Source: Nitrospirae bacterium MYbinv3
Lineage (GTDB): Bacteria; Nitrospirota; Thermodesulfovibrionia; Thermodesulfovibrionales; Magnetobacteriaceae
Direction of reading: 5' to 3'
NCBI GenBank assembly: GCA_002753395.1
Contig: PEAB01000029.1
Span: 1-37,982, forward strand
DNA length: 37,982 nucleotides
The notes beneath the pieces are model-generated. The model was given only the letters and a program-made list of their open reading frames with translations. It did no database searches and was not told the origin of the DNA. The translations under genes and the position numbers were made by a program. Shown one piece after another: positions 1 to 37,982 of this stretch (positions within the stretch are counted from its first letter, which is position 1; every line of letters starts with the position of its first letter).

Positions 1-177
1 TGCCATCCTCTCTAATAACAATTTATCAATTAAATCTCTCGTTTCTTGTGATATTATGATGTTTTGTGGATTTTCTACAAATTGTCTGCCGCACTCTTTA
101 CACATAAATTTTTGTTTTCCGCTGTGAATGTTGCCATTTTTAACAATTTCCTTTGAACCACATTGTATGCTAGTCAT
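1..177 (-). CDS. IS1-like InsA, N-terminal part (cut by window edge)
   Basis: 59 codons are visible, running off the left edge. The protein begins MTSIQCGSKEIVKNGN and continues with a short zinc-ribbon pattern (CKECGRQF) and the IS1-type stretch ENPQNIIISQETRDLIDKLL. In IS1-family elements this small first protein binds the terminal repeats, and the DDE transposase follows by frameshift or in a second frame. The ATG at 175-177 is preceded on the minus strand by AAGGAG (complement of 187-192), a good ribosome binding site. The first cysteine of the usual CxxCGS knuckle appears to be replaced (SIQCGS), so the zinc site may be damaged. The matching terminal repeat lies at 250-271. The identification rests on sequence resemblance remembered from the family. 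The transposase itself is outside the window. Confidence 0.7.
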   Translation of the reverse strand, partial: MTSIQCGSKEIVKNGNIHSGKQKFMCKECGRQFVENPQNIIISQETRDLIDKLLLERMA

Positions 178-249
178 AAATACAGTCTCCTTAAAATAAA
201 TTCTCAATGTATTATAGCAAATCAGCCATTAAGAACAAAAATAGCGCCA

Positions 250-271
250 TCACTACTTCTACAGGACTACC
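250..271 (-). repeat. Terminal inverted repeat of the IS1-like element
   Basis: Read on the minus strand this is GGTAGTCCTGTAGAAGTAGT plus two bases, 73 bp upstream of the insA start, so the element probably ends at 271. Close relatives (GGTAGTCCTGCACAAGTA) occur at 14161, 23483, 23585 (reversed) and 23872 (reversed), identifying it as a mobile-element end. A second partial copy (GGTAGTCCTA on the minus strand, 284-293) lies 22 bp further on and supplies the stop codon of the neighbouring transporter gene. Confidence 0.6.
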
Positions 272-288
272 AGAAATGTATGATAGGA

Positions 289-1515
289 CTACCCAAAAAA
301 CATTGACAACACAGACAATAGCGTTAGGATCACCATTATTACTGTAGTCCCCCACGCAATCCAATTGAAAGCACCCTTGTTTATATAATCCCCCATAAGG
401 TCGCTTTTGTTAATAAGCAACAGCATAAAAAACAGCACAAACGGAAGCATAACACCATTAACCACCTGAGATAGCCACATGATTTTTATAAGCGGTATGT
501 TTGGTATCAATACTACAAGAGCGCCAATGATTATAAAGAGAGTGTAAAGGCTCATAAAGATTGGTGCATCCCGAAAGGTCTTGTTTACGCCTGCCTCAAA
601 CCCCATCCCCTCGCAGATAGAATAGGCTGTAGCCAGCGGAAGTATGGAAGCTGAGAACAGGGAGGCGTTGGCTAGACCAATGCCAAAGAGTACCGAGGCA
701 TACTTACCTGCAATAGGTTCAAGTGCGACAGCGGCATCCTTGGCGCTTTCTATCTGTATACCAGCCTTAAAAAGTGTGGCTCCGCAGGCTACAATGATAA
801 ATAGCGCTATTATGTCCGTCATGAAGCATCCAAAGATCACATCTATACGCGATGCCCAATATTTTTCTTTCTTTATCCCCTTTTCGACCACTGAGGATTG
901 TAAGTAAAACTGCATCCAGGGCGCTATTGTTGTTCCTACTATCCCGATAAGCATTATAATATAGGTTGTGTTAAACCTAAAAGACGGTATGATCATCTCA
1001 ATACCTACTTGTGCCCAATCGGGTTTAGCTAAAAAGGCAGCCGGTATATAAACCAGATAGACAACACATATCACCAAAAATATATTTTCAACGAGTTGAT
1101 AGGTACCCTTTACAACAAGCAGCCAAACAAACGCAGCGCCTATGGGAACAGAGATATACTTGTTGACGCCAAACAATTCGTTGCTTGCCGCCCAGCCAGC
1201 AAATTCTGCAGCCGTATTGCCAATATTAGTTACAGACAAGGCAAGCATAAGCCAGAAGGTAACCTTGACGCCGTAGTTCTCCCTTATGAGTTCAGCAAGT
1301 CCCTTACCGGTAACTACCCCCATCCGTGCAGACATCTCCTGTACCACAATGAGCGCTATCGTAATAGGAATGAGAGACCACAGAAACGAATAGCCGAAGC
1401 TTGCGCCGGCTATAGAGTAGGTCGTAATACCGCCGGCATCATTATCGACGTTTGCGGTTATGATACCTGGGCCTATAAGTGATAAAAGTATAATAAAGCG
1501 CCGCCAACGGCTCAT
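289..1515 (-). CDS. NRAMP-related divalent metal transporter
   Basis: A 408-residue integral membrane protein of the NRAMP/MntH superfamily (APC fold), expected to import divalent cations across the inner membrane. The usual TM1 metal-binding motif DPGN is replaced by DNDAGG (residues 24-29). The TM6 motif, normally MPH, reads IAPW (197-200). The aspartate is kept but the methionine ligand that favours transition metals is lost. Such changes are described for NRAMP-related branches with altered selectivity, including magnesium transporters, so Mg2+ is a plausible substrate (inference). It is divergent from a CNNM/CorC gene, which also points to Mg/Co handling. The ATG is preceded by AAGGATGAATCGTAG. 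The last codons (FFG-TAG) run into an IS1-type terminal repeat, so the C-terminus may have been reset by an insertion, though the length is normal for the family. Confidence 0.85.
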   Translation of the reverse strand: MSRWRRFIILLSLIGPGIITANVDNDAGGITTYSIAGASFGYSFLWSLIPITIALIVVQEMSARMGVVTGKGLAELIRENYGVKVTFWLMLALSVTNIGNTAAEFAGWAASNELFGVNKYISVPIGAAFVWLLVVKGTYQLVENIFLVICVVYLVYIPAAFLAKPDWAQVGIEMIIPSFRFNTTYIIMLIGIVGTTIAPWMQFYLQSSVVEKGIKKEKYWASRIDVIFGCFMTDIIALFIIVACGATLFKAGIQIESAKDAAVALEPIAGKYASVLFGIGLANASLFSASILPLATAYSICEGMGFEAGVNKTFRDAPIFMSLYTLFIIIGALVVLIPNIPLIKIMWLSQVVNGVMLPFVLFFMLLLINKSDLMGDYINKGAFNWIAWGTTVIMVILTLLSVLSMFFG

Positions 1516-1605
1516 CTACGATTCATCCTTAAACATAGAGACGACAATCAAGCCTATTAGACAAGACTAAAAAACTGACAGGTTTTTAACCACACGCTAT
1601 ATTAG

Positions 1606-1757
1606 GACCATACGGAGATCCGTACAAAGGTCAGTGAAGCGAGAGATTTTAGGTGAGTTTTAATCTATATGTTGAATGATGACAGGCTTCACTCCCAGAT
1701 ACTAACATACAGTTAGAATTTTATGTCTGTTACTAGGTCGACTCTCGCTGTCATCCA
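1606..1757 (-). promoter_or_regulatory. Highly structured leader or repeat block
   Basis: Four complementary segments are visible. GACC (1606-) with GGTC (-1632) encloses TACGGA/TCCGTA. AGTGAAGC (1633-1640) pairs with GCTTCACT (1686-1693). GCGAGAG (1639-1645) pairs with CTCTCGC (1742-1748). GATGACAG (1678-1685) pairs with CTGTCATC (1748-1755). The last three pairings cross one another, so they would be alternative or pseudoknotted if transcribed. The block lies roughly 90-240 bp upstream of the NRAMP-related gene on its coding strand, with an A/T hairpin between, which fits a cis-regulatory RNA. I do not recognise the M-box or yybP-ykoY consensus. A decayed transposon end is the alternative. 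Confidence 0.35.
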
Positions 1758-1919
1758 TAGTTCCTACTTCCTTTTTTTATTGAGATAGTTAAACAGAATT
1801 ATATTACAGGAAAAAAACACCCAAAGTCAATTAATAGTTTTGTCTGAGATTAAAAGGATTTTTCCAATGACTTAGAAGTATTTTCTGTAAGAATTGCTAC
1901 TACTAAGTTACACCCTTCC

Positions 1920-2002
1920 TTAAGCCAACAGCATTATCCCTAGACCCACCCACAAGGGGACCAGTTCCCTTGACCCCGTAAATGTCAAGCGTGGCTGCTT
2001 AA
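1920..2002 (-). repeat. Hairpin-core repeat, copy 1
   Basis: Contains CAAGGGGACCAGTTCCCTTG (1953-1972) followed by GACCCCGTAAA, preceded by AGACCCACC. TTAAGC at 1920-1925 and GCTTAA at 1997-2002 could be its outer ends. The G/C-rich second hairpin of fuller copies is missing, so this is a short or decayed member. Confidence 0.6.
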
Positions 2003-2063
2003 AACATCACATTGGTGCAGATACATAATGCTTACGCAACAGCATTACCCCTCCCACTTTCTT

Positions 2064-2200
2064 CAGCAATTCTCACTGAATTTGCAGAATGGCTTTTTAT
2101 AAGGATTTTACTGTGTATATGAAAAGTGTTTTTCGCGGTCTTTTTATAGTATATTGCCTATATATCAATAAGTTACATTCATTATCAGTGAGAATCGCTG
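2064..2200. repeat. Small element bounded by 16-bp inverted repeats
   Basis: CAGCAATTCTCACTGA (2064-2079) and TCAGTGAGAATCGCTG (2185-2200) are reverse complements apart from one base, 137 bp end to end. The interior is A/T-rich and non-coding. It has the shape of a MITE. No second copy and no clear target duplication was found. Confidence 0.4.
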
Positions 2201-2216
2201 CACTTTCTTTCTTGTA

Positions 2217-2247
2217 TTGGACAAATTAAGATGTAGTCTGATATACT
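2217..2247 (+). promoter_or_regulatory. Possible sigma-70 promoter for the CNNM/CorC gene
   Basis: TTGGAC (2217-2222) and TATACT (2242-2247) are separated by 19 bp, slightly long. Reading from here would give a leader of about 140 nt before the ATG at 2398. This is seen by eye only and is one of several A/T-rich possibilities. Confidence 0.3.
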
Positions 2248-2397
2248 ACTTTTAAGCATGATGGTTTGGTACAAAGGGCTAAAGACAACTAAACCAGCGG
2301 TGAAGAGGTTTTACTTATGTTAAGAGGCAAGTGTTAAGCAGTCAATCAATGCAGTGTCACGAAATTACCTTGATAGCATGAGCATAGAACTGATGTA

Positions 2398-3723
2398 ATG
2401 TCGACATACCTTGTATTGATATTTGTGTCAATAGTGATGAGCGGTATTTTTGCTGCTTCTGAAATAGCGGTTGTTACTTCCAGGAAAACACTGATAGAGG
2501 CCCTTGAAAAGGCAGGCAGCAGAAACGCAAAGACACTTATACAGCTTAAGAAAGATCCCGAGAGTTTTCTCGCTGCTACTAAGATAGGCACAACAATGGG
2601 GATCGCCTTGGCATGTGTCTTAAGCGGCGCACTTGCTATCGTGTTTGTAGAGCCCATTATATCGGCAGTACCTGTTTATTACATCTCACTTTTTAGCATC
2701 CCTGTGAGTCTGCTTATCGTATTGACGGTCGTTTTTTACGTTGTTATGCTTTTAGGCGAGCTGCTCCCCAAGTCTCTATCGTTGATTAATCCAGAGCGAG
2801 CTGCTCTTTTGGTATCAGGTCTGATGTGGAGATTTTCCAGATGGTGCTCTGTTATTATAACCTCCTTGACGTGCAGCGCTAATGTTATATTGAGGCCGTT
2901 TGGGCTAAATGCTTTTTCTAAGCGGGGTTTTGTATCTCAGGAAGAGATAAAGCTCCTCATACTTGAGGGTAAAGATAGAGGTATGTTTGAGTCAACCGAG
3001 CAGGAGTTAATCCATAGTGTCTTTGAGTTTACAGACATATCGGTAAAGGAAGTTATGGTACCCATAGGTCAGGTTGTGGCTATCTCGCTTGACGATACGC
3101 TAGAGAGAAACCTGCGTGTCATCTCTGAGGAAAAATATTCGAGGTACCCAGTTTACAGCAGGGAATTGGATAACATCAAAGGAGTACTACATGCAAAGGA
3201 CGTCTTTGTATATATGGCTCAACACAAAGAGGTAAATATGAGAAAACTCCTCAGAGCGCCATTCTTCGTCCCTGAGACGATGATGATAAGCCACCTTTTA
3301 AGCGAAATGCAGAAAAAACGCAATCACATGGCCATCGTCGTCAACGAACATGGAATGGTAACAGGTATCGTTACCATCGAGGACCTGCTTGAAGAGATAG
3401 TTGGCGAGATCAGGGACGAGCACGATACGGAAAGACCCGTGATTTTTATAGGCAACGGGGCATACATAGTATATGCCTCCATAAACATTAGAGACCTGAA
3501 AGAGGACCACGGGATAGATTTCCCTGAGTCTCCGCAGTATGATACATTAGGAGGCTTTATCGTAACAACCCTGCAGAAGATCCCCCAGGGCGGCGAGACT
3601 ATCACCGTTGATCATATGAGAGTAACCGTCCTTGAGATGGTAAGCAAACGGGTCTCAAAGGTAAAGATAGAGTTTTTAAATGACGAAACCCTGGATACTA
3701 ATAAGGAGGAAGACGTTGAATAA
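2398..3723 (+). CDS. CNNM/CorC-family membrane protein with CBS pair
   Basis: 441 residues. The N-terminal DUF21/CNNM transmembrane region covers about residues 1-190 and includes a GELLPKS-type segment. A CBS pair follows at about 205-325 (VKEVMVP, then YSRYPVY, then IVVNEHGMVTGIVTIEDLLEEIVGEI). A CorC_HlyC C-terminal domain covers about 345-425. The family is often annotated as hemolysin C; members are linked to Mg2+/Co2+ export or resistance, with nucleotide sensed by the CBS pair. The length is typical. The ATG lacks a clear Shine-Dalgarno, but an upstream in-frame ATG runs into TAA directly before it. The next gene starts inside its last codons, so the two are probably cotranscribed. Divergence from the NRAMP-related gene suggests a shared role in divalent cation balance (inference). 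Confidence 0.9.
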   Translation: MSTYLVLIFVSIVMSGIFAASEIAVVTSRKTLIEALEKAGSRNAKTLIQLKKDPESFLAATKIGTTMGIALACVLSGALAIVFVEPIISAVPVYYISLFSIPVSLLIVLTVVFYVVMLLGELLPKSLSLINPERAALLVSGLMWRFSRWCSVIITSLTCSANVILRPFGLNAFSKRGFVSQEEIKLLILEGKDRGMFESTEQELIHSVFEFTDISVKEVMVPIGQVVAISLDDTLERNLRVISEEKYSRYPVYSRELDNIKGVLHAKDVFVYMAQHKEVNMRKLLRAPFFVPETMMISHLLSEMQKKRNHMAIVVNEHGMVTGIVTIEDLLEEIVGEIRDEHDTERPVIFIGNGAYIVYASINIRDLKEDHGIDFPESPQYDTLGGFIVTTLQKIPQGGETITVDHMRVTVLEMVSKRVSKVKIEFLNDETLDTNKEEDVE

Positions 3724-5173
3724 ATCAATCAATAGGAACAATGCAAGTATTGCTCATAGTTTTTTACGTGTGATTGGAACGGCGATGATCTTGTTATTCG
3801 CTGCGGTGTTTTTTTCTTGTTCAAGATCAGCGACAAAACCAGATGAATCAAATGAAAAGATGCCGGAGAAATCACAGCTTGAGGTTGCCACACAAGAGAG
3901 CAAACAGGAAGTAGGAGATAAACAGCCAGATATTGAACTCAGACCTCAAGAATACTTCCTTGATAACGGGCTAAAGGTACTGCTTGTTGAAGACCACAAG
4001 GCCACCATAGCCACGTTTCAAATCTGGTACAAGGTTGGCTCTATAAACGAAATGCCAGGCGAGACTGGTCTCAGTCATATGCTTGAACACATGATGTTCA
4101 AAGGCACAAAGCGCTACGGCTCTAAGGTCTTTTCAAACCTGATCCAGAAAAATGGCGGTGTAGACAACGCCTTTACCACAAAAAACTATACCATGTATTA
4201 CCAGACCCTAAAATCGGACAGACTCGCCTTGTCAATTGAACTTGAGGCAGATAGGATGGAGAACCTGCTATTAAATGAGGAGGACTTTAAGTCTGAAAAA
4301 CAGGTCGTCATGGAAGAAAGACGACTCAGGACGGAGGACAACCATCAGAACCTGCTCTTTGAGGAACTCACGGCCAGGGCTATCTCTACTCACCCATACC
4401 GTAACCCAGTGATTGGATGGATGGATGACATTTCATCTTTCACAGTGGATGCTCTACAGCAGCATTATAATAATTATTATAGACCAAACAACGCCGTCGT
4501 CATTGTAACAGGCGACATTAACCCGCATGAGACGCTTAAACTAATAAGAACCTACTTCGGCCCCATACCTTCCAAACCAATAAAGCCTGTAAGTATGCCA
4601 ATAGAGCCTAAGCAAGAGGGAGCAAAACGTGTTGTCATAAAAAAGCCGGCAGTACAGCCTTACCTATTGATGGCTTACCATGTCCCCTCTATTCCAAACA
4701 AGGACAGCTACGCCCTGGATGTGCTTGCATCAGTCTTATCCAGCAAAAGCGGCAGGTTATATCAGGAACTTGTAAAGAGTCATAAGGTCGCCCTTAACGC
4801 CTTTGTATTTTACAGCGGGTTTTATTCGGACCCATATTTAATGTATTTTGGCGGTTCGGCAATGGGCGGAAAGGACACAGACGCTGTTGAAAAGGGTATC
4901 TTAGAGGAGATCGAAAAGGTAAAAACAACTCCACCTGCTGAGAGAGAGATACAAAAGGCCAAAAACCAGATAGAGGCATCCTTTATTATGGGACAGGATT
5001 CTATCTACTTTCAAGGAGAGCTACTAGGCATGTATGACATGCTAGGTAACTGGAGGCTAAAGGATAGATATTTAGAAGAGATCAGAAACGTAACAGTAGA
5101 GGACGTAAAAAGAGTGGCTGCAACCTATCTGACAGAGCAGAACAGGACTACAGGCATTCTTATACCGGAGTAA
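3716..5173 (+). CDS. M16 zinc peptidase, lipoprotein
   Basis: A pitrilysin/M16 family protein of about 485 residues. The inverted zinc motif HMLEH lies at residues 121-125, with the downstream glutamate in QVVMEERR (about residue 200), so it is expected to be catalytic. I chose the TTG at 3716 because AAGGAGGA (3703-3710) sits directly before it. It yields a lipoprotein signal (FAAVFFSC, Cys35), followed by a polar, low-complexity linker to about residue 75. The longer frame back to 3680 has no ribosome site. The start overlaps the end of the CNNM/CorC gene by 8 bp. Periplasmic and membrane-anchored, it is probably paired with the next gene, as M16 proteases often act as an active/inactive pair. 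The substrate is unknown. Confidence 0.9.
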   Translation: MNKSINRNNASIAHSFLRVIGTAMILLFAAVFFSCSRSATKPDESNEKMPEKSQLEVATQESKQEVGDKQPDIELRPQEYFLDNGLKVLLVEDHKATIATFQIWYKVGSINEMPGETGLSHMLEHMMFKGTKRYGSKVFSNLIQKNGGVDNAFTTKNYTMYYQTLKSDRLALSIELEADRMENLLLNEEDFKSEKQVVMEERRLRTEDNHQNLLFEELTARAISTHPYRNPVIGWMDDISSFTVDALQQHYNNYYRPNNAVVIVTGDINPHETLKLIRTYFGPIPSKPIKPVSMPIEPKQEGAKRVVIKKPAVQPYLLMAYHVPSIPNKDSYALDVLASVLSSKSGRLYQELVKSHKVALNAFVFYSGFYSDPYLMYFGGSAMGGKDTDAVEKGILEEIEKVKTTPPAEREIQKAKNQIEASFIMGQDSIYFQGELLGMYDMLGNWRLKDRYLEEIRNVTVEDVKRVAATYLTEQNRTTGILIPE

Positions 5174-5221
5174 ATGATTAAGACAGAACTGTTAAAATAA
5201 ATTAAGGAAGGGTTGAAAGTA

Positions 5222-6562
5222 ATGAACATACACATAAGGACGTTTATTATAGCATTGATTTTAGTGGTGTCTCCATTGACTGCACACGCAATAGATGTAA
5301 GACGGGAGATTTTAAATAATGGCCTAACCTTGCTCCATATAGAGAGGCACAACCTGCCCATTGTAAAGGTAAACTTGCTCATAAGGGCATCGAAACTGAA
5401 TGAACCTGTGTCCAAGGCTGGCTTGGCAAATCTTACAGCCGACATGCTGTTAGAGGGTACAAAAGGCAGAAGCTCTCAAGAGATCCGTGAGGAGATCGAT
5501 TTTATGGGCGCCTCTTTGGATACATCTGTTGAGAATGACTTTACGGTCATCTCGCTCTCAGTGCTAAAGAAAGACCTCGATAAAGGGTTTGAGATATTTG
5601 CCGACTGTCTATTAAACCCAGTTTTTTCTGAGAGCGAACTAAAGGCAAAAAAAGAGATTATAAAGGGCTCCCTCAAACAAAGCGAAGAATCGCCATCCTT
5701 TGTGGCAAACAGGGCATTTTTAAAAGATATATACGGAGAGTTTCCATATGGACGTCCGACCGAAGGGGATTCCAAGACCATTGATTCCATAAACACAGAT
5801 GACCTGGTTAAATTTCACGACGACTACTACGTTGCCTCAGGCGGGATTATGACCATTGTGGGCGACATCACGTATGAAAAGATCACAGCCTTGATTAACA
5901 AACACCTGTCTCAATGGCAGGGAGGCAGTGTTAAACTGCCTAATACAGTAAAAGTACAGAACCGTCACAGTGCTAAGGTTAACCTCATTGACATGGATCT
6001 GACACAGGCAAATATCATCATTGGGCATGAAGGTATTACCAGAGATAACCCTGATTTCTATGCCGTGGTAGTAATGAACTACATATTGGGCGGGGGCGGT
6101 TTTTCCTCCAGGATGGTTAAAACCATCAGGGATGACATGGGGCTTGCTTACGACATACGCAGTCACTTTGCCTCTTTTAAACATGCCGGCGACTTCCAGG
6201 CCGTTATACAGACAAAAAACGAGTATGCAAACACTGCCGTTGCAGAGATCTTGAAACAGATAAAAAGGATTAAGACTGATTACGTCTCAGATGATGAGCT
6301 TAACGACGCAAAGGCGTATCTGATAGGCAGTTTTCCACGTAAACTGGATACAATGGACAAGATTGCCCATTTCCTATCACAGGTGGAGTTTTATGGACTT
6401 GGCCTGGATTATGATAAAAAATATTTGGGTTATATCAAATCGATAACTAAGGAAGACGTCAGGCGAGTTGCTTTAAAATACCTGGATGATGTTAACTACC
6501 ATATAGTTATTGTGGGTAAACAAGAAAAAATTGGCTTAAAACATGGAGACAAAACCCCATAA
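5222..6562 (+). CDS. M16-like protein lacking the zinc motif
   Basis: 446 residues from ATG 5222. An in-frame TTG at 5213 is possible, but GGAAGGG is better spaced for the ATG. A Sec signal peptide ends near SPLTAHA. The M16 fold is clear (two halves, with YDIRSHF in the second). The site equivalent to HxxEH reads NLTAD within GLANLTADMLLEGT, so the zinc ligands are gone. It is therefore expected to be the non-catalytic subunit that completes the chamber of the upstream M16 lipoprotein, as in known bacterial two-gene M16 pairs. The gap to the upstream gene is 48 bp. Loss of the motif is seen directly; partnership is inference. Confidence 0.88.
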   Translation: MNIHIRTFIIALILVVSPLTAHAIDVRREILNNGLTLLHIERHNLPIVKVNLLIRASKLNEPVSKAGLANLTADMLLEGTKGRSSQEIREEIDFMGASLDTSVENDFTVISLSVLKKDLDKGFEIFADCLLNPVFSESELKAKKEIIKGSLKQSEESPSFVANRAFLKDIYGEFPYGRPTEGDSKTIDSINTDDLVKFHDDYYVASGGIMTIVGDITYEKITALINKHLSQWQGGSVKLPNTVKVQNRHSAKVNLIDMDLTQANIIIGHEGITRDNPDFYAVVVMNYILGGGGFSSRMVKTIRDDMGLAYDIRSHFASFKHAGDFQAVIQTKNEYANTAVAEILKQIKRIKTDYVSDDELNDAKAYLIGSFPRKLDTMDKIAHFLSQVEFYGLGLDYDKKYLGYIKSITKEDVRRVALKYLDDVNYHIVIVGKQEKIGLKHGDKTP

Positions 6563-6578
6563 AAGGTGATTAAAACAC

Positions 6579-7451
6579 ATGCCATTAGAGATAATACGCA
6601 CTAGTTCGATAATACGTGAGACGTCAAAGAAATACCATGCAGAAGGTAAGCGTATCGGCTTCATACCGACTATGGGTGCCTTACACGAAGGACATATGAG
6701 CCTTGTACAAAGGGCGAGACAGGAAAACAATGTCGTTGTCGTAAGCATATTCGTAAATCCGAAACAGTTTGCCACTGGGGAGGACTTCGACAATTACCCA
6801 AAAGATTATGGAAAAGATACAACAATGCTTTTGAAGGCAGGCGTAGACGTCCTCTTTATGCCCAACGCATCCGATATATATCCAAACGGTTTTTGTACAA
6901 CAGTTAACGTGATGGGAATAACCGACAGGCTATGCGGCAAGTTCAGACCAACTCACTTTTCAGGTGTAACGACTGTCGTGACCAAACTCCTTAATATTGT
7001 AAATCCAACGAGGGCTTATTTCGGTCAAAAGGACTATCAGCAGTGTGCCGTTATAAGCAGGCTGGTCTGCGACCTTAATATGGATGTTCAGATTGTGCCA
7101 TGTCCAACCATAAGGGAAAAAGACGGCCTTGCAATGAGCTCACGTAACATATACCTAAACCCAGAGGAGCGTGCCGACGCCCCTTCGATATATAAAAGCA
7201 TGAAACACGTTGAAGAAGCCTTAAAAAACAGCAAGTTACCCCTAAGACAGGCATCTCGAAAGCTCAACGAACTGTTACTGTCAATCAGTACAGTGACCGA
7301 GGTGCAGTACGCCTCTGTCTATGACCCTGAGAGCCTTGTTGAGATAACAGACGTATTGCCACATGGTAACGGAAGAGGTCCCGTGCTCATTGCCGTGGCA
7401 GTAAAAATGGGCGCTACAAGGCTAATTGATAACCTGCTGATACAGCTTTAA
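6579..7451 (+). CDS. panC: Pantothenate synthetase
   Basis: 290 residues, the usual size. It condenses pantoate and beta-alanine with ATP in coenzyme A biosynthesis, in the cytoplasm. The nucleotidyltransferase signature PTMGALHEGH (residues 30-39, HIGH-type) and the second signature LAMSSRN are present, along with YFGQKDYQQ. AAGGTGA precedes the ATG, 16 bp after the M16 gene, so it probably belongs to the same transcript without sharing its function. panB and panD are not nearby. Confidence 0.96.
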   Translation: MPLEIIRTSSIIRETSKKYHAEGKRIGFIPTMGALHEGHMSLVQRARQENNVVVVSIFVNPKQFATGEDFDNYPKDYGKDTTMLLKAGVDVLFMPNASDIYPNGFCTTVNVMGITDRLCGKFRPTHFSGVTTVVTKLLNIVNPTRAYFGQKDYQQCAVISRLVCDLNMDVQIVPCPTIREKDGLAMSSRNIYLNPEERADAPSIYKSMKHVEEALKNSKLPLRQASRKLNELLLSISTVTEVQYASVYDPESLVEITDVLPHGNGRGPVLIAVAVKMGATRLIDNLLIQL

Positions 7452-7499
7452 TTATGAAGACAGTAAGAAGAATGGGGAGGTCTGCTCTCCATCTGAACT

Positions 7500-8543
7500 A
7501 TGCTAACTCGGGATAAGCTCCGCACGCACAGAGGCGCTATATACTCCATCACTCTGCTTGTACCCGTAATCATAATAGCGGCATACATGCTTGTCAGCAG
7601 CAACGGTAGATTAAAGATATACAAAAAATCAAAGATAGCTATGGATACCATCATTACGCTCACCGTCGCTTCGGATTCGCAGCAGAGGGCAGAGGAGGCC
7701 ATCGAAGCGGCCTTTAACGAGATAGAGAGACTGGAGAGGCTCCTGAGCATGTTTCTGCCGCAGAGCGAGGTCTCTCTTATCAACAAGAACTCAGGTATTG
7801 CATCTGTAAAGGTCTCAGAGGACACCTATCGATTAATAAAGAAGGCGGTAGAGATTGCTGCCCTGTCAGAAGGAGCCTTTGATCCCACAATAGGACAATT
7901 ATCTACGCTGTGGGACTTTCCAAAGAAGGTCAAGCCAAAAAATGAAGAGATTAAAAAAAGGCTGCCACTGGTCAACTATCGTAACATTGTGTTTGACGAC
8001 AACCAGCGCTCTGTAATGCTCAAGATTAATGGAATGATCATCGACCTTGGCGCCATTGCAAAGGGCTACACTGCCGATAGAGTTGTGGAGGTTCTAAAGG
8101 CAAGAGGGATAAGCTCCGGCATTGCGGCTATTGCAGGGGATATCAAGACATTTGGAACAAAGCCTGACGCATCAGGCTGGCTAATAGGCATCAAGAGATC
8201 AAGAGGCGACCAGGATGGGCTTTCTGGGATCTTGACCCTCTCAGGAGAGGCTGTCTCGACCTCTGGCGATTACGAACGGTTTTTCATAGAAGACGGCGTG
8301 CGATACCATCACCTGTTAGACCCATCAACTGGTTATCCGGCAGGGGATTTCCAGAGTGTCACCGTGGTAAACCCCGATGGGCTGATAACCGACGCCATGT
8401 CAACTGCCATCTTTGTAATGGGCAGGGAAAATGGCATGAACCTTGTACGCAGATTAAATCTCAAGGTCTACGTGATTTATAAGGATGCCACAACTTATAT
8501 TACAGACAACCTTAGGGATTCGTTTGCCCAGCAACATAATTAA
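7500..8543 (+). CDS. apbE: FAD:protein FMN transferase (ApbE family)
   Basis: 347 residues with a single N-terminal membrane segment (about residues 14-32) and no lipobox, so probably anchored and facing the periplasm. ApbE proteins move FMN from FAD to a threonine of target proteins such as RnfG/RnfD or NqrB/C. Signatures: KIAMDTIITLTV at the start of the domain, DLGAIAKGYTADRV in the middle, HLLDPSTGYPAG, and the Mg-binding end DAMSTAIFVMG. An in-frame stop lies six bases upstream, fixing the start at or after 7500. GGGGAGG lies 19 bases before the ATG, which is too far to be ideal. The two genes that follow commonly accompany Rnf-type clusters, but no rnf gene is in the window. Confidence 0.93.
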   Translation: MLTRDKLRTHRGAIYSITLLVPVIIIAAYMLVSSNGRLKIYKKSKIAMDTIITLTVASDSQQRAEEAIEAAFNEIERLERLLSMFLPQSEVSLINKNSGIASVKVSEDTYRLIKKAVEIAALSEGAFDPTIGQLSTLWDFPKKVKPKNEEIKKRLPLVNYRNIVFDDNQRSVMLKINGMIIDLGAIAKGYTADRVVEVLKARGISSGIAAIAGDIKTFGTKPDASGWLIGIKRSRGDQDGLSGILTLSGEAVSTSGDYERFFIEDGVRYHHLLDPSTGYPAGDFQSVTVVNPDGLITDAMSTAIFVMGRENGMNLVRRLNLKVYVIYKDATTYITDNLRDSFAQQHN

Positions 8544-8596
8544 AACACAACGTTTCTTGCATCTAAACAGATCTAAATCTGCTTTATGTTATGAAA

Positions 8597-8744
8597 CTAT
8601 ACTTTTGCACTTTTTTGTAAACCAGCATTTTATGCAGCTCTTGAAAACAGATTCCCGCTTACGCGGGAATGACAGGAAATGGCGCATTTAGCCCCTCTAT
8701 GTCATTCCTGCGAAAGCAGGAATCCAGAAAGCACAAAACTATAG
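8597..8744 (+). repeat. MITE-like element, ATTCCCGC family, copy A
   Basis: 148 bp with inverted ends (CTATACTTTTGCACTTT and, reversed from the right, CTATAGTTTTGTGCTTT). It has two internal hairpins: ATTCCCGCTTACGCGGGAAT (8651-8670) and ATTCCTGCGAAAGCAGGAAT (8704-8723). It is flanked by a direct repeat ATGAAA (8591-8596 and 8745-8750; up to ATGAAACTA if the ends are placed inward). The right-hand duplication contains the start codon of the next gene. Confidence 0.75.
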
Positions 8745-9122
8745 ATGAAACTAAAACAGATAATTAATCTCACCACTGCTGCTGATCTCGTTTTGCTTGG
8801 CGCCATGTTGGTTATAACCACGGTTGCTACTGTATTTGTCTCCGTAGTAAGACCCAAAGGGGCTGAGGTTATAGTCGAGGTCAACAACAAGGTCATCTAT
8901 AGGCTATCCCTCAACATGGATAAGGAGTTAAACATTGGGACCATGACGATAGAGATAAAGGACTCAAGGGTGAGGGTCAAAGATGCTGACTGCCCAAACC
9001 AGCTCTGTATTAGACAGAGCTGGATAGACAGAGGCAGCATCATATGTCTGCCCAACAGGGTGGTAATATCAATATCTAACCAACCACACAAAGGGCAAGA
9101 GGTGGATGCAACAACAGGATAA
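8745..9122 (+). CDS. NusG domain II-containing membrane protein
   Basis: 125 residues. One transmembrane helix (about 12-35) precedes a small exported beta domain with the family pattern DCPNQLCIRQ (Cys83, Cys88) and ICLPNRVVI (Cys101). The molecular function of these NusG-II / DUF proteins is not established; they are often found next to ApbE and Gx-transporter genes. No Shine-Dalgarno precedes the ATG. The bases before it are the end of a MITE, and the ATG itself is in the target duplication, so translation initiation may have been altered by the insertion. It overlaps the next gene by 17 bp. Confidence 0.8.
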   Translation: MKLKQIINLTTAADLVLLGAMLVITTVATVFVSVVRPKGAEVIVEVNNKVIYRLSLNMDKELNIGTMTIEIKDSRVRVKDADCPNQLCIRQSWIDRGSIICLPNRVVISISNQPHKGQEVDATTG

Positions 9123-9624
9123 ATACAGAATAGCACTGCTTGCCTCATACGCCTTGGCACTTCATGGGTTTGAACGCATGATACCAACGCCGGTACCATG
9201 GCTGAAGTTCGGATTTGCCAACATAATAACCGTTATTACAATGATTCTATATGGATTTAAGGCGGCGCTGATGGTAACGCTCATTAGGGTTATGGTAGGC
9301 TCGTTCATGATAGGGACGTTTTTGGGTCCCGCTTTTCTTCTGAGTCTTTCGGGAGCCTTGTTGAGTGTGTTGTTTATGGGGCTTGTGTATAAGACCACAT
9401 CTAATCTCTTTAGTCCACTTGGGTTAAGTCTCATCGGGGCGTTTTTTCATAACCTGGGACAACTGATTGTTTCATATGTCTTTTTTATACGAAACATACA
9501 CTCTTTATTGGTGCTTACTCCAATTATATTGTTGTTAGGTACGGTGACCGGTTGCATAAACGGTGTGTTTTGTCTTTTCGTTCTAGAACACTTGAAAAAA
9601 GCTGCTAAAGAAGTACAATATTAA
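9106..9624 (+). CDS. Gx transporter family / heptaprenyl diphosphate synthase component I-like
   Basis: 172 residues, with about five hydrophobic segments. The pattern HGFERMIPTPVPWLKFGFANI, then a glycine-rich LRALVGSF-like stretch (here IRVMVGSFMIGTFLGPAFLLS), is typical of the COG4769 (Hpre_diP_synt_I) family. It is predicted to be an S-component-like membrane transporter of unknown cargo. It overlaps the NusG-II gene by 17 bp and so is translationally coupled. GAGGTGG abuts the ATG. ApbE, NusG-II and Gx neighbours often sit near Rnf or quinone genes, so a link to flavin or isoprenoid supply is possible but unproven. Confidence 0.8.
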   Translation: MQQQDKYRIALLASYALALHGFERMIPTPVPWLKFGFANIITVITMILYGFKAALMVTLIRVMVGSFMIGTFLGPAFLLSLSGALLSVLFMGLVYKTTSNLFSPLGLSLIGAFFHNLGQLIVSYVFFIRNIHSLLVLTPIILLLGTVTGCINGVFCLFVLEHLKKAAKEVQY

Positions 9625-9636
9625 TAGAGATATATT

Positions 9637-9825
9637 ATGAAGGTAAAGTGCCCTAAGTGTGGTAAGGCTGTTACGTGGGAAGATAACCCGCACAGACCTT
9701 TTTGTTCAAAGCGATGTAAATACTTAGACCTGGCGGCGTGGGCCAGCGGAGAGTACAGGATACCTGGAAGACCTGAAAACCACGAAGATGACGACAAAGA
9801 CCCAGAGGACGATAGCGATATATAA
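9637..9825 (+). CDS. yacG: DNA gyrase inhibitor YacG-like zinc protein
   Basis: 62 residues. Zinc knuckle C5-x2-C8 and C23-x3-C27, with FCSKRCKYLDLAAWASGEYRIPG closely following the family pattern, then an acidic tail (EDDDKDPEDDSD). YacG binds GyrB and inhibits supercoiling in E. coli. The gene is 12 bp after the Gx gene and 17 bp before dapB; the Shine-Dalgarno is weak. Confidence 0.88.
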   Translation: MKVKCPKCGKAVTWEDNPHRPFCSKRCKYLDLAAWASGEYRIPGRPENHEDDDKDPEDDSDI

Positions 9826-9842
9826 AAGAAAACGGAGGTATT

Positions 9843-10646
9843 ATGCTTAAGATAGTAGTGGCTGGCGCCGCAGGAAAGATGGGACAGAGGATAGGCGCTC
9901 TGGCCGCACAAAACCAACAGATAAACCTGACAGGCGCCCTTGAAAGAAAAGGACACGCCTCAGTTGGCAGGGATTTTGCCGAGGTGGCCGGCGTACCAAA
10001 AACAGGTGTTATAATATCTGACAACGTCGAGGACACCATTGCTTTAGCAGATGTGGTTATTGACTTTACATCACCTGAGTCAACGTTAAACAACGCAAGG
10101 GTGTGTGTTGTGTTAAAGAAGCCCATAGTCACAGGCACCACCGGGTTGAGTGAACAACAGGTAGAGGAGATAAGTGGCATGAGTGCAAGCATCCCTATCG
10201 TTTTTTCACCAAACATGTCGGTAGGAGTAAACCTGTTGTTAAAGGTTTTGAGCGACGTAGCCCCGATCTTGGCAGATGACTACGACATAGAGATAATTGA
10301 GGCGCATCACAGGCTTAAAAAGGATGCCCCTAGCGGTACCGCCCTCAAGATGGCCAACGTTATAGCACAGTCTATTGGCAGGAATCTTGGTGAGGTAGCC
10401 GTTTATGCCCGACAGGGTATTATCGGTGAGCGGACGCGGGAAAAGATAGGGATACAGACCATCAGAGCCGGAGATATCGTAGGAGAACACACCATCCTCT
10501 TTGGAACTACAGGGGAGCGTATAGAGTTCACCCACAAGGCATCCAGCAGAGACACGTTTGCCGCAGGAGCGCTCAGGGCAGCCTTATGGCTCAAGGACAA
10601 ACCCTCTGGTCTATATGACATGCAGGACGTCCTTGGACTAAAGTAA
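9843..10646 (+). CDS. dapB: 4-hydroxy-tetrahydrodipicolinate reductase
   Basis: 267 residues, the family size. It reduces the dapA product with NAD(P)H on the way to diaminopimelate and lysine. The Rossmann motif GAAGKMG is at residues 8-14. The catalytic region EAHHRLKKDAPSGTA (residues 153-167) carries the His pair and the substrate-binding SGT. GGAGG lies five bases before the ATG. It is probably cotranscribed with yacG. The other dap genes are not in the window. Confidence 0.97.
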   Translation: MLKIVVAGAAGKMGQRIGALAAQNQQINLTGALERKGHASVGRDFAEVAGVPKTGVIISDNVEDTIALADVVIDFTSPESTLNNARVCVVLKKPIVTGTTGLSEQQVEEISGMSASIPIVFSPNMSVGVNLLLKVLSDVAPILADDYDIEIIEAHHRLKKDAPSGTALKMANVIAQSIGRNLGEVAVYARQGIIGERTREKIGIQTIRAGDIVGEHTILFGTTGERIEFTHKASSRDTFAAGALRAALWLKDKPSGLYDMQDVLGLK

Positions 10647-10654
10647 AGTGTATC

Positions 10655-10813
10655 CTATTAAAAAAACATGATAAATTTCTTTTATGATTTCAAGACTATG
10701 GATTCCCGCTTGCGCGGGAATGACAGCAATCGCCGTTTTCCAAGTATGTCATTCCACAGCCTGCCCCTGGCTTGAACAGGGGTAAGCAGGAATCAAGAAA
10801 GCATAAAAGTATA
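10655..10813 (+). repeat. MITE-like element, ATTCCCGC family, copy C (degenerate)
   Basis: Contains the hairpin ATTCCCGCTTGCGCGGGAAT (10702-10721) followed by GACAGCAATCGCC. The right end AAGCATAAAAGTATA mirrors the family end. An extra G/C-rich hairpin (GCCCCTGGCTTGAACAGGGG, about 10763-10782) is inserted. The left end is poorly conserved. It fills most of the 249-bp dapB to glycosyltransferase gap. Confidence 0.6.
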
Positions 10814-10895
10814 ATTACCATGAAATATAAAGAAAATACGTAAAAGTTGTATTTTTCTAAGCCGCACTTGATAAAATCCATGATGGAGCCTCGAT

Positions 10896-13800
10896 ATGAT
10901 GACGCAGGGTGAGAGGAAGTTTCTCATGCTACATCTCCTTGCTCTTTTGACGGCATTTTTGATGAAGCTCTACCTGGCAACCATCGTAGAGGGATATCCG
11001 GCGGACATAAGCTGCTTTAGATCGTGGGCAATCTATGTTGCCGAGAGGGGGTTTGCCAACTTCTACAACGGCGAGATATTTGCCGATTATCCGCCTGGAT
11101 ACATCTACGTCCTTTACATCGTTGGCAAGATCAGGCTGGCGCTTTCAATGTCATATTCTACAACAGCGTACCTTGTCCTCGTTAAGCTGCCTCCTATTGC
11201 AACAGACATCATCGCAGCCCACATCGTATACCTCCTTGCTAAGAGAAACTTATCAACAGCAACAGCCTTCTTCCTATCAGCGTTATATGCCTTTAACCCG
11301 GCGGTGATTGTAAATAGTAGCCTCTGGGGGCAGGTAGATGCCGTCTTTACCCTCTGCATCCTGTTGACCTTGATGGCGATTACCAAAGAACGATTGATTG
11401 AAGCATCTGTACTGTTTGCCCTGTCGGTACTCATTAAGCCACAGGCGCTGATCTTTACTCCGGTGATGGCATTTGCCTTCATGCAAAAAAGGTCGTTTAA
11501 GACCATCGCAAGTGGGGTGACCTGCGCTATTGCCTTCTTTGCCATTGCAGTTATACCGTTTTCTTTAAACAAGGGCGTCTTCTGGATCTTTCACCACTAC
11601 CAAAAGACGCTCGCCTCCTATCCGTATGCCTCACTAAATGCCTTTAACCTCTTCTCTCTGACGGGAGGCAACTTTCAGTCAGACTCTACGCTGTTTCTAT
11701 CCCTGCAATACTCTACCTGGGGAGTTATCTTTATCCTCTGGACAGTTATCGTTGCATCGTATTTTTTTTATAAGGACTCATCTCCTAAAAATCTGTCTTT
11801 TATAGCCCTGTTTATCATAACTGCCGTCTACGTTACAACGTCAAAGATGCACGACCGTTACCTGTTTCCAGCCATGTTGATAGCCCTCCTTAACTACATT
11901 CACACAAAGGACAGGCGGATATTATATATCTATGCAGCCATCTCTACCACGCTGTTTATTAATGAGGCATACGTGTTGAGTCTAGCACTGCGAGGGTCTT
12001 TTCATATCCCCGTGTTTGACTCCTTGATGCTGACGGTATCGGCCATAAACGTATCAATATTAATCTGCCTCATACTTGTTGGCAACGACTTAGTCCATAA
12101 CAGGGTCAAGGAGTTTGAAAATGTACCTAAATTCGCCCCCTCCACAAAGACTGATGATGTATTGTTGCCGAGGGTGCATAAGAAATTAATTGGAACAAAG
12201 ATATTTTTTAATGGGGTCAAGGGGACTGGTCCCCTTGCGAATGGGTCTGAGGGGAGGCAGAGCCTCCCCTCCTTTGACAACACCCATGAATTTCTTATGC
12301 GCCCGTTGCCAATGCCAATTGTTGATTTTCTACAGAAAAGGGATTATATAATTATAGCGTTTTTTATATTGCTTAATACCGTTTTAGTCTTTTACAAACT
12401 TGGTTCGTCAAAGGCGCCGGAGACTTACTGGAAACCAGCCGCTGAGACCGAATCCGTAGCCATTGAGTTTGAAAATATAAACGAGGTCTCTAAGGTCTGC
12501 TTCTTTGGCGGTATCGGAGAAGGTCAGTACGGCATAACATACCAAACTCCCCCCCCAACACCCCCCCTGGTGGGACAGCCCAACACCGGTAAACATATCA
12601 ACGCAGGCATGTTGAAACAGGTCTTTGTCTTTGAATGGCGATGCAGCACGGTTGACTTTAGCGCAAACAACGTCTTTGTCAATGTCCAGAAATCCGGCGC
12701 TATGCTTAACGAGATTGGATTTTTTGACAAGTCCAACAACCTCATAAAGATACGATCCCTCAAACACGTTAATCCACACCCCAACAGTGTTGGGAAGGTT
12801 GAGTACCTCATCGACGAGCAGAAGACAGTACCCAATGCGCCTTCATATCTCAACAGCACGTACTTTGACGAGATATACTTTGCCCGCACGGCTTATGAGC
12901 AGATCCACGGCATAACCCCATATTACGAGAACACTCATCCACCATTTGGGAAACACATCATCGCCGTTGGTGTTGCCCTGCTTGGAATGAACCCGTTTGG
13001 CTGGAGGATAGCTGGCGTTGTGGCCGCTATCTTCATGATTGTACTTATGTACGTATTTGGCAGACAGATATTTGACTCTACACGGTATGCCGTTATAGTC
13101 GCCTTTCTAATGACTTTTGAGTTTATGCGCTTCGTGCAGGGTCGCATAGCCACCATCGACATTTTTGCCGTGTGCTTTATTATCATGATGTACTATTTCA
13201 TGTATCGGTACTACGTGCTCAACAGCCACAACAGGTCATTGAAGGAGACTCTACTTCCACTTGGCCTCTCTGGAGCGTCATTTGGCGTGGGCGCAGCCAC
13301 AAAGTGGATATGCCTTTACGCCGGAGCAGGGCTTGCCGTTGTGTTTTTTGCCTCACTTTACTTCAGATACAACGACAATCTAAGGGTAATAGAAAAAACT
13401 TTATTACAGAGATCAAAGAAGAAACTCACTATTAAGAAAGAAACAGCATCACTACCTATTACGACTTTAGGGTTTTATAGGGATACCATATTGTGGGCAT
13501 GTCTGTTCTTTGTCATCATCCCGTTGATAATCTACGGTTTTTCATATCTGCCGCTATGGCTGTCAGAACCTACGCGTACTTTTTTCGACTACGTTGAGAC
13601 AAGCCAAACGCATATGTTTAACTACCATAAGAACTTAGTGGCAACCCATTCTTTCTCATCCAAGTGGTACGAGTGGCCGCTACTGAAAAGACCCCTCTGG
13701 ATGTATGCCGGCCAACCACCCCAGCTTCCTGTGGGGATTAGGGGGGAGGGTCTGGTATCAAGTATAGTGTCGATGGGCAATCCGGCAATCTGGTGGCTGT

Positions 13801-14153
13801 TTGCACCGGTCTTATTAATAGTTGTACTGCTATGGTTTAAGAGCCGTGACAGGGTCTTGTTCTTTCTATTGACAGGGGCGGCGGCTCAGTATCTACCGTG
13901 GGTAGCCGTCCCGCGGTTGACTTTTATATACCATTTCTTTGCAAGTGTCCCTTTCTTGATCCTCTTTATAACTTATGTCCTTAAGTGGTTGGAGGATAGG
14001 AATAAAAGCCTGTGTTATCTCACTTACTGTTATCTTACGGTGGTGTTTGTGTTGTTTGTGCTGTTTTACCCTGTGCTATCAGGTATGGTTGTAAGTAAAT
14101 CATACGTAAGCACGTTTCTTAGATGGTTTGAAAGCTGGATATTGTTTAGTTAA
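10896..14153 (+). CDS. Two-module GT39-type glycosyltransferase, polytopic membrane protein
   Basis: 1085 residues. Module 1 (about 1-410) resembles GPI18/PIG-V-like mannosyltransferases: an extracytoplasmic loop with DISCFRSWA, later YPPGYIYVLY, and NSSLWGQVDAVF. Module 2 (about 475-1085) is a dolichyl/polyprenyl-phosphate mannose-protein mannosyltransferase: catalytic-loop acid pair YFDEIYFAR, then NTHPPFGKHII and WPLLKRPLWMY with GNPAIWW. It is expected to transfer a sugar from a polyprenyl phosphate at the outer face of the membrane. Fused proteins of this type exist in anaerobes. The linker at residues 426-472 is encoded by an inserted repeat element and its target duplication. G/C-rich stretches at 12544-12590 and 13712-13750 encode further insert-like loops. 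GGAG lies nine bases before the ATG; an ATG one codon later is equally possible. Confidence 0.88.
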   Translation: MMTQGERKFLMLHLLALLTAFLMKLYLATIVEGYPADISCFRSWAIYVAERGFANFYNGEIFADYPPGYIYVLYIVGKIRLALSMSYSTTAYLVLVKLPPIATDIIAAHIVYLLAKRNLSTATAFFLSALYAFNPAVIVNSSLWGQVDAVFTLCILLTLMAITKERLIEASVLFALSVLIKPQALIFTPVMAFAFMQKRSFKTIASGVTCAIAFFAIAVIPFSLNKGVFWIFHHYQKTLASYPYASLNAFNLFSLTGGNFQSDSTLFLSLQYSTWGVIFILWTVIVASYFFYKDSSPKNLSFIALFIITAVYVTTSKMHDRYLFPAMLIALLNYIHTKDRRILYIYAAISTTLFINEAYVLSLALRGSFHIPVFDSLMLTVSAINVSILICLILVGNDLVHNRVKEFENVPKFAPSTKTDDVLLPRVHKKLIGTKIFFNGVKGTGPLANGSEGRQSLPSFDNTHEFLMRPLPMPIVDFLQKRDYIIIAFFILLNTVLVFYKLGSSKAPETYWKPAAETESVAIEFENINEVSKVCFFGGIGEGQYGITYQTPPPTPPLVGQPNTGKHINAGMLKQVFVFEWRCSTVDFSANNVFVNVQKSGAMLNEIGFFDKSNNLIKIRSLKHVNPHPNSVGKVEYLIDEQKTVPNAPSYLNSTYFDEIYFARTAYEQIHGITPYYENTHPPFGKHIIAVGVALLGMNPFGWRIAGVVAAIFMIVLMYVFGRQIFDSTRYAVIVAFLMTFEFMRFVQGRIATIDIFAVCFIIMMYYFMYRYYVLNSHNRSLKETLLPLGLSGASFGVGAATKWICLYAGAGLAVVFFASLYFRYNDNLRVIEKTLLQRSKKKLTIKKETASLPITTLGFYRDTILWACLFFVIIPLIIYGFSYLPLWLSEPTRTFFDYVETSQTHMFNYHKNLVATHSFSSKWYEWPLLKRPLWMYAGQPPQLPVGIRGEGLVSSIVSMGNPAIWWLFAPVLLIVVLLWFKSRDRVLFFLLTGAAAQYLPWVAVPRLTFIYHFFASVPFLILFITYVLKWLEDRNKSLCYLTYCYLTVVFVLFVLFYPVLSGMVVSKSYVSTFLRWFESWILFS
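12172..12304 (+). repeat. Hairpin-core element inside the glycosyltransferase gene
   Basis: 133 bp with inverted ends GGGTGCATAAGAAATT (left) and, reversed from the right, GGGCGCATAAGAAATT. The core CAAGGGGACTGGTCCCCTTG is at 12218-12237, with a second hairpin GGGGAGGCAGAGCCTCCCC after it. It is flanked by GTTGCCGA (12164-12171) and GTTGCCAA (12305-12312), an 8-bp target duplication with one change. Element plus duplication is 141 bp, exactly 47 codons, with no stop in the host frame. Confidence 0.85.
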
Positions 14154-14160
14154 AAAAACT

Positions 14161-14191
14161 GGTAGTCCTGCACAATGGGACTGGTCCCCTT
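14161..14191. repeat. Chimeric remnant: IS1-type end joined to the hairpin core
   Basis: GGTAGTCCTGCACA (14161-14174), an IS1-type terminal repeat, runs directly into ATGGGACTGGTCCCCTTT, a partial hairpin core. It lies in the 37-bp gap between the convergent glycosyltransferase and dnaG genes and could serve both as a terminator stem. Confidence 0.55.
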
Positions 14192-15918
14192 TATAGCTTA
14201 CACATCTGTCTCTTGAGCTGCATTTGCCGACTCAGCAGCTCTTGGATCTCATCGTTGTCGGTTGCTGGATCAGCCTTTCTGAGACGATCTATTACGACGC
14301 TCATGTCTTTCTCCAATACCTGCTTCTTGATGCACTTGACGTAGTCCTCTATGTTTTTATCGATATTGTCTGTGTCTATGGCTGGTTCGAGCATAAAACC
14401 ACTGATATAGGCCATCTCATCCGGGTTAAAAATCCTGGAAAGGCTGTCAAAGGTTGGAGCAACAGATCTATGGATAAGGGCATCAAAGACCCGCCTTATG
14501 AGATTCTTACTGAGGCAGTCTAGACTCAATCTCTCCCTGACAATTTTAAGACCATCAGGAAAACACAGACAGAGATTTAACAGCGTCTCCTCCATAGACA
14601 TCTTGACCGTGGGCGGCGGCTGTGCAGACTGAACTGGTCTTGATGGCTTAACCCTTCTAAGATCATCTCTAAGAACACCCTCTGATATAGATGCCTTGTT
14701 TGACAGCTCGGCTATAAGAGAACCCCTCAGAACAGCGTCGTCTACGTCGGATATGCAGGCATAAAGCTCCCTGAAGTTATCCATGCCATAACCTCCGGCT
14801 GCAAGGAAAAAATCGACAAGCCCACGCGATCTCAAAAGCATCTGCTTAAATGCCTCAGCTCCATTTGCCCTCAAAAAACTGTCGGGGTCATCTTTTTTAG
14901 GAAGGAGCAGCGCCTTACCGCTTATCCCGTTTTTGTACAGGATGGTCAGTGCACGCTTTGCCGCCCTTAATCCTGCATCATCGCCATCGAATACGACGCA
15001 GACCTGCCTCGTATGCCGCTTGAGTGTCTTGACGTGCTCCTCTGTTAATGCAGTACCAAGGGGGGCACACACATTGACAAAACCATACTGTACACACACA
15101 ATGACGTCAAGGTAGCCTTCAACCACAATTGCATAGCCGCTCTTAGTAATCGACTCCCTTGCCAGACTCAGACCAAATAATACCAGCTTTTTTTTAAACA
15201 ACGCTGATTCAGCCGAGTTTAGATACTTAGGTTGGCCATCGTTGATGACCCTGCCACCAAACGCTATAGTCTGCCCATGAAGGTTTGTTATGGGAAAGGT
15301 CACCCTGTTGCGGAATACATCATAGATGCTTTGCTCTTTTTGATAAACGAGCGAGGTCTGTTTTATATCGATATCGGAAAACCCCTTATGTTTTAGATAT
15401 CTGTATAGATTATCCCAGCCCTCAGGTGCAAACCCAAGCGAAAAACGATCGATTACATCTGGGATAATCCCGCGGTTTTTTAGATATTGATTTGCAACTT
15501 GGCTCTTTTTAAGCATCTCAACGTAAAACTCCCTCGCAGTGGCAAGTATCTGTAAAAATATGGCTCTCTTTTCAGACCCCTCGACCCCTGAGGGTGTTGC
15601 TGCCCATCGTTGGTCAGCAGGTTGCGGGGTGAATTTTATACCGCAACGTTGGGCCAGAAGCTGTAGGGCCTCAACGAAGCTTAGATGCTCATGCTTCATA
15701 ATGAAGGCTATGACATCACCACCAGTGCCACAACCAAAGCAATGAAATATCTGCTTTTGAGGGCTTACCATAAAAGAAGGGGTTTTCTCCGTGTGAAACG
15801 GACAAAGCCCCTTGTAATTTGTTCCAGCTTTTTTGAGTTCAACGTAATCAGAAATTATGCCGACTATATCAGTCTGAGTCCTGATCTCTTCTGAAAGACC
15901 CATGTAATCTATGGTCAT
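14191..15918 (-). CDS. dnaG: DNA primase
   Basis: 575 residues, close to the usual 580-600. It makes RNA primers at the replication fork. The zinc-binding domain has C39, H42, C60, C63 (CPFHTEKTPSF ... CFGCG). The TOPRIM core has VVEGYLDVI (glutamate 267) and DGDDAG (311-316). A C-terminal helicase-binding region ends in QMQLKRQMCKL. AGGAGAG lies 13 bases before the ATG; M6 (MGLSEEI) is an alternative start but lacks its own site. It follows rpsU on the same strand by 133 bp, as in the classical rpsU-dnaG-rpoD operon. rpoD is not downstream; the convergent glycosyltransferase occupies that place. Confidence 0.97.
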   Translation of the reverse strand: MTIDYMGLSEEIRTQTDIVGIISDYVELKKAGTNYKGLCPFHTEKTPSFMVSPQKQIFHCFGCGTGGDVIAFIMKHEHLSFVEALQLLAQRCGIKFTPQPADQRWAATPSGVEGSEKRAIFLQILATAREFYVEMLKKSQVANQYLKNRGIIPDVIDRFSLGFAPEGWDNLYRYLKHKGFSDIDIKQTSLVYQKEQSIYDVFRNRVTFPITNLHGQTIAFGGRVINDGQPKYLNSAESALFKKKLVLFGLSLARESITKSGYAIVVEGYLDVIVCVQYGFVNVCAPLGTALTEEHVKTLKRHTRQVCVVFDGDDAGLRAAKRALTILYKNGISGKALLLPKKDDPDSFLRANGAEAFKQMLLRSRGLVDFFLAAGGYGMDNFRELYACISDVDDAVLRGSLIAELSNKASISEGVLRDDLRRVKPSRPVQSAQPPPTVKMSMEETLLNLCLCFPDGLKIVRERLSLDCLSKNLIRRVFDALIHRSVAPTFDSLSRIFNPDEMAYISGFMLEPAIDTDNIDKNIEDYVKCIKKQVLEKDMSVVIDRLRKADPATDNDEIQELLSRQMQLKRQMCKL

Positions 15919-16051
15919 CGAGTCTAAGACTCTCCTCTTAATACTTTCTTACAGTTATTAGGGGGACACAACACCGTCTCCACGCGTTTCTGCCTCAGAA
16001 AGATCACAGCCTTCATAAAGGTTTTCGTTATAACTCGTTGTTCAGATCCGC

Positions 16052-16246
16052 TTATTGAGTTACAGATATGCGTTTAGCAGCCTTCTTACGGGCGGCAATG
16101 ATCTTCTTTTTCTTCTTTATGCTAGGCTTCTCATAGTGCTCTCTCCTCTTAACCTCTGACAGAATGCCTTCCTTTTCGCACTGCTTCTTAAACCGCTTCA
16201 GTGCAATCTCAAAGGAATCATTATCCTTGACGCTGACCAATGGCAT
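16052..16246 (-). CDS. rpsU: 30S ribosomal protein S21
   Basis: 64 residues, basic, with the S21 pattern [31 protein letters not shown] and a lysine/arginine-rich C-terminus. It is part of the small ribosomal subunit near the anti-Shine-Dalgarno region. The ribosome site is unusual: AGAAGGGGGGG a few bases before the ATG. It probably forms one transcript with dnaG. An IS-free spacer of 133 bp between them would be where attenuation or processing occurs in related operons; no strong hairpin was seen there. Confidence 0.96.
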
Positions 16247-16343
16247 CCATACCCCCCCCTTCTTGTATAAAATTTCATTGCTATAATCTTTATGTTTTTT
16301 ACCGTTCTCTTTCTTCTTCTATTCTATTACGGCATTTTTTCAT

Positions 16344-16501
16344 GGGCGCATAAGAATGTCGTGGGTTTTGTCAAAGAAGGGGAGGCTCTGCCTACTGACG
16401 CAGGGGGTTCGCAACCCCTCCCCTCAGACCCCTCCTCAAGGGGACCAGTCCACTTGACCCCATTAAAGTATGTTTTGTTCCCATAAGTTTCTTATGCGCC
16501 C
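16344..16501 (-). repeat. Hairpin-core element with exact target duplication
   Basis: 158 bp. Inverted ends GGGCGCATAAGAA (left) and TTCTTATGCGCCC (right) are perfect over 13 bp. Core CAAGGGGACCAGTCCACTTG is at 16437-16456, and G/C hairpins precede it. The 8-bp direct repeat TTTTTCAT flanks it exactly (16336-16343 and 16502-16509). This is the clearest evidence that the repeat moves by transposition. Confidence 0.85.
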
Positions 16502-16551
16502 TTTTTCATACTTAACTTGACAATTTCAGATTTTAGTAAACATATGAATTG

Positions 16552-16644
16552 TCTGAACTTAGGATTACACAGATTAAAGGATTTACAGGAAAAATATTTT
16601 AATTAATCCTGGTAATCCCTTAATCCGTTAAATCGTGGTTCAGA
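16552..16644 (+). repeat. MITE-like element, TGTCTGAA family, uninterrupted copy
   Basis: About 93 bp. The left part TCTGAACTTAGGATTACACA... and right part ...CCGTTAAATCGTGGTTCAGA are inverted repeats with several mismatches (GGATTA/TAATCC blocks). The interior AGGATTTACAGGAAAAA is A/T-rich. The same element, split by two insertions, occurs at 23424-23807. Confidence 0.65.
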
Positions 16645-16834
16645 AATTTGCTATTGCAACCATATGGAATTATGACATTTCAAATTTAAACTCTTTAGTT
16701 TTTGTCCATAATTTTTCCATTTTAGCATATAATAATACGTCATTGTCAAGAACACATTTTAATTTTTTATCGTCCCTCCTCCCCTTCGTTTTTCACTTAC
16801 CCTACGTGTTACAATAAACCGTACACCGACACCA

Positions 16835-17671
16835 ATGAGATTAAGAGACATAACGGCTTTGCTAAAAAGCTCCGACATTGACGAACCTCAAAAGGAGGCT
16901 GAAGAGCTTATGTGTCTGCTTCTCAACACAGATAGAACCGTCATCTACCTCAATGACCCATCAGTAGATGACGAAAAAATAATCCCTCTAATCAGACTCA
17001 GACAACAGCATCAACCCCTTGCGTACATCGCTGGCGAGGTCGAGTTCTATGGTCTAAGGTTTACTGTTGGCACGGGTGTGCTTATCCCGCGTCCTGAGAC
17101 AGAACTCCTTGTGGAAAAGGCTATCGAGCGGCTTTCTGTACTGCAAAAACCCTCACCAAACGTCCTGGATCTCTGTACGGGAAGCGGCTGTATAGCATTG
17201 TCAATTGCCAGAGCGTATCCACATGCAAACGTCATTGGGATAGACATATCTGACAAGGCCCTGGGCTATGCAATAACCAACAGTACGATAAACAACGTTC
17301 ATAACGTGGTATTCCTAAACGGCGACCTGTTTGCACCGCTAAAAAACTTGTGCTTTGACCTCATCATATCGAATCCCCCCTACATTGCACGCTGCGACAT
17401 ACAAGAACTTCAGCCTGAGATCAGGCTCTACGAACCGATAGATGCCCTCGATGGCGGGGTCGATGCTCTGGACTTTTATAGAAGGATCATGCTAAAGGCA
17501 AAGGACTATCTAAGCAAAGACGGTCTGATCATGTTTGAACTTGGCGATGGTCAGGCTGCCGATGTAAAAGAAATGGCATTGTCAGCCGGCTTTGAAACGG
17601 TCGTCATAAAAAAGGACTACTCGCAAAAGGATCGTTTTGCGATAATCTCTAAATCTACGGATCATAAGTGA
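16835..17671 (+). CDS. prmC: Release factor glutamine methyltransferase
   Basis: 278 residues. It methylates the GGQ glutamine of RF1/RF2 using SAM. Motifs: an N-terminal helical domain ending in IPRPETE (84-90), SAM site LDLCTGSG (111-118), and the catalytic NPPY at 180-183. There is no clear Shine-Dalgarno before the ATG. prfA, its usual partner, is not upstream here; repeats are. The stop codon TGA shares its last base with the start of a repeat element. Confidence 0.95.
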   Translation: MRLRDITALLKSSDIDEPQKEAEELMCLLLNTDRTVIYLNDPSVDDEKIIPLIRLRQQHQPLAYIAGEVEFYGLRFTVGTGVLIPRPETELLVEKAIERLSVLQKPSPNVLDLCTGSGCIALSIARAYPHANVIGIDISDKALGYAITNSTINNVHNVVFLNGDLFAPLKNLCFDLIISNPPYIARCDIQELQPEIRLYEPIDALDGGVDALDFYRRIMLKAKDYLSKDGLIMFELGDGQAADVKEMALSAGFETVVIKKDYSQKDRFAIISKSTDHK

Positions 17672-17798
17672 TACTAATTTGCATCCAAAAAAGTTGAACT
17701 TTAATGGGGTCAAAGGGACTAGTCCCCTTGCAGAGGGGTCTTAGGGGAGACAGGGTCTACCCTTCTATACTAATACTGGTATAAACGCAACTTAGTAT
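17671..17798 (+). repeat. Hairpin-core element after prmC
   Basis: About 128 bp. Ends ATACTAATTTGCAT (17671-17684) and, reversed from the right, ATACTAAGTTGCGT match at 12 of 14 bases. The core CAAAGGGACTAGTCCCCTTG is at 17711-17730, with a G/C-rich second stem. It fills nearly the whole prmC-uvrC gap. No target duplication is visible. Confidence 0.65.
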
Positions 17799-17801
17799 GA
17801 G

Positions 17802-19649
17802 ATGGCCTTAAGTGAGATGCTCAATAAGCTGGATACCGTACCACGTCTTCCAGGTGTGTACATATTTAAAGACGCCAAGGAGAGGGTGCTCTACGTGGGC
17901 AAGGCCATTAGCCTCAAGAACCGCATTAGAAACTACTTCCACAAGAGCAATAAACTGGACTTAAGAAAATCGGCAATGATGGATATAGCACACGACTTCT
18001 CTTTCATTGTAACCGACAACGAGGTAGAGGCACTTGCCCTTGAGGCCAACTTCATCAAACAGTACAGACCAAAGTTTAATGTCATCTTAAAGGACGACAA
18101 GAACTATCCCTACATCAGGATTACTGTAACTGAGAAGTGGCCTAAGATTGAGATAGCGCGCAGACTCAGCCACGATGGTAACATATACATAGGTCCATAC
18201 GTTTCCTCAAGGAGTTTGAGAGAGACTCTGGAATTTGTAAAGCGGTGTTTCCCTATAAGGACATGCAAATACAGGATAGAAAACCTCACCAGACCATGTC
18301 TTCAGTACCAGATAGGGTGGTGCAGTGCCCCCTGCGTGGATCTAATCAGTAAGGAAGCCTACGACGCCCACGTAAACGACTGCATAGAGTTTCTCAAGGG
18401 GGCAAGACATGACTTTCTCGATAGACTTAACGAACGCATGCACGAACTATCTGACAACCTCATGTTTGAGGAGGCCGCACGGTACAGAGACAAGATAAGG
18501 GCCATACAAGGGGCGTGGGAGATGCAAAAGGTCGTTGCTCAGGAGTTTGGCGATATCGACGTTATAGGCTTTTACCGCCCATCGGACTACAGAAAAGATT
18601 CTGAGGTAAACCTGATATCCACAACATCCATGCACACAGCAGGGATGATCAACGTGTTTTTCGTCCGCAGCGGTCTCCTCATAGGTGTCAAGGACTTCTA
18701 TCTAAAGGACACACAGGGGTTAAGCTACAAGGAACTTATTCACAGCTTTATCGAACAGTTCTACAACAAGGAGATCCTGCCTCCAGCAGAGATAATCGTT
18801 CGTAAATACCCTTCAAGGCTGAGTGCCTTAAGGAAATGGCTCTCCAAAAAACGTGGTTCTCTGGTCAACATTACAAGGCCATATGACGATAAACGTATGG
18901 ATATTCTAAATATGGCAGACAACAACGCACAAACGTCATTTAAGCTCAAAACCGGCAGCTCTGACACCAGCGTATTGGAAGAACTTGCCGTGCGGCTTGG
19001 ACTTGACGCAGCGCCACACAGCATCGGGGCGTTTGATATATCGACCATCTCCGGTGACGTCTCCGTTGGCGCATTTATATATTGGGCGGATGGGGGCTTT
19101 AAGAAGCAGCTCTACCGGCATATCAAGATCAAGACGGTCACCGGACAGGACGACTACGCTATGATGAGTGAGACGGTTCAGCGTGTGGGTAGGAACCTCA
19201 AGGACAACTTTCCCGATTTGGTGGTCATTGACGGTGGCAAGGGACAGCTTGACTGTGCAATTACGGCCATCAACGATCTGATTGACAGCGGTGAAACACT
19301 ACAGACATCCTTGATCTCAATAGCAAAGGACCCCGACCGTGTGTTTACCCAAGGCAAGGACAGCCACATAGGGCTTGAGGATGGTCTACCGTCATCGCTT
19401 TTTTTAAAGCGCATAAGGGATGAGGTACACCGCTTTGCCATCACGTTTCACCGTAAGCTGAGAGACAAGAAATTCCTGCAATCCCCCCTGGAAAAGATTA
19501 AGGGCATGACAAAGGAAAAACGCCTCGAACTTCTCAAGCACTTCGGCAGCATTGAGGCGATAAGAAACGCCACCATAGAAGAAATAGCCTCACTCAAGGG
19601 CCTTAGCAAAAAACTCGCCTCAAACATCCTCAAAGAACTCGGCACGTAG
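17802..19649 (+). CDS. uvrC: UvrABC excinuclease subunit C
   Basis: 615 residues, the usual size. It makes both incisions in nucleotide excision repair. The N-terminal GIY-YIG nuclease starts PGVYIFKDAKERVLYVGKA (18-36). A cysteine-containing region CLQYQIGWCSAPC is followed by a UVR/UvrB-binding segment (MFEEAARYRDKI). The C-terminal RNase H-like nuclease carries VVIDGGKGQL, and the tail has helix-hairpin-helix motifs (LKGLSKKLASNI). The Shine-Dalgarno is weak; M at codon 6 is an alternative start. A repeat element lies directly before and after the gene. Confidence 0.97.
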   Translation: MALSEMLNKLDTVPRLPGVYIFKDAKERVLYVGKAISLKNRIRNYFHKSNKLDLRKSAMMDIAHDFSFIVTDNEVEALALEANFIKQYRPKFNVILKDDKNYPYIRITVTEKWPKIEIARRLSHDGNIYIGPYVSSRSLRETLEFVKRCFPIRTCKYRIENLTRPCLQYQIGWCSAPCVDLISKEAYDAHVNDCIEFLKGARHDFLDRLNERMHELSDNLMFEEAARYRDKIRAIQGAWEMQKVVAQEFGDIDVIGFYRPSDYRKDSEVNLISTTSMHTAGMINVFFVRSGLLIGVKDFYLKDTQGLSYKELIHSFIEQFYNKEILPPAEIIVRKYPSRLSALRKWLSKKRGSLVNITRPYDDKRMDILNMADNNAQTSFKLKTGSSDTSVLEELAVRLGLDAAPHSIGAFDISTISGDVSVGAFIYWADGGFKKQLYRHIKIKTVTGQDDYAMMSETVQRVGRNLKDNFPDLVVIDGGKGQLDCAITAINDLIDSGETLQTSLISIAKDPDRVFTQGKDSHIGLEDGLPSSLFLKRIRDEVHRFAITFHRKLRDKKFLQSPLEKIKGMTKEKRLELLKHFGSIEAIRNATIEEIASLKGLSKKLASNILKELGT

Positions 19650-19768
19650 GGGAATAAGAAGAAAGTAATAGAAGGGAGGGCTTTGCCCTCCCTTAGACCC
19701 ACCCACAAGGGGACCAGTCCCCTTGACCCCGTAAATATACTTACTCCGTTGTTTTTCTTATGCACATA
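19650..19768 (-). repeat. Hairpin-core element directly after uvrC
   Basis: Begins one base after the uvrC stop. Left end GGGGAATAAGAAGAAAG; right end reversed GTGCATAAGAAAAACA, a looser version of the GGGCGCATAAGAA ends. G/C hairpin GGAGGGCTTTGCCCTCC; core CAAGGGGACCAGTCCCCTTG at 19706-19725, with perfect 8-bp arms and a CCAG loop. Positioned to act as an intrinsic 3' end signal for uvrC. Confidence 0.75.
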
Positions 19769-19834
19769 GATATTTTAGAAGATTTTTAATATAAGAAATA
19801 TGCTAAAATAAAGAAATAAGTAATAGAAATATTT

Positions 19835-19849
19835 GGAGGTCTTGATATA
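19835..19849 (+). promoter_or_regulatory. Ribosome binding site and AUA start of hflX
   Basis: GGAGG at 19835-19839, spacer TCTTGAT, then ATA. Spacing of seven is optimal. The TTG at 19842 is out of frame and ends at once (TTG ATA TAG). Confidence 0.6.
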
Positions 19850-21508
19850 GCAACTGTATATGGCAACATCACTGGTCTTAAGAAGAAGACCATATATGAC
19901 CTGGAAAGGATCTATAGAAGAAAGATCCCCGCAAATGAGGTCATATCGCAGGAACTTGCGCGCTTTATAGCGGAGATCTCTTATGAGATAAACCGGCAGA
20001 TAGGGATTATGATCACCCGTGAAGGTGTTATAACACATGTTATCTGCGGCGATGCCTCAGTGGTTTTCTTGCCCGAACTGACTGACTACCCCCTCGGTAA
20101 GCGGATCTTAAGGGGGTTGCGATTTATACATACACATCTGAAAAACGAGGGACTCTCAAAGGACGACCTCACTGACCTTGCACTGTTGCGATTTGACTAT
20201 ATCGCAGCCATTGGCCTGCGCAACGGCCTGCCTGACAGATTCTATACGGCGCATCTGCTGCCGCACAACAGCGGTAAGATTTACGAGGTAAATGAGGCTG
20301 TAAACCTGTATAGCTTCGACTTGGAGTTTAAAGACTTTATTAACTCCCTGGAAGAGGAGATGGAACGTCAGCGCTCTATCGCTAAGGAAAAGCCAGGGGA
20401 AAGGGCAATCCTCGTAAGCGTAGCTGTAACCCCCCGCTACCAGCAGGATGAATCCCTCAACGAGCTTGAGGAACTGGCCCGCTCATGCGACGTGGAGGTG
20501 CTTGACAAGGTGGTGCAGCGCCCGCGTGAGATAAACCCGCGGTTTCTGATGGGATCCGGTAAGATAAAAGAACTGGTCATAGACGCCCTTGGAAAAGGCG
20601 CCACGCTGTTGGTCTTTGACCAGGACCTGTCGCCCTCTCAGAGCAGGGCGGTTACCGATATCACCGAAATGAAAGTTATCGACCGCTCTCAGTTGATCCT
20701 GGATATCTTTGCCAGACGCGCCCACAGCAGAGACGGTAAGGTGCAGGTCGAATTGGCACAGCTTAAATACAGGCTACCCCGCCTTACGGGTAAGGGCACT
20801 GCCATGTCCCGATTGATGGGCGGCATTGGAGGCAGAGGCCCCGGCGAGATGAAGCTCGAAATAGACAGAAGAAGGGTCAGAGACAGGATCAACCTCCTTG
20901 AGATGGAGCTAGAAAAGCTCTCAAAGGCTCGGCTTCAGAGAAAGCGCAAGCGCCTTAAGATGTCCTTGCCGATACTGTCCATTATCGGCTATACCAATGC
21001 CGGCAAGTCGACTCTACTGAACAGCCTGACAAAGAGTGCGACGTTTGTCGAGGACAAGATGTTTGCTACCTTAGATACTGCCAGCAGACGTCTGAGATTC
21101 CCCCATGAACGCGACGTCATCATCACGGACACCGTTGGGTTTATAAGGGACCTGCCGCCTGACCTGATGGCGGCCTTTAAGGCTACCTTGGAGGAGCTTG
21201 AGGATGCCGATCTGCTAATGCACGTAGTTGACGCCTCAAACCCTCGCTTTGAACAACACATGGACTCAGTTGGCAATATACTCAAGGAGCTTGACCTTTT
21301 AGAAAAGCCACAACTTCTCGTCTTTAATAAATGCGATGCCGTAGAACAGGATGTGGTAGAGAATCTCATTGTTAGATATGAGGCCGTGGCAATCTCGGCC
21401 ATTAATAATAATACATTTGGGCCGTTACTTCAGGCCATACACGATAGAGTCTTTATAAAAACTGGCGATAGTTATTATGAAGCCAACGAGGAGGCCTTTG
21501 CCTTCTGA
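19847..21508 (+). CDS. hflX: Ribosome-associated GTPase HflX (probable AUA start)
   Basis: The conserved frame extends well upstream of the first ATG (20009). Residues encoded from 19853 read TVYGNITGLKKKTIYDLERI, then IYRRKIPANEVISQELARF, the standard HflX N-terminus. No ATG, GTG or TTG exists in frame between the stop at 19817-19819 and 20009. GGAGG (19835-19839) sits seven bases before ATA (19847-19849), so AUA is the likely start, giving 553 residues. Domains: HflX N-terminal, coiled segment (EMELEKLSKARLQRKRKR), then the G domain with GYTNAGKST (381-389), DTVGF and NKCD. HflX splits stalled ribosomes. A sequencing error or frameshift is the alternative to an AUA start. Confidence 0.85.
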   Translation: MATVYGNITGLKKKTIYDLERIYRRKIPANEVISQELARFIAEISYEINRQIGIMITREGVITHVICGDASVVFLPELTDYPLGKRILRGLRFIHTHLKNEGLSKDDLTDLALLRFDYIAAIGLRNGLPDRFYTAHLLPHNSGKIYEVNEAVNLYSFDLEFKDFINSLEEEMERQRSIAKEKPGERAILVSVAVTPRYQQDESLNELEELARSCDVEVLDKVVQRPREINPRFLMGSGKIKELVIDALGKGATLLVFDQDLSPSQSRAVTDITEMKVIDRSQLILDIFARRAHSRDGKVQVELAQLKYRLPRLTGKGTAMSRLMGGIGGRGPGEMKLEIDRRRVRDRINLLEMELEKLSKARLQRKRKRLKMSLPILSIIGYTNAGKSTLLNSLTKSATFVEDKMFATLDTASRRLRFPHERDVIITDTVGFIRDLPPDLMAAFKATLEELEDADLLMHVVDASNPRFEQHMDSVGNILKELDLLEKPQLLVFNKCDAVEQDVVENLIVRYEAVAISAINNNTFGPLLQAIHDRVFIKTGDSYYEANEEAFAF

Positions 21509-21519
21509 AAGAAAAAGAA

Positions 21520-21605
21520 GGGTGCGGCTTTGCCCCCCCTCAGACCCACCCACAAGGGGACCAGTCCCCATTGAGCCAGGGGTCGCTGCCTCCTTGACCC
21601 CATTA
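21520..21605 (-). repeat. Hairpin-core repeat after hflX
   Basis: Starts about 11 bp after the hflX stop. GGCTTTGCCCCCC, AGACCCACC, then CAAGGGGACCAGTCCCC with an extra A before TTG (21553-21573). Some 23 bp have been inserted or duplicated between two TTGA copies before the closing GACCCC. Terminal repeats are not recognisable. Confidence 0.6.
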
Positions 21606-21700
21606 TTGTGGGACAGGGGTGGATTAATATTTTATCTGTTTACGTATACCACGTCTTCCCTTTGTGGTTGGTATAAGATGCTTGTCAGCAGTTAAGAAAG

Positions 21701-22759
21701 ATGGAATTTGTACCTAAGTGGATAGCGTGGGAGATCACGCGCAGGTGTAACCTCAGGTGTGTGCATTGCCGATCGTCGTCGACGGAGACGGTTATCGGAC
21801 ACGAGGATTTTACGCTTGAGGAGGCCTACAGGGTCATAGACGACATCCGGAGCTATGCCGAACCGGTGATTGTGCTCTCAGGTGGGGAACCGCTTATGAG
21901 GCGCGACGTATACGACATTGCTCGCTATGGGACGTCAAAGGGTCTGAGGATGTGTCTGGCCACAAACGGCTCGCTTGTCTCGGACGATGTCTGTAGGGAT
22001 ATAAAAGCATCTGGGATAAGGATAGTCTCTTTGAGCCTTGATGGCTCAACGGCTGCGGTGCACGATAACTTCAGGAGTCAGGAGGGTGCCTTTGACGGTG
22101 TGCTCAGGGCGTCTGAGTTGTTTAAGAGGCACGAGATAGAGTTTATCATAGTGTCGTCTTTTACGAAGCGGAATCAGTCAGATATCCCCGATGTGTATAA
22201 GTTGGCCAAGGCCATAGGTGCATCGGCGTGGTACATGTTTATGATAGTTCCCACGGGCAGGGGCGAGGAGATGATGGACGAACTCATATCCAAGGAGGAC
22301 TATGAGGAAATCCTCAACTGGCACTATTATATGGAGAAGGAAGAAGATACGCTGCTGGTCAGACCGACGTGTGCGCCTCATTATTATAGGATAGTGTTGC
22401 AGAAGGCAAAGGAGGAGGGGCAGCGGATGAAGCAGAGGTCGCTTAAGTTCTCCACTGGTGGTTCAAAGGGCTGCATTGCGGGGCAGGTGATCTGCCTCAT
22501 AGATGTTGATGGCAACGTGCAGCCGTGCAGTTACCTTCAGCAGTATGCTGGCAATATCCGCAGTCAGTCGTTTAAGGATATTTGGGAGGGGTCGCAGCTC
22601 TTCAAGAACATGCGTGATTTCAAGAGTTATGAGGGGAGGTGCGGGGCCTGCGAGTTTCTGAAGGTGTGTGGTGGGTGCAGGGCCAGGGCCTACTCCATTC
22701 ACGGCGATTACTTGCAAGAAGAACCCTTTTGCAATCATCAACCCAAGGTGAAGGGGTAG
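21701..22759 (+). CDS. Radical SAM/SPASM protein, AhbD-like heme synthase
   Basis: 352 residues. The radical SAM cluster motif is C16-x3-C20-x2-C23 ([10 protein letters not shown]), followed by [10 protein letters not shown]-terminal SPASM-type set of cysteines lies in [21 protein letters not shown] and [17 protein letters not shown], for a second [4Fe-4S] cluster. The N-terminal [22 protein letters not shown] stretch and IVPTGRGE resemble AhbD. That enzyme decarboxylates Fe-coproporphyrin III to heme in the siroheme-dependent route of sulfate reducers and archaea. Paralogues (heme d1 NirJ, AhbC) share the fold, so the exact step is inferred. AAGAAAG precedes the ATG. No other heme gene is adjacent. 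Confidence 0.8.
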
Positions 22760-22828
22760 AGAAAACCCTTGCGTTCTTCTTCACAGAATAATCTCTTGTT
22801 CATTCAATATCCTTTCCTTAAGTAGCGG

Positions 22829-23418
22829 ATGTATAGAGGCATAGGTAAGGATGTCAACCTTTCTTCCCAATTGGTGGTCACTGACGACAAGGGAAAGCCA
22901 GTTACCATCAACATCTCAACCACCTTACCTGCAACCCTATCAAGCGTTAGCTTTACAACAACTCCTGACGTAAGCGGATTGAATCTCTCAACTGGCAATA
23001 GCGGCCGTCTGCCCTTAGGCACGCTAACCTTCACGGTCCAGAACGTGCAGCCAAACATCGATACCCAGGTTATCTTTACCCTGCCCCAGACAGTAAACAT
23101 TAACAGGGTCTTCAAGTACGGGCCTACAGCTACTAATGTCACGTCTTTCTGTTACGACTTCACCTGTAATCACGCCGTCAGCAACAAACCCTGTGGCGAG
23201 ATAACCGTTAGCCAGGGACAGAAGACCGTTATCATGCATCTAACAGACGGGCAGCTCGGAGACAACGACCTGACAGTCAACGGTACAATAGTAGACCCTG
23301 TGGCGTTTGCCCAGACAGTGACAAACGTACCTACAATCAATGAATGGGGCACAATTACGCTTATAACGCTGTCTGCGTAATGATGGCCCATCGCCTCAGA
23401 AAGAGGAGGTCTCCATAG
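22829..23418 (+). pseudogene. Fragment of a surface protein with choice-of-anchor U-like domain and frameshifted IPTL-CTERM tail
   Basis: The open frame 22829-23380 (183 residues) has no signal peptide and an in-frame stop directly upstream (TAG CGG ATG). Its centre (LGTLTFTVQNVQP, then VNINRVFKYGPT, then DGQLGDNDLTVNGTIVDP) resembles the choice-of-anchor U domain of exported proteins. It ends NVPTINEWGTITLITLSA and stops, which is the beginning of an IPTL-CTERM sorting signal. Shifting the frame by one base at about 23371 gives VCVMMAHRLRKRRSP and a stop at 23416-23418, the missing basic tail. So the gene seems to have lost its 5' part and suffered a one-base frameshift. The larger native protein would have been a sorted surface or exopolymer-linked protein. 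Confidence 0.65.
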
Positions 23419-23482
23419 TGGAAACTGTCTGAACCATAATTTAACGGATTGAAGGATTGCTAGGATTATGTCTTTTTTCCTG

Positions 23483-23585
23483 GGTAGTCCTGCACAAGTA
23501 TTGGTGACAGTAAACTTAACACCCTCCCCTAACCCATCCCATCAAGGGAGGGGGGATTGAATATCACTACCTCAGCAGGACTACC
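23483..23585. mobile_element. 103-bp IS1-ended mini element (MITE)
   Basis: Left end GGTAGTCCTGCACAAGTA; right end reversed GGTAGTCCTGCTGAGGTAGT. Inside is a G/C stem (CCCTCCCC ... GGGAGGGG). Flanked exactly by the 8-bp repeat TTTTCCTG (23475-23482 and 23586-23593), within the 8-9 bp range made by IS1 transposases. Too short to code; it would need transposase from an IS1 element such as the one at 1-271. Confidence 0.8.
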
Positions 23586-23593
23586 TTTTCCTG

Positions 23594-23763
23594 TATAGTT
23601 CTTCACTTTCTGGATTCCTGCTTACGCATAAATGCCCACTAATCAGGTCAGGGGCAGGCATAGAACAGCCTAAAACGCTATTTGCTGTCATTCCCGCGTA
23701 AGCGGGAATCTATTTTCATGAGCTACATAAAATGCTGATTTACAAAAAAGTGCAAAAGTATAG
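23594..23763 (-). repeat. MITE-like element, ATTCCCGC family, copy B
   Basis: 170 bp, reverse orientation relative to copy A. Read on the minus strand, it starts CTATACTTTTGCACTTTTTT and shares most of the following 85 bp with 8597-8683, including the hairpin ATTCCCGCTTACGCGGGAAT (plus strand 23690-23709). Flanked by TTTCCTG (23587-23593 and 23764-23770), a 7-bp or longer target duplication. Confidence 0.75.
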
Positions 23764-23850
23764 TTTCCTGTAAATCTTTTAATCCGTGTAATCCTATTTC
23801 AGACAGTCTCTATGTTTGCTTAAAATGGGGATGGGTTAAATTTACGGTCT

Positions 23851-23872
23851 CCACTACTTGTGCAGGGCTACC
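23851..23872 (-). repeat. Solitary IS1-type terminal repeat
   Basis: Minus strand GGTAGCCCTGCACAAGTAGT plus two bases; similarity to the left end at 23483 extends about 40 bp (GACNGTAAANTTAAC). No partner in the correct orientation remains except the 23483 end, from which it is separated by the nested elements. Confidence 0.6.
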
Positions 23873-23979
23873 AAAATTCTTTACACAAACATTGTTATAA
23901 TTTTGTACAATACGAACTAACTGTGGCATAGGTTATTGACACAGATAAATAAATATCAAACATCGGGGTGAGTTCTATA

Positions 23980-24876
23980 ATGAAAGAAAAAAGCGAAGTT
24001 GTGCTACAAACCGACATCAATGGACTTAGGCTTGTAAAAAGAGGCAAGGTCAGAGACATATACGACTATGGGCAGCATCTTTTAATGGTGGTTACCGACA
24101 GGTTGTCAGCCTTTGACGTAGTGCTGCCATGCGGCATACCTAAGAAGGGGGAGATACTCACAAAACTGTCTGTCTTCTGGTTCAACCTTCTTGAACCTAT
24201 TGTCAGCAACCACCTGGTATCCGTGGATGTTGACAACATGTCCCTGGAAACCAGTAATGTTACCGAAGAGGACAAGAATACCCTCCGTAATAGAACCATG
24301 CTTGTTAAAAAGGCAGCCCCACTGCCGGTTGAGTGCATTGTACGGGGATACATAGCCGGCTCTGGATGGAAGGACTATCGCAGGAGTAAGACCGTATGTG
24401 GTATATCTCTGCCAGAAGGACTACAAGAGTCCGAGCGTCTGCCTCAACCCATATTTACCCCAAGCACTAAAGCCGATACAGGGCACGATGTCAATATCTC
24501 TTTTGAAGATACAATCTCAATAGTTGGCAAAGAGATGGCCGAGAAGCTAAAAACTCTAAGCATTGAGATATACGAGAAGTCTTCAGCTTACGCCCAGGCC
24601 AAAGGGATTATTATCGCCGATACGAAGTTTGAATTTGGCTTATGCGATGATGAGTTAATCCTCATAGATGAGGTATTAACACCGGATTCCTCTCGGTTCT
24701 GGTCGACAGAGGACTACACACCTGGCAGGAGTCAGGACAGCTTTGACAAGCAGATAGTGAGGGACTACTTATCCATGCTCAGTTGGGATAAGACATACCC
24801 GGGTCCGGTAATTCCTGATGACATTGTCTTGAAGACCGCTGACAGATACAATAAGATTTTAAGTATACTTACTTAG
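23980..24876 (+). CDS. purC: SAICAR synthetase
   Basis: 298 residues from ATG 23980. The GTG at 23968 is in frame but lies within the GGGGTGAG ribosome site. It joins CAIR and aspartate with ATP in purine synthesis. Family signatures: RGKVRDIYDYG, TDRLSAFDVVLPCGIPKKG, VECIVRGYIAGSGW, and DEVLTPDSSRFW with the C-terminal FDKQIVRDYL. The length of about 300 matches the long (type II) form of the enzyme. No other pur gene is adjacent. Confidence 0.97.
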   Translation: MKEKSEVVLQTDINGLRLVKRGKVRDIYDYGQHLLMVVTDRLSAFDVVLPCGIPKKGEILTKLSVFWFNLLEPIVSNHLVSVDVDNMSLETSNVTEEDKNTLRNRTMLVKKAAPLPVECIVRGYIAGSGWKDYRRSKTVCGISLPEGLQESERLPQPIFTPSTKADTGHDVNISFEDTISIVGKEMAEKLKTLSIEIYEKSSAYAQAKGIIIADTKFEFGLCDDELILIDEVLTPDSSRFWSTEDYTPGRSQDSFDKQIVRDYLSMLSWDKTYPGPVIPDDIVLKTADRYNKILSILT

Positions 24877-24884
24877 GTAACGTT

Positions 24885-26612
24885 ATGAATCATAATCTTA
24901 ACATGGTGTGCGGTTGGTGCAAAAAGATAAGGACGGATAAAGGCAAATGGCAAACAGTAGAGGAGTTTTTAACCTCTATGGGGCACGGGGATTCAACCCA
25001 CGGGATGTGCCCAGATTGTTCTGAAAAGATATTCCAGAAAAGGGTTTATCTTGAAAGCTATCAAAACATTTGCAAGCTAATAAGCTCAAGTATTTCTCTG
25101 AACGAGGTTCTCAACCTTATTGTAACTAACGTAGTAAAGGTGATGAACGTCAAGGCATGTCTGCTAAGACTGATCAATAAGAAGTCAAGGACATTGGATG
25201 TTGTTGCCTATCATGGTCTTAGCAACGATTATGTCAACAAGGGGTCAGTCGGCATAGACAAGAGCATAGAAGACGCACTGTCTGGAAAACCCGTATCGGT
25301 GTACGACATTACGCTTGATGCTCACTCCAAGTACCACAAGGCTGCTGTACAAGAAGGGATACGAAGCATCCTGTCTATCCCGCTCAAGTTTAAGGATGAG
25401 ATCATTGGCGTACTTAGGATGTATATATCTGAACCGCGCGACTACTCAGAGGAGGATCTTAAATTCGTCTCTGCCATAGCGGAACAGGCCGCCATTACGA
25501 TAATGAACGCAAAGGCCTTTGAGACAATCGTATCACAGGAAAAGCGATACCTGAGCCTTTTTCAAGAGATATCAAAGACAGTCAGCTCGTCTCTTAACTT
25601 AGAAGAGGTTCTCAGCGTTATAGTGCAAAAAATACCTGAGGCCATGCAGGTAAAGGCTGCCACCATAAAGCTCGTCAATGATAAGTCAAAAAGGATAAAG
25701 CTCGCCGCTTCCTTTGGTCTTAGTGAATCATTCCTGGCCAAAGACCCCGTTACGGAGGGTATAAACATCTCTGATGCCCTAAGCCACCTGTACAAACAGA
25801 CCTCGTCTTTACCATTTCTCAATGAACAGGACATGCACCTGCTTGATGGCCTGAGCTATGTCCCAGAGACAGTCTACGATGCTACAACAGACCCCATGGT
25901 ACTCAATAGAAAAGACATGATAGAAGAAGGCATAAAAAGCATCCTTACCGTCCCAATAATAGTAAGACACAAACTAATAGGTGTCCTTAAGCTCTTTTCA
26001 GGATGGTTTAGAAACTTCTCACAACAGGAGATTGACTTTGCCTCCTCATTGGCCGCCCAGTGCGGTATAGCTATAGAAAACGCAAGGATGTATGAACAAA
26101 AATACAGGGAATTAACCTATCTTAAAACACTACAAGAGACGACAAAACTTATGAGTAAGACAACGGATTTTAATGAGATCCTAACACTCATAGTCCGAAA
26201 GATACCAGAGATAATGCACACAAAAGCGGCAACAATCAGGCTCATAAATACCAAGACTCAGATGTTAGAACTGATGGCCTCCTCTGGTCTGAGCCAAGAC
26301 TATCTAACACGCGGTACCGTGGCCTTTGAGGAGAGCGTACAGTCAGCCCTCATGGGTAAACCAGTAGCAATCTATGACGCCACTAATGACCCGCGCATTA
26401 TCTATAACAAAGAGGCCGCACAGGAAGGAATCAAGAGCATCCTCGTTGTACCAATGATACTCTATGGCAACATCATAGGTATATTAAGATTATTGACAGA
26501 CGAACACAGGGTGTTTGCACAGGATGAGATTGATTTTGCTATGGCCCTTGCTGAAGAGGCAGCCATCGCTATTGAAAAGGCAAGATTCCACGAACAGGTG
26601 GTTGTAAAATAA
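24885..26612 (+). CDS. Triple-GAF sensor protein with N-terminal zinc motif
   Basis: 575 residues, soluble. Residues 1-50 hold CGWCKKIR (C9, C12) and HGMCPDC (H39, C42, C45), a small Zn-binding motif often found at the ends of bacterial sensory proteins. Three GAF domains follow, at about 55-197, 225-385 and 410-567. Each ends in a pattern like EGIKSIL-VPI-GVLRLY and EIDFASALAEQAAIAIENA. The repeats are clearly paralogous, which suggests duplication. No output domain (kinase, GGDEF, HTH) is present, so it probably signals through protein contacts or feeds a partner encoded elsewhere. It lies 8 bp after purC and 5 bp before the prenyltransferase. AGGTAA precedes the ATG. The ligand is unknown. 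Confidence 0.85.
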   Translation: MNHNLNMVCGWCKKIRTDKGKWQTVEEFLTSMGHGDSTHGMCPDCSEKIFQKRVYLESYQNICKLISSSISLNEVLNLIVTNVVKVMNVKACLLRLINKKSRTLDVVAYHGLSNDYVNKGSVGIDKSIEDALSGKPVSVYDITLDAHSKYHKAAVQEGIRSILSIPLKFKDEIIGVLRMYISEPRDYSEEDLKFVSAIAEQAAITIMNAKAFETIVSQEKRYLSLFQEISKTVSSSLNLEEVLSVIVQKIPEAMQVKAATIKLVNDKSKRIKLAASFGLSESFLAKDPVTEGINISDALSHLYKQTSSLPFLNEQDMHLLDGLSYVPETVYDATTDPMVLNRKDMIEEGIKSILTVPIIVRHKLIGVLKLFSGWFRNFSQQEIDFASSLAAQCGIAIENARMYEQKYRELTYLKTLQETTKLMSKTTDFNEILTLIVRKIPEIMHTKAATIRLINTKTQMLELMASSGLSQDYLTRGTVAFEESVQSALMGKPVAIYDATNDPRIIYNKEAAQEGIKSILVVPMILYGNIIGILRLLTDEHRVFAQDEIDFAMALAEEAAIAIEKARFHEQVVVK

Positions 26613-26617
26613 CTCCA

Positions 26618-27481
26618 ATGGCAAACCAGACAATTTTTGATAGGGTAATCGCTTATCTTAGAATGATAAAAGTTTCCCACAGCGTCTTTGCCCTGCCGTT
26701 TGCCTTCACTTCAGCGGTCTTAGCAGCCGACGGATTACCTTCGTTGAGACAAACACTATGGATAACTGTTGCAATGGTAAGCGCCCGTTCCGCAGCTATG
26801 GGGATGAACAGGATTGCAGATAGGAAGATCGATGCCTTGAACCCTCGCACCAATAAGCGCGAGATCCCATCAGGAGCTATTAGCGCTACAGAGGCCAAGC
26901 TGTTTGTTCTTATCTCAACCATTGTATTTTTTATTGCAGCATACATGCTAAATCCATTGTGTCTAAAATTATCGCCGCTTGCCATCGGGATAATATTCTT
27001 TTATTCCTACACGAAAAGATTTACGTGGGCGTCTCACATCGTACTAGGAGCAGCCATTGCCCTGGCCCCACTTGGTGCATGGATTGCTATAAATGGTGTC
27101 CTATCATACCACATATTACCACTTGTGACCGCTGTCTTATTCTGGCTTGCAGGGTTTGACACTATTTACGGCCTGCAGGATATAGACTTCGACAGATCGC
27201 ATGGTCTTTATTCCATACCACAGAGGTTTGGTAAACATAATGCCTTAATCATTGCCCGTGTTTTTCACGTTATCTCGTGGGGTTTACTGGTGGTTACAGG
27301 TGTCGTTTTCCACCTGAGTATCGTCTACTATGCTGGTCTATCCGGAGTAGCCCTGTTTTTTTGGTACGAACACTCCATTATAAGCAAAGATGATTTAAGC
27401 AAGATCAACATAGCATTTTTTAATGCAAACGGTTATATCAGCTTAACGGTATTTGTATTTGTACTCTTAGAGAAATTGTAA
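26618..27481 (+). CDS. UbiA-family prenyltransferase (MqnP-like)
   Basis: 287 residues with about eight membrane helices. The two Mg-prenyl-diphosphate motifs are present: N64-R-x2-D68-x3-D72-x2-N75-x-R77 with TNKRE, and DTIYGLQDIDFDRSHGL. Such enzymes attach a polyprenyl chain to 4-hydroxybenzoate or, in the futalosine menaquinone route (MqnP), to 1,4-dihydroxy-6-naphthoate. Similarity alone does not decide between them; an anaerobic host favours menaquinone (inference). The stop codon TAA (27479-27481) lies inside the end of a repeat element. Before that insertion the frame would have run two or three codons further (to TAA at 27626-27628). Confidence 0.88.
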   Translation: MANQTIFDRVIAYLRMIKVSHSVFALPFAFTSAVLAADGLPSLRQTLWITVAMVSARSAAMGMNRIADRKIDALNPRTNKREIPSGAISATEAKLFVLISTIVFFIAAYMLNPLCLKLSPLAIGIIFFYSYTKRFTWASHIVLGAAIALAPLGAWIAINGVLSYHILPLVTAVLFWLAGFDTIYGLQDIDFDRSHGLYSIPQRFGKHNALIIARVFHVISWGLLVVTGVVFHLSIVYYAGLSGVALFFWYEHSIISKDDLSKINIAFFNANGYISLTVFVFVLLEKL

Positions 27482-27613
27482 TAGTTCGGTATACGATTGA
27501 AATATTATGTATAAACATGCGATATAATGGGGTCAAGGGGACTGGTCCCCTTGTGGGTAGGTCTGAGGGAGGGCAAAGCCCTCCATTCTTAATACATACG
27601 AATGAACTGTTAC
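27478..27613 (+). repeat. Hairpin-core element between ubiA-like gene and scpA
   Basis: 136 bp. Ends GTAATAGTTC and, reversed from the right, GTAACAGTTC. Core CAAGGGGACTGGTCCCCTTG at 27534-27553; second stem GGAGGGCAAAGCCCTCC. Flanked by GAGAAATT (27470-27477) and GAGATATT (27614-27621), a likely 8-bp duplication with one change. Most of its length is alignable, in reverse orientation, with 31873-32011. Confidence 0.8.
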
Positions 27614-27641
27614 GAGATATTCTTGTAAAGACTGCTGTTAA

Positions 27642-28427
27642 TTGGACGAATTAGGCACTGAAGGATATCAGATTAAGCTGCCGGCCTTTGAAGGACCGCT
27701 TGATCTCCTGTTGTCCCTGATAAAAAAGAACAAGATAGATATATACGATATACCTATAGCCTTTATCACCAACCAATACCTCAAAGAGTTAGACATCATG
27801 AAGGAGCTGAACCTTGATATTGCTGGGGATTTCTTGGTTATGGCAGCCACCCTGGTTTACATAAAATCCCGGATGCTCTTGCCAGTAGAGCAGCAGGACG
27901 CCGTTGAGGAAGAAGACCCGCGGTTAGAACTTGTTCAACGACTAATAGAATATCAGTCTTTCAAAGAAGTGGCCTTTTCTTTTAGAGACAGAGAAGAGAA
28001 ATGGGAGGATTTTTATGTAAAAGAACCTCTTGCTGGTTTTGTCGAAATGAGTGACGCTCAACTAGCTGATGAAACAGGTGCAACACAATTGGACAATGTT
28101 ACAGAACCTAATCTTATCAACCTGAATATATATGATCTCTTTAAGGCATTTAAGAATATCGTAGAAACAAAACATATCGAGACTATATACATTGCCAAGA
28201 GCACCTTGACCATAAATGATAAAATTGCTATTATTATTAAAAGACTTGAGGAAGCGGGACGGGAGAGACAGATAGAATTTTATGACCTTTTCACAGAAGA
28301 AGTTACCAGGATAAACATAATAATAACGTTTTTAGCGCTCCTTGAGATGCTAAAAGAAGGGTATATATTGATATATCAGACAAGGGATTTTGGTAAGATA
28401 TGGGTAAAAAAACGACAGCAACTCTAA
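27642..28427 (+). CDS. scpA: Segregation and condensation protein A
   Basis: 261 residues. Kleisin subunit of the SMC-ScpAB condensin. The N-terminal signature FEGPLDLLLSLIKKNKIDIYDIPI and the middle DFLVMAATLVYIKSRMLLP are typical, as is the C-terminal winged-helix segment (VTRINIIITFLALLEML). It starts at TTG 27642: an in-frame TAA lies directly before it and no ATG occurs before conserved sequence. The usual partner scpB is not downstream; a TPR lipoprotein gene is. Confidence 0.95.
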   Translation: MDELGTEGYQIKLPAFEGPLDLLLSLIKKNKIDIYDIPIAFITNQYLKELDIMKELNLDIAGDFLVMAATLVYIKSRMLLPVEQQDAVEEEDPRLELVQRLIEYQSFKEVAFSFRDREEKWEDFYVKEPLAGFVEMSDAQLADETGATQLDNVTEPNLINLNIYDLFKAFKNIVETKHIETIYIAKSTLTINDKIAIIIKRLEEAGRERQIEFYDLFTEEVTRINIIITFLALLEMLKEGYILIYQTRDFGKIWVKKRQQL

Positions 28428-29182
28428 TGGGCAATATCACGCGTAGTAACGCACCTATGCAGGTGTCAGTGATAAACAAGTGCAGTTATCTTTTATTTGG
28501 AGTCGCTCTGTTGTTAATCGTGCTTAGCGCCTGCGCAACTGCAAACAAGGAAAAACAGTTAAAGGCGCACTATAACATAGGGGTTGCCAAATTAAACGAA
28601 AACGACATACAGGGGGCATATGTAGAGTTCAAAAGGGCCTTAGAGCTTAACCCGCGTGATAAAGAGTCGTTAAACGCACTAGGGATCGTCTATCTGCAAC
28701 TGGACGACTACGATCATGCCAAACAGTCTTTACTCAAGGCACTAGAGGTGGATCCAAAGTACTCAGAGGCATATAATAACCTAGGACTTATTTACGTAAG
28801 AATCAACCAATGGGAGGAATCGGTAAACGCCTTTGAAAATGCCATAAGAAACCCGTTCTATTCCGCTCCTGATAAGGCCTATAATAATCTTGGTTACTCT
28901 CTGTACAGACTTGGAAGATATGAAAAGGCAATCAGCGCCTTTAATGAATCAATAAAGCGAAACGAATCCAACCAGCTTCCTTATTATGGATTGGCGCTGG
29001 CTCACAATGCCATCGGCCACTATGGCGACGCCTCAGTATTTCTTATGGATGCAATCAAATATGATCCAAACTACAATGGTAACGTGAAAAAAGCACAGGA
29101 CGACTTTAATAGAAAAAGGCATAGAGGAAACAAACAAGACGAAAAAGACTATACTGATTTCCTGGAGATACTTAATTACTAA
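28427..29182 (+). CDS. TPR-repeat lipoprotein (PilF/NlpI-like)
   Basis: About 251 residues from ATG 28427, which overlaps the scpA stop (TAATG). A longer frame from 28400 or a shorter one from 28457 is possible; none has a clear ribosome site. The signal ends in the lipobox VLSAC, so the mature protein is a membrane lipoprotein. Five or so tetratricopeptide repeats follow (for example YNIGVAKLNENDIQGAYVEF, ALGIVYLQLDDYDHAKQSL, NNLGLIYVRINQWEESVNAF, NNLGYSLYRLGRYEKAISAF). The architecture matches PilF/PilW pilotins and other TPR scaffolds. No pilus gene is nearby, so the role is open. Confidence 0.8.
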   Translation: MGNITRSNAPMQVSVINKCSYLLFGVALLLIVLSACATANKEKQLKAHYNIGVAKLNENDIQGAYVEFKRALELNPRDKESLNALGIVYLQLDDYDHAKQSLLKALEVDPKYSEAYNNLGLIYVRINQWEESVNAFENAIRNPFYSAPDKAYNNLGYSLYRLGRYEKAISAFNESIKRNESNQLPYYGLALAHNAIGHYGDASVFLMDAIKYDPNYNGNVKKAQDDFNRKRHRGNKQDEKDYTDFLEILNY

Positions 29183-29238
29183 CCATGTCCCTGGCGGCAG
29201 CCAGCGGGCTGTGATACATGCACTTATCTAAGGACAAT

Positions 29239-30558
29239 ATGCAACGTAAAAAGCTAGCACATCTACACACGTGGGGCTGCCAGATGAACTCGCATGATAC
29301 CGAGAAGATAGCTGGCATCCTAAAAGGTCAAGGATATGACCTAATAGCCGACCCTGAGAGCGCCGACCTAATAATCCTCAACACATGCAGTATCAGGGAG
29401 AAGGCGCAGCATAAATTCTATAGCTATCTTGGCTATCTGGCACGGCTTAAGAAAAAACGGCCATCTCTAAAAATCGGCGTAACAGGCTGTATCGCACAGC
29501 AGGAAGGTAATCGCATCCATAAGGTAAATCAGTATATGGACTTCTCTTTTGGTTCACAGAATGTAATGAAACTGACCACCTTACTTAATTCAGACTCTTT
29601 TCAGGCTGCTATAGAAGAAAACGATTTAATAACAACAACAGACCTGCCAGCAGACAGAGATAATGGTATCAGGGCACTGGTCAGTATCATGTATGGCTGT
29701 AATAACTTCTGTAGCTACTGTGTCGTCCCATTCACAAGGGGTAGGGAAAAATCGAGACCGTACGAAAACATACTTAAAGAGGTAGAATCTCTTGCCAATA
29801 ACGGTTACAAGGAGATAACCCTGCTTGGCCAAAACGTGAACTCATACAACGGTAAATGCTCATTTCCACAGTTACTCAGGTTCATAGGTAAGGTCGATGG
29901 CATAAAGAGGGTCCGTTTCATAACGTCTCACCCTAAAGATTTCACAGTCGAGCTAATGCTTGCTATGAAGGAGGTTGAAAAGGTCTGCCGCCATGTCCAT
30001 TTGCCACTTCAGTCTGGCTCAACACGAGTGCTGGATTTAATGAACAGACGGTACAACTACGAAACGTATTTAGAGAAGGTTAAAAAACTAAAGTCAATGA
30101 TACCTGATATTGCAATAACCACTGATATCATTGCAGGCTTTCCCGGGGAGATGGGCGAAGATCACGCTCTTACGATTAAGGCTCTTAACGAAATCGAATT
30201 TGATGGCATCTTTGCCTTTAAATACTCTAAGAGACCAGGCACAAAGGCAACGTTAATGGACAATCAGGTTGATGAAGGAGTTAAGTCCGAGAGACTACAG
30301 GAGATTTTGCAGTGTCAGGACATTATCACAGAGAGAAAGAACAAGGCGCTTGAAGACCATATTATTGAGGTGCTTGTTGATGGCAGAAGTGAAACAGACC
30401 CCAACCAGTGGGTTGGCAGGAGCAGCACCAACAAGATCATCAACTTTATGATGCCTGATGACATACCTGAGAACGAGGCAAAATGTATACAGTTTTTAAA
30501 CGTCCGTATCGTTAAGGGCATGAGGCACTCGCTTGAGGGTGAGGTGGTGCGTGGGTGA
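29239..30558 (+). CDS. miaB: tRNA-2-methylthio-N6-dimethylallyladenosine synthase
   Basis: 439 residues from ATG 29239 (AAGGA a few bases upstream); an in-frame ATG at 29218 would add seven. It adds the methylthio group to i6A37 of tRNAs. The N-terminal UPF0004 domain has three cysteines for the auxiliary cluster (TWGCQMN, LNTCSIR, TGCIAQ). The radical SAM motif is CNNFCSYC followed by VPFTRGRE. A TRAM domain forms the C-terminal about 65 residues. The stop overlaps the GTG of the next methylthiotransferase by 4 bp, so the two are coupled. Confidence 0.95.
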   Translation: MQRKKLAHLHTWGCQMNSHDTEKIAGILKGQGYDLIADPESADLIILNTCSIREKAQHKFYSYLGYLARLKKKRPSLKIGVTGCIAQQEGNRIHKVNQYMDFSFGSQNVMKLTTLLNSDSFQAAIEENDLITTTDLPADRDNGIRALVSIMYGCNNFCSYCVVPFTRGREKSRPYENILKEVESLANNGYKEITLLGQNVNSYNGKCSFPQLLRFIGKVDGIKRVRFITSHPKDFTVELMLAMKEVEKVCRHVHLPLQSGSTRVLDLMNRRYNYETYLEKVKKLKSMIPDIAITTDIIAGFPGEMGEDHALTIKALNEIEFDGIFAFKYSKRPGTKATLMDNQVDEGVKSERLQEILQCQDIITERKNKALEDHIIEVLVDGRSETDPNQWVGRSSTNKIINFMMPDDIPENEAKCIQFLNVRIVKGMRHSLEGEVVRG

Positions 30559-31856
30559 AGTTCTGTATCCTTACCCTAGGCTGTAAGGCCAATCAAGCTG
30601 AAAGCTCTTACATAGAGAACCTCCTTTTACAAAACGCAAACACTCAAGTTACCCTCAACGAACTCCCCGACGTGTGTATCATAAACACGTGCAGCGTTAC
30701 TGCCAAGAGCGACTATCAATCAAGGCAACTGATAAGACGTGCCATCCGTGCCGGTTCAAAGGTATTTGCCACAGGCTGCTATGCTGAGGTCAACAAGGGC
30801 GAGCTTCGCTCAATAAGTGAGGATATCTCTATAATCAGCAACAGAGACAAGCTCCTGCACTTTTTAGACAGTGATGTTGTCTCTAAACCTGCCAATGCAG
30901 CCAGCCTTGATAAAGTGTTGCCGGTGTTTAACAAAAGTGGAAGGAGCAGGGCGCTTTTAAAGATACAGGATGGATGTAATTCAAGCTGTTCCTATTGCAT
31001 AATACCTCAGACCAGGGGAAGGTCGATAAGCAGGCCGGTGTCCGAGGTTGTAGAGGAGGCCAAGGAGCTTGAACTGGGAGGCTATAACGAGGTTGTCCTG
31101 ACGGGGATCCATATTGGCTACTATGGCCTGGACCTGATACCTAAGGTGCCCCTTTCAGACTTAGTAGAGTCAATTCTCAAAGGTACCTCAAAGATAAGAG
31201 TCCGTCTAACCTCAATCGAGGTCAATGAGATTACTGAGGCGCTAATAGAATTGTTGAAAGACGAGAGGTTATGCAGGCATGTTCATGTACCGCTTCAGTG
31301 TGGTGATGATAAGATACTGAAAGATATGAATAGAGGTTATCGCACGGCTGAGTTTAGTCGTATGCTTTTTAATATTCACGGCATTATTGACAACGCTGCT
31401 ATTGGCACGGATGTGATCGTTGGTTATCCTGGTGAGGATAGTGAGAGCTTTGACAGGACACACGGTTTTCTATCCGGCCTGCCTTTGACTTATCTGCATG
31501 TCTTTCCGTTTTCAAGGAGAAAGGGCACACGTGCCTTTAACCTGTCTGCTCAGGTAGGTGAGGAGGATAAAAAACAGCGGGTATTGCTCTTGCGCAGGAT
31601 GTCAGACGTTAAGAAGGCTGAATTTATGGCTAAGCAAGTGGGCAGGGTTTTACCGGCTATAGTAGAGAAGCCTGTCTCGGCTTCCGAGGAGATGTCAGGG
31701 GGTGTGGTGTTTTATGCAACTACCGATAACTATCTAAAAGTCGAATTAGAGGATGGAGATAATCTGCGAAAGCCCAAGGAAAGGAGTCTTGTCAACGTCC
31801 AAGTTACTGGCTTGTGCAATGGCTTGTTAAAGGCAGCTTGGTACTTAAGACAATAG
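30555..31856 (+). CDS. mtaB: tRNA t6A37 methylthiotransferase (MtaB-like)
   Basis: 433 residues, GTG start overlapping the miaB stop (GTGA). Second member of the methylthiotransferase family: TLGCKANQAES, INTCSVTAKSD, and ATGCYAEV supply the auxiliary cluster cysteines; radical SAM motif CNSSCSYC with IPQTRGRS. The KANQAES-type N-terminus and SVTAKSD point to the MtaB branch (ms2t6A at position 37) and not to RimO. The miaB-mtaB pair suggests a tandem for position-37 hypermodification. A repeat element begins 16 bp after the stop. Confidence 0.88.
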   Translation: MKFCILTLGCKANQAESSYIENLLLQNANTQVTLNELPDVCIINTCSVTAKSDYQSRQLIRRAIRAGSKVFATGCYAEVNKGELRSISEDISIISNRDKLLHFLDSDVVSKPANAASLDKVLPVFNKSGRSRALLKIQDGCNSSCSYCIIPQTRGRSISRPVSEVVEEAKELELGGYNEVVLTGIHIGYYGLDLIPKVPLSDLVESILKGTSKIRVRLTSIEVNEITEALIELLKDERLCRHVHVPLQCGDDKILKDMNRGYRTAEFSRMLFNIHGIIDNAAIGTDVIVGYPGEDSESFDRTHGFLSGLPLTYLHVFPFSRRKGTRAFNLSAQVGEEDKKQRVLLLRRMSDVKKAEFMAKQVGRVLPAIVEKPVSASEEMSGGVVFYATTDNYLKVELEDGDNLRKPKERSLVNVQVTGLCNGLLKAAWYLRQ

Positions 31857-32243
31857 GGTCAGTATCTTCTTTGGTAATAGTTCACCCTTATGTATTAAGA
31901 AGGGGAAACTCTGTCCCCCCTCAGACCCCTCTGCAAGGGGACCAGTCCCCTTGACCCCCATTATATTGCGTGTTTATACGCAATAACTCATTCGTATACT
32001 GAACTATTACCATTTTTTCAATATTATTATCTAAACGCCCAATTAAATCTGTTAACCTTCTTCTTTAATCAATCCAAAACTAAATCCTTCAGCTTTACTT
32101 AAGTCAACCTCCTTCTCCCATTCCTCCGTTTCCCAAGCGTTTACGTGCGACGTGTAGAACCGCATAATATCACGTTATTTAGACTATCTTTGCAAATATC
32201 TACTATATTTAATACAAAACATAAGATTGAGAGGGTAGATGTA
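31857..32243. other. Intergenic region mtaB to phage module
   Basis: 387 bp with one hairpin-core element (31873-32011), then A/T-rich sequence. On the minus strand 32165-32052 a 37-codon frame (starting MRFYTSHVNAWETEEWEKEV) has no ribosome site and might be the tail of a lost gene. The left border of the phage-derived segment should lie here, but no tRNA, integrase or attachment-site repeat is visible. Confidence 0.55.
31873..32011 (-). repeat. Hairpin-core element after mtaB
   Basis: 139 bp with perfect 12-bp ends GGTAATAGTTCA / TGAACTATTACC. Core CAAGGGGACCAGTCCCCTTG at 31934-31953. It aligns over most of its length, inverted, with the element at 27478-27613, including TATAAACA-GC-ATATAATGGGG and TTCTTAATACAT. 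No clear target duplication (TCTTCTTT versus ATTTTTTC). Confidence 0.8.
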
Positions 32244-32531
32244 ATGCAAAAGAAAGAGGCAGTAAGACGTAAAAGAAATAGAACGAAGGTCGTTGGTGCA
32301 CAGAAGGTACTGGAGTCGATGGCCTGCGATCCTATTGCCGGTATGGCCGTGATAGCAAGCGATACAGACGTCGACGTGTCGCTCAGGGCAAAGCTCTTGA
32401 TGGAGCTTGCACAGTATGTCTACCCAAAACGAAAGAGCGATCAAGCAGAGGAATCAACAGATAAAACAACGTACGAGGAGCGCCTCAAACGTATCCGTGC
32501 CTTAGCTGATGAGAGTCGTGCGGATGAGTAA
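32244..32531 (+). CDS. Small phage protein, probable small terminase-like
   Basis: 95 residues from ATG 32244 (GAGAGGG upstream). The same frame is open back to 32145, but the extension looks non-coding. Basic N-terminus (KKEAVRRKRNRTK), then DPIAGMAVIASDTDVDVSLRAKLLMELAQYVYPKRK, a helical pattern repeatedly seen in short phage proteins encoded just before the large terminase, and an acidic end. It overlaps the terminase gene by 8 bp. By position it would be the DNA-recognition small terminase; the sequence alone does not prove this. Confidence 0.6.
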   Translation: MQKKEAVRRKRNRTKVVGAQKVLESMACDPIAGMAVIASDTDVDVSLRAKLLMELAQYVYPKRKSDQAEESTDKTTYEERLKRIRALADESRADE

Positions 32532-34284
32532 GATAAGTTCACCACCTATCCTAACCCATCCCGCAAAGAGCGGGCGACGCTATAAAGATGTTGAGGTGAT
32601 AGAGCAAGAACTCTGTTCTGATTTTAGCATCTATGCCGCTTCATGTCTGAAGGTACAGAGCGTTGACGGTCAGCTTGTGCCATTTTCACTCAACGAGATA
32701 CAGCACGTGTTAGAACAGATTATCTGCGACATAAGGGCTCAGGGCAGACTCGTAAGACTGATCATACTCAAGGCCAGACGCGAGGGGGTTAGTACGTGGG
32801 CTGCTGGCAGGTTCTTCTGGAAGACCACCACTGACTTTAACAGATACGGTGTGCTCATCACCCACGAGCATGAGGCCACGGAGTTTATCTTCAACATGAC
32901 AAGACGGTTTCAAAGACACGTTCCAGAGGATTTTAAGCCAGCTCAGTTGCACAACAATAAGAAAGAGATAGAGTTTAACAGGGCCGCCGGCATGGGGCTT
33001 GACGGCGCTATCAGGGTAGGAACGGCTGGTAAAACTGATTTTGGCAGCGGACAACTGATCCACTACCTGCATCTCTCGGAGGTGGCCAAATGGCCGCAGC
33101 ACAACGCCACTGACCTTTTGACTTCCATATTACAGTGCGTCCCTGACCATATAGATACAGAGATCATCTTTGAGAGCACTGCCAAGGGGCCAGCCGGAGA
33201 GTTCTACGAACGCTTCTTTGGCGCCAGGTACATCTATGAACTGTACAGGGAGACAAACGGCAGGCCGGCATTTAAAAGCCGTATCAACGAACGGTCAAGA
33301 CCCAATAACGTCTACAACGCAATCTTTATCCCGTGGTTCGTATTTGACAGCTACAGGGTACCCCCTCTTTCATCCAATACACAAGGGGTGGATGATGTGG
33401 CAGCGATTGAACTTACAGATGAGGAACGATCAATGAAGGAGTCTTACGAGCTTGACGACGCACAGATCCTGTGGCGTAGACAGGCGATTGAAAACCGCTG
33501 TAAGGGAGACCTGCTCACATTTAAGCAGGAGTATCCATCTAACGCCATAGAGGCTTTTGTTACAACGTCTACATCTGTCTTTAACACTCAAAAGATTATA
33601 GACCTGATGGCTGAGGCCAAAGAGCCTGTCTACAGATACGAGTGTGAGTTAGCCACTGGTGTATGGCGGCTGGTCAAAGAAGGCAGTCTGCGCGTGTGGG
33701 AAGAGGCGGACAAAAACAGGCACTACCTGATCAGCGCCGACGTATCAGAGGGGCTTGAGGGTGGTGATTACTCCTGCGCCGAGGTCATCGAACGGTCTAC
33801 CTCAAAGCAGGTGGCCGAGTGGCACGGACTTATTGAACCGGATCTGTTCGGTCTGCTGTTGACACACCTTGGCAAACGTTACAACATGGCATGGCTGATA
33901 CCGGAGCGAAACAACCACGGTCTTACGACCATCACCAAGATTGTAGAACTCAACTATCCAAGGATATACACAGAGATGGTGCTAACTCCTCCTATTAAGC
34001 CGAGAAAACGTCTTGGCTGGCTCAGTACAAGAACCAATAAGGAGCTTATCATCAACAACCTCATTGCCGAGATAAGGGATGACTCACACGGCATCGTCAG
34101 CAGGGAGCTCTTTGAGGAGATGATGACCTTTGTAAAGACTCAAAGTGGTCAATACACGGCAGAAAACGGTATGCACGACGACAGGGTTATGGCCATCGCT
34201 ATTGGTAAGTTTGTCAGGGCAAAACTGCCCCCCATTACGCAATCCAGCCTTAGCCTGTCAATATCCATAGAGGCATGGACATGA
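32524..34284 (+). CDS. Phage terminase large subunit
   Basis: 586 residues from ATG 32524 (ATG 32509 adds five). DNA-packaging motor with ATPase and nuclease. ATPase: Walker A-like LKARREGVSTW (K83 to S90) and Walker B LHLSE (182-186), with a coupling-type FESTAKGPAGEFYE. Nuclease (RuvC-like): SADVSEGLEGGDYS (about 405-415, first aspartate), IPERNNHG, and a late HDDRVMAIAIG. All expected acidic residues are present, so it looks intact. It is translationally coupled to the upstream small gene. Confidence 0.9.
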   Translation: MSKISSPPILTHPAKSGRRYKDVEVIEQELCSDFSIYAASCLKVQSVDGQLVPFSLNEIQHVLEQIICDIRAQGRLVRLIILKARREGVSTWAAGRFFWKTTTDFNRYGVLITHEHEATEFIFNMTRRFQRHVPEDFKPAQLHNNKKEIEFNRAAGMGLDGAIRVGTAGKTDFGSGQLIHYLHLSEVAKWPQHNATDLLTSILQCVPDHIDTEIIFESTAKGPAGEFYERFFGARYIYELYRETNGRPAFKSRINERSRPNNVYNAIFIPWFVFDSYRVPPLSSNTQGVDDVAAIELTDEERSMKESYELDDAQILWRRQAIENRCKGDLLTFKQEYPSNAIEAFVTTSTSVFNTQKIIDLMAEAKEPVYRYECELATGVWRLVKEGSLRVWEEADKNRHYLISADVSEGLEGGDYSCAEVIERSTSKQVAEWHGLIEPDLFGLLLTHLGKRYNMAWLIPERNNHGLTTITKIVELNYPRIYTEMVLTPPIKPRKRLGWLSTRTNKELIINNLIAEIRDDSHGIVSRELFEEMMTFVKTQSGQYTAENGMHDDRVMAIAIGKFVRAKLPPITQSSLSLSISIEAWT

Positions 34285-34301
34285 ATTTAATAGCTGTGAT
34301 C

Positions 34302-34320
34302 AGCCCACTTGACCCCGTAA
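34302..34320 (-). repeat. Trace of the hairpin-core repeat
   Basis: AGCCCACTTGACCCCGTAA matches the right flank of the core (CCCCTTGACCCCGTAAA) as seen at 1965-1983 and 19720-19735; the left arm is gone. It lies 18 bp after the terminase stop, showing that the repeat also reached the phage segment. Confidence 0.4.
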
Positions 34321-34370
34321 GAATATTATGCGTATTGGATTTAATCAAAACTCTATAGAAGGAGGAGTTA

Positions 34371-36236
34371 ATGAGTAACCTCACTGCTTACATAAGAGAC
34401 TGTTGGGAGGCGGCCAAGACGGCAAAATCGCCTATAACGGCTCAGATGCAAAGGTCTCTCAGGCAGCGTAACGGCATCTACGACGCAGGCAAGCTGCAAT
34501 CTATAAGGAGGATGGGAGGGGCAGAACAATACATGCTTGTTACAAAGAGCAAGTGCCGAGATGCTGAGGCCTGGCTTAAGGACATCCTCATACAGCCTGG
34601 TCTTAGGCCGTGGGATTTAACACCAGCGTCTGGTACCCTGCCTGTGGGTACGGATGAAGAGGTTGATAGCATCTTTGAGACCGTAGATAGGATGAAAGAC
34701 AGGATTAATGACCAGTTTATAGTTGGCGGCTGGTACAGAGCCTTTGAGGAGTTCCTCTACGACGTAGTGACGTTTAAGGCGGGCTTTATAAAGGGACCAA
34801 TCTTGAGAAAGGAGCGCCTCAGGAGACGGGTTCTAAAGGCCAATAAATGGGCGACGGTCATTGAGGAGCTTATATTGCCGGAATATGAGAGACGCTCTCC
34901 GTTTGACATCTTCCCCAGCCCCGACAGCACGGGGATTGACGATGGTTACCTCATTGATCTTATAAGGCTGCGACCCTCACACCTTATAGACCTCATAGGA
35001 GTGCCTGGTTTTAACGAAGGGGCGATAAGACAGGCGCTCTTTGAGCTAAAGGAAGGTGCACTCAAGGGCAATACTGACGTTGACTCAGCGCCAACTGTCC
35101 TAAGCGCTGCAGGTTCGTATCGTACACCGGAGGGTAAACTAACGCTCTTGGAGTTCTGGGGGGACGTTGAGGGCTGGATGCTCAAGGACTATCTACACGT
35201 GGAAGATGATAAGGTGTACCCGGTGTGTGTGTGGGTTGTCGGGGAGCACGTAATAAAGGCAATGAGTAACCCTGACCCGATGGGGCTTAAACCGTACTCA
35301 AAGGTGTCCTTTGAGGAGGTGCCAGGGCAGTTCTGGGGGTTAGGGCTAGCCGAGATGCTTGATGGCGTGCAGAGCGCCTGTAACGCTATTGGCAGGGCCA
35401 TCGTAAACAATGCAGGGTTTGCTTCTGGTCCTCAGGTAGAGCGCAACGTGGAAAGGGTGCTACCAGGTGAGAGCAAGGATATGTGGCCGTGGAAGGTGTG
35501 GGATGTTACAGATGCACAGATGTCGTCAACGGCTGCTATAAGGTTTTATCAACCACCAATGGTCGTGGACAAGCTCATGCAAGTGTATGAATTCTTTTTG
35601 AGGCGGGCACAGGAACATTCTGGTATCCCAAGTTACGTTAACAGCAGCAGCATGGACTCGGCAGCCAACACCAATGCCTCGGCTCTGTCGATGTCAATGA
35701 CGCAGGCGGCACGAGGTGTCAAAAGCGTTATTAAGAACATAGACCTGCGCATCATTGCCCCGTCTGTAGAGCGACAGTACTACTTTAACATTCAGTACGG
35801 ATGGGTTGACACCCACAGCATAACAGTATCGGATGTCTCAACGATTCCCGACGTAAAGGTGGTTGCAAAGGGGAGCTCTTCACTCATAGCAAAGGAGCAG
35901 CAGGCCATCAGACGAAGCGAATTTCTACGCACAACGAATAACCCCGTGGACATGGCCATTATCGGTGCAGAAGGCAGAAGACACCTGCTCAAAGAGGTCG
36001 CCAGGGCACTGGAGATAGATGTAGAAAAGGTTATTCCAGACACCCCGGCAGCATCACAACGCTTGTCATCTGCAGCTGCTACTACACCATTACCAAAAGT
36101 CAGTACAAAGATCTCGACAACAGATTTAGAAAATAGGAGACTAAACCCCTCCGGTGATCCAAGTGGAGACTTCAACCTCTTTACAAATTCGGCTGATAAC
36201 TCTGTCCAAGGACAAGGCAGCGTAGAAGGAGAATAA
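34371..36236 (+). CDS. Phage portal protein
   Basis: 621 residues, directly downstream of the terminase with a strong AAGGAGG site. The sequence has the look of tailed-phage portals of the 550-700 residue class. Features: an early helical region, an SPFDIFPSPDSTGIDDGYLI stretch, a loop VPGQFWGLGLAEMLDGVQSACNAIGRAIVNNAGFASGPQVERN, then a QAARGVKSVIKNIDLRIIAP helix. The C-terminal tail is low complexity (ATTPLPKVSTKISTT, then NPSGDPSGDFN). It forms the ring through which DNA enters the head. The family is recognised by pattern and position. Confidence 0.82.
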   Translation: MSNLTAYIRDCWEAAKTAKSPITAQMQRSLRQRNGIYDAGKLQSIRRMGGAEQYMLVTKSKCRDAEAWLKDILIQPGLRPWDLTPASGTLPVGTDEEVDSIFETVDRMKDRINDQFIVGGWYRAFEEFLYDVVTFKAGFIKGPILRKERLRRRVLKANKWATVIEELILPEYERRSPFDIFPSPDSTGIDDGYLIDLIRLRPSHLIDLIGVPGFNEGAIRQALFELKEGALKGNTDVDSAPTVLSAAGSYRTPEGKLTLLEFWGDVEGWMLKDYLHVEDDKVYPVCVWVVGEHVIKAMSNPDPMGLKPYSKVSFEEVPGQFWGLGLAEMLDGVQSACNAIGRAIVNNAGFASGPQVERNVERVLPGESKDMWPWKVWDVTDAQMSSTAAIRFYQPPMVVDKLMQVYEFFLRRAQEHSGIPSYVNSSSMDSAANTNASALSMSMTQAARGVKSVIKNIDLRIIAPSVERQYYFNIQYGWVDTHSITVSDVSTIPDVKVVAKGSSSLIAKEQQAIRRSEFLRTTNNPVDMAIIGAEGRRHLLKEVARALEIDVEKVIPDTPAASQRLSSAAATTPLPKVSTKISTTDLENRRLNPSGDPSGDFNLFTNSADNSVQGQGSVEGE

Positions 36237-36238
36237 CC

Positions 36239-36526
36239 ATGTTAAGGGCTACACAAGAGGTGTTAAAGGCATTGGCTGTCTTGAGGGTAAATCCTCAGTG
36301 GCAGTGGGTAACTAAATGGTTTGAGGTTCAACTTGTAGAACAATCCCTACAGAACAACTCTCAGCGCGATGATGTGCTTCTGAGAATGGGTCAAGGACGT
36401 GCCCTTATTCTCAAAGAACTTATAACGCTCTTTAATTGTCCTGTGGATGAGCGCATCTGCCAGTTACAAAACCAAGAAATGAATCAAGGGGTAGACAACC
36501 CCAACGGAAAGGAAGGAGGATTTTGA
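36239..36526 (+). CDS. Small phage-module protein of unknown function
   Basis: 95 residues, starting 2 bp after the portal stop with AGAAGGAGA upstream. Largely helical, tryptophan-rich near the middle (NPQWQWVTKWFEVQLVEQSL), with an RALILKELITLFNCPVD segment and a hydrophilic end. Not recognised. In related gene orders a small protein after the portal may be a head-completion or scaffold accessory. No membrane segment or signal. Confidence 0.7.
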   Translation: MLRATQEVLKALAVLRVNPQWQWVTKWFEVQLVEQSLQNNSQRDDVLLRMGQGRALILKELITLFNCPVDERICQLQNQEMNQGVDNPNGKEGGF

Positions 36527-36527
36527 G

Positions 36528-36932
36528 ATGAACAAGAAAGTCTTGGTGTTGATAGCAATGATGCTATCAACATGTATCTGTGTGATGACTGCATCTGCCG
36601 ATACCTTTGAACTCTTAAAGGGGGCCACCACAACAGGACCCGGTAGGGTCAACAACGTTTCCTACGGAGAGTTTCGTACATGGAGCTGTGACGTCTTAGT
36701 GTCCGACAACGCAACAACGGCGGTGTCAGTGCGTATTGAGGGCAATCAGGGGGGGAGTATATTTGCCCCCTCTGGTATGGCGCAATATTCACTTACCAGC
36801 GCTGAGTTGGCTGTAGGGATTGGTTCCTTTTCTATCACGGATATGCCTGTAAATACAATTAGGGCAAACCTGTTGACCCTAACAGGGGGAAATGCACCAG
36901 CCGTAACGGTGCGATGTACGGGGGTCAAGTGA
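36528..36932 (+). CDS. Secreted small protein in the phage module
   Basis: 134 residues with a clear Sec signal peptide (MNKKVLVLIAMMLSTCICVMTASA, cleavage near residue 24). The mature part is beta-rich: TTGPGRVNNVSYGEFRTW, VSVRIEGNQGGS, SITDMPVNTIRANLLTLTGG, AVTVRCTGVK. This resembles small phage beta-domain proteins (head decoration or tail-associated), but those are not normally exported. AAGGAGG is eight bases before the ATG. The stop overlaps the next start (TGATG). The signal peptide within a structural phage module is unusual. Confidence 0.75.
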   Translation: MNKKVLVLIAMMLSTCICVMTASADTFELLKGATTTGPGRVNNVSYGEFRTWSCDVLVSDNATTAVSVRIEGNQGGSIFAPSGMAQYSLTSAELAVGIGSFSITDMPVNTIRANLLTLTGGNAPAVTVRCTGVK

Positions 36933-37982
36933 TGAGAGGCAGGGCCAGTTCACTATCAACAACGTTATTTGTACTAGCTGCAATTGTTTCTGCTTTGATG
37001 TTTGCTGCGTTGCCTGTATCAGCATGGCAGAAGTACTCCCCTGCAGCTCAGGGGCAGACAACATTAAGCGCCTTGACTGATATCACCGTAACCGCCCCAT
37101 CGGACAATCAGACGCTTCAGTACAATGCGGCTAGCGGCAAGTGGATAAACGTTACACCGGTTTCTGGTGGCGGTGCGGGGTATACTGATGCACAGGCCAG
37201 GGCAGCGATGAGTTGCAGCGTTGCGGGGCTTACGTACAACAGCGCAACGGGCATCACGAGCTTGACAAGTGGCTACGTCATCCCGACGGCTTCAGAGGAG
37301 ACGAACTGGAACACTGCATACAGCCATATTGGTTTGATAAACAATCCTCACAGTGTGACCAAGACTCAAGTAGGTCTCGGCAGCGTCGAAAACACGGCAT
37401 TGAGTACATGGACTGGCAGCGGCAATATCACTACCGTAGGGCCATTGAGCAATCTGACGGTTGGTTCAACCATAAAACTTGGTACAACCGATGCCTACAG
37501 CAGAGGACAGATATGGAACTATATGCCAAACAGCGTCTTAAGGCTTGGCTCGTTACAGCCCGATGGTGATCCCACTGGCAATATTACCTCTGAGGGCATT
37601 ATTGTCTACAACACAAAAGATGGCGCTGCTATGACAAGCGTTGCCAACGGAGATGCCTTTAATAATTATGGTTATGCCAGGATTAAAGGCAATAGATTTG
37701 GTCTCTACTCTGTGGACACATCAGGGTTGAACGACTACTATTTCAGGGTAGACCCGACGAGTTTATATCTCAGGAAAGATAACGGGAGTAAATCCTTTGA
37801 GGTGATGCGTGCAACGGGTGTCTTAACGGGAGCAACATGGCAAGGCAGCGCCATTGGAGATAGCTATATATCCTCGGCGGCTAACTGGAACACGGCATAT
37901 AGCCATAGCAGTGCAACGGGTAACCCTCACTCTGCTGCGCTTGATAACCTGACCAACATCAACATAAGCTCGCCATCAAACG
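36932..37982 (+). CDS. Tail-fibre-like protein with signal peptide (cut by right edge)
   Basis: 350 codons open to the window end. It starts MRGRASSLSTTLFVLAAIVS, and the hydrophobic segment ends PVSA, a Sec-type signal. The mature part has tail-fibre hallmarks: VTKTQVGLGSVENTALSTW, and a repeated NWNTAYSH-x5-NPHS unit (about residues 128-142 and again about 317-331). It also has stretches such as LYLRKDNGSKSFEVMRATG typical of trimeric fibre shafts. It would recognise a surface; here it may be exported by the host cell. Start overlaps the upstream stop, so the two genes are coupled. The C-terminus, where an intramolecular chaperone might sit, is not visible. Confidence 0.75.
   Translation, partial: MRGRASSLSTTLFVLAAIVSALMFAALPVSAWQKYSPAAQGQTTLSALTDITVTAPSDNQTLQYNAASGKWINVTPVSGGGAGYTDAQARAAMSCSVAGLTYNSATGITSLTSGYVIPTASEETNWNTAYSHIGLINNPHSVTKTQVGLGSVENTALSTWTGSGNITTVGPLSNLTVGSTIKLGTTDAYSRGQIWNYMPNSVLRLGSLQPDGDPTGNITSEGIIVYNTKDGAAMTSVANGDAFNNYGYARIKGNRFGLYSVDTSGLNDYYFRVDPTSLYLRKDNGSKSFEVMRATGVLTGATWQGSAIGDSYISSAANWNTAYSHSSATGNPHSAALDNLTNINISSPSN

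Follow-up and report, generated by a model that had tools for sequence, protein, structure and literature searches.

Results

Inserted element and its host gene

The window, a contig of 37,982 nucleotides from the metagenome-assembled genome of Nitrospirae bacterium MYbinv3, contains a long gene for a putative two-module glycosyltransferase that is interrupted, in frame, by a short palindromic element. Features of the locus, together with a second member of the same repeat family, are as follows:

10896-14153, + strand: host gene of 1085 codons for a GT87/GPI18-like module joined to a PMT module (from Pfam and 12 orthologues)
12164-12171, strand not applicable: left copy of the target-site duplication, GTTGCCGA
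12172-12304, + strand: MITE-type element inserted in frame, 133 bp (terminal inverted repeats, many genomic copies, absence in orthologues)
12172-12193, + strand: left terminal inverted repeat, almost perfect over its first 16 bp (end motif also at the ends of ISKra4-family copies)
12210-12275, + strand: internal bipartite palindrome, two GC-rich hairpins (dispersed repeat, also found without terminal repeats)
12283-12304, - strand: right terminal inverted repeat (pairing with the left end)
12305-12312, strand not applicable: right copy of the target-site duplication, GTTGCCAA
16344-16501, strand not applicable: second family member, 158 bp, with perfect 8-bp duplication TTTTTCAT, outside long ORFs

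The two ends of the element, GGGTGCATAAGAAATT and GGGCGCATAAGAAATT, show one mismatch in 16 positions and 86% complementarity over 22 nt, and the flanking duplications are identical in seven of eight bases. The figures of an earlier note on this DNA (133 bp, 16-bp inverted ends, 8-bp duplication with one difference) proved correct. The net gain of the gene is 133 + 8 = 141 bp, or 47 codons, the element's own bases occupying codons 426-470. As that note had also claimed, the added codons are in frame and free of stops and the ORF of 1085 codons is intact; its statement that the element was turned into protein sequence holds for the open reading frame, the protein product being predicted. RNA of the region 12164-12312 has a predicted fold of -65.2 kcal/mol (z -5.8).

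Pfam domains of the 1085-residue protein are GT87 (65-308), PMT (651-835) and PMT_4TMC (902-1081). Hydropathy puts the insert between two helices, 377-395, which is the last hydrophobic one of the GT87/GPI18-like module, and 485-503, the first of the PMT module, in agreement with its earlier placement in the inter-module linker. This linker contains 13 lysine or arginine residues, and the loop bearing the insert is probably cytosolic.

Orthologues were collected from twelve further genomes of this bacterial family (Nitrospirota, with magnetotactic relatives), which also includes a Candidatus Magnetocorallium MAG. Two congeners, both MAGs, are the nearest (70-72% identity) and the other ten are more distant. 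The expectation that relatives would lack the inserted residues was borne out in 12/12 cases, with no equivalent 47-residue stretch in any of them; the linker DNA is too diverged among orthologues for the predicted single GTTGCCNA site to be read. The linker shows little conservation, with further lineage-specific expansions close by. Between the aligned NRV and RDY residues it comprises, minus the insert, about 30 residues here vs 36-37 in the two congeners. At 12546-12590 of the window, a C-rich, in-frame stretch coding for TPPPTPPLVGQ is absent from all orthologues; we do not call it a second mobile repeat, as no other copy was present in 700 kb of the genome. A separate lineage-specific insertion, QQDQERPGASKNQERPGAENKA, with QERPGA repeated, follows the first PMT helix in one orthologue (L011, genome G002).

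In the alignment of orthologues the catalytic DE motif is intact (D658 and E659 invariant), and H681-P682-P683 are invariant as well. Compared pairwise with its two congeners, the window protein has a dN/dS of about 0.13 in the N-terminal and 0.15-0.17 in the C-terminal module, and the congeners compared with each other give 0.17-0.19; these values cover the two modules, the inserted residues having no orthologous counterpart, and mostly reflect the time before insertion. Synonymous sites are near saturation (dS >1 in the window comparisons). Both modules look to be under constraint, although the ratios show only that there is no sign of decay. The AlphaFold model of the protein is poor (mean pLDDT 47.9), and the insert, with about 26-30, is among its lowest-scoring parts; disorder of the inserted residues is therefore only suggested.

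A large repeat family

The element is no chance structure: it aligns to about 40 sites across this genome with 72-97% identity. The 16-bp end motif, allowing up to two mismatches, gave 196+199 genome matches vs 2+2 for a reversed-pattern control, and from these end counts there are probably some 200 copies of the element. All family counts derive from sampled genome stretches and genome searches in a single metagenome-assembled genome. The 56 non-redundant end pairs that were collected fall mainly into length classes of 121-124, 132-133 and 157-162 bp. The commonest length is 133 bp, a value that may be over-represented because the sample is not random and part of it was fetched by match to this element. 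Target duplications flank 33 of the 56 sampled copies (8 bp in 22 copies, 9 bp in 11), vs 0.7 expected with shuffled flanks; the 8-bp duplication noted earlier is thus right for the present copy, and for the family it has to be widened to 8 or 9 bp.

The element is short, lacks a transposase and has terminal inverted repeats of 16-22 bp. Its family shows target duplications of characteristic length and many genomic copies, and its 22-bp end motif recurs at contig ends that belong to ISKra4-family insertion sequences of the same genome. The 133-bp stretch is therefore a member of a large family of MITE type. A search of Rfam for the repeat returned no match.

The core of the element (12210-12275) is itself a dispersed palindrome. 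Among 82 core matches in 579 kb of the genome, some stretches of which were selected for containing end motifs, 20 are bounded by the terminal repeats at both ends, 23 at one end only and the other 39 at neither. Relatives of the same genus and family possess the core without these terminal ends, and an older palindrome framed by ISKra4-type ends is the best reading of the element. Further core copies in the window lie at 16411, 17703, 19669, 21515, 27526 and 31897, some of them without terminal repeats.

Probable source of transposase

The 22-bp end motif is found also at the ends of ISKra4-family copies in this genome, where several contigs stop inside longer elements starting with GGGTGCATAAGAAATTCATGGG. 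Inward from such contig ends, one type leads into the N-terminal and the other into the C-terminal part of a transposase. The C-terminal fragment matches NCBIfam NF033572 (ISKra4 family) with E=2.7e-50 and 171.7 bits (cut-off 205), and a whole-genome search revealed an NF033572-type transposase of 243 bits, above the cut-off, with two stops in frame (contig C57). This is the longest copy, no complete intact ISKra4 element being assembled in this genome. A congener harbours an ISKra4-family element of 1449 bp with an open transposase gene of 455 codons and GGGTGCATAA ends. ISKra4-related p-MULT 4 elements (ISAzba1, ISMich2 and ISKra4 groups) have been reported for Nitrospirae and other phyla (PMC3942029). 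Judged by the common ends, an ISKra4-family element is the probable mobilizer of the MITE in trans.

The IS1 family, hinted at by contig C5, was rejected as mobilizer, as copies of IS1 type end differently (GGTAGTCCTG...) and only one IS1-type end, the chimeric-looking one on that contig, bears the terminal repeat of the MITE family. At locus L087 (5963-6188), an IS1-family element has the MITE end motif in place of its 3' end, and the final bases of the IS1 end come after it; this is either a nested event or a misassembly.

Open frame of the insert

In twelve 133-bp copies, 20 of the 72 frames are stop-free (about 28%), and 133+8, in contrast to 133+9, gives a whole number of codons. For a random insertion into a gene, the chance of staying in frame and open is about 9%, as a mean over all lengths in the sample and with an 8-bp duplication assumed. 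The present copy is the only one interior to a long ORF among the 56 sampled pairs, and whole-genome scans at the protein level revealed no other such copy among the matches listed. A preference for in-frame insertion was rejected, since the single intragenic copy fits survivorship; divisibility of 133+8 by three, together with the proportion of open 133-bp frames, makes the outcome a matter of survivorship and not of design. With about 200 copies, mostly intergenic, one intragenic survivor is unremarkable. At another locus (L122, 2450-2581), a 290-codon ORF has an element at its 5' edge, and the open frame continues from the element into the gene, whose N-terminus it may extend.

Discussion

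We propose that an ISKra4-family transposase acting on matching ends moved a nonautonomous element of MITE type in trans. The element would have landed, with an 8-bp duplication, in the gene of a two-module membrane glycosyltransferase, at the linker, which is not conserved and probably cytosolic, and the gene would since encode 47 extra, probably unstructured residues. The frame was kept since the 141 added bp are a multiple of three and the frame read through the element has no stop, and the insertion would be tolerated because the linker was already variable in length and sequence. The element, its family, the duplication, the absence in orthologues and the open frame are all directly seen; mobilization by an ISKra4-type IS, translation and near-neutrality we infer. 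Taken as a whole, this account, in which the extra residues need no adaptive role, is very probable.

It is unlikely that the gene is instead a young pseudogene or a damaged gene, with its frame open by chance and either the protein impaired or expression of the downstream module lowered by the hairpins. The insert is indeed lineage-specific, the RNA fold is strong and the target duplication differs by only one base, but all 1085 codons are intact, active-site residues are kept, dN/dS is alike in both modules and the genome has no other close copy of this gene. Fusion of a repeat into the gene during assembly is hardly credible: this is a draft metagenome assembly whose contigs often break in related repeats, and the junction of an IS1-type end with a MITE terminal repeat on contig C5 looks chimeric, yet the insert has a family-type 8-bp duplication on both sides, the reading frame is continuous and the closest other copy is only 96% identical.

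Two further readings would assign the inserted residues a function. The family could be a protein-coding module comparable to Rickettsia palindromic elements, recurrently read in frame and supplying a functional peptide; the stop-free, in-frame insert and the share of open frames in 133-bp copies speak for it, but with one copy interior to a long ORF, both in the 56 pairs and among the protein-level matches listed, we consider it very unlikely. Alternatively, the family may be a capture vehicle, in which ISKra4-type ends acquired and dispersed a bipartite palindrome that is older and occurs throughout the bacterial family, the composite here giving the glycosyltransferase a new useful linker segment, a rather improbable scenario.

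The insertion is a clean natural case, backed by 12 uninterrupted orthologues, in which a bacterial mobile repeat has turned into open coding sequence within a conserved enzyme of an organism other than Rickettsia. It also reveals that a MITE family linked to an ISKra4-family element has expanded strongly in Nitrospirota, and indicates that a linker between membrane modules can lengthen in one step. As an isolated case it leaves the understanding of the process unchanged.

The element has a terminal motif in common with ISKra4 copies of the same genome over 22 bp; in contrast to them it has no transposase, and its palindromic interior was not found in the IS. Rickettsia palindromic elements, palindromic repeats of about 150 bp, also reside in frame within protein-coding genes (PMC10969869). 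Theirs is a recurrent phenomenon in unrelated genes, whereas here a single case was found among the matches listed, in a large, otherwise intergenic family with ISKra4-type ends. Further parallels are MITEs with occasional in-frame intragenic copies, QMITE1 and QMITE2 of Coxiella burnetii (PMC5896051) and intragenic ERIC (PMC10969869), which differ in ends, duplications and host. In-frame insertion of MITEs is thus already known in other bacteria; the family and the host are new, and the insert here is in a conserved enzyme with uninterrupted orthologues.
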